Positions 1 through 64,000 of a DNA stretch of 64,000 bases are shown in pieces. The notes under the pieces were generated by a model. That model did not search any database and was not told where the DNA came from. It saw only the letters and a list, made by a program, of their open reading frames with translations. The DNA is from Daucus carota subsp. sativus (taxonomy: Eukaryota > Streptophyta > Magnoliopsida > Apiales > Apiaceae), in assembly GCF_001625215.2 (NCBI RefSeq), contig NC_030385.2, forward strand, positions 40,139,598-40,203,597, in the 5' to 3' direction. Every line of letters begins with the position of its first letter. Position 1 is the first letter of the stretch. Made by a program: the position numbers and the translations under genes.

Positions 1-834
1 TGTCTCTAGCGCATTTGCCATCTCTATCACTTCTTCTGCAGACAAATAATTCTCACTCCCAAAGCACACAAACACTACCGAAGATTTCTCTTTGTTGTCT
101 AGCCATTTCATGATATGATTCGTGTTATCATCTCCAGTTTCGGCTGGACTATAAACAAGTGGACCAACAGTGATTATAGTCTTTTCTAACAGATCCGATA
201 GATAATCAATATACTTCCCTTCAATTTGTCTAAAGCTCTTAACCAAAACAACGTTGCATGATCGTTCAAAGCATGAGATGAAGGCACGAAGTGACATGAT
301 GGCATTTTCAGGAGGTTTAGGTTGGTTAATAGAAGAAAGAGCCATTTCAGGGAACGGGAAATTTTCACCTGATTTTTTGTAGAAATGAAAGCCTAGGCAA
401 GAGGTTGCTGCTGCGCTCACTGAAAAAAATACAGCTGGAATATTCAGTGACAACGCAACCTCTGCAGGCCATGAAGGCATGAAATCATAGATAACCAAAT
501 CAGGTTTTATGTCTTTGAGGATGTCACTGAAGATTGGAGCTGCCTTCACTAAAGCTTGTTGCAGGATTATGTTGAGATTGGACGGAAGGCCATTCGTGGT
601 ATGATAATGAGGAGGCAGGTCCGGAGAAGATGGAAGATGCAGCTCTACTAGTTGAATATGATCATTTTCAGGAACTCTGTCCTTGATAGAAGCAAGGTTG
701 ATAGGTGTAGAACAAAGATAAATTTCAAATCTTCTTTTCGCGAGGTGTTTAGCTAGTTCTAAGAAGGGAGAGATGTGACCATGGGCTACATACGGCAACA
801 TCACTATACTCAATCTGCCATTATCACCCTCCAT
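1..834 (-). CDS. UDP-glycosyltransferase, UGT94-like (N-terminal part, cut by window start)
   Basis: Reading the minus strand from the ATG at 832-834 gives 278 codons open to base 1, with no stop or frameshift, so this is the 5' part of a gene continuing left of the window. Family 1 UGTs move a sugar from a UDP-sugar to small lipophilic acceptors in the cytosol. The UGT94 group usually adds a sugar to an existing sugar of a flavonoid, crocetin-type or terpenoid glycoside. The catalytic-His motif AHGHISPF sits near residue 20 and YDFMPSWPAEVALS carries the likely acid-pair Asp. The visible part stops inside FGSENYLSAEE, just before the PSPG box, so sugar preference cannot be read. It is close to the copies ending at 1340 and 16740 and forms a tandem cluster with them. 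Acceptor unknown. Confidence 0.88.
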   Translation of the reverse strand, partial: MEGDNGRLSIVMLPYVAHGHISPFLELAKHLAKRRFEIYLCSTPINLASIKDRVPENDHIQLVELHLPSSPDLPPHYHTTNGLPSNLNIILQQALVKAAPIFSDILKDIKPDLVIYDFMPSWPAEVALSLNIPAVFFSVSAAATSCLGFHFYKKSGENFPFPEMALSSINQPKPPENAIMSLRAFISCFERSCNVVLVKSFRQIEGKYIDYLSDLLEKTIITVGPLVYSPAETGDDNTNHIMKWLDNKEKSSVVFVCFGSENYLSAEEVIEMANALET

Positions 835-1339
835 GATCAACTCTCCTTTTTTTTCTAACAAATAGCAAACACTTATACAATGATCACCTTCGTGCACCCT
901 TATAGCCACAAATAAACAAGTAACATCCTAAACAGAGAATTTTACGCTAACCTGACAAGAGAGATGACGCCAGAAACAAAGTATTTACTTGTAATCTGAG
1001 AAAGATAGCTTGTAGGCCTGTTGACATTAACAATAATATGTCTTCATCTGTCTCACTTTGGTATTGACGGATATATTTCTTTTATTAGTTCTGATTTGTC
1101 TGTGGAAATTTACATGTGCACAAAGCATATTGTGCTGTAATAATTTTATACACATCAACTGAATTCTGGTGGGAGGCCATCAGATAGAGGAGTACCGTAG
1201 TAGAATTGAATTTTATGCTATCCCGCAAATTTACAAACAATTATTTTGTTACAAAACAGATTCCCAATATTTTTGACTCTGACATCCTTATCAAACAAAT
1301 ATGCACACTTAATTTCGGATTTGTACACCATAGATAAAA
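835..1339. other. Intergenic spacer between two UGT genes
   Basis: This stretch holds the promoter and leader side of the minus-strand UGT that starts at 834 and the 3' flank of the UGT that ends at 1340. I see no convincing open frame, RNA gene or transposon end here. Confidence 0.5.
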
Positions 1340-2671
1340 CTAGTATGCTTGTGTCTTCTTGCTGCAAACTTGCTTCAGCTCCTCAGCTGCCTTGTCCAAA
1401 TCATCCTCTCCTTTCCCCTCTATCTTTAACTTTATTTCTCTAGCTTTCCTCCTCACACCTTCACCGCTTTCTTCAGCCAAAACCTTGTTGATAACATTAG
1501 CAATCTCCTCTCTCTTGAACTTGCCTTCAGTGTTTCTTGCTATTGCCATACCAACGCCAATTTCCACCACAAGTCTGGCATTTGTATACTGATCCCCTCT
1601 CATGGGCATGGCAATAATTGGCACCCCCAGTTTCATGCTTTCATTCACAGAATTCCATCCACAATGGCTGAGAAAGGCACCGGTGCTTGGATGTCCCAGG
1701 ATCGCCTTTTGTGGCGCCCAGCCCTCCAGAATCAATCCTGAATCTCCTATCTTTTCCACAAAACCCTCTGGTAGTTGTAGACATCCGTTTTCCTCTCCTT
1801 GCGGAGACCTCACAGACCATATGAAAGCACACTTGGCTATCTCCAATGCATTTGACATCTCTATCACTTGTTCTGCAGATAGATAATTCTCGCTCCCAAA
1901 ACACACAAAAAGCACAGAAGATCTTTCTTTTCTGTCCAGCCATTTTATAATATTCTTCATCTCATCATCTTCATTATCTGTTGGATCATGAACAAGTGGA
2001 CCGATAGGAATTATACTTTTCTGCACCAGATCTGGTAGAAAATTGATATATTTTTCTTCAACTTCTCTAAAACTCCTAATAAAAGCAAGGCTGCATGACC
2101 GTTCAAAACACAAAACATTTTCTCTAAAAGCCTTGAGTACAGGTTCAGGAAGCTTCTGCGCGTCAATTGAAACACCACCAACTTCTGGAAATGGGAACTC
2201 CTCACCAGCCCTTTTGCAGAGATGCGCCACTAGGCAAGAGGCTGCAGCAGCAGTGACTGCAAAATAAACAGCCGGAACATTCAGCGACAGAGCAACCTCT
2301 GCAGGCCATGAAGGCTTAAAATCATAAATAACCAAATCCGGTTCAATGTCTCTGAGGATGTCAATGAAAACTGGAGCTGCCTTCTCAAAGGCTTGTTCGA
2401 GGGTCGGGATTAGACTGTATGGAAGGCCATTTGTGGAATGATAACAAGGAGGTAGCTCTGGAGAATAAGGAAGATGAAACTCAACAAGTTGAACATGATC
2501 ATTTTCATGCACTCTGCTCTTGATAGAAGCAAGGTTGATAGGACTAGAACAAAGATGGACTACGAAACTTCTTTTGGCAAGTTGTTTAGCTAGTTCTAAG
2601 AAGGGAGATATGTGACCATGGGCTAGATGTGGTAACATCACTATACTCTTTCTGCAATTTTCACTCTCCAT
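1340..2671 (-). CDS. UDP-glycosyltransferase, UGT94-like
   Basis: Single-exon gene of 443 residues. An in-frame ATG lies 21 bases upstream (2692), but the start at 2671 is preferred because MESEN is shared with the paralogue starting at 18071. Catalytic base His20 lies in HGHISPF and its Asp partner is near 117 in IYDFKPSW. The PSPG box runs from Trp318 to Gln361 (44 residues): WAPQKAILGH, then SHCGWNS, then GVPIIAMPMRGDQ. A final Gln is usual for UDP-glucose users. Length is typical. The family (UGT94, 'glucosyl crocetin beta-1,6-glucosyltransferase-like') commonly extends the sugar chain of a glycoside. Position 340 is Asn (HCGWNS), while the downstream paralogue has Ser there. It ends QAY*, exactly as the 16740 copy does. 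The substrate is not readable. Confidence 0.93.
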   Translation of the reverse strand: MESENCRKSIVMLPHLAHGHISPFLELAKQLAKRSFVVHLCSSPINLASIKSRVHENDHVQLVEFHLPYSPELPPCYHSTNGLPYSLIPTLEQAFEKAAPVFIDILRDIEPDLVIYDFKPSWPAEVALSLNVPAVYFAVTAAAASCLVAHLCKRAGEEFPFPEVGGVSIDAQKLPEPVLKAFRENVLCFERSCSLAFIRSFREVEEKYINFLPDLVQKSIIPIGPLVHDPTDNEDDEMKNIIKWLDRKERSSVLFVCFGSENYLSAEQVIEMSNALEIAKCAFIWSVRSPQGEENGCLQLPEGFVEKIGDSGLILEGWAPQKAILGHPSTGAFLSHCGWNSVNESMKLGVPIIAMPMRGDQYTNARLVVEIGVGMAIARNTEGKFKREEIANVINKVLAEESGEGVRRKAREIKLKIEGKGEDDLDKAAEELKQVCSKKTQAY

Positions 2672-3163
2672 GCTCACTAGCAGATGAAGCAAATATTATC
2701 AAGTGAAAACAATGCCATAATATAATGAGCACTTTGGTCATCACTCATCACTCATCACCCATCACCATCCTTGATCCTACATATGAATCGTTAAATCTCA
2801 CCATCCATGCTTTTCCTCGACCAATAAGAAAGCTGTCGTGCCCTGGTAGGCGGAATCCTGTCTTTCTGGACCACATTCTTTAAAATCTTATCATCTACTC
2901 CGATTAATTTGTAAGTTAAACTTTTTTTTTAAAAAACTATTCAAATGGCTTCTTTTATCACTAAACATGCGTCTATAATAAGTTTAAGTTTCACTCGGTG
3001 ACGATTTTGGACCACATTCTTTAAAATCTATCGTCTACTCGGATTAATTTAGTTAATTTATAAGTTAAGCTTTTTTTCTAAATCATTCAAATGACATCTA
3101 TTATTCTTTTATCACTAAACATACGTTTACAGTAAGTTTAAGTTTCTCTTCTAATGTAATCTG
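2672..3163 (-). promoter_or_regulatory. UGT promoter region with a ~140-bp tandem duplication
   Basis: This region lies upstream of the minus-strand UGT that starts at 2671. A block beginning ACCACATTCTTTAAAATC occurs at about 2868 and again at about 3010. Both copies run on through a T-rich tract and 'tatcactaaacat' to 'taagtttaagtttc', giving two imperfect direct repeats of about 140 bp. A short version (CCACATTCTTTAAGATCTG) sits near 18170, upstream of the third UGT, so the promoter was duplicated with the gene. The retrotransposon inserted just beyond the second copy. Confidence 0.6.
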
Positions 3164-3168
3164 ATCCA
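3164..3168. repeat. Target site duplication ATCCA (left) of the LTR element
   Basis: ATCCA directly precedes the left LTR and recurs at 15539-15543 directly after the right LTR. This 5-bp duplication is what a Ty3/gypsy integrase makes. Confidence 0.95.
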
Positions 3169-3850
3169 TGATAACGCCAATCTCCGATCCCGGTCCTTCC
3201 TCCGCCGTGGATGACGGTTCTGCGGTGTAGCTGCTGGAAGGGTTCCTACAAAACAACGCCGGCGGGGGGGTTTTGCCCCGAAGCGCCTCCGGCGTGAGAA
3301 TAAGAGCAGGCTTTGGAAGGATAAAGATTAGAAAGTGTGTTATCTATGTGTGGTGGGTGAAGGTGGTGTATGGTGGTTGCATGGTGGCTGGAGGCTTTTG
3401 TGTTTATGTGTATGCTGAGTGCTTAAGTGTGTGCAGAGAATGAATATAGTGAGAGTGAAGTTAACCCCCAGACTCTTGACCCTTGGTCTATTTATAGGCC
3501 AAGGATTAGGGTTCGGGGGTGCGTACCTGGATCCTGGTCCTACACGTGTAGGGGTTTGATCCCCTACACGTGTCCAGGTGTCGGCGTGGAAGTAGTCTTT
3601 TGGAATGTTCCCTGGCTTGTCTCTATCGCCAGTGGTTGACCGTTATATTTGTCTTCATCGTGTCAGTCTGTGGCTCGTGCAGTAGTTGTCGGCTGGTACG
3701 TGTTTGGGTCCCGGTCGAGGGGTATAGGTCCGGGTAGTATCCGGGTCCTTGACTCTACCTGGATGGCGTACCCTGGTAGTTGGTAATCCTTCATGGGGTC
3801 GGGGTCCCGGAGTGGACCCGGGCTAGGGTAGTCCGGGTTGTACCATATCA
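3169..3850 (-). repeat. 3' LTR (left LTR) of the Retand-type element
   Basis: 682 bp, TG...CA, matching 14857-15538 by eye over the full length. On the sense (minus) strand it follows the polypurine tract. It contains TATAAATAG (minus, 3488-3497). Upstream of that, in the sense direction, lies an inverted pair of CTACACGTGTAG-like boxes at about 3539-3572. Short open frames inside are not taken as genes. Confidence 0.96.
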
Positions 3851-3867
3851 TTTGCCCCCCACTCCCT
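3851..3867 (-). other. Polypurine tract
   Basis: On the minus strand the bases GGGAGTGGGGGGCAAA lie directly before the 3' LTR start TGATATGG. This is the expected primer for plus-strand DNA synthesis. Confidence 0.85.
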
Positions 3868-4263
3868 TATATAGATTCTCTATGTGAGGGAGTAGAGTGG
3901 AGTTTCTGCTTTGTTTCCCCGATCGAGTGGATCCGGATAAGGGCGGAGGTTTATTCTTGCCCCCCGGTCTCGGTAAATCCGGGTTGATACAGGAGTTTAT
4001 GTTTGCCCTCTTACTCGAGTAGACTCGGGTGGGGATGGAAGCTGGTGGATGGACCCGGGTCGGTCGAATCTTGCTGATTTCTGTACCTTCGTATCTGTGG
4101 ACCCGGGTGGGGAAGTCGCCCGGGTCGAGGGATGGCGAAACGGTTGAGGTGCGTGGAATTTGAACGGGTTGAGTGTCTGGGAAGTTGTATCGACACGCCT
4201 TTTGAGGAGGGGTAATAATAACAAACGGCTGTAATAATTTGTATCCAGCCAATAGGAGGTCGC

Positions 4264-4290
4264 CACGTGGCCTACTAGCACGGCTATAAG
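4264..4290 (+). promoter_or_regulatory. Promoter of the antisense gene inside the retrotransposon (G-box plus TATA)
   Basis: A perfect G-box CACGTG (4264-4269) is followed 15 bases later by TATAAG (4285-4290), and then a pyrimidine-rich stretch where a start near 4315 would fall. A leader exon and intron follow in the right orientation for the spliced gene that starts at 5125. Seen: the boxes and spacing. Inferred: that they drive it. Confidence 0.55.
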
Positions 4291-5124
4291 TACACACCCC
4301 TTTTCACTTCCTCGTTTTTTACTTTTACCTTCGTTTCCATAATTTCTCCGCTTCATTTTTTGCTGTCGCTCGAGGGTGCTTTTTTGCGGGAGGTTTCACT
4401 GGAATCTCAAGAGTCGTTGTCGTCGTTGTTCTTGCGTCGTCGGTCTCGGTAAGCCCCTTCTTCGCCTCATTGTTCGTATTTTTATTGTCGCTGTCTTCTT
4501 TTGCTGTACTTCGAATGCCATGCTTAAGTTTGTGGAATTGTTGTTGATTTTGGTTGCTTTTTGTGTTCCGATTTCGGCTTGGTATATAAGTGTATTTGTT
4601 CGACTGTTTATGAATGTGAGTTTTTGAGTTTCGGACGCGTAGATGTGATGATTGGGGGTGTGTAAGTTGTGGGTTTTGGTCGTCGGAAATTTGGGTTTGT
4701 GCTGGGTTTTTGGGTGGCTGTTCTTGGGTGTATGTGTATGTATATTTGTATGTGGCGAGGGATTTGAGTTTTGATCTTTGGTTTTGATTTGAAATGTGTT
4801 ATAAACTGTTTTTGCCTGTTGGGTTTCCGGGGATTTGAACTGAGCCCGGGTATGACAAATATGCCCGGGTTGGGTAGCTTTGGTAGTTGGTGGTTGTGGA
4901 ATTGTATGTGTTTTAATTGCGTTGTAGTTATGGGGACTCAAATGGGACCCGGGTAGAATCGGTTGAGTGGCTTAATAGGATCCGGGTAGTGTTATTTGTA
5001 CTTGGTTATTTCTCTTCTTTCGATGGTGTTCCGTATAGAGCTAGGATGGGATCCGGACCCAAATAAAATCTGTAACTGTATGTGAGTTCTAAAATTGACC
5101 CGGGTTGCTTTTGTATTTAGGTTT

Positions 5125-7686
5125 ATGGTCCGGATCCCTAGGCCGCCCAGGAGAGAAATTGTTGCTTATTCGGCGGTACCCGGGGAATTCTCTAGCGATA
5201 CAGAGTGTGACGAGGTCCATACCCTTGCTCACCGTGCCCGGGAAAAGATGGCTGAAGAAGAGGTTTCGTCTTCGGGTGTGATATCTGCCAGGCAGGACGT
5301 CAAAGCTACAGTAGGGAGACAAGTGATCATGTCTCCGGAAGGAATGTGGTGTGATTCCAAGTCTTTTTTTATAATCAAGGCTCCCATGGTAGATGAGACG
5401 GCGTTTTACGCAAATATGGCCGGGTTCTACCGGTGTAAGCATCCCAACGGTCCGCTGGCTCCTTATGATAAGGGGAGATTTGATGAAATGTTCAGCAAGC
5501 TGTCATTGGTCCGGGCTCCGTATCCCCTTAGGAGCCATATTAGTGAGATGTCCCCGGAGGATGCGGACTTGATGATCCGGGCTGCGTTCCAGCTCCCGCC
5601 CGAGGTTGAATGGAGATGGCCAGAACCCGGGGAGAGAATATATCACCGTCCGGCTGACGGTTTCGTGCCCGTGTGGATGGAGCACCTTAGATCCGGGTGG
5701 AATCCAAGGTGGCATATCTTTTTTAAGCATCTGTGTAAGTACGAGTTTAAGTGCTCCCCAATGCAGATTACCCCTAACGCTATCAAGTGGATGTCTTGGT
5801 TCTTGATGGCTTGTAATAAGAAGAACTATTACCCGACCTTGAAGTTATTTCACATGCTCTTTCAGTTCAAGAAGTCTGGGGTTAAGCCCTTATATGAGTT
5901 GCGTTTCCGCTCCAAGGAGATGGGTCTCGGATCCGGGTTTACGAGCCCGGTTAGTCACTTGAGCTCGTTGAAGCACTGGAACGGGGAAGTTCTGATGCTG
6001 AAGGGTTTGGATCTGGCATTTATGCCTTATATTGTTACAGATGACAAGTTGGTCCGGACGGACTTTGGGGCCCCGGGTGCTGCTGGTGAATTCCGGGAAC
6101 AATTACGCGACTTCTGCAATTGTCTCGGGTTTCAATTGACCCGGGATTCATTTATGCAGTATGACAAGATGCATCTTGCCGGCTGTAAGTTGTATCCTCT
6201 GTATCCGGGTTTACTTTTTATTTGTGTTTCTTTAGCGGGTGTCCGGGTCGACTATAGCTTGTATTGTTTTTCCCTTCTAAGAAATGTAGTTGGTGTTGCC
6301 TATTTTACCCTGGTTGATTGTTATTTGTCTTAGTAGATTCCTCCTGGCCTGTTTTAGCTGTTGTATTGTGTTCTGATCTGTGTGTTTCCCTATCGATGCA
6401 GGCTTGCCTTTCTTTAACGAGGGATTGTGGAAGGAGATGGCTAGTGATTCGTTTGCTGCGCATCTGAAGAATCTGGCAGGAGCCCATGTTGTCCCTAAAC
6501 CGAAACCGAAGACTAAGGCAAAGTCTGCTAAGAAGGGGCAATCCGGGTCTTCCCGCCAGGAGACCGAGGGAACCGGGACTTCGAGTCACAACCCGGACTC
6601 GGTGTTGCAAGTGCAAGATTCGGATCTTGCCGTGGATGTCTTGGGTGCGGAAAGTCCGGATTTCCAACCGCTAAAGAAGAAGATGAAGCCCAGTAAGCAG
6701 GTGCTTGGTGTTGGGGAGGGGGGAGTGGATCCTGGTAAGACGGCTGTGGAGATACTTGATGATGAGGTGGAGGTTGAGGAGGGAGACCGGGTAGTTTCCA
6801 AAATTGACAAGCCGGAGTTTGGGCGGTACTCTGTTAAAAAGGTGATTGGGATGATGTCCGAGCTGCCGTCTGATCAGGACTGGGAGATGATGGACAAGCA
6901 GGGTCTAGTCGAGAACTTTAAAGAGCTCGGGAATCTTTGGGGCCAGGTATTCTTCGATCCGGGTTCTCTTGCTTTTATTTTTTCCTCCCTCTCTTTTTTG
7001 TACTTGGTGTTTTTCGTTTGGTAATGCTTGGTTTCCTGATTTTGCTTGGGCTTTGGTTTTGTCAGCTTGGCGGACGTCTAGCCGGGTTCAATACTCGTGC
7101 TTTGGAGGAGTTGAAGAAGGAGAGGGAGTTCTCTGCTAACAGCCTTACCCGGATCTCTAAGTTGGAGAAGAAACTGGATGTGGAGCGATCGGCTAGGGAA
7201 GTGCTGGAGTCGGGGATGGCGACTAAAATCAAGGAGGCTGAGGCTCGTAAAGAAACTGAGCTCGGGCAGAGGGCAAAAGATGCTGAGATCCGGGCGGACA
7301 AGGCTGAGAAGAGGGTATCCGAGTTGGAAAAACAGATCTCCGACTTGAAGTTGCAGCTGGAGGCCCGGAAGGCCCCGGAGGAGGTTGTTGCTGAGTTTCA
7401 GCGGTCTAAGGCTTATGGGGATGCTTTGGCGAAGGCCGCTGCTGCTGAGGTTATGCGCTGCTGGACCGTGGCTGAAAAGCACATCAAGACTGATCCGGGT
7501 GCGAATGCGCAGAGCTTTACTGATCTTTACATTGCCGCAAAGAACAGGATTTCGGCGGGCGGAGGGGAGCCCGAGCCCTATGTTGCCCCGGGTCAGGAAG
7601 TGGACTCGGACTCATCTGCTGAATCTGAACCCTTGGACGAGGAGATTCCTGTCACCGATCCCCCCGCTGATGATCCTCCTGTTTAA
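5125..7686 (+). CDS. Antisense gene of the Retand-type element: three coding exons, coiled-coil protein
   Basis: Coding exons 5125-6184, 6402-6946 and 7066-7686 join in frame (CT|GTAAGT...GCAG; CAG|GTATTC...GTCAG) to give 741 residues. A leader intron 4449-5120 (TCG|GTAAG...TTTAG) ends four bases before the ATG at 5125, which favours this start over the ATG at 5095. Residues 1-60: basic then acidic, disordered. About 65-350: a globular domain with FFKHLCKYEFKCSPMQITP and LFHMLFQFKK, resembling the plant-mobile-domain-like proteins of Tat antisense frames. Lys/Pro-rich nuclear-type patch at 385-398. Long Glu/Lys coiled coil at about 543-640, then an acidic tail. Antisense frames of this kind are known in Tat elements, but their role is not. 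It lies opposite to pol and converges with it. No reverse transcriptase or nuclease residues are seen. The splicing is my reading and is untested. Confidence 0.75.
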
Positions 7687-7899
7687 GTTTTATCTGCCTT
7701 TACCTTGAAGAACAATGTTTTTTTTTTTTTTTGTAAGGCTGGATATGTCTTTGTTTCCGGATTTGGATGTTTGTCCGGGTCTGTGCTGACCTGGGCTCGT
7801 GGATATTTGTCCTCTACTGCTTTTATCGAATATTTCCTTGTCATCTTTGCCTGTGAATGCGTTTTGTATATTTCTTTCTCATGTTCGATTGTTTTAGAA

Positions 7900-8545
7900 T
7901 AATTTCCCGGCAACGCCTGCCCGGATCGATTGCTTCTAACTGCTTTGTACCCGGGTATGATTGCTCAAATAGCTTTCATACTTAGAAATTTCTTAAACGA
8001 AACAGATGGATCCGGGCAAAGTGGATCCGGGTCTGATTGCTGAGAATATTTTTATAAGTACATCGAATAGGTGGATCCGGGTAATGCTTGCCCGGGTTGA
8101 TCGCTTTTAGATGTGTTTGCCTTAGAAAAGTTTTCCAAGTAAATTAAATTGATGGACCCGGGCAATGCTTACCCGGGTTGATTGCTTTATGTGTGTGTAC
8201 TCAGAAAACTTTTCCAAGTTAAATAGATGGACCCGGGCAATGCTTACCCGGGTTGATTGTTTTATGTGTGTTTGCACTTAGAAAACTTTTCCAAGTTAAA
8301 TAGATGGATCCGGGCAATGCTTACCCGGGTTGATTGCTTTATATGTGCACTTAGAAAACTTTTCTAAGTAAATTGAATAGATGGACCCGGGCAATGCTTA
8401 CCCGGGTTGATTGTTTTTTTTTAGCTTTTGCACTTAGAAATTTTTCCAAGTCAGATGATTGGATGGATGGACCCGGGTAGATCCTTCCTGGGTTGGTTGT
8501 TGACATTGCTTGGTTGCCTTAGAAATTTTCTAAGTAGATAATAAT
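7900..8545. repeat. Tandem repeat array, unit about 75-86 bp
   Basis: Units start near 8071, 8151, 8226, 8303, 8380 and 8466, with degenerate units before that (about 7948 and 8005). Each has GATGGACCCGGGCAATGC, then TTACCCGGGTTGATTG, then an AT-rich part ending CTTAGAAAACTTTTCCAAGT. CCCGGG/CCGGGT pairs make each unit partly palindromic. The array lies between the stop of the antisense gene (7686) and the stop of pol (8677), so it may carry the terminators of both. Amplified tandem repeats in this place are known for Retand-like elements. Confidence 0.9.
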
Positions 8546-8676
8546 ATAGATTCATTGGTAGCAAAAGACTTCATTGATATTAAAACTATTACACAGCTTT
8601 GAGAATGATCAAAAGTACATGATTGCTTTTAGGGATATGTAGCTGTCTTCTGGGATCCTTGTCCTTCTTTCTCATT

Positions 8677-11600
8677 CTACTGGTAGAATTTCCTTAACCT
8701 GAGTCCGTGCCAGGTGTTAGATACTTCTGACCCGTCCATGTTCTCCAGTTTGTAAGTACCCGGTCTTAGGATTTCTTTCACTTTGTATGGGCCTTCCCAC
8801 TTAGGCATCAGCTTGCCGGTGTTGGTGGGATCAGAGGCCTCGGTGTCTCGTAAGACCAGGTCTCCTACTTGGAAGTTTCTAACTCGGGATTTCTTGCTGA
8901 AGTGATCCCGGGTCTTCTCTTTGTATTTCTCCATTTTTGCGATTGCCTGGTCTCGAACCTCATCTACCAAGTCCAAGTTGACCCGGAGTCCCTCTTCATT
9001 GGTGATCTCGTCAAAATTGATTGCCCTATGGGAGGGTGACCCGACTTCAATTGGAAGCATTGCTTCAGTTCCATAGGCTAACTTGAATGGAGTCTCGCCG
9101 GTGCTTGTCCGGGGACTGGTTCGATATGACCAGAGAACATGTGGCAATTCTTCTGGCCATTTGCTCTTGCTTTCCTCTAACCTTTTCTCAATTCCTCTCA
9201 GGAGGATCCGGTTGGTGACCTCTACCTGGCCATTTCCTTGAGGATAGGCGACTGAAGACTTCTTGTGCTTGATGCCTCTTTCGGCCAGGTAGCTTTCAAA
9301 GTCCGACCCGATGAACTGGGGGCCATTGTCTGAGACCAGGACTCTTGGTATCCCGAATCTCATCAGAATGTTGTCCATGAACCGGATGACATCTTGTTGA
9401 TTGATCGTCCGCATTGCCTTGGCTTCAACCCACTTGGTCATATAATCAATGGAGACAAGCAAGTATCTGAGGTCTCCTTTAGCCCGGGGGAAGGGTCCCA
9501 TGATGTCTATCCCCCATACAGCAAAGGGGATCGGGGATAAGACCGAGGAGGGTAGGACAGGGCTTACCCGGGGCACGTTGCTGAATAGCTGGCAATTTTT
9601 GCATTTCTTAACAAACTCGACGGAGTCTTGATGAATTGTTGGCCAGTAGTAGCCTTGCCGGATGATTTTATAGGCCAGGCCTTTTGCCGACATGTGATCT
9701 CCACAGATCCCTTCGTGAACTTCCCTCAGACAGTATTCGGCCTCCTCCGGACCTATGCATTTCAGGATTGGGGATGAGTAGGTCCGGCGGAAGAGGATCC
9801 CGCCTTCTACGAAAAACTTTGCTGCCTTAGCTTTTAGTCTTTGAGCTTTTCCTTTGTCCTCGGGTAACTCTCCTTTTTCTATGTAGTTGATCAGGGGAGT
9901 CATCCAGGTAGGGTCGTTGTTGATTTCAAGGATTTCTTCCTGCTCTATTGTGGGTTTGTGCAATTCTTCGAAATACACTGAGCTATCCAGGTCTGCCGAA
10001 TTTTGGACCAACCTGGAGAGGTTGTCCGCCTCCGCGTTTTCTTCCCTGTTGACTTGCAAGATTTTGCACCCGGGGATCAGGGTGAGGTAGCTTTTCACCA
10101 AGGCTTGATACCTGGTCAGGATTGGGTCTTTGGCGAGGTATTCCCCGTTTGTCTGCCTGACCACAATTTGTGAGTCGCTGTAGATGGTTAGGTTCCGGAT
10201 TGACAGGGTTCGGACCAACTTTAACCCCGCCAACAGGGCTTCATACTCTGCTTGATTGTTGGTTGCTGCGAACTTGAAAGAGATTGCTGTTTTGATGGTG
10301 AACCCATCCGGGCTCTTCAGGATTAGCCCGGCTCCTGACCGTTCGGTTGTTGAGGAACCGTCGACATGGAGTATCCAAGACCCCAGGTTAGGCTCTACCG
10401 GGGCTTCCGGTTCGGTTTCCATGGAAGTTGTTTGATCTTCTGGGAAGTTGCATTCCACTACGAAGTCTGCCAGGACCTGGGCTTTGACTGCTGTCCGGGG
10501 TAGAAACGTTAGGCTGAACTGGCTAAGTTCGATTGCCCAGTTCACCAGTCTCCCGGAGATGTCTGGCTTGTGAATGATTTTCCTTAGCGGTTGGTCTGTT
10601 ACAATCCTGATTTCTCTTCCTTGGAAGTAATGTCTGAGTTTTCTGGATGCGGTGATCAGTGCGAAAGCAAATTTCTCTAGGTTGGGGTATCTGGTCTCTG
10701 CATCTTTGAGGACCTGGCTGACATAGTAGACAGGTTTCTGCTGCCCGGCTTCTTCCCTGATCAGGGCTGCCCCAACGGCCAAAGGTCCGGCTGACAGGTA
10801 TAGATAGAGAGGTTCTCCGGGTAAGGCCTTTGTCAGGATCGGGGGTTTGGACAGGTATGCTTTTATTTCGTCAAGAGCTCTTTGGCAATCCGGGCTCCAT
10901 TCTACTAACTTCTGATTTTTTGCCCCTTTTAATAACTCAAAGAATGGTAGACATCTTTCAGCGAGTTTGGAGACAAACCTTCGGAGTGCTGCTAAGGACC
11001 CTGCTAGCTTTTGGACCTCCCTCTGAGTCCGAGGTGGTTGAATCTCTTGCACAGCTTTGATCTTCTCCGGGTTTGCCTCGATACCCCGGTTGCTTACCAT
11101 AAAACCCAAAAACTTTCCAGCTTCGACTCCAAAAGTGCACTTGTCCGGGTTGAGCTTTAGCTTGGTTCTTCTCATGTTCTCAAAACATTCTCTAAGATCT
11201 GAAATGTGACCCGAGACTGATGTTGACTTGGAGATGATGTCGTCGACATAGCATTCCAGATTTCTTCCGAGTTGGTCTTTGAAAATTTCATTCATCGCCT
11301 TCTGGTATGTAGACCCGGCGTTCCTTAATCCGAAAGGCATCAGTTTGTAAGCATACACTGCCCGGTGGGTTATGAAAGCTGTCTTGGCTATGTCTGCTGG
11401 GTTCATCTTAACCTGGTTGTACCCGGAGAAAGCGTCCATAAAGCTTAACATCAGGTGTCCTGATGTGGCATCGATAAGCTGGTCTATGCTTGGTAAAGGA
11501 TAAGGGTCCTTCGGGCATGCCGCATTCAGATCCGTGTAGTCAACACACATCCTCCATTTTCCGTTTGCTTTCTTTACCATGACTACATTAGCTAGCCACT

Positions 11601-14463
11601 CCGGGTATTTGATCTCGCAGATGATATCTGCCTTCATTAATTTGCCAACTTCCTCATCTATTGCCTTCTGCCTTTCTGGTGCGAAGTTTCTTCGTTTTTG
11701 TTTAACAGGCTTCTTTTTGGGATCGACGTCCAGGCTGTGCATTGCCAATGATTCATCCAACCCGGGCATGTCGTCCGGGCTCCAGGCAAAAACATCTGCA
11801 TAGCTCCGGAGTAGTTGGATGAGTTCCTCTTTAAAGACCGTATCCAAGCCTTTCCCAATTTTGATTCTTCTTGTCGGGTTGTCTTTTTCGATCAGGACCG
11901 ACTCGGTCTCGACCGCAGCTTCAACCTTGGTCAATTCTTGTGCCGAGATCATTTGCTGGATCCGGGCATCAGTGTTCTTTTCCACAAAATCTTGAGCTGA
12001 GCTCATGGTTGCTTTCTGGTTGCTTGGTCCAGGACCAGGATTGATTGCTCCCGGGCTATGACTGCCCGGGTCTAGGTCGATGACTTGGACTTCACCCTTA
12101 GGGTTTGTCCTTGGGTAGGGTCGATGCTTTTTGTTACTTCTCTGTTTTTGGAAGACGGTGGCCTTTCTCTTGTTGTCCATATGGGTTTCCGCCATAACCA
12201 AGGCCTGACTGTAACATACCCCGGCTGTTTCCGAATCTCCTTTGACTTCGCCTACCCCGAACGGAGTCGGGAATTTGAATTTCAGGTGCGTAACAGAAGT
12301 GATGGCTTCGATCTTGTTTAGACCCGGACGGCCAATGATCACATTGTAAGATGAGGGAGTGTCTGTGACATAGAATTTGATCATATGGACGACTTGGGTT
12401 GGGGCTGTGCCGAAACGGACCGGGAGGTAAAGAGTTCCTAGGACCGGGACGATGCTGTTCCCGAATCCGTATAAGGGGTCCTCCCTGTAGTCGTTCATCC
12501 GGATGCTCCCTAGTTGCATTCGGTCCATGGTGTGTTTAAACAAGATGTTTGCTGAAGAGCCGTTGTCGACTAGGATCCGCCTGACCTCATTCTCAGCTAT
12601 ATCCAAGGTTACCACCAGGGCCTGATTGTGACCCCGGGTGACACCCTCGAAGTCCTTGCTGCTGAAGGAAATGACTTGTTCAGGGAAGGCTTGGATGGAC
12701 ATGACTTCTTGACCGGGGTCCGGGCTGGGAGGAGGTGAGCAGGATCCGCCCAGTACCACGTTGACAATGTTCTTTTGTTTCCCCGAACCATCTCCCTTGT
12801 TTGCTGTGTTCCGGGCTATATATTGTCCCATGTTTCCTTTGTTGATCTGCTCCTCAATGAAGTACTTGAGGGATATGCAGTTTTCTGTTTTGTGACCGTG
12901 AGTGCCATGGTAGTCACAGTGTCGGTTGGTGGGTCTGCTCTCCGGGGGAGTCTGCATGGGTTTTGGTGGGTAGTAGAAGGGTTTGTCTCTGATTTCTTTG
13001 AGTATGTCCTCGCGGGATCTGTTGAGAGGAGTCCACTCGGGCTCTGGTTTTGGTTCCCTGGTTGCTTTGTTTGGACCGGGGTCACTTCTGGACCCGGATC
13101 CCTGTTGGCTGGTCCTCTTGGAACCTGATTGCTGGATGAAGTTTGTCTGTCTGTCCGGTTTGAATTTCTTGTCCTGGTGATATTCTTTCCGGGGTCTATC
13201 CTCGACCTGCTTCCCTTTTGAGCTTCCTTGTCGGGTCATCCTCATTGCTTGGAGCACATCGGTTTCCTTAATGAATTTTGCGGCCATGGCATAGGCAGCT
13301 GCCAGGCTCTGGGGCTCTTTGTTGATCAATTCGACCACATACCTCTCATTTTGTTCCGGGTCCAGGTTCCTTCGGAATATGCTCAGAGCTTCACGCTCAT
13401 CCAGGTTGGAAATTTTGTTGATTGCTTCCTGGAAACGTTTCATATAGTCTGAGAGTGCCTCATTGTCATATTGGCGAACCGTTTCCAGGTGACACATATG
13501 GAGTTCATGGGTCTTGTTTGCTCGAAACCTTCTGAGGAAGGCTTCCCTGAAATCTTTCCAGGATCCGATGCTCCGGGAGGGGATCCGGCTGAACCATCTC
13601 TGGGCCCCTCCCTTGAACGTGGATGCGAAGAAGCGACATTTGGTTAGATCATTGTACCAGTAAATTTGGGCTATCTGTTCGAAGTAGTGCAGGTGTTCCT
13701 CCGGGTCTCCCAATCCATTGAAAGATTCAAAGTTGTAGTGTTTCATACCCTTTTGTCGGGGTATGGATTCCAAGGAGTGGCTGAAGGGAGTCAGGGTTCC
13801 CCCGATTTCAAGCCCGGCATCATTTCCGATTTTCCGGTTGAGTTCATTGATCATGTCTCTGAGGTTGGTTTGCCCCGGTCTCTCATCCTCGTCATCAGAG
13901 ATGAGTTCGGGTGTTGTTTCCTTCCGGTAGCGCTTGGACCGGGATCCTTTTGTCAACTTTTCCTCTTCGAGTTGAATCCGAAGGGCGATTTTTTGCTCAA
14001 GTTTTTCCTCTTCTTCTTTTCGGATCTGTTCTTTTCTTTCAGCCAAGATTTTTAGCCTGGTTTCCTCACTATCCTTTTGCTTCTTTTTCTTTGCTTTGTC
14101 CCCGATCCGGTCGAAGACGGAACCCCGGGATTGACGGCTGTTCCCGGAGTCCTCAGACTCATCGATGTCCTCGAGTCTGCGGTTGCTTTCCCGGCGATCA
14201 TGGTACTGCCGGATGGCTTCGGCCAACTCTATATTGGTGAGCTGGGACAGGTGGAGGGTGGTGATCGGGACATCGGTGTACTTGTACTGGTTTGCTTCGA
14301 TCGTGACCCGGGCATCATTGGGGTGGATTGTTTGGTTCTCCTCCGGGTTCACATGGGTGAAAAGGGGTCCCGAGGCATGATCCTGGTTCGGGTTATCCTG
14401 GTCTGTCTGAGGGTTATCCGGGTTCTGGGGAAGGCCCAGGTGGGAGCGTGTCCTTTTTGCCAT
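8677..14463 (-). CDS. Gag-Pol polyprotein of the Tat/Retand retrotransposon
   Basis: One frame of 1928 residues with no frameshift between gag and pol. Order by residue: acidic/basic coiled N-terminus (85-215); Gag core (240-395, with FKGGAQRWFSRIP); Cys/His knuckle-like CDYHGTHGHKTENC (516-529); aspartic protease with DNGSSANIL (633-641); reverse transcriptase (955-1125) with YVDD at 1072-1075; a first RNase H (1210-1340) whose leading Asp is lost (LYLSAG); a second RNase H (1360-1490) with Asp1368, Glu1406, Asp1430, Asp1480; integrase with His1583/His1590/Cys1621/Cys1624 and Asp1653, Asp1712, Glu1748 (35 residues between the last two). The C-terminal WEGPY module ends in RKFYQ. All core catalytic residues are present, so the protein looks functional. 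The two RNase H domains are typical of the Tat clade. Cleavage sites were not determined. Many shorter opposite-strand frames here are shadows. Confidence 0.96.
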   Translation of the reverse strand: MAKRTRSHLGLPQNPDNPQTDQDNPNQDHASGPLFTHVNPEENQTIHPNDARVTIEANQYKYTDVPITTLHLSQLTNIELAEAIRQYHDRRESNRRLEDIDESEDSGNSRQSRGSVFDRIGDKAKKKKQKDSEETRLKILAERKEQIRKEEEEKLEQKIALRIQLEEEKLTKGSRSKRYRKETTPELISDDEDERPGQTNLRDMINELNRKIGNDAGLEIGGTLTPFSHSLESIPRQKGMKHYNFESFNGLGDPEEHLHYFEQIAQIYWYNDLTKCRFFASTFKGGAQRWFSRIPSRSIGSWKDFREAFLRRFRANKTHELHMCHLETVRQYDNEALSDYMKRFQEAINKISNLDEREALSIFRRNLDPEQNERYVVELINKEPQSLAAAYAMAAKFIKETDVLQAMRMTRQGSSKGKQVEDRPRKEYHQDKKFKPDRQTNFIQQSGSKRTSQQGSGSRSDPGPNKATREPKPEPEWTPLNRSREDILKEIRDKPFYYPPKPMQTPPESRPTNRHCDYHGTHGHKTENCISLKYFIEEQINKGNMGQYIARNTANKGDGSGKQKNIVNVVLGGSCSPPPSPDPGQEVMSIQAFPEQVISFSSKDFEGVTRGHNQALVVTLDIAENEVRRILVDNGSSANILFKHTMDRMQLGSIRMNDYREDPLYGFGNSIVPVLGTLYLPVRFGTAPTQVVHMIKFYVTDTPSSYNVIIGRPGLNKIEAITSVTHLKFKFPTPFGVGEVKGDSETAGVCYSQALVMAETHMDNKRKATVFQKQRSNKKHRPYPRTNPKGEVQVIDLDPGSHSPGAINPGPGPSNQKATMSSAQDFVEKNTDARIQQMISAQELTKVEAAVETESVLIEKDNPTRRIKIGKGLDTVFKEELIQLLRSYADVFAWSPDDMPGLDESLAMHSLDVDPKKKPVKQKRRNFAPERQKAIDEEVGKLMKADIICEIKYPEWLANVVMVKKANGKWRMCVDYTDLNAACPKDPYPLPSIDQLIDATSGHLMLSFMDAFSGYNQVKMNPADIAKTAFITHRAVYAYKLMPFGLRNAGSTYQKAMNEIFKDQLGRNLECYVDDIISKSTSVSGHISDLRECFENMRRTKLKLNPDKCTFGVEAGKFLGFMVSNRGIEANPEKIKAVQEIQPPRTQREVQKLAGSLAALRRFVSKLAERCLPFFELLKGAKNQKLVEWSPDCQRALDEIKAYLSKPPILTKALPGEPLYLYLSAGPLAVGAALIREEAGQQKPVYYVSQVLKDAETRYPNLEKFAFALITASRKLRHYFQGREIRIVTDQPLRKIIHKPDISGRLVNWAIELSQFSLTFLPRTAVKAQVLADFVVECNFPEDQTTSMETEPEAPVEPNLGSWILHVDGSSTTERSGAGLILKSPDGFTIKTAISFKFAATNNQAEYEALLAGLKLVRTLSIRNLTIYSDSQIVVRQTNGEYLAKDPILTRYQALVKSYLTLIPGCKILQVNREENAEADNLSRLVQNSADLDSSVYFEELHKPTIEQEEILEINNDPTWMTPLINYIEKGELPEDKGKAQRLKAKAAKFFVEGGILFRRTYSSPILKCIGPEEAEYCLREVHEGICGDHMSAKGLAYKIIRQGYYWPTIHQDSVEFVKKCKNCQLFSNVPRVSPVLPSSVLSPIPFAVWGIDIMGPFPRAKGDLRYLLVSIDYMTKWVEAKAMRTINQQDVIRFMDNILMRFGIPRVLVSDNGPQFIGSDFESYLAERGIKHKKSSVAYPQGNGQVEVTNRILLRGIEKRLEESKSKWPEELPHVLWSYRTSPRTSTGETPFKLAYGTEAMLPIEVGSPSHRAINFDEITNEEGLRVNLDLVDEVRDQAIAKMEKYKEKTRDHFSKKSRVRNFQVGDLVLRDTEASDPTNTGKLMPKWEGPYKVKEILRPGTYKLENMDGSEVSNTWHGLRLRKFYQ

Positions 14464-14836
14464 GGTTTCAAGAACTTACACAGGGTATATGGTTGCTGTT
14501 TTGGTGACAATGCTTGCAAACAGTATAGATAGTGACAAGGTGACAAAAATAGTGTGCACAAGTAGTCAACTTACTATTTTCAGAGATACCACAAATAGTT
14601 AAGTGACAAAATGTGTGCAGGTGTGAGACAAAAGATTTTATGTGCTACAGACAAGATTAGGGTTTTGCTCAGACAGGGTTTGCTAACATGCTCATATCAA
14701 GAAAAGCCATGGCTGAGGGTTTTGAGAAGCTGGGTGTTTGGTGAGAGCTTACTGGTGTTATTTGGACCCCCGTTTCGGGGGCTTGTTGTAGGAGATGAGT
14801 CCAGTGGCACCGTGACCACAGGACAGAGGACACCTT

Positions 14837-14854
14837 CCCCTCCTTCTAGCGCCA
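14837..14854 (-). other. Primer binding site
   Basis: Two bases inside the 5' LTR the minus strand reads TGGCGCTAGAAGGAGGGG. It begins with TGG, the complement of a tRNA CCA tail. I cannot name the tRNA from memory; matching it against a plant tRNA set would settle that. Confidence 0.7.
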
Positions 14855-14856
14855 AA

Positions 14857-15538
14857 TGATAACGCCAATCTCCGATCCCGGTCCTTCCTCCGCCGTGGAT
14901 GACGGTTCTGCGGTGTAGCTGCTGGAAGGGTTCCTACAAAACAACGCCGGCGGGGGGGTTTTGCCCCGAAGCGCCTCCGGCGTGAGAATAAGAGCAGGCT
15001 TTGGAAGGATAAAGATTAGAAAGTGTGTTATCTATGTGTGGTGGGTGAAGGTGGTGTATGGTGGTTGCATGGTGGCTGGAGGCTTTTGTGTTTATGTGTA
15101 TGCTGAGTGCTTAAGTGTGTGCAGAGAATGAATATAGTGAGAGTGAAGTTAACCCCCAGACTCTTGACCCTTGGTCTATTTATAGGCCAAGGATTAGGGT
15201 TCGGGGGTGCGTACCTGGATCCTGGTCCTACACGTGTAGGGGTTTGATCCCCTACACGTGTCCAGGTGTCGGCGTGGAAGTAGTCTTTTGGAATGTTCCC
15301 TGGCTTGTCTCTATCGCCAGTGGTTGACCGTTATATTTGTCTTCATCGTGTCAGTCTGTGGCTCGTGCAGTAGTTGTCGGCTGGTACGTGTTTGGGTCCC
15401 GGTCGAGGGGTATAGGTCCGGGTAGTATCCGGGTCCTTGACTCTACCTGGATGGCGTACCCTGGTAGTTGGTAATCCTTCATGGGGTCGGGGTCCCGGAG
15501 TGGACCCGGGCTAGGGTAGTCCGGGTTGTACCATATCA
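14857..15538 (-). repeat. 5' LTR (right LTR) of the Retand-type element, with promoter
   Basis: 682 bp, matching the left LTR by eye. As the 5' LTR it should hold the promoter. On the minus strand TATAAATAG lies at about 15176-15185. Some 40-75 bp upstream of it is an inverted pair of ACACGTGT boxes (15227-15242 and 15249-15261), a G-box/ABRE-like core. The target duplication ATCCA follows at 15539-15543. Confidence 0.95.
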
Positions 15539-15543
15539 ATCCA

Positions 15544-16739
15544 CATGCATCAAGGGCTATCAAAAAATAATTTTTCCATAGTAACATACTGCATATTTCA
15601 ATTTTTAGAGCAAGGAACAGGTTACATATCTCATTACATGTTAATAATATAAAATAATGAGTCTTAGTAAGTCCCGGTGTTTCAGAGGATCTAGTTTGAG
15701 TGTTAATTTCAATAACAATCCCTATTTTTGTTCCCTGTTATTATTTTGATAATAAATTTGAATCTAACTACCTATTTGAAGGGGGGAAAGAAGGAAAAAG
15801 ATAAATAAAGAGAACAAAGAATGGGAACTAAATTTTTTATTTATAAATATTAAATAGATAATGAACAGATGTTACCTAAAAACAAATAACAGATAGGAAA
15901 TGTGGCGATGTACTTAATAATTTACATAATCACTTTTTTTTATACATTACCTAAATATGAGTTTAAGAACTCATTTCTCTTTTAAGCATTTGAAGTTTAT
16001 TTTTTGAAATTTTGTATAGCATTAGAGTAAGTCCAAGAATGTCCTGGTTCAAGACTCAAATATAATATAAAATATCATGTCCTAGTAATTTAGGACATAA
16101 CTTACTAACTTCAACTCCAACAATGTGCCTTATTCTCATACTATGTTTAATATTTTATTATTAAAAACTCTCTTTCATTATTAAAACATAATATAAAAGT
16201 AGAGAGAGAAAAGGAGTGTTGATGGAAATTTATAATAAAATACAGAATAGGGCAAGGTGAGATGTGCCTCAAAAATAAGGCTTGAGGAGGTTGTCCTAGT
16301 GATATAAGGCATCACTAGGACATTGTGGATCAAGTTTTTTAATCAATTACCCTAAATTATAACTTATGACATGACATAGGGCATCTCTTGGACTTGCTCT
16401 TAGTCCTCCTAATTACATCGATGGGTCTGATAAGAACTTCGTTCTCGAAAATCATCTCCACCTTATCAATTTGCTGTAAATCGATCATCTGGTTCCTCTA
16501 AATACAGGTGATTGTAGGCTTTTGACCGCTGACAAGTAATGCAAAATTTAAGGCCTTTTTTCTTTCTGATTCTTGCAATATATATAGCTATCAACTTTTC
16601 TGCGCTTTCAGGCTCTTCAAGCTAAAAATGCATGTAAGATAAGAATTTCTGAGACTACAGAAGCAACATTGATGATTAAACTGTAATTTTCACATGCCTA
16701 TCTTATCAACTTGTAGTACACACTTGACACTACAATCTA
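15544..16739. other. Intergenic, AT-rich, holding one MITE
   Basis: This is the stretch from the retrotransposon edge to the 3' end of the third UGT. Apart from the MITE at 16025-16399 I see no gene. It is the continuation of the UGT2 upstream spacer, displaced by the insertion. Confidence 0.5.
16025..16399. mobile_element. PIF/Harbinger-like MITE (375 bp)
   Basis: Ends are GAGTAAGTCCAAG and CTTGGACTTGCTC, inverted with one mismatch, flanked on both sides by TTA (16022-16024 and 16400-16402). A 3-bp TTA duplication is typical of PIF/Harbinger. There is no transposase. The inner part carries a 'cctagtgat...atcactagg' inverted motif also seen in the copy at 38477. Confidence 0.8.
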
Positions 16740-18071
16740 CTAGTATGCTTGCATATTCTTGCTGCAAACTTGCTTCAATTCCGCAGCTGCCTTGTCCAAA
16801 TCATTCTCTCCTTTCTCCTCTATTTTCAACTTCAATTCTCTAGCTTTCCCCCTTGCACCTTCTTCACTTTCTTCTGTCAAAACCTTCCTTATAACATCAG
16901 CAATCTCCTCTCTCTTATACTTGCCTTCATTGTTCCTCGCTATCGCCATACCAATCCCAATCTCCACCACAAGCTTGGCATTCGTAAGCTGATCCCCTCT
17001 TATGGGCATTGCAATAATAGGCACACCAAATTTCATGCTCTCATTCACAGAACTCCATCCGCAATGACTGAGGAAGCCAGCAATGCTTGAATGTCCCAAA
17101 ATCGTCGTCTGTGGCGCCCACCCCTCCAGAATCAATCCTGAATCCCCTATCTTTTCAATAAATCCCTCTGGGAGTTCTAGACATTTTGTTTCCTCTCCTT
17201 GTGGAGACCTCACAGACCATATGAAATCACACTTGGTTATCTCTAATGCATTTGACATCTCTATCGCTTCTTCTGCAGATAGATAGTTCTCGCTCCCAAA
17301 GCACACAAAAAGCACCGAAGATTTTTGTTTCTTGTCTAGCCATTTCATGATATTCTTCGTGTCATCATCTTCATTTTCGGGTGCATCATGAACAAGTGGA
17401 CCGACAGGAATCAAAGTTTTCTGAACCAGATCTGATAGAAGATCAATATATTTTCCTTCAGCCTCTCTAAAACTCTTAATCAAAACAAGGTTGCTTGACC
17501 GTTCAGAGCATAACGCAATTTCCCTAATAGTCTTGAGTACAGATTCAGGAAAATTAGGCGGGGCAGCTGAAAACAAAGCAATCTCTGGGAAGGGGAATTT
17601 TTCCCCAGCCCTTTTGTATAGATGTACAACTACACAAGAGGCTGCTGCGGCATTGACTGTAAAATAAACAGCTGGAATATTCAGAGACAGAGCAACCTCT
17701 GCAGGCCAAGAAGGCTTGAAATCATACATAATCAAATCCGGTTTAATGACTTTGAGGATTTCAATGAAAATTGGAGCTGCCATCTCGAAAGCTTGTTCAA
17801 GGATCGGGATGAGGTTGGTTGGGAGGCCCTTTGTGGAATGATAATGAGGAGGTAATTCTGCAGAAGCAGGAAGATCAAACTCAACTAGTCGAATATGATC
17901 ATTTTGATGCACTCTGTTCTTGATTGAAGCAAGGTTGATAGGCGTAGAACAAATATAAATTATGAAACTTCTTTTTCCGAGCTGTTTAGCTAGTTCTAAG
18001 AAGGGACAGATGTGACCATAGGCTAAATGTGGTAACATCAGTATACTCATTCTGCCATTTTCACTCTCCAT
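16740..18071 (-). CDS. UDP-glycosyltransferase, UGT94-like
   Basis: Single exon, 443 residues from the ATG at 18071; the frame is also open to an ATG at 18113. MESENG at 18071 matches the paralogue at 2671 and is taken as the start. Catalytic His20 in YGHICPF; Asp near 117 in MYDFKPSW; PSPG box Trp318-Gln361 with WAPQTTILGH, then SHCGWSS, then GVPIIAMPIRGDQ. Position 340 is Ser, where the paralogue has Asn; HCGWSS is common in UGT94. A likely role is adding glucose to a glycoside acceptor in the cytosol. It keeps the cluster's minus orientation. Tissue, acceptor and the second sugar are not readable from sequence. Confidence 0.93.
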   Translation of the reverse strand: MESENGRMSILMLPHLAYGHICPFLELAKQLGKRSFIIYICSTPINLASIKNRVHQNDHIRLVEFDLPASAELPPHYHSTKGLPTNLIPILEQAFEMAAPIFIEILKVIKPDLIMYDFKPSWPAEVALSLNIPAVYFTVNAAAASCVVVHLYKRAGEKFPFPEIALFSAAPPNFPESVLKTIREIALCSERSSNLVLIKSFREAEGKYIDLLSDLVQKTLIPVGPLVHDAPENEDDDTKNIMKWLDKKQKSSVLFVCFGSENYLSAEEAIEMSNALEITKCDFIWSVRSPQGEETKCLELPEGFIEKIGDSGLILEGWAPQTTILGHSSIAGFLSHCGWSSVNESMKFGVPIIAMPIRGDQLTNAKLVVEIGIGMAIARNNEGKYKREEIADVIRKVLTEESEEGARGKARELKLKIEEKGENDLDKAAAELKQVCSKNMQAY

Positions 18072-18309
18072 GATCAACTCCGTTCTGTTTTTATGCTTTT
18101 TCACTACGAACATTAAAGTTGTTCTTATTTATACAATTTTGTAGAATAAAATCGTGGCTGCTGTTTCAGGCCACATTCTTTAAGATCTGTTATCTATTCG
18201 TACTAGTATTATTTCATTTAGTGTATGGATACTAGTAACTTGTATTACATACACACAAATTTTATCCTCAGATATGCATGGATTTGTCCAACTACATAAA
18301 ATTAAGGTC

Positions 18310-18915
18310 CTACCTTTTCGACGAAGCCATCTGGTAGCCATAAACATTCTTCTTCCTCTCCATGTGGAGATCTCAGAGCCCATATCAAACTACACTTGGA
18401 TGTCTCTAGTCCACTTGCCATCTCTACCACTTCTTCCGCGTACAAATGATTCTAACTCCAAAATTAAATTGCATGATTGTTCAACACATAACCCGAAGTT
18501 CCAAAGAACCTGAAGCCTAATTCAGAAGGTGGTTGAACAGAAGAAACAAAAAAATTCTGAAAATGGGAATTTTTTTTACCAGCCTTTTTGTGGTAATGTA
18601 ATCCCTGGCTACAAATATATTTAGCGACAAAGCAACCTCCAGAATGCATGAAGCCATAGATAACCAACTCGGGTCTAATGTCTTTGAGTATCATAACAAA
18701 TACTGGAGGAGCTGCATTGTCCAGAGCTTGTCGCAGGATCAGGTGGAGATGGGATGGAAGGCCATTTGTGGAATTATAACGAGGTCCGGAGAAGAAGGAA
18801 GATGAAGCTCGACTAGCTGAATGTGGTCATCTTCATCAACTCTGTCTTGATAGAAGCTTGGTTGATTAGTCTAAAACAAAGATATATGAAGAAGAAGCCT
18901 CTGTTTAGCTAGCCA
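18310..18915 (-). pseudogene. UGT94-like pseudogene fragment
   Basis: Minus-strand pieces match the neighbouring UGTs in several frames. One piece near 18310-18455 encodes the FGSE...GEEEECLWLPDGFVEK part; another, at about 18470-18915, covers roughly residues 25-205 with frameshifts. The stretch between them is deleted, the PSPG box is absent and no start codon region is intact. It is a dead fourth member of the tandem cluster. Confidence 0.8.
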
Positions 18916-19432
18916 TGTTACAATTTTTTTATGTTCATAATTAAAGTTTTATTTTGATAAAATCATGTTGGCTAGCCATGAATAGATACTGCGAAATCAA
19001 AACATCTACATTTACCTCGTGCCAGAGGTGCCGATGCTAGAATGATGAGATAGTCTCGTACAAAAGCACAAAATTTAGATACCTGGAATAAGCACAACTT
19101 CTGGCATGTCGTCATTAACAAGAAACATTTGTTTTCATATGTCTTATCATTACTCAGGACAATAGGGTAAGTTTCAAAACTAAAGTTAGGGACAACAGTA
19201 TATTTCTTAGGTGTTTACGGAAAACCCCAATATTCCATCTGTAATCATGTCGATTTTATCAGGCACAATAAAGACAATACTCAATCAATCTTATTTTTTG
19301 GCTTAAGCCCATAATTGTTCAGTCAAGTGTTCCTCAGGATCATACTGCGCAAACTACATTTTTCTTTTTTGCTCTTTAATGTTTCTGCAGAAATTCTAGC
19401 ATCAAGTTCCAGAGAGAAATATTTCTATCTGT
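18916..19432. other. Intergenic between the UGT cluster and the kinase gene
   Basis: Between the wrecked UGT (minus) and the kinase start (plus). It must contain the kinase promoter and leader, but no element stands out. Confidence 0.4.
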
Positions 19433-22400
19433 ATGTCCATGGAAACTCAGAGTGTAGTTGTGATTCAAGATGCATCAAGTGAAGCTTGTTGGGAGGCCAT
19501 CAGATGGGTCTTGCACGGCTTATCTTTGAAGACGGGGGACATGGTCACTCTCATTTCAGTTCTTACCCGGCCTCATAATACTAGTTCAAGGTCTTACATG
19601 GGAACTAAGAAATCGGGTAAGAATTCATCAGTCACCACAAATTCTTTCGCCTTCAACTTATTTTTTCTTGATTTCTGTTCTTTTTTTCCCTTGTTCAATA
19701 AGTATTCAAATTATGACGCGTCACTTCCAGGAAATATCTTTTTCTGATGGACTAAAATCACACAGATGACAGAGAATAATTATTTAACTTAAATGAATGG
19801 GCTGTTTCCCTGATATTCTTGTCAACCTCTGTCATAGTTGGATACATGAGCCGAGAGGATAGTCCAATGCTTGGAGCAAATCACGAAACAGTGGAAGATC
19901 TAACTGCAAAGAAGATGGAAGAGTATCAAAACAGCCTAGAACACATTCGGATCACCAAGCTATATCACATCCAAAAGGTCCTAACAAATCCATGATTATA
20001 ATTGCATTTGAAGTATTAAAGTAAAGTTCAATACAAAAGCCACTCCGTTAATTACTAGTTTACAACTATAAAAGCTTCATATTATTCAGTATCTGATATT
20101 CTTTCCAGTTAATAGATTTGTTGGGATTCAGGTCTTGTTCAACGTCATGGTACTGGATGCAGGACACTCGGCAAAGGTGGTTGCTTTAGAAGCAGCTAAG
20201 CAACTAAGCGCGACATGGGTGATACTTGACAGGTTTCTGAGCATAACTGATGTATTAGTGCTACAACTTAAAAATTGTTATATGAAATATTGTCCCTATT
20301 ACATGTTTGAGAACACTGATTTTTATACAGGAAAATAAAGAAAGACCAAAGGTATTTCCTTGAAAGACTGTCCTGTGGAATATCAAAGATGAAACGCCAC
20401 AACAGCATTGAAAAATTAAGAGGGCCTAAAGAAAATAAGATTAGCAGGAATCTGTCAGTAATACGATGTTCGTATGATGAGATGTTACCAGGACCTGAGG
20501 ACGGTGATGATCTTTTCAGCATAGAACTCTATCCTCTAGGTTAGACATAAATGCCACTGCTATAATTTATTATACAGGATGTCTGTTTCGCTTAACATTG
20601 ATTATGATAAGTGATGCAGATTTAAGTTCAAGTGAAGGGAGTACCCAATCAAGAACCTCCAGTTTATGTGAAGATGTGACCACTGCTTACTTCGATCTTG
20701 GTGGAAGTGGGAGAATAGCAACTGAAGCAAACATGAATTATCTTGAAAACAAAATAACATGCAACAACAGCACAGAAGAATCTATCAGATGTTTGAATAC
20801 TAATTACATGTCTGATAATTCACTATGTTCAATCTGCAAGAATAGAAGGCCATCGATCTTTTTTGAAAGTGAATTTTCCTACGCAAAGATTATTGATGCA
20901 ACTGGTGGGTTTTCTCCCAGCAACTTGATTTCTGCTGGTGAACACGGATCTGTTTACAGAGGTACCCTATCAAATGCCGTAAAAGTTGCTATTAAAGAAC
21001 AAAAGTATACGAGCTTCCAGTGGGAGAAGAAATATGAATTGGAAGTTGAGGTAATTAGAAGTATCAGACACAACAATGTGGTCATGCTGCTGGGATCCTG
21101 TTCAGAAGATAGCAAAAGGTTTCTTATTTACGAGTATCTGTGTTACGGTTCGCTAAACCAACACATAGAAGGTAAGAACATATCATACAGATTTGCATGT
21201 GAAGTATTACTATGTGATTAGTATCAATATGAACTTGGTGGCTTGCTTGATTTAGATCAGAGGTGCAGAACTTTGACCTGGAAAGAAAGGCTGACAATTT
21301 TGCTTGGTGCCTCGAGAGGTTTATACTATTTGCACAGGAACAACATAATCCACCGAGACATAAGGCCAAAGAATATATTTCTGACCCATGACCATGAACC
21401 ACTGGTACTGATTAAAACTGTCAATAATCTTTTATTCATAAACATCATTGATAAACCATTTACACACTGAGAAATTTGTCAGCTAGGAGGCTTTGGACTA
21501 GAAAGAACAGAATATGAATCAGATCCCTCATGCAATCACCAAGTAATAGGTACTTCCGCGTACATGGCACCAGAATATGCAGAAAGTGGGCACTTAACAA
21601 CCAAGGCAGACGTGTATGCATTCGGGGTTGTTCTACTAGAGTTGGCCACAGGCCGGAATACTACAGAAAAGACGATAGAGAAGGGAGGCTTGTTGGAATG
21701 GGTAACAAAATCAGTTCACCACAATATTTCTGTATTACCTTATATTCCTTACAAATCCAGACCTTCTCGGGTTACTAGATTCTGATGTGCAATATATATT
21801 TTTGTTCTCACAGGCAAGACCTCACATAAAGGAAAGCAAGTATGCTGAGTTGATTGATCCCAGAATTGTCAACCCCAGTGAGGCTTACCAATTCTTTCTG
21901 ATGATGCGATTAATAGAAAAATGTCTCCGCGAGGATCCACATAAAAGATTGTCAATGGATGAGGTAACCATCTGTCCTGGACCTTGCTTCAACTATTTCC
22001 ATTGAAAGATTATAATGTGATTTTGCGTCCTGAGTGTGCGGCGGATCCAGGGTCCGAGCCAAGTGGGGTCCAATTTTTTTTAAACATGATAGGTAGCAAA
22101 ATTAATATCATAGAATAAGTCTGATGTTATAATATTTACATATGTGAGCTTGATTTCGAATACATTCTGGTTCAACTTGAATTCTTTCTTCACTTTCAAT
22201 ATAATGATTGTTGGTTCGATTACGCTTTGTTTTGATCACAAATTTATCCATGGTAAAGTTAAAACCTAAAAAATAATAAAACAATTTTCAAATAACAATC
22301 TAAAATAATTATCAACTATAAAAAAATCCTTACAATTCCCTATAGCCAGAACTATGGAAGTTAAAATCCCTAATTATTATCCTAAAAATAAGACTACCAT

Positions 22401-23190
22401 CACGCATGAGGCATAATACCTAAACTAAAGGGGCAGGGGGAATATTAGATTAATTGGGGGAAAACATACCTCTATAATGTGATTTGATTATACAAAGAAG
22501 CTTTGAGCTTTCTTGGCCGTTCTTCCGGTCGTTGCGTTGCTCTTCAGTCTTGTCTTCATCACTCTGCACCTGTGAGCACAAATGACTTGCTATTATTTTG
22601 TGTTTACTTTTCTTGGCCCGGGCTTGAATTTTTTGGCCCCATATCATCTTTATTGGCCCCATTTTATATTACAGTTCTGATTTTTTATACATAAAAAAGT
22701 AGGTTTTTTTTTTATAAAAATTCAAGTGGGGTCAGGGGCCCCCACCTGACCCCTGTGTATCCGCCACTGCTGAGTGTTACATTAGGTGTCCAACACGGTG
22801 TACAAGTGTCAAACTCGACAATATTTTCAAAATTCTGTGTGCTTTTTGTTTCGCACCCTACTTATTAAAATTCAATTTTTTGGCTTTTTGAAGGTGGTTT
22901 TAACACTAGAACACATCATGGAAGAGAATTCACGGAGCGAAGCCAAAAAACTCAGACGTCAAGACTCGGACTTATCAAGCATCGTATCAAAGACGAAAGA
23001 ATCTACAGAACAAGTAAAAGCTCATAACAACTCATCAGAATCAAGCAATAACAAGTCATCAGAATCAACAGCGACAGTGTCAGGTAGAAGATCAAACGCG
23101 AGTTCTAGCTCCTGGGCTGACAGACGTAACAGTTTCAAAGGTTTTTTTAAGAATGGACCACAAATATTTTACGATGAAATGCTCGGCTGA
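19433..23190 (+). CDS. USP-domain receptor-like cytoplasmic kinase, probably inactive (DFG reads GFG)
   Basis: Nine exons join in frame to 666 residues: 19433-19616, 19838-19977, 20132-20232, 20331-20539, 20620-21171, 21256-21404, 21483-21701, 21814-21963, 22894-23190. Residues 1-140 resemble a universal-stress-type alpha/beta domain ([20 protein letters not shown]...). A Cys/Arg motif [12 protein letters not shown] near 282-293 precedes the kinase. Kinase motifs: glycine loop GEHGSVYRG (318-325), VAIK Lys337, HRDIRPKN (428-435), and GFG at 448-450 instead of DFG, then MAPEY. The tail is Ser-rich. Plants annotate this family as 'inactive protein kinase' (SELMODRAFT_444075-like), but most members keep DFG, so losing the Mg-binding Asp is notable here. 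It probably acts as a cytosolic or membrane-side scaffold. The last intron (930 bp) holds a hAT MITE. An upstream coding exon cannot be excluded. Confidence 0.85.
22038..22769. mobile_element. hAT-type non-autonomous element in the last kinase intron (732 bp)
   Basis: Ends GCGGCGGATCC(AGGGTC) and (GGGGTCAGG...)GTATCCGCCACTG are inverted. Both sides carry the 8-bp duplication CTGAGTGT (22030-22037 and 22770-22777). 'CAGTGGCGGATCC' ends are common in plant hAT MITEs. It has no transposase, and lies wholly between exons 8 and 9 of the kinase gene. Confidence 0.85.
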
Positions 23191-23312
23191 ATTAATATAT
23201 ATTTCTTCATCCTAATTACAAGTTCATCACAAACAATGATAGAAAGACTTTGGGGTTATGATTTTAGAATGGTGATTTCGTATCCGAAAGAATATTAGAA
23301 CGGAGGAGCTTA

Positions 23313-24372
23313 GAGCATCTCCAACCATCTAAAACTCTTGCTAAAAGATGAGTTGGCATACTTTTTTTTTTTTTTTTTTACTGAAATGCACTTGCCCGCA
23401 ACGAGATACAACAATACTCCGAGGAGTTTCTTTCATTCAAAAAGCTTATTATCTAACCGAAAGACATGAAAATGTCTCCGGAAGTTTAGACAATAATACT
23501 TAATGTCCGAAAAGAGAAACGTCACATCTTGTATGATCATGCTACCTGAAACAAAAACAATCCATTAATAACATGAAAAGTAATTATAAATTAATTATTA
23601 AAATAGTATAGTTCGTCAAAAAAAAAAGTAGTTGGATGAAATAATAAATATAAAATAATCTGTCAAAAATAGAAGATAAATATAAAAACAAAAATATATC
23701 TAACCAAAGGGAGACCCTTTGGCTAGATATATAACAAGCTGAATAATTACTAAGAATATAATTAAATAATTAATAAGAACTAAAATATAAATATAAAAAT
23801 ATAACTTTGATATTCAAAATGATATTTAAATTTTAGATAACAAGTTAAATATAATATATAAGCCAACAAAGTGGCACCAAATTGCCCCTACTAGGCCAAG
23901 AATTTACGCCATCAATCATGGCCACCCATATATGGTACATAAATTTAAATGCATTCATTTACAAGATTCAAAATTCAAATCACCCATAAATGGTGCAAAT
24001 AGATTTAAATGCATTCATTTACCAGATTCAAAATCCGAATATGTAAATAAAAAGATTTAGCGAACAGCTCCAAAAACTCAACTCCAACCATGATGAGTTG
24101 TTGTCTATATATTTAGCCATGGATGGCTAAATTTGTCGAACCTCTCTGTAAGAAAATCTGTAGGAAGATTGTATATCATTTATTACCATATTAAACTGAT
24201 ATATTCTATTTTAACAATTTAAAATATTAGTAACATACTATTTTTAAATTATAGCCAACCAATATAGCCAGTACTATTGTAGCAAAATGTTTTACAGGTT
24301 CAGCAAATTTTACATTATGTCTTACAGGTCCAATTTAGCCAACGATTATAGCCAACGCCGTTGGAGATGCTC
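23313..24372. mobile_element. MITE-like element with GAGCATCTCCAAC ends
   Basis: Starts GAGCATCTCCAACC and ends GTTGGAGATGCTC, a widespread plant MITE terminus. Flanks differ (TTA left, TGC right), so no target duplication is seen. A T-tract with 'actgaaatgcacttgcccgc' near 23370 may be a second insertion inside it. Confidence 0.5.
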
Positions 24373-25016
24373 TGCATATGCAGATTAACAACCTATTCAA
24401 CTGGTCGACAAGAAGGTCAAACTTTGTTAAGTTATGATTCCAACTTTTTTGAATAACCAAATTTATGAGATAAATTTATGACTAAAATTCAAAGCAACTT
24501 AAAATTCTTGTAATATTCGGTTAATATAACTTAAAATTTATAAAAATATTATAATATTCGGTTGATATAACTTAAAATTTATTAAAATATTATAATATTC
24601 AAAATTTGATGAATTTTGGCATTTATAAAATAATAAATTTTATGAAATTTTTTTTAAGTCTAAATTAAATTTTATAAAGACTCTGTATAAATCAAAATCA
24701 CTAACATTTTATGAGAATCCGCAAAATTATTATCAATCCAGTAAAATTTAAAAACATCTCTCACAATATACGTCAAATATACCAATCTAAAAACATTATT
24801 TATTAAAAAAAAATGACATATAATCACAAATAATATTTTTATTTGACACTTTATCAATTATTTATCAAATTGTGGAGGATACTTTAACTCAAAAATTACG
24901 AATCAAACTGTCAAAAGAAATACAGAATAAAAAATTCAAAATAATAATTTACGAAAAAGAAATCTTAGTCATAAAAGTATTTTTTCAAAAGAAAAATGTT
25001 GAAAATATTTATTATC

Positions 25017-25026
25017 TTATATATAC
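25017..25026 (+). promoter_or_regulatory. TATA box of the calmodulin gene
   Basis: TTATATATACAC lies about 110 bases before the calmodulin ATG (25132), followed by a pyrimidine-rich leader (TCTCTCTCGCTCGCTCC). Placement fits a start near 25050. Confidence 0.5.
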
Positions 25027-25131
25027 ACCCATATATCTCTGCACACACTCACATAGTCGCATAACATAAAGACTAATTCCGTTAATTTCATTTCTCTCTC
25101 GCTCGCTCCGATTCAAAATCTCGCCGGAAAA

Positions 25132-27290
<2,159 letters not shown>

Positions 27291-28572
27291 GGACCACTCA
27301 TCCCAAAACTAAAGCTTTTGAGAAGATTTTCTAAATTATAGTAGAAGGGACTGGGGAGAAAAGTTTGAGATGTCTATCTATCTCTAGAAACTCTTAGTCT
27401 TTTGTGGATGTGTCCGCTTTCTGTTTAAGTTGCTTTCTTAGTGTCTTTGGGTATCTGTACTCGTTTTATTTTGGGCTTTACATTTGCTTTCTTTCCTGTC
27501 TTTTCTTAATGATGCTATGATGAACCTGGAACAGTCGCAACATATTTTCTTTTTTGCTTTCCGGTAATTTTTTTATTTATATTGACTTTTGCTCTGTGGA
27601 GAAGGCAGTTTCGTCTAAAGTCCCCTTGCGTAATGAATGAGTAGTATAGTCAGGTAACCTTTTATTTGACAGTTGCTTCCTTGTGACATATTATTGTGTT
27701 TGTTGGTTTGCTGAGCAAATGTTTGGTAAAAGAAACCAACATATGGCTCACAATCCTATAATCACTCGAGGATTGTACTAAATGATGGATGGGAAGTATG
27801 AACAGCTTTGAAGCTCCGAAACACAAGGTAAGGTTATTTTGTATAGTTTATGTGTGAGCTCTTTTATCTTTGAATGAATTATCATTTGTAACTTCTTCAT
27901 ACATCTGCCAAGTTGACATTATTATCTAATATATTTTAAAAATGTAGGAAATTCCTGTTTAGCACACCCTGGTATGGGGGAGTGGGTGCTTGAAGTCGGA
28001 CAACGGTAGTTGAACCTTTTCGAACAAAGACTTGACCTGTGTATGTAGCATAAGAAGGATGTGATAACAGTACGTTGTTCCACCAACTTTGTTTATATCC
28101 AAGATTTGTGGACTGCTTTGATTAGCCGTATTGACTTTGCTGATTATGCTTTAGACTAGTGAAGAAAAGGATTATGGGTATTGGATAATAATTCCAGTGC
28201 TGGAATTTGCTTGCATAGACTCTTGGTGAATTTTACATGGAGTTGGTTGACACAATCTATGTTCTAATGTAAAGGAGTTCTGCCCCACCCGTGAATTGGA
28301 CTTGTTAAGAAAAAATGGATCATATGGAGGATGTTCTCTCCAACAGTTGTTCCACCGTAAGAAATTGATTTCCTGAACAGCTACATAATCTGTGCGGCAA
28401 TGAAGTAACATATTTGCTACAAGCTATAATAACATGGTTGCTGCAAAGTCTGCAGTCTGCACATTTCTTGTTACAGTTATACTACCATATACTTTTGCAA
28501 AGGTCAAACACATTATTTCAAAAAAAATTACATTGTTGTATGTTCAGAATTAATTTCAAAATATAATATATA

Positions 28573-29444
28573 GAGAAAAATTATTTGGAGTCCTTGGAGT
28601 CCCAATCCAGACCCTTCATTTAATTTAGATCCAATGGCTGCTATTCTATTAGATGTTTTTTATTTAATATAAAATTTAAGTTTTATTTAATATACAAATA
28701 AGAGGTGGCCGGGTTAGTTTTCAGCCATGTATGTACGTGAGACAAGGGTCAGTTACAACTACCGAGTGCTTTTAAAATGTCGCAAATAGAAGTACAATGT
28801 TCTGTAGTTTCATGTATATCATCCTAGAGTTGTTTCCATTGTGTTTCTCAACAATTATCCTTCATCTTCTCCACTTGCAGAATACTCAACATTAAACGTA
28901 CTACTTCCGTTGATTGCTCATGTTTTGCACTTTATCTTGCACTTCTATCATGTTCTGCACTTTTTCTTCTATTTGTGTGTCTTCTGTAATTTTCCGTTCT
29001 GGCAGAACAGAAATACCTATTACCCTGCTGAACAAAAATACCTCTTAATTAACATTTTTATGCAGAACAATGAACTTTTTTAGAACAATGAACTCATGTT
29101 CTGCATATGGCAACCATGTCTTGCGTTCTTCAAGCCAAACTTTCTGATTACCTTCAATTTCTCGGGAAGAACAATATCCTCCATTTGTTACTTAAAAAAT
29201 AAATATTGTTCTCGGGGTACCAATTAACTGATTGATTAAAGTGCGGGATATGCTTGCACTTAATCACAACTTAAGTCACGTGTGTACTTTTTTTGATTAT
29301 ATGTATACTTCAGTTTTTCAAATTAAAAAAACAAACTGTTTTAATCAATTTTTAATCTAGGCCATTGATTGATATATCTTTTTGATGGTGGATGTTGTGG
29401 TCTCCAAAGACTCCAAATTTTTGGGTCTCCACAGACTCCAACTC
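28573..29444. mobile_element. MULE-like non-autonomous element
   Basis: Flanked by ATAATATATA on both sides (28563-28572 and 29445-29454). The ends carry imperfect inverted ATTTGGAGTC(C/T)TTGGAG blocks near 28583 and 29399. The flanking repeat is AT-rich, so chance similarity is possible. No transposase frame. Confidence 0.45.
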
Positions 29445-29460
29445 ATAATATATAAAATAG

Positions 29461-29651
29461 CTGTTAGAAACTAATATACACACTGTTATCTTTCATTTCA
29501 AATAGTTAAAATTAACGGCCGTTTTTAACGGGGTGGTGGGTCAAGGTTACAAACTAAAACCTAATACAAACTTTGGGCTATGAACTGCCACGTTTCAAAG
29601 TGTTGGTACTCATTTGTTAATGAGCCAATGTCCAAGGGTACAAAGTGCAAT
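29461..29651. repeat. Solo arm of a foldback element
   Basis: This stretch matches, at roughly two thirds identity by eye, one arm of the foldback element at 48461-49122: 'ctaatatacacactgtta', then 'gttaaa(g)ttaa', then a final 'acaaagtg(c/t)aat'. The other arm is absent, so it is a relic. Confidence 0.45.
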
Positions 29652-30545
29652 AATCTATTAATATTTTAATCCTTTAATCCTGTGTCTCATGTTCTCTTAA
29701 AACGGACCCAGTGGAAAATGACAAACTGCCTCTTACATCGGAGAAGTAATCCTTCTCTTTGTAGAAACCAATTCATTCCTGGAAGATACAGAATTTTGTC
29801 CAACTCACAGAGAGGTGGGCTTCGGTGGATGCTGGTAGGGTCGGTATCAGACGACTATTTGGTCCGTTGGTCGTAACTAACCAGTAACCACATGTTATTC
29901 CATGCTATTCCAATGATTTGATGAAATATTTGTCATGAAGTTGACACGAGCTCTTTTATTTAAAAATTGATACATAGATTTACATATAATTAATATTTAA
30001 ATTTTATTGTAAGATTAGATGTATTCATAATATTATGAGGATAATAGAATAGTAACGAAGATAATTATTCTTTAATGCTTAATCCCGTAACATTGTTTTT
30101 CTTGTTACAAATCAGTCAGATAAACCCAAAAAGATATTTAAAATGACTCGATTTTACCACGCCAGCATTTAAGTGGTTTGGTAATTATTTAGACCATAAC
30201 CAGCTGTACAAACATAACCCTAGTCCCCAGAGCAATCTTGAGAAGTTGTACATGTATTCTTCTATATGAATATCACATTCTCCCCTCCAAGCCACTTTAT
30301 GAAATTACAATTTACATAATCCCGGTGGCAGATAATTCATCCGACAAAACTCAAAATTGTGTTCCTAAATATCAATGCTTAAAACCCAAAGGGAACAATT
30401 TACTTCCCCAGTACAAAGCTGGAATAACAGACTAGATTGAGGTCAAAAGTATACAACAGAAAAAGGTTCAATTCACAATTTGGGCCTTCGCCAGGCTATT
30501 GTGGATGCTAACATTTACAGGATTTGATTTGGAAGATCAGAGTGC

Positions 30546-33195
30546 TCACCTGTTAAGTGGCTTGTAGAGGACAACTGTTACATACTTGGACTGGAATCTA
30601 TTAGTCATACCAAGAGCAACAACAGACTGGGATGCCCATCCTTTCTCTATAAAGAGGTGGTTAAGTACTACGTGTTGGGGTTTCGGAGGAGAGGAAGATT
30701 CGTCATCTGAGTCGCCTCCAAGAACTGTTTCATGGAGCTGGGATGGAACTACCACTGGGTCCTTTGCATAATCTTCATCTCCAGGAAAAGCTTGGCAATA
30801 GCTGGAGTCTGGTGATGATGGGACCTCAAACTCTGCAACACTATCTAGATTCTCGGGGACATAATCCTGCACATGCATAAACCTCCTTAAAATACAAATT
30901 ACAAACTAAAATAAAAAAAGTTCTGAATTACATTGAAATATAGCACTTATAGCACATATTATGCAAATTGATCGTTGAGAGATGAAGAAAAATACAATGA
31001 AGTCAGATTCCGGAAAAGGTTTACCGATTGACGGAAAAATCAAGTTAAAACTGAGGGGATTATGTTCGATCATACGTGAGAGTGCGTATATTAGTTGTGT
31101 ATGGTGACTTCTAGGGCCCATTAGATTAAATTCATCTAAGGGCCTAGATTAAGTTTGTAGTTTGTACTCTAATTTGGTTTGCATTAGGCAATTGCCTATA
31201 TATATATAAACGGTGAGACAGAACAAATTATGTAGTAGAATCCTTGGCAATTTCATGTTTTAGATATGAGTAGAGCAAGTTATTACATATAACTACCTCA
31301 TATACAACTGCTTCCATAGAAGAGAAACACAAGCATATGTGTAACATAATGCGTTATAACTTTATTCAGCTACACACCATCTTCAGACCTCATTTAGTGT
31401 TACCAAATAAAAAGTTCCACTATGTTCTGACTTCTGAATAAGCTCATTATAAGATAAGCAAGTCATGCAAATGCCTTAAAATGACATCCAAAGTTGGCTG
31501 GTCCTCTAATAATAACTCAAATTATGGAAAGACAAAAAAAAAACACAGGAACATAACTAATGAACTTAAAATGATATCAAAATGTTTGTATGACTAAAGG
31601 CAATTTACATTTGCACTTACCATCCATTCATCTTGTGCATCAAGACAGAGTGGGTAAGAGATATATTAAATTATCTGGTAAGTTATACACATCATCTATC
31701 CATCTTCCAAAATATGTAAGGATTATTCAGTAAACCTTATCATTGATGCAAACCATATAATGATTTGGATTATATGCTATAAACCTAACCAAGTAACTAA
31801 GTCAACAGTAAAATATGCCTAGCTGAATTTTTAACTCACATTGACATCAAGAAGATTACAAACACCGCCGACGTCATCAGCTACTGAAGGAAGATCGGGA
31901 ATATATCTGTGTTCTCCATCCACTAAGAATTTGTAATGATATATTCCTGAAGTCAGTACCAAGAGAATAGTATGATCCTTGCCAGCTCTTTGTAACGCCC
32001 TCCTGTGAACATATATTACATGATTACATGGGTAAAATTATATCAACCACAAACTATTTGCATTCGGTAATAAATCCTTCTCTTAAATGTACATAATCTT
32101 GTTGTTGAAACTCACCTGGACTTCCAGTTATCCCAAGATCCTTCTACAGACACATCATTACCACCATAGTTCCATGTTATTAGAGTAGGTATTCCTCGCT
32201 GAGGAACATCCATAGCATCATCAACTTCAGTCTGCCACATTTGATCAGAAGAAGGGCCATCATTCCGTTGCAGAGGAGCAACAGGTACCTGTTGATTAAT
32301 TCGGGAACAAAATTGAGTCACTTAAACAGACACATCAAACAAACATAAAGTTGGTGCACCAGAGCATGAATAGTGATTACGGTTTGTAAAACCAATTCAA
32401 GAATTTTGCATCTCACATGTGTAATAGGATTTAAAAAGTACAAACGAAATTATCTCAAAGGAGCTTGGCATTGTAAAACCAGGCTAATCAACAGAAACGC
32501 CTCACTAACGCACAGAAGATGATGAGACATAATAATCTCTATGTAAACTTTAACATTTGTTACGAGCTTCAACTCTCCACAAGGATCTGTACAAACATTG
32601 TAGCTTTAGCTTTAGGCACAAATAAGTCAAATACTGGACCGACTAGAAACTCAGGCCGATACAACCAGACAGTATACTCACGTCCTAACTTCTATCACTT
32701 ATTTCAAGCATTAACTCTCCACAAGATCATTGTGAAACAATTTATCATCTCCAGCAGATTTCATCATCAAATCTATACGAGCAACACAAGCACAGGTGAA
32801 AAACCGCAGTGCTGACAAATTTTGACATCTCGAGCAGATTTTATCATCAAAATCAATATAAATTGAGGCAACAAACACAACACTCGAACAATCAAATAAC
32901 AAACAATTCAACTCAATAAAATCAACAATCATCACAACAACGAACTAGCAAGCCCTAATTAAAGAACAAAGTCAAACAAAGTCAAACTAAAGTCAAAAAA
33001 GCAAGTCGATCAAGAAGCATATACCTGCGGAGCAAAGATGAGAGGAGATCTCGAGCGCGGAGGACTATTCGAAGGAGAATTATTCATAGAATCAGTAGAA
33101 GCAGCTGACGCGAGGCGAGGCGCGTGAGGATCACGAGCAGAATCGTCATTGGATCTCGCGAAGGAGTCGTCTTCTTTAGCGCTCGCATTGCCCAT
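30546..33195 (-). CDS. SnRK1 (SNF1-related kinase) regulatory subunit beta, AKINbeta1/GAL83-like
   Basis: Four exons on the minus strand, 33195-33025, 32288-32116, 32002-31840 and 30866-30546, join in frame to 275 residues, a normal length. MGN at the start fits N-myristoylation at Gly2, which tethers the kinase to membranes. Ser/Pro-rich linker up to about residue 60. The glycogen-binding (AMPK-beta CBM) domain, about 95-170, has PTLITWNYGG, VEGSWDNWKS and YHYKFLVDGEHRYIPD. The C-terminal ASC domain, about 185-275, has HLFIEK and ends KYVTVVLYKPLNR, joining the alpha and gamma subunits. Role: scaffold of the plant energy sensor. The TGA stop lies inside a perfect donor-like CAG|GTGAGC, so alternative splicing there would remove it. 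The first frame would otherwise run into VYAS, which is intron. Confidence 0.93.
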
Positions 33196-33256
33196 GGATA
33201 CAGATCTGTATGTATAGGTTTGCTTTGCTGTATGTATAATAATAAAAATGTGTGTG

Positions 33257-33269
33257 TTTTTATATATAC
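33257..33269 (-). promoter_or_regulatory. TATA box of the SnRK1 beta gene
   Basis: The minus strand reads GTATATATAAAAA about 65-75 bases upstream of the ATG at 33195, at a sensible distance for a short leader. Confidence 0.45.
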
Positions 33270-33467
33270 GTACAGAGCAGAACGTCTGTGTGTATAGGTT
33301 GGGGATAATGGGATATGGATAAAGGGGATTTCATAATTTAATTCTGATTTGATTGATGATATAATGTTCGAGTGGAATGGATATATACGAGTGCTGCTAC
33401 GTTGAAAAAAGCCAGCTATTTTGACAACTATTAATAACTCTGTGTGCGTGCTGCCATGTGCGATACT

Positions 33468-33680
33468 TCCTCTGTTTTGAAATATAAATTATTTTGATTT
33501 TTTGGCACGCACGGTAAGTCTTCTGACCGCATAGTTAAAATCATTATTTTTGAAATTTTTTTTTAATAAAAATATATGATTAATATTATAATTCAGAAAA
33601 AAAAAATTAAAAATAATAATTTTATCTATGTAGTCAAAGCAATTAGAATTGTGTGCCAAAAAGTCAGGCGACCTATATTA
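33468..33680. mobile_element. Possible Stowaway-like MITE
   Basis: Left end CTTCCTCTGTTTTGAAATATA and right part form imperfect inverted arms sharing TTTTTTGGCAC(G/A)CA and ATAG(T/A)TAAAAT(C/T)ATTATTTTT. TA flanks both ends. The ends are diverged, so this is tentative. Confidence 0.35.
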
Positions 33681-34570
33681 CCAGTATCCCACACATTTTC
33701 AATTAAGTCAAATAAATCGAAAGTAAATTAAATAAGGGAAAAATTTAACCAATTAACAATTTTCCTAATGGTTAAATTATGAATTAATCAAGTTTCTTTA
33801 AAAATTCTTATGTTCATTAGCGTATATTAAATTTTTATAATTTAGTCAAATATTAAATATAAATTTTTTATCAAATACGATGCGACTAATATTATTAGAT
33901 AACTACATAATTTTAACAATTTTATTTTCGTTTACAATAATATTTAACTTCCGTCCAAATTTATGGTTTGATTTGATCAAAAGTACGAAGTATCTATGTT
34001 GTGTTGCATATTCATATTTGCCGAAGTTTGGTTAGATTTGCCACTGTTGAAAGGCATAAATTCTTAAGTATGTGATTTACGGCATTGCGATATGGGTTTT
34101 TATTTATGAATTTGCAGTTAAAAAATCTTAATCAATCGTATTGAAGCATAATCTTAATCTATACATAATTATTTTTTGTTACTAAACCACACGCCAGAGA
34201 CTAGGATTATACTATCAAATTTGAAGTTTCATAACAGTTGCTTCAGAAATGATCCACGAAACTGTAGTTTACAAGAAATGGCACCCATGTAACCATGTTA
34301 CGTAGTTCTATCAATATATTGCCAAATGTCAAACACTTTGCCTGGAAATATAATTGCTGATCCTAGAAGAACAAAAAATCAATCTCAAAATCATCAATAG
34401 CATTAGTGTACTGCATGAATACTTCAAATCGTGCAACAATAAGAACAAATGGATCCGCTCAACGTCTACAAAGGGCCGAAACAACAAAAATTTAATCAAG
34501 ATTACTTTCACAATCCAATGATCATTGAGAAAAAGTTGTCCACGAAACTTAAATGAAGCATTCAAAATGC

Positions 34571-37500
34571 TTAATGATTTTCAGAAATCTGGCAGATGGA
34601 AGAAGACATGTCCCACTGACGAGAGCACGTGCCAGCCATGGCATCTGCTGGCCTGCAATCGTAGCTGAAGTCCTCACAAAGAAGTGCGCCAATTGCATCT
34701 GTCAGATTAGATTGCTCCTTACCATGCTCACTGCTTGAACCATACCAACTTGAGCCTAGCAGCATATCTGGTCTGGGAGAGACCATCTGACACAAGTTTT
34801 GACTATTCTCTTCACAGCACGTAGGACCCCATTCCACTTCTTGTTTAACTTTAAACCAATCAATCAAAAAACAAGAAACTTAAATGAGAACCAGTTATAT
34901 TCTGAAGAACTAATAACATACAGAAGATTCGATAAGCATACAACACGGACTATTTACCTGGCAGCAACTTCGCCGCCTGGGCGTCGTCTAATGAACTTCC
35001 ACTAACAGGTGTGTATTCACTGAACACTGAGGCAACAGATTGCCCTAGTGGAGAGTTTGGTTCAGCATATACATTCCATTCTGCATCATTCTCTTGCGTA
35101 CCAAAAGGAACATCCCCAGGAGTAGCAGAAACAGGAGAAGTCAACTGGCTGGAATAGTTCTTTGAGTTTTTCAGAGCTTGAGATTCATACAGTACCGACT
35201 CCAGCAGGCCATTGTTATGTGGTGAGAAACAATTTGACTGTGCCTGCTCATTTGGAGGCGTTTGGATCAAAGTATCAACAGACTCAAGGGAAGGCAACGG
35301 GGAAGGTGTGCCCCAGTTACCTATTTGAGTATCTGAATTTTGAATTGAAGGGAGCTCCAGCTTCGTTGCCCAAGAGATGGGCTCGGAAGAAGAACAGTCG
35401 CCATTTAATATGGCATGGCTACCAGGAAGTAAACATGAGGATGATGATAGGCTGTAGTCATATGAAGAGCCTCCAAAAGATTTAGCAATTTTCCTAGAAC
35501 CCTCATCCTGATATTCACTGAAGACGGGGAGAACATCACTGACAACACCACTAAAACCAGGAAGCAAGGATTCTGATTCTCGAAGACGCTTGACTGGATG
35601 CATGGTTGATAACATAAAGCCACTACTAGACGTAGACCCAAGAGCCTGGGTATGCAAACCACTTCCAGGATCGAGTAAAGATGGATATAACGGTTGGTTT
35701 ACTTGTAGATATTCAAATTCAACAGATGGAATCTCCAAGTTATTGTTCGGTAAAAGCATGGGATAAGCTGTATCAGCAGTTGCAAATGTGCTCATATCCT
35801 GACTTGAATTATTCTCATTTATTGTTTGCAAACAGATATCAGGAGGATAAATAGGTAAACCAGCCCGCTGCCGTCTTTTGATTCTAGTGTTCCAAAAATT
35901 CTTTATCTCATTGTCAGTGCGCCCGGGTAACTGAAATAATGTTGCATAACTGAGACATACTAGCAGACCAGTAAAATTTGACAATAACAGTGTAAAAGTA
36001 CCATAAATGTTAACCAATATGTGCAATATCTGGGAAACAAGCTCTTCACAGCTGCATACAACAATGAGTTATCACAATACTATCAGGTTGAAAGTTGATA
36101 TCTTTGTTATAAATGTTTCTTATATGCGAATGTTGAATATAATAATATCCAGATTAGCTAGAATATTATTAGACATATATAGTATCATAAATATCGCTAT
36201 TAAGCATATGTTTGAATCTGCCTACAATGTTTAATTGCCAAAACGTCTTTTAGTCGATTAGCTCCGCCAAGTCTTGTGGCACAGAGTAGTGGTACACATG
36301 AGATTGCATGTTCTGAAAACTCAGAAAGTGTCCCATTACCCTCCTACCCCTGAACCAAACCATGATAAGATAGTAAATTCTTATTCAATCTACTTCTCAT
36401 AATTATTGCTACCATAATTAAGCGTAGTGTTTTCCAACAACATGGTATCCATTCATGCCCACAAATATAGTGCCTCCTTCAATTTCAAAACCTTGACAAA
36501 GGAACCGATCATCAAATTGCACTACATATTGAGCAGAAACAAACAGGTTTAAATATGAAGACTCTCCGCGACACTACTAGATGAACATAGGATTAGCTTT
36601 CCCCTATTCATATGACATTGTTTCGGGATGAACATTTACTCATATGTAGACATCAGTTGCAATTTTTTATCCGCAACCATAATTATACAATAATACACAT
36701 TACAATATGACAAGCAACTCAAGCTCCATTTCTTTCGCACAATACGGTGTGTTATGATACTTTTATGTAGATTAAAAAATCATATTGGAAATTACATTAC
36801 TGAAAAATATATTCCCGCACATGTCTTCCGGTGGTTACTTAGAACTAGGAAAATATTTCTTATCATCAATTCACAAATTTTTAATTATAATTAAATCACA
36901 TTAAGATCAATTTAAAGAATACAATAATGCATTTATTTATGAACATCATACTAGTATAATACATTAATACATGACCATTAACACACTCTCCTTCATTTTG
37001 CTTTGGAAATCATATGTGAGAGTATGTACATTGTTGAAAATTTTGGAGGGACTTTCAGCATCGATTGAGAACTTAAAAATCCAAATGTTAATGCCCCTTT
37101 AAGGAAAAAAGAGAAAAAAGGGCCTAAACCGTGAAAACGGGGGGGTGGGCACTGAAGTTTGAATATGAAAGAGATGCACAAAAACTAGATCTTCAAGATG
37201 AAAGGAGACGAGGCAGTGATTTTGCATGATGACAGACATAATTTTGTCGAAAGATTGACAGAGTACATAAAAATTCGATGGAGCTCTTTTATAGTTTATC
37301 TACATATAATTTATCATAAACAATATATCTCTACGTTTATTCATTTACATACATATATTGTTTAGCATAACCAATTTATCTCCACGTTTATTTATATACA
37401 TACAGATATTGTTCAGCATAACCAATTTATCTCGTGCACTGACAAAGTCTGTTACTCTGTTAGATCAAGAAACAGGTGATACTATTCACGAAGTGGAGTT

Positions 37501-39564
37501 GCATGATAATTTACAATTATAGTACAAATGAATCGCCCTACCCTGTATTTGATCTTTCTGCCAAGCATTAGCTATGTGCCTATATCCCTGCCCAAATGCT
37601 ACTAGTCAGGAATTGACTGAGATATCTGTTGAGAATGTACAATCCCTCATTAACCAACTACAGAATATAAAAAGCCTCAAGCAATTCAGATTTTTCATTT
37701 TCAATTAATTTTCTCTGTTATTTCTCAGATCCTTTAGCATTACCTTATATATCCCATATTCCTATTCACAACGATAACATCAGTTCATTGGTCATTAATA
37801 GAATGATGGGTATGCTGGTTGCTCAAATCATCAATAACCTCCACATCCATATTGTGACAATGTGTATATCCACTCGGCACCGTTGGATCACTAAGGCCGA
37901 CTAAACTATTGGTTGTCCCAATTAACGATGTTAGCCCATCATCATAATAGTATCAGATTCTTATTGCATCTTCTGTTAATATTTAGGGGAAGAACAAGAT
38001 AACTAAAATTCTGAGCTTCAAGCATAGCCTGGTTTTGATTACTACCCTGTAATGTCTTTTTTTTTACTGAAACTGTGATTACACAACGAGATCAAATCTT
38101 CAAAGTAACAGTTTCTAACAAGTCGTAAAATTAGCTTTACACCCACTTCTCATATGAAAGCAACTCACATGTCAGTCCAATGCATAAAAACCTAAACAAT
38201 GACTTTTATTCTAATGCAGAAACAAATTTAAGTTCAATAATCAATAATAGATGGTTCAAGAAAAAAAAAGTCGTCAGACATTATTATATCTGACAATATT
38301 CTTATTAATGGATGAAGTAAAAGTTTATAAATAAAAAGGCCAAAAAGAGACAATTTCTTTCATCCAGAATAAGTTTTGTCACTGATGCACACAAGTCAAG
38401 ATACAAAAAGCTCGATCCCAGAGGTTAGAAGCTCTATGGTATACATTTAGAAGTTTACTTCCGTTTTGAAGCATAAGAGCAAGTCCAACACTATGCTAAG
38501 AGGTTCCCTAAAAATATTATAAAATAATATGTCTTAGTGAATTAGCACAAGATTTAGCACATGAGCTCCAATAGTACTCCCTATATCTATTCCCTATTAT
38601 TATAATAATATTAAATTTGTGAAAGCAATAGTTGAAGTATTTGGGAAATGATGTGGAGAGAGGGAAATGAATATTTTAATGATAAAAATAGTTTAGAAGT
38701 GGCTAGCATATTCTAAAAATAGGGAAGGGGAGGCTTGTGCTAGTGATTTAGCACATCACTAGCATAGTGTTGGAGTGCAATTTTATCCCATATTCCCTAT
38801 TTTTGGATTTAAGACTTGATTTAGCACACCTATTGGACTTGCTCTAATATTACAAACAGAGGGGTGAGATCTTAATTTGCAGAAAAAACATGCTTCAGCG
38901 TTTTTTATGTTATCTAGAACTAGTTGGGTTGGACTATCTTAGATGTTATATTTTTATTTATTACTGTGATTTTATAAAAAAATACTACAAATATACGAAC
39001 AAAAAATATTCAGTAATGTAATTTACAATTATTGATAATTCCAAGGGAATATTTAGAAGCTAAAAGAGATCAAGATGATGTTGTAATCATTGCTACTCTG
39101 GCATGCACATCCATGAGGAACTGGATTTTGGAGACGGTTATAAGATATCAATTACTGGAAGAAAAAAAAAAAAAAAACAGAAGAACGTTACATACCTCAG
39201 CAGCCATTCGAGCCCACTTATTCCCCATCTTAGCATGGAGTTCAATAATACGACGCTCTTCATCGGGCATAAATGCCCCTTTTTTGAGATCTGGCCTTAG
39301 GTGGTTCGCCCAACGCAAACGGCAGCTTTTCCCACAACGAGACAGTCCAGAGTTCTTTTGGACAGCATTCCAGTTTCCCTCTCCATGTTTGTTGACATAA
39401 TCAACCAATATTGCATCTTCTGCTGAAGTCCACGGCCCTTTCTTCAGCAAACCACCTACTGCCATGTTATCTCCACTGCTAGCTTCTTCAACTAAAGATG
39501 AGTCTACCTCTACATAACCATTGCCTACATTCCTATCTTCGCTTTCACTAGTCCTATCACTCAT
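34571..39564 (-). CDS. GAMYB-like R2R3-MYB transcription factor (MYB33/MYB65 type)
   Basis: Coding exons 39564-39196, 35930-34958 and 34848-34571 join in frame to 539 residues. The R2 repeat (about 40-91) has Trp45, Trp65 and Trp85. The R3 repeat (92-142) begins with Phe98 in place of Trp and runs across the first intron ([20 protein letters not shown]). The [11 protein letters not shown] tail after R3 is typical of GAMYBs. A leader intron ends TTTTTCAG just before the ATG, and its donor lies near 40275 (CAG|GTGATT). The stretch LELPSIQNS is encoded by a miR159 target site (35339-35359). GAMYBs act in gibberellin response, anther and seed programmes and are held down by miR159 in vegetative tissue. 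The 3265-bp first coding intron carries a MITE (38477-38844). The upstream region is rich in GA/CT repeats. Confidence 0.93.
35339..35359 (-). promoter_or_regulatory. miR159 target site in the GAMYB-like mRNA
   Basis: On the minus (mRNA) strand the 21 bases start TGGAGCTCCCTTCA and finish ATTCAAA. Against the well-known miR159a all 21 positions pair, with only two G:U wobbles (miRNA positions 5 and 20) and perfect pairing at positions 10-11, the cleavage point. It encodes the conserved LELPSIQ of GAMYBs. Confidence 0.9.
38477..38844. mobile_element. PIF/Harbinger-like MITE in the MYB intron (368 bp)
   Basis: Ends GAGCAAGTCCAACA and TATTGGACTTGCTC are inverted, with TAA duplicated at 38474-38476 and 38845-38847. 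It is the same family as 16025-16399: the same ends and a similar inner 'ctagtgatttagcacatcactag' palindrome. Confidence 0.85.
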
Positions 39565-40275
39565 CTCCTGAAAAATGTGACAACAACATTATACATAATA
39601 AACTGGACACAACATGGTTCAATAATCTTAAACACCTAAATCATATATTCGACATTTGGATGAAATCCTACAGAAGATTTTCTCGATTGCTCAAATATTG
39701 CGCACTATTCCAATTTTTGAAGGGGGGGTGGGGTGTGAACAAAATTACTTACTTGAGTTATTGACTCCCACGATAACAAAATTCAACTCCACAACAAGGA
39801 ATCGGAAGTCCCTTCTTCTTACGATACTTAATACAGGAGCAAATCAACCCAATTCACTGTATTTTCAAACAAAAAACCTAATCAAATACAAATCAAAGCC
39901 TAAGTACGAGTAGTCAGAGCAAGTATATGACTGCCACAAATAACATATACACCATACAACAGTTTACAAGCTCAGAATAAGAAAACCCTTTACACATCAA
40001 CCAGTAACTAAAACCCCCAAAATCATAATCTTTCAACATCAATTAATAAAAGAAACCCCAAGATCTCAACAAACAGTACAGAGCCACATGATCAAAAGCA
40101 ACATATACCGCAGTATACACATTACAGCACTTCATAAGCTCATGACAAACAATCTTCACACATCGAATTAGAAACAAAAAAAACCCCAAAATCTCAATGC
40201 TCACATAAACAATACAAAATTACAAGATCAAAAGCAAAGATACATTTATTTATCGCGCTATCGAAGAAAATCACC

Positions 40276-41860
40276 TGAGTGAAGACTTTGAGAGCTTGGG
40301 GACTGATGAGCTCCTAATAATTCAAAAAACAACACTAAAGCAGACAATATCACAAGGAACAAGAACAATGCACAACGAAAAATATTGAAATCGAAAGAAA
40401 TTAATCCAATCCAATCAAATCAGATGACCTAAATAACAAAATAATCACTCCAATTACACTACTATGACTTATCAACTCAATTGATCAAAATTGAAATAAA
40501 ACCTAAGTATAAGACTTACTGAATTAAATAAACAAAATACATTTAAATATAGATAGATCTGAGTGTTTTGATGAAAAATTGAGGCGTGAAAAATGAAAAA
40601 AAAATGAAACCCTAGCCGTAATCAGTGAGGAAAAAAGAGCATGAGCCAATCATAGAGAGGTGTGTGTATATAGAGAGGGGATGACAGAAATACAGGGAGA
40701 GAAGTGATATGATATGTGTGTATTTGTAGAGAGATGGCAACTGGAGAGAAAGATTAGGAGAGAGACTAGGACTGACTCCTCAGCTCAAACTTACATTTCT
40801 TGGAGAGAGAGATCGAGAGAGAGATGGAGAGAGATTATCATTTAGTTTCAAAATCATTTTGAGTGTGATAATCTTCATGTAAATAAATTTTTTAATTTGA
40901 AAATTATGAGCAGGTCGAGAATTTAAACTTTTTTATATTAGTATTATGATTCAAATGTGCGAGGATAAATTTGTTTAATTATGAAATAATGTGTTTTAAT
41001 TAATCATTTATTTGAAATTAATAATAAAATTTATTTTATAATAATTTGGTTAGGAGTTTACTTGAGTTTTGAGTTCGTTCGTACTTGGTAACTCAATCAC
41101 GCGGCTAACATGTAAGCAAATGGACTTTTTGCCTTAAACTGCATTTTGCTTCTCTTGTTTCGTTGTTTGTACCCCACATTCTCTTTTTCTCTATATTTTT
41201 CGCGCATATTTTCAAAGAAAATTATAACATAGAATTAAAAAAATCTAAGATACGGGGAACTTCGAAATTAAAATGACTTACACGAGTGAAATGACATGTG
41301 AAATATTTAATTGATGAAAGTTTTAAAGGACAATTCGAATTAACTATAAAAAAATTGTAATTCGGATTAACTATAAAAACTTTATAATTATAAACTAGAA
41401 TTGTATTTATATTATACAAATGCCTAATCATATTTTTAAAAGTAATAATTTTAAAAAAATTAATAAGTTATATTTTAAAATTTATACAAAAAAAATTCAG
41501 AAAAAAATCTCAGAATATTAAGAATTTTGTTATTTTATAAATCAAAACGTATATAAACATTTTAATTTATATTATAAGCTATTTATATAAATGAGTATAA
41601 CGAATTCTTGGGGCTACCGGGCGAGTGCCTGACTGTCTGTGACCATGCGTGTGTTGTACTGTATACTGAACCTTATACAAAGCGCGTTTTTTGAGCTTTA
41701 AGCTTTGATCAAGTCTTTAGTAAGCAACTGTATCATTTTTTATTTATTTTTTTTTGTACAAACTGTATTAATTAATAACTTAATAAATTATTACTATTTG
41801 AATATTACTCCCAACATACGGAGATATACATTTAAAATCTGATAATTCAAAATTTTAAAG
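40276..41860. other. Leader and promoter side of the MYB gene, then AT-rich spacer
   Basis: From 40276 the minus strand holds the first leader exon of the MYB gene. Its CT-rich tracts (40620-40850, GA-rich on the plus strand) are typical of plant 5' leaders. Further right I see only AT-rich sequence. Confidence 0.45.
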
Positions 41861-41881
41861 ATTGCGACGTTATTAATTTAT

Positions 41882-42420
41882 ACTCCCTCTGTCCCACTCA
41901 ATTTTTAACACTGTGATGAGAACTCGACATGGATTTTAAAACTCTCATAAAACATAGTTTGATAAAATAAAATTTAGTTCTTTTATTTTTATTTTTTTAC
42001 TCTACAATATTTATAAACACCCGACAATGTTTGGATTATGCTCTATAACATAATCGGCAGAATAATTACTTTTATATCAATTAATCATTTACATCTTTCA
42101 GATTTAACATTCATTAAGAACATTGTTCTGTTAAATCTGAAATATGTGAATGATTAATTGATAATTATATTTAAAATTATTTATAATGGATAATCAAACT
42201 TGTTATTTAATTAAAATTTGGTAAAGAAATTTAATTAAAATTTTTGGACACGTGACATTACCAAAAAATAATACGCTGGACTCTAAATAATATTCCCTAT
42301 GTCCTTTTCATTTTTTTACAATTTTTTCACACTGCTCGACACGCATTTTAAAGCGCATATAAAACATGGTTCTAGATAATATTGTAATATTGTAAATACG
42401 CTGGACTCTAAATAATATTG
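41882..42420. repeat. Two Stowaway-type left ends in the same orientation
   Basis: TACTCCCTCTGTCCCACTCA at 41880 and TATTCCCTATGTCCTTTTCA near 42290 are both followed by a related 'cgacatg/cgcattttaaa...cataaaacat' segment. The matching right ends were not found, so these are fragments. Confidence 0.35.
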
Positions 42421-43081
42421 TAATCAAGCCATTCTTTTTCTCGCATGTATAATGCCAAAAAATAAAAAAAATTCTATCAAATTTTAATATATTTTGAGTA
42501 GAATACGTTATGCCAACTCCTATTAGATTATATTTATAAATGTATTTTATATTAGAATTATTATAATGTGACTTAAATATTTTTCAAAAAAATTATATGG
42601 TTCTAGATTAAAATTGATAAACATAATTTGTTTTGAATTAAGAAAAGGAATCCTAAACATGCAATAAAAAGGTAGAATCTATTTTAGATTAAGAAAAAGT
42701 TTTTGAATTCGTTACTCACATAAATCCGGCTTATTAATTTTAAAATATATTATAAAAAAACTTGTGACGGTGCGATTTATATGATTCTACAAATAAAATT
42801 GGTGGAAAATATTTATTTTGAATTAAAAAAATATAAACATGTGAAAGACGGAATTTGTTTTGGATTCTAGAAAAAGATTACAAACATGCAAGTAGATATC
42901 AGTTGCCTTATATGAGAATTTAATTTGTTTAAATCTAACGGTGTTTATTTGTTCAATATACGATCCAACGGATGATAAGTTTTTGGACCATAGGACTATG
43001 CGACCAAATTATCTCCGTTACGTTTATTATATATAAGTATATAATTTTGAGCCGGGCTCAAGATCACCAAAGTCTTAAAAC

Positions 43082-43547
43082 CAGTGGTGTGAAATGCGCA
43101 AATCGGCTCTAAACGGTTGGATGACCTTCTAGCGCTTAAGCGGTAAAGCAGACGCTTAAGCGTAATTTTAAGTGGGTCAATAAGCGGATTAATTATATAT
43201 TTAGTTATAATATTAATATATTTAAAAATAATATTATGTTCAGTTAAGAATATGCATTTTTAATATTTTTGATAAAAATATATTTTTTTAATTTTTTAAT
43301 ATTATTATAGTTATATTATTAAAAAAATTAATTTTTAAAAAATATTTTTTTAAAAATTAGCAAGTCAACATCATTTTGACCGCTTAATTACCGCTTAATC
43401 CGCTTAACGACCACTTAATCCGCTTAATTGTCCGCTTAATTTTCAAAAACGCTAGATCTTCCGCTTAGTACAAAATTGAAACGCTTTAGGGCCGATTCCG
43501 CTTAAGCGGCCGCTTAATCGGCCGCTTAATGCGCTTTTTACAACACT
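43082..43547 (+). mobile_element. hAT-type MITE, copy A (466 bp)
   Basis: Begins CAGTGGTGTGAAATGCGC and ends GCGCTTTTTACAACACT, with the 8-bp duplication CTTAAAAC at 43074-43081 and 43548-43555. Both arms are full of CGCTTAA/TTAAGCGG motifs around an AT-only middle. It lies in the opposite orientation to copy B. Confidence 0.88.
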
Positions 43548-44396
43548 CTTAAAACAGATAATTTTTCTGAGTTTTCATAAATTCACCCTGATTAGAATTT
43601 GGAGCCTACCTGAGCCCAGACATGCAGATCCATCCATGACCGTAAAGCACGCAAACCGAAACAATTATAACTAGTTGATAAACCGCGCATTGCGGCAGTT
43701 TTTTAAATTATATTAATGATTCAATATTAATATTTGTTTAATAAAATAATTTTGTGGCTCTCAATAATATGTATATTAATGTTTTAAAATTAGTATTTGC
43801 AGAATAAAATAAATTTATATTATAAAAATCTTGATGTAATACCTATACTAATATATAAAATTACAAAATTGGACTATAATTCATGGTGAAAAAATGAAAA
43901 TAGATTTATACACGTAATTAACAATTTAAAACACGGCGAATCTTAATTTTATTTGTGTTTTTTTAAAAAGTAATCATGTTCTTTTTTTTTTTATGGAAGT
44001 AATCATGTTCTTACATTGTCACCTTCCCCCAATTTTTTTGGATTAATTGTGCACAAAAACATGTAATTTAAATCCTTGAGATATCGGTCTATAACTACTT
44101 TTGCTTGTAACAACCTTTATTTTTTATTACTATATAAACAGTCTTCACTTAAAAGTTGCTTGAATGGAGCAAAAAAATTATGCATGTATAATTATTTCCT
44201 GTATACAAAGTAAATCATATAAAAAATAACAACAAAAAACATGTCCGATGAACAAAACAAATATTATAAAAGACTAACCAACAAACATACATTACTAATA
44301 GTTAATTTATTGATATCATCCATCAATATCATGTCAAGAATATATTCTTTTCACGTGTTTGGATTTGTCGACTCCCACATAACGGTCTATAACTAC

Positions 44397-44876
44397 CAGT
44401 GTTGTAAAAAGCGCATTAAGCGGCCGATTAAGCGGCCGCCTAAGCGGAATCGGCCCTAAAGCGCTTCGATTTTGTATTAAGCGGAAAATTAAGCGTTTTT
44501 GAAAATTAAGCGGACAATTAAGCAGATTAAGCGGTCGTTAAGCGGATTAAGCGGTAATTAAGCTGTCAAAATGATGTTGACTTGCTAATTTTTTTTAAAT
44601 TTTTTGTTTGAAATATTAATTTTTTTAATAATATAACTCTAATTATATTATAAAATTAAAAAAAAATATATTTTATCAAAAATATTAAAAATGCATATTC
44701 TTAACACAACATAATATTATTTTTAAATATATTAATATTATAACTAAATATTTAATTATATTTAATTAATCCGCTTATTGACCCGCTTAAAATTCCGCTT
44801 AAGCGTCCGCTTTACCGCTTAAGCGCTAGAAGGTCCTCTTGCCGCTTAGAACCGATTTGCGCTTTTCACAACACTG
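44397..44876 (-). mobile_element. hAT-type MITE, copy B (480 bp), nested in Helitron copy 1
   Basis: Begins CAGTGTTGTAAAAAGCGC and ends GCGCTTTTCACAACACTG, with perfect 8-bp duplications ATAACTAC at 44389-44396 and 44877-44884. It is the same family as 43082-43547 but inverted, as the AGCGCTAGAAGGTCC segment near the right end shows. The sequence around the duplication matches Helitron copy 2, giving an independent empty site. Confidence 0.92.
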
Positions 44877-45462
44877 ATAACTACCTTTGCGTGCAACCAC
44901 CTTTATTTAGTACTGTATAAACAGCCTTCACTTATCGTTGTAGAAGAACGGCACCACCGAGTTAGAAATTGAGCATAGAACGGAGCGAGTTAAAAATCGC
45001 GCAAGAGGACTATCACCAGAGAGAAGTAGGGTTGTGGTATTGAAAGAGAGGAAGTTGTGCTTAGATGATCCAAAACCCTACAATCTATAGGGGTATTTAT
45101 AGGTGTAGAGAGACTTGCATGCTACTCTTTTTCATAATTAAATAATCTGAAACAAAATCAGATTTCCATAATTAAATAATCTGAAACAAAATCAGATTAA
45201 AACTTTCAAGCTAATATATTCCATAAATAATCTGAAACAAAATCAATAATCTGAAACAAAATCAGATTAAAACTTTCAAGTTACTATATTCCATAAATAA
45301 TCTGAAATAAAATCAGATTCTGAAACCTGCTTCTAATATACCCGAAACAAAAAAAGGTAGTTTTAATTTTTGCTATTTTTCATCTAAAAAATCCTGAAAA
45401 TTAGAAAAATAGAACGAAGCGATGTGAGAGGCGCCCCCTCGCTTCTCTTTTGAATAAGTATA

Positions 45463-47051
45463 CTAGTGAAAAAAGCCGCACTTCGTGGCGGCATGATAAA
45501 TTTTGATATGAATCCGTATTATAATAGTATAAAAATTATTTTGGGTCATCTTCCCGTTAAACATATCACAAATAAAAAATATTATAATTGGCATAAAAAT
45601 TTGTTTAAGTGGCCATCCTTTCAAACACAATACTAATAATAAAATTAGTTTGAACCCCCTCCCATCAAAAACAATATTAATCCATAATTATTATTTTTTA
45701 TGATAAAATTAAATATTATAATTTAGATCGAAATTAGTTTGAATTCGCTACCTTGTGAAACACAATACTAATAACAAAACATTATAATTTAGATATTAGT
45801 TTGAGTCGCTTTACTGTGAAACACAATAATAATAAAAATTATTCTAATTATGATAAAATTAAAAATTATAATCCTTGAACCTAATTTTTTAACTTTTGGA
45901 ATCCTTGAACCTAATTTTTTAAATATAATCCTATTTCTTTTAGGATTACTAAATTAGAAAAGAATTGTATCATCTTTATAATTCAATAAGAAATACTAAA
46001 TAAAAAGGAAAAGAATTGTATCATCTTTAGAATTCAATAAGAAAAGAATTGTATTACTTTTAGAATTCTTGAACTTGATTTTTTGAATTATAATTATATT
46101 TTCTTTCTGAAATTTAAGAAAAATTAGGAAACTGAATCGAACAATTCTAGAGACGTTTAAATAAAAATTAGTTTGGGCCGCCTCCCGTGCCTGTCAAACA
46201 CAATACTAATCAAGAATCATTTACATTATTATAAAATCAATATATGATTCCTATTTTATATATCCTATTTTTTATTAATTATTTTTATTTTATGATTCCT
46301 ATTAATTAGTTAAAAATTATTATTCTTTTATGGTTCTAATTTTTTTGCTATTAGTTTTTCTAATGATTATTATCTTTACAATCCTTTATTTTTTATATGA
46401 ACTTTAAAAAAAATTATAAGACTAACGCGAAAATAAAAATTTGAACGTATTACCTTACGAATCTTAAATATAAATTGTATTTTAATTTATGATTATTAGT
46501 TTAAATAAATATGATTTCTAAATATAAAAAGAATTATATTACTTTTTTTTTTATAAGCAAATTTTCATTAATAATAGCCCAGTATCTTTACAATCCTTAG
46601 ATCACTGGGGAAGGAAATCAAGATTCACTTGACATCAACAAAATTAGGACATACCACAAGGGTATGAACTGGATAAGAATTGTGTTACCTTTAGAATCCA
46701 AAAAAAAAAAGGATTGTATTAATTTTTGGAATCTTTGAACCTGATTTTTTAAATATAGTCCTATTTCCTTTAGGATTACTAAATAAGAAAAGAATTGTAT
46801 CATCTTTATAATTTAATAAGAAATACTAAATAAAAAGGAAAAGAATTGTATCATCTTTCGAATTCAATAATAAAAAAATTGTATTACTTTTAGAATTCTT
46901 GAACTTGACTTTTTGAATTATAATTATATTTTCTTTCCAAAATTTAAGAAAAATTAGAAGACTCAATCGAACAATCCTAGAGACGCCCGCGTCCTCCTTT
47001 ATATATATATATATATTTTTCTTTATATATATATATATATATATATTTTGA
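45463..47051 (-). mobile_element. Second Helitron, inserted in the 5' tip of Helitron copy 1
   Basis: On the minus strand it starts A|TCAAAATATA at 47051 and ends with hairpin GCCGCCACGAAGTGCGGC, then TTTTTTCACTAG at 45463, then T, the classic Helitron ends in an AT target. If it is cut out, the flanks rejoin as CAATCAATCA|TATACTT, almost the 5' start of copy 2 (CAATCAATCAATATACTT). Inside, a ~257-bp direct repeat (45899-46154 and 46728-46984) and several 'attagtttga...acacaatactaat' units are seen. No coding frame. Confidence 0.7.
45899..46984. repeat. ~257-bp direct repeat pair inside the second Helitron
   Basis: 45899-46154 and 46728-46984 run in parallel from 'ggaatc(c/t)ttgaacct' to 'aacaat(t/c)ctagagacg' with few differences. 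The right copy touches the Helitron 5' end (GGAGGACGCGGGCG on the minus strand), so the left copy may be the 5' end of a further, decayed Helitron or an internal duplication. Confidence 0.7.
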
Positions 47052-47058
47052 TGATTGA

Positions 47059-48460
47059 TTGATGATTGATGATTGATTTCTAGGACCGTTTTTTGGGTGC
47101 TTGTCATTAAAAAAAAATCTGTATATATTTTCAAAACTGGATGTTGTTTTTTTAATGAAAAATCTCATCATTAAAAAATTATATATTTCGATACACTTTA
47201 TTTCATTTGAAAAATTTTGTAAAAAAAAAAATCTCATACCTCATATATAATATATTGTATCGACTGTCGAGATTCGAGAACAAACCTTCCTCTCTTTTTT
47301 TCGGACTCGATTTGAAAAACTTCCCAAATTCCTGTCGCATGGGGGCCGTGCGGACAATAAACAGGCCAATAGTTGAAGCCCATAAGCTTGACAAGATGGG
47401 TAAATAAACTGCGATGAAACCATGCACAGACAGGCCCAGTTATCAAACCAGATTCGAATCCCGTGTTTCTGGACAGCTGAAAACATAAACCCTCAACTAT
47501 CCAATCATACTCTTCTTGCATTTTGAAAGTAGTCACCCTGCGCTAAAATCTCAATATATTTTCAAATTCTTTTTCCGGTTCAGATAATGAGAAATGATTT
47601 ATATTTCAACTTTCAATGTGATGTATCATTATTTGTATTTTCAAATTTAATTTTGTATCAAATATTTCTAACTTATGTTTTCAAAGTTATCAATATCTCA
47701 CACATGATATTTAATCAATAAAAATAAATATAATTATAATCAAAGATTTTCTATAAAAAATTAAAATTTTCATATATCATGATTTTTTTAAAAATATATA
47801 TATAATTTGGGACGGATGAGATAGTACTTTTTAACTACTCTTGTATACATATTTTTAGTGAGAATATTTGAACGGTAAACGAAAGAGATACCTTAATAAA
47901 ACACAAAAATCATGTAAAGTTATCGATTTTGTCAGGAGTCTGAGTGATAGATAGATATATTATTGCATACGGTCATATAATAATATGTTAATAATAATAA
48001 TGATTTGAAGATTTTGAAATTAGAGGGAAAATTTGGGTTAGAGAAAAGAAATCATGAAAAAGTAGATTTCTCTCCAGAGATCCGCACACATATTTATTTA
48101 TGTGCATCGTATTTATTAGCTTTTACGTCGACATGAATCGAAGAGAAGTATATTTAATTTTTAATAATTTAAAAATTATAGATTACTCCTTCCATCTCAA
48201 TTTTGGGTGAATGTCTTTTGGAACACAATTCCAGTTTACAGTGCCCAATGACAACACCTGCAAAAAGTGACTGATATACTCACTTTGTAAACGCATGCTT
48301 TAGATGCGCAGGTTATACGCGCATATGTAGTATGCGCAAGTTATAATTTCATTTTTTTTTCGTATCATTAGCTTGCAAAACTGTGCCACGCGTATCGGAA
48401 ATGCGTAACCCTTGATACACGCATACAGGAAAGGCATAGTTGTTGATATTTTTTTTTTGA
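47059..48460. other. AT-rich intergenic sequence
   Basis: Contains an (ATCA)n-like tract at 47050-47085. A 100-codon minus frame (47234-47536) has no recognisable family. No gene is called. Confidence 0.4.
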
Positions 48461-49122
48461 GTTAATTACACTTTGTAATTCCTAAGTTTGCTCCAAACGC
48501 AGTTTAGTACTTGAATTTTAAAACGTGGTAATATGCATCCTAAACTTAACATTCACGTGCAAGTTGTAACCCCTAGTCACTATTCCGTCCAAATCTGCCG
48601 TTAAGTTTAACTGTTTGAGATGCGACAGTGTGTATATTAGTTTCTAACAACTACTTTAACCCCTGTGACACCCAAAAAAATATGTATTATATTTTGAAAT
48701 TATTTCTGAACACACACAACGATGTAAAAAATTTTAAAATAATTTTTAAAATACGTATCTAGATTTAGAATCTGAATTATTTTTTTTGCATAAACGATGT
48801 AACTTATTTTAAAATTTTAAAATAAATACATATTTTAAAAATTATTTTAAAATTTTTTACATCGTTGTGTGTGTTCAGAAATAATTTCAAAATATAATAC
48901 ATAAATTTTGAGGGGTGACAGCGGTAAAGTAGCTTTTGAAAACTAATATACACACTGTTACCTCTCAAACAGTTAAAGTTAATGGCAGTTTTGGACGGAA
49001 TAGTGACTAAGGGTTACAACCTGTACGGGAATGTTAAGTTGAGGGTGCATATTGGCACGTTTTAAAGTTCAGGTACTAAACTGCGTTTGAAGCAAATCTA
49101 GGAGTTACAAAGTGTAATGAAC
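48461..49122. mobile_element. Foldback/MULE-like element with ~330-bp inverted arms (662 bp)
   Basis: The left arm starts GTTAATTACACTTTGTAAT and the right arm ends TTACAAAGTGTAATGAAC. The arms stay inverted nearly to the centre, with matching 'gcagtttagtac(t/c)tgaa', 'ttaaactgttt' and 'atacatcgttgtgtgtgttc'-type blocks. A 9-bp A plus T8 stretch flanks both sides, which may be a target duplication but is low complexity. Confidence 0.65.
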
Positions 49123-49512
49123 ATTTTTTTTCCCTTGAACTCACCTCAATTTGTTCTCACACTTGCCTTTTTTACTTTTAAAAATAAAATAAAACTATGC
49201 TCAGAAGGCAATTTTATATTTTTTTTTACGACCTAAAGCAACTTAAAGTTGCATTTTAAATATTTTTTTAAAACCAATTAAATTTCAAGTATAAATATTA
49301 TTACTTTTAATTTGGTTTGTAGGCTTTAGGCCTCACGTCCCTAAAATTTAGAATTAATTAGATTTTAGCCTCAAGGGTCCCTCGATCCTAAACCTTAACC
49401 GTAAATTTAATTTTAAGTATAAATAAATCATTATAAAATCTAAATCTAAACCTTAAAATATTAACAATTATTAATTTATGGAAAGAAATTAATATAATAG
49501 AAGGTTGTAAAG

Positions 49513-50485
49513 CGGTTAATTATCAAACTCATCATTGAAGTGGACAAATGGTATCAACTTCATCACTGATCTCCACGGGGTCTCAAGTTGCTCACTAAAC
49601 TCGCTTAATGGTATCAAACTCATCACTGCCGTTAAAAAAAGTAACGGAGGTTAGACGGAGTGACAGATTGGCAGTTGACGTGGCACATTAATAAAAAAAC
49701 TAAAGAAAAACAAATGAAAGAAAATAATATTGAAATATTGAAATATTTTCTCTTTTAATAAATTTTATTTATGTGAATATTATTGTTGGCAAAAAAATAT
49801 TTTTAAACATTATGTGTTGTTTTTGAAGATTTGGACAATGTATGTTGCTTCATATGTTAAATTTACATATATTTATTTTTATGTTTTTGTTTGGTACGAG
49901 AAACTCCAAAAGAAATAGAAGTGTTAAAAATCGAAATGAATTTCTTTATGTTCTATCTTTAGATTTTTCTTAAAATTTTGAAAAAGTTGGTGATATAAAA
50001 AAAATTGGAAATATTTTTTTGCCAACAATAATATTCACATAAATAAAATTTATTAAAAGAGAAAAAATTCAATATTATTCAAAAAAAATTATAATCTAAT
50101 AAAAAACATAAAAGTTAATCTTAATTGTTTAGTTAATTATATATTAAAATTTAGTTCGATACATTTATTTAGATAATTATATCCTAAAATCAATTTAATA
50201 AAAAGTTTGCATACTTTATTTTCATATAAATTTCAAATTATGTGGCATTTCTATTTTCTACTTTTTTTTTATTTTCTTTCATTTGTTTTTCTTCAGTATT
50301 TTTTATTAATGTGCCACGTCAACCGCCAATCTGTCACTCCGTCTAACTTCCGTTACTTTTTTTTAACAACAGTGATGAGTTTGATACCATTAAGCGAGTT
50401 TAGTGAGCAACTTGAGACCCCGTGGAGATCAGTGATGAAGTTGATATCATTTGTCCACTTTAGTGATGAGTTTGATAATTAACCC
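49513..50485. mobile_element. MULE-like non-autonomous element with long inverted arms (973 bp)
   Basis: Flanked by the 10-bp duplication GGTTGTAAAG (49503-49512 and 50486-50495), fitting Mutator-like insertion (9-11 bp). Arms of about 190 bp pair closely: GGTTAATTATCAAACTCATCA against its complement at 50465-50485, running inward to 'gtggcacattaataaaaa'. A second inverted block (about 49735-49800 against 49995-50080) extends the pairing. No transposase. Confidence 0.85.
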
Positions 50486-50625
50486 GGTTGTAAAGTGTAC
50501 TGTCATCAATATCAATTCAAACTCGTATACGCATTCAAAGGATGTGGGGGTGATTGGGAAAAAGGACACTGGTATCAAAATTTGATATTTTGGGCACCTG
50601 GTTCTTGAATACCAGTTAATATGAG

Positions 50626-50862
50626 CATTTTCTCTCTCAATTTATAGGTCCAGGGGAAAAAAAATTATCCCAAAATACTTGTTTCTCTCTTCTTTCAATA
50701 CAAATTTATCTACATATTAATTGTGATTTTTTTGAAACTCAACTATATTCTCACTTATCAATGTACTAATTAATCATACATGAGATAAAATTATATCTAA
50801 CCAAAATTTTTTAAATATGCGTGTTTATTCGAAAATGGACCCATAAATTGAGACGAAGGGAG
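50626..50862. mobile_element. Possible Stowaway-like MITE
   Basis: Left CTCTCTCAATTTATAGGTCCA pairs with the complement of the right end TGGACCCATAAATTGAGACG, followed by AAGGGAGTAG, a Stowaway-type terminus. The target TA is uncertain. Confidence 0.4.
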
Positions 50863-52202
50863 TAGTTAGAACTTAGAAATGAAAATAAGATGTAAAATAT
50901 ACAGTAGTTATGTAAAATATAGTTTGATAACAATATAGCTTATATTTATTATATATAAAAAATATAATTTGTGCAATTATATATGTTATGTCACCAAAAC
51001 AGAACGACGAGAGTATCACATGTCTAGGAGCACAATAACGTGACAGATACATAATAAAATAATCTATTATTATAATACTAATATCAGGATTTTTAGTTCA
51101 TCCCCTCCGGACAGTTACAATCATATTTCATGTCCCCTCGATTTGAAGCTTAAATTGTTTGACTCGAGTATTTTATAATTTTATTCTTTCTTCCCATGTG
51201 CTATTACGTTGTTGCGGCCCACGAACCGGGCCTCTGCATTAAGCCACTAATCAAAGGGCAAACAACCCACAACTCCGTGTTTCCAACTATATATCCAACA
51301 AGTTAATTATTTATTTCAAATATATTAGTTAATTTCTAAATTATCTCTCTCAGTAAATCAGATTAATATTTTCAAAACATTTTTTATAAAATTCATTTCA
51401 ATTAATCTTGTACAGTTGTACCCTTTGCTGAATAGTAATTTTCAAATTACGATAATTCTCGGATGAAGGACAATCGAATCTTGAAAATAATTTCAGCCAT
51501 AGTATATTCATTATTAAGAAAGGGAGAAATTTGCAAAAGTAATCTGAATTCTATACTACTCAAAGTACACATTAATGAGAAAGCTTCAATTTTATTTATT
51601 GGATCCCTCACATCTAAACATGGTCCAGGGACAATGAACCTATTCAGTACTTCTGTATTATTCTCTTATACCACCCTGCATGTTCAATACTTTAAAGACA
51701 CAATACTATGTTGCCATCTCTAGCAACAATAATTCAATAAGAGATTTGTACATTAGTTCAAGTTTTGTTGATTGGCTAAATAATGACCATGTCTTGAAAC
51801 AAAAATCTGAGAGCTAGATGTTGAGATGTTGTATTCATCAGATGTGTCATGACAAAACATCTGCCCAACTTGGACTATTTGATCCCCACTTTTCACTGTT
51901 ACACTGATGACCAAATAGATAAATACAAAGATCTTAAGATTTTTTCAACTTCACCAACTTGATAGCATTATCAGATTCTTGAAATAAGTTTGACAAAATG
52001 CAACTATATTATTTATTCAACATTGATCAATATACTACACATTGGATTATTACACCACCAAATTTAAGGTCACATCTACTACTGCTATATGGTTTATAAA
52101 ACAACCATTAATTAGGAGGGGCAACAAACAACCATACTGCAGACTTTTCGACTCGTTAGAACAGATGTTGATAACCACGAAAGACTGACATTTTAAGGTT
52201 TA
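50863..52202. other. Intergenic, ending in the 3' flank of the EIL gene
   Basis: AT-rich. The last few hundred bases must include the 3' UTR of the minus-strand EIL gene. The 86-codon plus frame at 51463 shows no family features. Confidence 0.4.
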
Positions 52203-54044
52203 CTAGTACCAAATCGGGACATCTTGTTTTGGTAATGCGTCTCTTGAAACTCCAGCTGGATTCCCCATGTAACCGTTTGATGATCCGTTGAATGATGATC
52301 CATACATTAGGTGGAAACTGTCCGCGGATTGAACACTTGAGGGACCAGTCAAAACCTTGCTCTGGTCGAACTGATGATCTTGGATGAATGATGAATGATT
52401 ATTGGGAATGTTTGTCTCTCCGAACAGATTATCTTCCATCACAATCCTTTGATTATGGAGGAAGTTGTCATTTTGACAATGAATGTTTGGTTGATGAAGA
52501 AACTGGTCTTTGGTAATAGGGATATTACCAACATTTGTATTTCTATTTCCTTGAATATTGTTGTCATAAAAAGACATGAGATCGCTGATCATCTTTTGCC
52601 CGTCCTCTGGAACTCCTAGTCCTGTTAGGTCAAAGGCAGGAGGGACTGAATTGGCAACTGTAGACTCTGGATTTGTCTTGACAAATGAGTGATTGAACAC
52701 CGGTTTCACTCCATTCATATGGAAGTTAGAAACTCCAAAATCCAAAGAACCACTTCTATACGGACAATTCAATTGATGATTGTCTCTAGACAACCTGTCA
52801 GAAAAGCCATGACATAATTCACGATGAGGGCACCTGAGGAACTCACAAGTGTATATCTTGTGATCGATCATATTGTTCATTTCATTGGCAGGCTTCCTTT
52901 TCCTGGTGAAATCAAATCCGCTAAAGGCTTCATCCTTGATGGGGTGGCTTAATTGCTGAACTGGAAGCCTGTCTTTTGTTCTATCTATATTCAACAGATT
53001 CAGATTGTTGGGCTTACACTCTTGTATTTCGAAGTCTGGTTCTTCTTGAACCCCTTCAACATCGTACTCACTACTATCATTGATCATGAAAGATCCACTC
53101 ATGCCTGATGAGGCCAAAGGGGGACAACAATCAGGATAAAGTTCACGAGCTATGCTTTCCTCTTGGTTAATTATGGCAATCCAAGTAGCACTCTCCTTTG
53201 CAGTCATCTTGTCCTGCAAGCATTTTGACTGTCTGACAAGCTTGCGAATCTTAGCAATGTCAGGGGACATGTGTTTGATGACTGCTGTGAGAACACCCAC
53301 TTTCCACGCCTTCTTAAGATCATGCGGCTTCTTATAGGGTGGAGGCCCTTGATCCTTTTGCAAACCCAATTGAGGCCACCATTCCTCATTACCTGAGGGC
53401 CACCAGGGTGGTGAGACACCTTTCTCTAGTGGAAACCGTCTCTGTGGAGGGTCACAATGCTGCATGAGAGCCGATAGTAGTGAACCAAGAGTTGTGTCCT
53501 GAAGCTCTTGCAAAGTATGTGGTGTTGGACCAATTGAATTACAGCCGTCATTCTTTCCCGGGATCGAATTATCCACTTGAAATTTTGCTATAGCTGCAGG
53601 TCCGTTACGATCAAACCTAACCTTGTCCTTCCACCACTCACGGAGATTATCTGATGCACCACTAACTGGTTTTCCTTTCTCTGGAATGATTCCATACACA
53701 AAACCTTGTGCTTTACAAACTTCCATCATCTTCAACATGTACTTTAGAATTCCATCCTGTGCTCTCGACATCTTTTTCCTCCTTGCTTGCTCCTGAGACT
53801 GTCTTTGCTTGGCAACATCAACATATTCTTTCCCCTTATTCAATTCTTTTAATCTTTTCAATCGCATTTTGTCCCTCCACATTCTCCTCTCAAGCTCGTC
53901 GACATCCATCTCCTCGTCAGTATAATCATCCTCGACTGCAGCCTCAAACTCAGTCTGTGGAGCCGTCACCTCTCCTTCAATTGTAGGAGGAGCAGAAAAG
54001 AAATCAAGATCTCCGCAAAACCCAATTTCATCAAACATTATCAT
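52203..54044 (-). CDS. EIN3: EIN3/EIL ethylene-response transcription factor
   Basis: Single coding exon, 613 residues, as is usual for EIN3/EIL genes. It starts [16 protein letters not shown], a family signature, with an acidic stretch to residue 50. Then comes the basic region [13 protein letters not shown], the DNA-binding core (about 80-300) with [24 protein letters not shown]-type [14 protein letters not shown], the Pro/Trp-rich [17 protein letters not shown] and [19 protein letters not shown]. The C-terminal part is Asn/Gln/Ser-rich. In the nucleus it binds ERF1-type promoters, and its level is set by EBF F-box proteins downstream of EIN2. A leader intron is likely: on the minus strand an acceptor TTTGGCAG near 54083 and a donor GAG|GTAATC near 54971. 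Whether it is the EIN3 or an EIL1 orthologue cannot be told from sequence alone. Confidence 0.95.
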
Positions 54045-55906
54045 CTCTTCAGGTTAACCTCGAACTAATAACTTGCAAGATCTGCCAAAGAAGTTTAGTA
54101 AAGATCCTGATTCTTTAACAACCTTGTTGCAAACTTTAACCAGGAACGTATATTGTCAAGCTGTAAATTCACATAATTTTTTAACCTGCACATGTTATTC
54201 AAAAAGAAAGTGACATACAAGCATTTTCTCTTTACAAATCAATACATAAAACCAATTTCTACAGTAAATTCCAACACATACACAAATATACTGCTCGCTA
54301 ATTCACAAGTCAGGACACTTATATACCTAATGGTTTCCCTTAAATTGCTCTCTTAAAGACTAATTACTCTCCTATCCCATCTACTTGCAGCAAAATTCTT
54401 ATTCAATCTTTAAAATAAAGTAAAAAAACACATGATATTAAAGAGGTTACTCTATCTCCATACATATGAATCAGTAAACAGTATTTTATGTGTTTCCCCA
54501 AATCAAGAAACATGAATTCTAAGAAACTAACTATTTTCCTATATCTTCTAATTCAGTGAGATTCATAGCTCTAGCTAGATCCAATTAATAGATCATCTAT
54601 TAACAACAGCTATCACAATAACCAAAGAAAACCAAACAAACTCATTTACAAGAGACCAGATCTACACATACCAAAGTAAAACAGAATCAAATTTCAAATA
54701 AAAAACACAACAATCAAATGAAAAAGCTTCAATCTTTACAACAAAACAAGCCTACATACACAACACCACTGCTCAGATCCAATCAATACACACATACATA
54801 CACACAAAAATCAAACACTAGCTTCAACCCATTTCAACTTATCCCAAACAAAAAACACCCCTATAACAAAAACTTCAAAACAAGTCCAAAAATCCAATCT
54901 TTACCCACCACCAAGAACACAAGAAAGCAAGAAAATCAAGAAAACTCAAGAACCCAGCTTTGAATTTGATTACCTCAACACAGGAAGTTATGATATCGTA
55001 TGAAATATCTTGCAAGCTGCAGCTGTTTGTACAAGTTTGACTCTTGAATAGAAAGGACTAGTAAAAATGAGCAGAAGATAAAGAGCTAAAAGTAGGATAT
55101 AAAAAGTGGAGGAATTTTATTGGGTGATACCAATATAGGGAAATGAAAAGTGTCGGCAAATGGGTGCATTTATTTTGGTGCTAACACAAATATAGAGAAG
55201 AAATAATTAATTTATTCACAAATGAATAGTGAGGTTAATCCAATGTACCAAGAAATTGCGGGAAAGAGTGGCAGTTACTAATTTTGAGGAAATAAATTTG
55301 TGGGTGTTTGGGAGCGCGTGCAATGAATGGGGCCCATTAAATTTGTAAGGTTGTAGTGGGGATGCATTTAGTTGTGTTGGGTATGAGGAAGAGGTGAGGT
55401 TTCTGTTTCACTATTGCTGTCGTTTCTGCCTTTTGTGAGTATTATTAATCCTTTTATTGTATCTATAATTGGATCCTTGTACTGTGAATTTTTCCTTTTT
55501 TAATTGTGCATTGGAAGACCTCTCTGACAGGTGTTTTAGAGAAGTTTTTGAATTTAACAAGGTTGTTCAAGATGAGCGCTTTAATAAGCTTTAAAGATTA
55601 AATTTTAGATTTTTATGTCTGAGGTGTGAGAAAGGTCGTGATATAAACACCAGACGAATTGTAGAATTTGCATCCGAAGTTTATGAAAAAATGGTAAGTT
55701 ATCATGTCTCCTGAGTCACAGGAGTGAGACATCTAGCAAATACAAAAAAATTGAAATAATATTACTAATTTCTTTAATATGAGACTTTTTATAATATGCT
55801 GAAAGAATTGATGTATACTCGAGTTAAAAACACAGTACTGCTTTATTACGCAGTTAAGAATTTGTTAATTGTTAATATAAAATTCAGAATAAAATAAATA
55901 CACCAA
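54045..55906. other. EIL leader intron and promoter, then spacer
   Basis: The first ~930 bases are the likely leader intron of the EIL gene and the next ~100 its leader exon. Farther right is promoter and spacer with no clear element. The 81-codon plus frame at 54718 is low-complexity and is not called. Confidence 0.45.
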
Positions 55907-57063
55907 TCAATCAATATACTTATATAAAGGAGAAGCGAGGGGCGTGTAGGTGGCGCCTCTCACATCGCTCCGTTCTATTTTTCTAATTTTCTGGAATTTT
56001 CGGATGAAAAATATCAAAAATTAGAATTTCCTTTTTTAGTTTTGGATATATTAGAAGCAAGTTTCGGAATCTGATTTTGTTTCAGAATATTTATGGAATA
56101 TAGTAGCTTGAAAGTTTTAATCTGATTTTGTTTCAGATTATTTAATTATGGGAAAGAGTAGCACACAAGTCTCTCTGCACCTATAAATACCCTTATAGGT
56201 TGTAGGGTTTTGGATCATCTAAACACAACCTCCTCTCTCTCAATACCACAACCCTACCTCTCTCTACCTCTTCTTTCTCAATACCACAACCCTACCTCTC
56301 TCTGTTGATAGTTCTCTTGCTCGATTTCTAACTTGGTGGTGTCGTTCTTCGGCAACGATAAGTGATGGCTGTTTATACGGTATTAAAAAATCAAAGGTTG
56401 TTGCAAGCAAAATTAGTTATAGACCGCTACGTGGGAGTCGACAAATCCAAATACGGGAGAAGGTTATAGTCTTGACATGATATTGATGGATGATATCAAT
56501 AAATTAACTATTAGTGATGTATTTGTTGTTGTTAATTTTTATATAATTTACTTTGTATACAGGAAAATATCATTCATGCATTATCTGTTTGCTCCGTTCA
56601 AGCAACTTTTAAGTGAAGGCTGTTTATACAGTATTAGAAAATAAAGTTTGTTACAAGTAAGGGTAGTTATAAACCGCTATCTCACGGATTTAAGTTAGAT
56701 ATTTTTGTGCACAATCAATCCAAAAAAATTGGAGGAAGGTGACAATGTAGGAACATAATTACTTTTTTAAAAAAACACAAATAAAATTAAGATTCGTCGT
56801 GCTTTAAATTGTTAATTGCGTGTAGAAATTTATTTACATTTTTTCACCATGAATTGTAATCCAATTTTGCAATTTTATATATTAGTATTGGTATTACATC
56901 AAGATTTTTATAATATAAAATTTATTTTATTCTACAAATATTACTTTTGAATCATTAATATTTTTTTATAGACAGCCATAAAATTATTACATTCTACACA
57001 TATTAATATTAAATTATTAATATAATTTTTATAGGCCGCCGCAACGCGCGGCTTCTCAACTAG
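55907..57063 (+). mobile_element. Non-autonomous Helitron (copy 2)
   Basis: Starts A|TCAATCAATATACTTATAT (55907; an alternative start is 55911) and ends with the hairpin CCGCAACGCGCGG, then CTTCTCAACTAG at 57063, followed by T. It is about 1.16 kb and matches copy 1 (43671-47058) in reverse orientation. Inside are CTATAAATACCC at 56181, a doubled 'caataccacaaccctacctctctct' and CT-rich stretches that resemble a plant promoter and leader. No Rep/helicase. Confidence 0.82.
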
Positions 57064-58592
57064 TCAAATAAAAGGAACAAAATTTGATACCAAATACAAG
57101 TGCCGGATACTTGTGCAGCTGTGCTGATCTTGCTTGGAAAAAGGGGGTTAATTCCTGAAGCAAAGACAATATGCAAAATGCATGTGTTTTATATCTTTCG
57201 CAAAGACAGCTGCTTAATTATTTGTTTAGTTTTATCTCGCTGTCTTTGAGATTGAGTATTCTAGTAATACGGCATTTAGTCAATGGCAGAACACGTATAA
57301 TACATACGTTAACTACTTAACTTACACCAGACCTTTGACGCTTCAGACTTCCAAGGGTGGATACAATACGTGCAAAATGCAAATCGGGTTGTTCTTTTTA
57401 TAATTTTAACTTCTGGTTTTGACAATAGAGTTAAAAATACATTTTAATCTTTCTGTAACTTAAACAAACGTAAACCATTATATATAGAACCACCATGATT
57501 CCAAAAATGGAATTCGAAAATTAATCGGTTAATTATGATCCGAATTTATTAGGTATATAAGTCTTCAAGTCCTGCATATGATATGACAGTGTGTTTGGCC
57601 TAACTTAGACCCGGCAAATTTTCACACGACACGAAAATTTAGTGTTTGTGTTTGTATTTTGAGTACACGACACGAAGTATACGATTGAGATGTCGTGTCG
57701 GTTTTGTGTTTATCCTTCGGGTACACGACACGACACGAGGTACACGAAATAAATATTATTTAATAGTTAAATATTAATATTTAATTATAAATATGTATAT
57801 TTATAATAAATATATGTATATTTTCTTTTAAAATAATATATAGTTTATTATATTGTAAGTGTAAATGACTTAAATATATATATTTCACACTATTTTGTAA
57901 ATTTTTTGCCTAGAAATCTAATATTTACATTAATTTAGATATTTATTTATATTTATATTTAAATTTGATTTTACACGAAATACGACACGAGAACGACACG
58001 AAAACAGAGGTACACGACACGAAAATACACGAACGCTAAACGGGTCGGTTTTGTGTTTGGCCTTTGAGTACACGACACGAAAAAGTACACGACACGAGGG
58101 TACACGATCTGCACGAATTGCCGGGTCCTAACTGACTTCTCAGAAAACCCTTGTTCTTCGCGCCAGAAAACCTAACTGACAGTGTGTTTGTACTTCTTTT
58201 TGGCAGGAGAAGAACCTTGTTCGGAACTTTAGGCTCTTTTGTTAGTTACATTATTTCATTTTTACAGGTAAATCCCTGGCAAAATATAAAACCCAAAGAA
58301 CTGGCACAAACAAAGTTATCCACATTCCCAAATCATCCTCTCTCATTATAAACAAAGGGCCAGAAATCTTAGGTAGCCTGTTTAGACTGCAAAGGTTTAA
58401 CTACAAAGACACAGATAATGTTTCTTTCAAAAATATCTGTGTCATCTACAAACAACATCAATTAAGCAGGAGACAATGGTCAACCCCGTCTACTCTCGCC
58501 ATATAAACCAGTAACAGTAAGAGAGATTGCTAGAACACAACATGATTCTGAAAACCAACAAATCATCCTCTTCACAGTTCCACGACTTTGCT
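57064..58592. other. Spacer between Helitron copy 2 and the CIPK 3' end
   Basis: Contains the hAT-type element at 57608-58137 and, closer to 58592, the presumed 3' UTR of the CIPK gene (minus). No other gene. Confidence 0.45.
57608..58137. mobile_element. hAT-type MITE (530 bp) with GACACGA repeats
   Basis: Ends GACCCGGCAA and TTGCCGGGTC are perfect inverted repeats. Flanks CTAACTTA (57600-57607) and CTAACTGA (58138-58145) are an 8-bp duplication with one change. Both arms carry many TACACGACACGA motifs, a widespread plant hAT pattern. No coding frame. Confidence 0.85.
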
Positions 58593-61500
58593 TCATTTTA
58601 GATGCATGTCTTCTTCTGTTTTCCATACTACATCATCAAGGCTTGTTGACAGGCTCTTGTAGAACTGTAAAGTACAAGCGCAATATCATATATTAAAAAG
58701 TCATCAGATGTCATTTGATGAAATGGAGCATATAGATACAGTACCAGAATATATTTTTAAAGTGTGTATCAACTACTTGAGACAGTAGACTAGATTAAAG
58801 CTTTTAATTTATTACAGTATAAGTGTTAGCATCCTACTTCTTGTTAGGTGGGTAAAATAAGTGCAAGTATTGGACTCATCTAGTGTTTTTATGTCAACTC
58901 GGGCATATATATCAAATTAGATCAACACATACGGCATTAGTGGTGATCAGTAACTAGAAACATATTTAGTAGGGAGCAAGGACCAACATGTATTACTCAC
59001 CTACTAGGTACTTGAGAAACTCTTTCCCCTGGTAATAGATACTCTAGTGGCATATATGGCTGAACTTAAAATACAAAATCTATCAATGGATTCTTTCTTC
59101 GTTCAATAAACTATTTGCTATTGGCATATAGTTCCACAATCACAGACGCATTGAAGTTATTATGTTCGGTCACTGTTATAACTTCAACATACGACACAAT
59201 AAATTCGTAGCACCAAAGTAATAGTAGAACCTTTTGCTGCGCAAAAATCACAAATAAAAAAACTCCCCATATTTATAATCAGATGGCGCTTAACAGATTT
59301 AGAATACGGTACCTTATGAAATTCCAAAGTGTCGCCTTTAGCTTTTCGCACCTCGACCATATGAAGAGAAGGTGCCACTTGAAACACCTGACCACAAATA
59401 TCACCATAACTCTTAGAATGTATTAAGATAAAATTTGACTCAAAATTTATTAAATTGAATTGTTGCAGCTTTTACTTACCTCGGTGGCAACATTGAGGTT
59501 TCCTTTTCTCCCAGCTTTTATATTTTCAAGCCTCATCTGGAGAGAGTAAAATATGCAGATGAAAATCAATCCAGAATCATCATAGTACAAGTCAGTCATA
59601 CTTTAAAGAGAAAAAGAACTCAAGTGTTTGTGTGTAAGATGTGCCAATTACAACACATACATTTCTAAATATTCTATGTTTTAGTTGGAAAGTATAGAAA
59701 ATTTCTGCTCAGCTGAACTGTTGCAAATTATGAATATGTAAAGACATTTTCGTACTCCAGCTACTCTACATTGTAGATACAGAATAAACTCAGGGGGGCT
59801 GCTTATTATAATACTGTAACCAAAACAAGGCATTTTTACTGTGGAAAGCAGAAAGCTAGTTAGCATTGATCAGAAGTCAGAACCACTTTATCATTTTAAC
59901 AAAAGGTTAATTATAAAGCTAATGCAAGAAAGATTGACAAATGAATGTATCTACTTAGAAGTTGTAAGGTTCCTAATTTCCAAGATATTATAATTCATCA
60001 ATTAAAAAGATGTAATGATACTGTGCAAGTTATTCTACTGTTAGATGAAGTATATAATACCAAGAATTACCAATGAAACTATATGATATTCTCTAACAAA
60101 TCCACTTCTTATATGGTTCAATAATTAGAGAAAGATTATATATTAAGTTGTTTCACAGCAAAAAATACTGCCATGTATTCCAGTTTTCTGGAATATAAGA
60201 TATATTTTCTCTGGAACTTCTCTCGAACAGAGCTTAATTTACCTTATAGTTTTTCTTGTGAACATCAAAACCAAGAGGTTTTGCAGCTTCTTCAATCTTA
60301 CTGATTATCTCGTTGGCTGGGCTTCTGGAAGTAAACATCGTCTCCCTCTTGAATCCCTGTAGCCAAAAATCACATATAGAGAAAAAGGTGGAAAATGAAA
60401 TTATTATTACACCAACAATCTGAGTGTCTTACAGAGAAATCACAATGTAATTATATAAATTTTCTACTGCCAAGTATAGTCATATAATAAGTGTTCCATC
60501 TAACAAAACTACTACAACGTATATTCCAGGAGCAATTAAGAAAATTTCATCAAAAAACCATGTAAGATTAAGATTTTATCAGATACTAATTTTTAAAACT
60601 TGAGGGTGACTGGGAGACAATATACGTCAACAGAATGGAAGCAATACAAAATCTTATCTATAAGATCACCAAGGGGAAGAGTTAGTAAAAACTGGCAATA
60701 TACCTCTGCCATATACCTTGTAAAAAGCTAAAACACATCACAGTAGTGATCTCAACAGAGAGAAAGTCAAAATCAAGAACTTTATGTACCACCACACAGA
60801 TAAACAGCCAGAATCATTCAGAATCATTCAATATATGTAGCAAATTGTCACATCCAAAACACACACAGATAAAGTAGAATCCTAGAATGCTGAGATGCTA
60901 CCAAAATCTAACCTGCTCTACATCGAAAAGATTTCCAAGATTGAGCCCCTTTGACATGGATATTAACTCAAATGCATTCATGGCTGCTGGCCTTTCTTCT
61001 GTTTTCTCAGTCACATGGAACTCCTGTTGCAAGAAACATCAATGAAAAGAAAAACAAAGGTAAAAAGATTCCAATTGGTCTACATTCCAAATCCCTTATC
61101 AGAGTTAAATCAGTCAATCTGATATGTCAAAGTAATCGCACCTCAGAATCCTTAAAAACAGCTTCGACATCATCCAAATTAGTTTCTAATTTTTCGTCAA
61201 ACACGGGTGGTTTATAGTCTTTCTTAAACCATTCATTCTCCAGAACTTCAGGTATTGTTATTCGCTGCAAATGGATGCATATAAAGTTAAGAAATTGTTT
61301 GATGTCAATGACTATGCAATATGCCTAATTAGGAGTAATTATACATTTGAAAACCAGACACAAGTCTGAACTTCTACAAAAGATAAAACAAACAGAGATG
61401 CAATATCATAATTTTTCATCTTTAGCAGAAGAATTGTCTTTATAATAAAGCCTCGAGCTTTGAGGCATCGAGCAACTCATTTTCTTTAACCCCAGGTCCT

Positions 61501-63963
61501 ACGTCAGTCAACCTATATAAAATGAATATCCTTGTTGACTTAAATATTGGGGTGAAAATGTCCTGGTTGAGAGTGTTGTTAATGTCCTTCTTTTCCCGAT
61601 CATTGCTCACTCATTCATATTCTAGAAGTTTCCCAGATTCAAGTTGACATCTTTTTCAAAAATCTAAGTAGCACCTAGAGTAAAAATTGCCAACTTGAGA
61701 GAAATTGGACGGTTCAGTAAAGATCGCACAATGGTATGATTTCAATGCCTGACTTATTCTCATTTTGCCTCTTGTTATATAAATTTATTTCTAAAATTTT
61801 TATCTTCAACAGTATGTACATATATAATCACTGTCACTAATTATTTTACAAAATATAAAAATGCAATTCATCTGCAAGGCTTGGCTTAGCTTAGCGGATA
61901 CCCTCTCCTCATGGTAATAAGGGTGAAGGTTTCAAGCCCCAGTGGAGGCATGTGAATTTTGTAATTATTTGAATCTTGTAATTGACTATAACCAAAAGAT
62001 TTAGTGTGAGCTATTTATCATCAAGTACCAGTCAGCTACATAATTCCAAGGTCAACAATAGAATACAATTTGAGTACAATTTCTTACAGTGGTAGGATTG
62101 GGATCCAGGATTCTAGTGATCAATTTCATTGCACCAAAGGAGAGCCAGGGAGGACAAGTGAACTCTGCAGCAGAAATCTACAAACAGGTGTGCAAATTGA
62201 GACATACGATAAACTGGAAGGATGAACTGGGTAGAGTGAATGTGTATAAGGCTCACTTTTTTATACAGATTCACAAGATTAGAATCATCAAAAGGCAAGT
62301 ACCCTGCAAGTAAAACAAAGAGTATCACTCCACATGACCACAAGTCTGCGGTTGACCCATCATATCCTCGATCGTTCAAGACCTGTAGAAAGATTGTGAA
62401 GTCATTATCGTATCATACACAAGCAAATAGAATTTGAAACAAAAGAAAGAGATATACAACTGCAGATAGAGCATAAATTACTGTTAACTACCTCAGGAGC
62501 AACATAATTTGGAGTTCCACAGGTAGTATGAAGCAAGCCATCATCCTTCAAGAAGAAATCAATATGCGAGAGTTAAAAGCTTAGACCTCTTAGTAACATC
62601 TCATTCAAGTTAAGATTCAGCAATCACTTTTTTCAAAAGAACATAAAAGTCATTTGGCATCAAATATTCTTACAACTGTGCATAGAACTCGAGAGAATTG
62701 TTGTTTTACAAGTACAACCAATCACAATTAGTTTACAAACGATACATTTAAGTTTTAACAGATGAATTACAACCTATTGTTTATTAATTCTAAACTTGTA
62801 GTCAATTGTTATTATCCCTATTAAGTTCTTTTTGTTTTTAGATATTAGTCTGACCATCTACTTCTTTTGTTGTGGGGGAAGGGGATAAAATGCCATTTGG
62901 GCCAACTACTTAAAATGAAGAAAGTGACTCATACAGGACATGGTTGAGTAGACACGTACACGATCCAGAATCATGAGCTATGCCAGTAAAGTCTATATAG
63001 TTGTGCTTGTAAAGGCTATACAAGAGCGTACAATAATAGTACATCTGTTACTGACATTTGCATATCCAATATTAACTCATCTATTTAGGTCGTGTTCACT
63101 TGGATGGAATGGAATGAGGAGAAAATGGAATGGAAGATCATAAAGAAAACTAATAGAGAAAGAAGAATGTATGAGACAATATAGTGAATCAACATGAGTG
63201 AGTCTAATTTTTCTATGATGAAGATTGTAGGGGAAATGATAGAGAAAAGGAATGAAACATTCCTTCCAAACACTTGAGTTAGATTTCTAGTTCAATTAGT
63301 TTGGAATGGAATTAGGGAAGGAATAAAATTATGAACATTGTCCTCTATTTCCCCCAAATAATAGTACAAATTCCATTCCATTTAAGTGAAAATAGTAGTA
63401 TATATATTTCATATTTAATCGATCAATCTTTTGATGACTGAAGCTTCCAGCACCATATCATTGGATATTCACATGGCCAACCGCAGGGTGCAGGTACCAT
63501 ACCAGACCCACAAACATGGCAACAGATCTTAGATTTGTGTAGATACCCAATTACGTTACCCTAAGTACAGCTAAGTTAGGTCCCAGCTTTAAGCTCTCTT
63601 TGCAAACCATTCAGACTATGTGCAGTAAACGATATGAATATTATTTTCCCACAGAATCCTACAGTGCCATGAAATTAAGACTTCAGTTTTATAAGTTGAT
63701 TGACATGAGCCACACATGCATTATGCACGTGAATGAAAATGTGACTTGTGATAAAGTGGACACTGTTGGTAAAATAAATGTCAATAGACAATTTTATGAA
63801 AACAAAAAACCATGGAATTACTTAGAAGAAGAGATGTGGAGGCTACAATAGTAAGTTTTGGATAAGCAGAAATTCTTATTACCCTGACTTGCTGAGATAA
63901 TGCGCTCAATCCAAAATCTGAAATTTTGAGGTTTCCAGAAGCATCCAGTAGCAAATTCTCAGG
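58593..63963 (-). CDS. CIPK3: CBL-interacting protein kinase, CIPK3-like (C-terminal 300 residues; gene continues right)
   Basis: Ten in-frame exons on the minus strand: 63963-63883, 62545-62492, 62382-62257, 62177-62088, 61264-61142, 61023-60913, 60356-60243, 59536-59480, 59387-59313, 58664-58593 (stop TGA). All except the last end on codon borders. The visible protein starts at [21 protein letters not shown], has activation loop [19 protein letters not shown], then [10 protein letters not shown] and the kinase end. The NAF motif [18 protein letters not shown] binds a CBL Ca2+ sensor. The PPI region follows, with [13 protein letters not shown] and [19 protein letters not shown]. It ends [14 protein letters not shown]. 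The regulatory tail resembles CIPK3 most, and the intron number fits the intron-rich CIPK clade. CIPKs phosphorylate channels and transporters under CBL control. Glycine loop and catalytic Lys lie outside the window. Confidence 0.93.
61878..61990 (+). repeat. tRNA-like SINE candidate in a CIPK intron
   Basis: TAGCTTAGCGG (61887-61897) fits the polymerase III A box at every position. GGTTTCAAGCC (61928-61938) resembles a B box with two mismatches, 41 bases downstream. The sequence between does not fold as a clear tRNA, so a tRNA-derived SINE head is likelier than a tRNA gene. It lies between the CIPK exons at 61264 and 62088, antisense to the gene. Confidence 0.4.
63095..63390. mobile_element. 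MITE-like element in a CIPK intron
   Basis: TTCACTTGGATGGAATGGAAT at the left pairs with the complement of ATTCCATTCCATTTAAGTGAA at the right, with two differences. About 296 bp. I could not fix a target duplication. Confidence 0.5.
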
Positions 63964-64000
63964 CTGTTAAAGAAATGGAACTTTATTAGGCAAAAAAAGA

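Follow-up and report, generated by a model that had tools for sequence, protein, structure and literature searches.

In the 64,000-nucleotide stretch of carrot DNA analysed here (the window, part of contig 5), a recently inserted Ty3/gypsy retrotransposon carries, on the strand opposite gag-pol, a spliced gene of 741 codons that is strongly supported as an independent unit running from promoter to stop. The reading frame, splice sites and promoter of this gene are conserved among copies of the element, and the element itself is filled with a short word, ACCCGG, to which the encoded protein probably binds, possibly to keep its own family from being silenced. The gene belongs to a known kind, the antisense TRP28 (Transposase_28) genes of Retand elements; its conserved splicing, its conserved promoter, the dispersed word and the mosaic genealogy are new.

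A complete antisense gene in a recently inserted retrotransposon

The element is complete and occupies 12.4 kb (3168-15538). Its LTRs do not differ at a single base, so its insertion must be recent. As gag-pol lies on the minus strand (14475-8677), the 741-codon gene on the plus strand, which sits between pol and the 3' LTR, is antisense to it. An earlier note had described a host-like gene in this position inside a young retrotransposon; we find the exon and intron boundaries that it gave for the frame to be exact to the base, and the leader intron, the G-box and the TATA box are all present where it had placed them. The exons (5125-6184, 6402-6946 and 7066-7686) join to form 741 codons plus a stop, and the leader intron, with a GT donor at 4449, ends in an acceptor AG at 5119-5120, four bases ahead of the ATG at 5125. 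The features of the element are as follows.

3163-3167, no strand: target-site duplication ATCCA, with its partner at 15539-15543
3168-3850, minus strand: 3' LTR, 683 bp, with 0 mismatches to 14856-15538
3168-15538, no strand: 78 dispersed ACCCGG/CCGGGT words, an excess in shuffle, codon and copy comparisons
4264-4269, plus strand: G-box CACGTG of the putative antisense promoter, recurring with a TATA box 8-60 bases further on in 27 of 34 sequences
4285-4289, plus strand: TATA box (TATAA), from its sequence and its recurrence with the G-box among copies
4449-5120, plus strand: leader (5' UTR) intron; GT aligned in 32 and AG in 31 of 33 other copies
5125-6184, plus strand: coding exon 1, median omega 0.057
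5680-5868, plus strand: Transposase_28 (PF04195) domain, residues 186-248, 26.4 bits with exon 1 alone (cut-off 26.2)
6185-6401, plus strand: intron 1, GT...AG; GT in 32 and AG in 33 of 33 other copies
6402-6946, plus strand: coding exon 2, with a Lys-rich patch at about 6494-6538, median omega 0.123
6947-7065, plus strand: intron 2, GT...AG; GT and AG each in 31 of 33 other copies
7066-7686, plus strand: coding exon 3, with a modelled helix of 99 residues (about 7069-7365) and the stop codon, median omega 0.135
8056-8501, no strand: tandem array of 77-bp units containing ACCCGG/CCGGGT, 15 words in the array
8677-14475, minus strand: gag-pol, a single open frame of 1932 aa with gag, RT, RNase H, an additional RNase H-like domain and integrase
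14856-15538, minus strand: 5' LTR, 683 bp, identical to 3168-3850

The domain content of pol, the position of the antisense gene and the PF04195 domain all agree, and the element is consistent with a Retand-type element. The statement of the earlier note that Tat-type elements carry antisense frames is in print in the form of the Retand TRP28 frames (PMC11963269). Frames of this kind are described as a hallmark of Retand elements, 97% of the recently active Retand clusters having them (PMC11963269), so the gene is not peculiar to the window copy.

Conservation and selection among copies

The genome searched comprises 441 Mb in 11 contigs, and it contains at least 115 matches to the exon-1 protein, 52-100% identical over the aligned parts. 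These are match rows rather than copies, a few copies giving two rows; 95 of the 115 rows are free of stop codons. An alignment of 33 other copies with the window copy (34 sequences) was used for the comparisons that follow. The start codon is kept in 31 of the 33 other copies, and every splice dinucleotide of the leader intron and the two coding introns in 31-33 of them. Damage is found at the 5' end in L064 and L067 and further on in L023 and L034. The positions of both coding introns are also kept in all five copies examined at 52-71% protein identity. Exon 1 occurs in six distinct lengths, all congruent modulo 3, and nine of the ten distinct lengths of exon 2 are congruent as well, whereas the intron lengths are spread over all modulo-3 classes.

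The comparison of synonymous and nonsynonymous change that the earlier note had proposed as a check revealed purifying selection on the frame, with median omega values of 0.057, 0.123 and 0.135 for exons 1, 2 and 3, and not one usable pair reached a value of 1. The outcome that the earlier note had named as refuting its reading, copies free of purifying selection on this frame, was thus not observed. The values, calculated without L023, L034 and L064, are approximate, since dS is near saturation in many pairs, and 337, 389 and 383 of the 465 pairs were usable. The shifted forward frames gave median omega values of 1.30-2.32, so that among the forward frames purifying selection is seen only in the true one. 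Frame 1 of the reverse strand also gave low values (0.17-0.26), which we take as an echo of shared third positions. The promoter stretch of the copies is only about 55% identical to that of the window copy, yet a G-box with a TATA box recurs in 27 of the 34 sequences, where chance alone would give about 0.1 G-box per 450 bases. Together, the splice sites, the frame, the omega values and the recurring promoter indicate that the gene, its splicing and its promoter are under selection, and the independent, host-like unit proposed in the earlier note thus gains strong support from the copies. Selection of this strength on frame, splice sites and promoter implies that the protein matters to the element.

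Domains and predicted structure of the encoded protein

On exon 1, Transposase_28 (PF04195) alone among the Pfam models attains its cut-off; the whole 741-residue protein scores 24.9 bits, just under the cut-off of 26.2. All 29 exon-1 proteins scanned match PF04195 (E <= 0.01), and the presence of this domain places the gene among the published Retand antisense TRP28 genes. At E <= 1, the scan of the window protein returned PF04195, Lzipper-MIP1, TetR_C_23 and Tropomyosin and nothing else. The plant mobile domain (PF10536), which the earlier note had named as a candidate, is absent from the Pfam matches at this threshold, and we reject it in favour of PF04195.

The earlier note had mentioned a nuclear-type Lys patch; in exon 2, a cluster with at least 5 Lys/Arg in 10 residues is indeed kept in all 28 sequences examined, the 34 less 6 damaged ones. 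The proposed coiled coil fared less uniformly. Single-sequence AlphaFold2 modelled exon 3 with one helix of 99 residues, in which the block of residues 11-90 has a pLDDT of 93-98, and a leucine-zipper Pfam match is present but below cut-off; a crude heptad Fourier test, however, supported a coiled coil in only 1 of 28 copies. For exon 1, an AlphaFold2 model from 29 sequences had a pLDDT of 38.8, too low for a fold search, and a profile search of solved structures returned no relative, with rows at chance level (best E 0.32). A DNA-binding fold can for these two reasons only be put forward hypothetically for this protein. In published work, the TRP28 domain has been predicted to bind DNA (PMC11963269).

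A short word dispersed through the element

The element contains 78 ACCCGG words, whereas 200 dinucleotide-preserving shuffles gave 6.7 on average and never more than 13; the excess persists when the tandem array is left out (63 vs 6.5). Its density is 6.3 per kb in the element and 0.14 per kb elsewhere in the window. Within the element, the word is most crowded in the stretch from the antisense stop to the end of pol (19 per kb), followed by 10 per kb from the LTR to the ATG and 3.6 per kb in gag-pol, and it is missing from the 380 bp before gag. The same 380 bases (14476-14855, from the 5' LTR to gag) have a CCGG count of 0, unlike the remainder of the element.

Across the 34 sequences, the word occurs 545 times in noncoding parts, where 19.5 occurrences are expected, and 471 times in coding parts, where 44.4 are expected; it is the top noncoding hexamer in 32 of 33 copies. 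Shuffling of synonymous codons left an excess in all 14 sequences (z 3.1-7.1), with a z of 6.6 in gag-pol. The excess of the word therefore goes beyond codon choice. Many pairs of copies are close to saturation at the synonymous sites of the antisense gene, and the word would therefore not be expected to persist by inheritance alone. When the 34 sequences are aligned, the word is found at 15 positions of exon 1, and just 2 of these positions are common to 30 or more of the sequences, which indicates that individual sites turn over while their number is maintained. The flanks of noncoding CCGG show an A followed by C or T before the core and the mirror image after it, A(C/T)CCGG(G/A)T, a palindromic profile as would be expected of a site for a dimer. 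As controls, the elements L001-L008, mostly coding DNA of other lineages, contained 2 words in about 28.7 kb.

Family specificity of the word

Pairs of words, defined as two words within 25 bases, were searched for in the whole genome. There are 2207 such places, and the first 100 of them span contig 1 up to 19.66 Mb; 74 of these 100 lie within 12 kb of the six antisense genes of the family that are known in this span, compared with 0.7 expected. In this stretch of contig 1, paired words were found in all six family elements and in none of 14 other TRP28 (PF04195) elements, drawn from 150 scored of 864 candidates. Genome-wide, the paired word (1108 + 1099) is not above the reversed-pattern control (1194 + 1148), and the special feature of the paired word is therefore its clustering only, not its genome-wide count. 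The unit of the reversed control pattern, GGCCCA, is a common plant promoter word.

Two further observations concern the distribution of the word. Six paired places are gathered at 18888880-18890072 of contig 1, with no antisense exon-1 match within 12 kb among the matches listed; this is possibly a deletion derivative or a partial copy of the family. The distant antisense copies L071, L072 and L073, three copies only, prefer TCCGGA/ATCCGG over ACCCGG, with the same CCGG core. Co-variation of the flanking base with protein clade, the shift being in L071 and L073, was suggested by the counts but was not significant (p 0.10 and 0.28).

Mosaic genealogy of the element

From 105 RT rows, 68 elements with an antisense row within 9 kb were chosen for comparison. 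Their RT protein is 98-100% identical to that of the window in 55 of the 68, while their exon-1 proteins range from 55 to 97% identity, and this contrast suggests an older genealogy of its own for the antisense module. Two elements have pol dS values of 0.54 and 0.42 and exon-1 dS values of 1.63 and 1.96, and a third has a pol dS of 0.34. At the tandem array, around 8040-8540, identity drops from about 90% to about 70%. Reverse transcription should introduce mutations at a similar rate over the whole of an element, so an exchange of the antisense module between elements appears to be the simplest reading. This claim is based on the dS comparison and on the table of RT proteins; RT DNA identity and antisense protein identity were not correlated (Spearman rho 0.13, p 0.45; 37 of 39 RT rows, with an RT range of only 93-95%).

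Relation to known systems

The closest known counterparts are the Retand antisense TRP28 ORFs, including ORF4 of Silene Retand, which share with the carrot gene the position between pol and the 3' LTR, the antisense orientation, the Pfam domain and tandem repeats in the region (PMC11963269; PMC7264820). To these, the carrot gene adds two coding introns, a leader intron and a conserved promoter, and the carrot family adds a family-specific dispersed motif and a mosaic genealogy; the word 'intron' is absent from the main text of PMC11963269. The maize Grande gene23 is likewise an antisense accessory gene (PMC7264820; PMC11963269); it has a promoter of its own, from which it is transcribed, and it encodes a nuclear protein (PMC7264820, citing Gomez-Orte et al. 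2013). Tat/Retand elements are among the most abundant plant retrotransposons, and the role of their antisense gene is posed as a question in print (PMC7264820; PMC11963269). A local drop in CG methylation has been described at the Retand elements of sunflower (PMC12844716).

A second likeness is to the VANC proteins of VANDAL transposons. These proteins remove DNA methylation (PMC5735166; PMC10398659), and their binding sites are short motifs that cluster in tandem repeats within noncoding regions of the transposons (PMC5735166). There, too, a transposable-element protein is combined with a short, family-specific word that is enriched in the element and its tandem repeats; in the VANDAL transposons, related families have different words (PMC5735166; PMC10398659). 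The carrot family resembles this system in having a short word strongly enriched in the cognate elements, 15 instances of which stand in the noncoding tandem array at 8056-8501. Unlike VANDAL, the carrot element is an LTR retrotransposon and has the word in its coding regions as well, and the likeness implies no sequence relation. The filling of gag-pol with the word counts against a VANC-like interpretation, the sites of VANC21 having been described in noncoding regions. In our literature search, which took in only a minority of the subscription papers, neither a dispersed family word nor conserved splicing nor anti-silencing of this kind was found described for a retrotransposon.

Proposed mechanism and alternatives

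A constrained transposable-element protein, a family palindrome in a noncoding array and the exchange of modules together favour a system of self-recognition. In the mechanism that we propose, the G-box/TATA promoter just inside the 3' LTR would drive an antisense mRNA that carries the leader intron and the two coding introns and encodes the 741-residue Transposase_28 protein. The introns would persist because the genomic RNA, to judge from the orientation, is the opposite strand and presents no splice sites, and they would go through reverse transcription unspliced. The Lys patch may take the protein into the nucleus, and the long helix may pair it with itself. The protein would then bind the palindrome A(C/T)CCGG(G/A)T, scattered in the element and densest in its noncoding parts, the tandem array among them, and binding would mark the element's own family and keep it transcribable, as VANC does for the VANDAL DNA transposons. 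A DNA-handling or silencing role, as the earlier note had suggested for this protein, fits the motif evidence.

We consider it probable, from the sequence comparisons above, that the protein binds the ACCCGG word, whatever the outcome of binding. The reading we prefer, with a confidence just below an even chance, is that the protein is nuclear, associates with itself, binds the DNA of its own element and acts against silencing. More tentative is the general proposal that in Retand-type retrotransposons the spliced antisense Transposase_28 product dimerises on a CCGG-centred family palindrome, sown by selection in coding sequence as well, and counters silencing, while the gene and the 3' module are swapped between elements with nearly identical pol; we regard this as possible, but would sooner bet against it.

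The word might instead be used by a host factor, help the RNA to dimerise or to be packaged by way of palindromic loops, or act as a signal for integration or recombination. The protein would then act in some other process, such as the import of the pre-integration complex into the nucleus, a role that has been proposed (PMC7264820). The occurrence of the word in gag-pol, LTR and introns alike agrees with such a use, which we nevertheless judge unlikely. The word is about equally frequent on both strands of gag-pol (10 and 11) and of the intergenic part (9 and 10); such a balance speaks for duplex DNA rather than RNA, although the antisense gene is skewed (5 and 12). In addition, the word is absent, among the matches listed, near the 14 other TRP28 elements, which share the host factors.

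The protein could also be a sequence-specific DNA-binding repressor, a brake on the copy number of its own element rather than an anti-silencer. The model for such a brake is HBZ, the antisense protein of HTLV-1. The same data on gene, motif and selection apply to this explanation, and the present data fit either outcome; HBZ of HTLV-1 is mentioned in PMC11963269, and antisense regulation by protein and by RNA have both been discussed (PMC7264820). An omega near 0.06 would, however, be hard to sustain for a pure brake in selfish copies, and we give this explanation a slightly lower standing than a separate use of the motif.

It is very improbable that the antisense transcript itself matters, by forming double-stranded RNA with the genomic RNA, and not the protein: antisense transcription of such elements and the idea of double-stranded RNA have been published (PMC7264820), but the omega values of 0.06-0.14 in the coding frame, the in-frame indels and the conserved splice sites point to selection for a protein. 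That the frame is open by chance, or is a host gene that was captured and is useless to the element, is the least probable of all and is refuted by the 95 of 115 open exon-1 rows, the kept splice sites, the low omega and the PF04195 match in 29 of 29 proteins, the domain being reported from transposable elements only (PMC11963269).

The preferred reading, in which the protein recognises its own family, would, if true, give the TRP28 domain a function. If its anti-silencing form is true, self-recognition by a protein and a dispersed motif arose in retrotransposons as well as in DNA transposons. To our knowledge, no VANC-like anti-silencing system has so far been reported from a retrotransposon, and this one would be the first. 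The candidate binding word makes the function of the protein addressable by a single in-vitro binding assay.

Other features of the window

An inverted match of 32 nt, 88% identical, lies within the LTR at 3168-3850. The element is flanked on either side by long open frames (1340-2695 and 16740-18128), which we take to resemble tandem UDP-glycosyltransferase genes. Farther along, at 43082-44876, there is an element-like structure with long inverted arms (pairs of 217, 119 and 107 nt at 90-92%) and arrays of ACCGCTTAATT-like units close to both inner ends; it may be a non-autonomous DNA transposon that has subterminal repeats.
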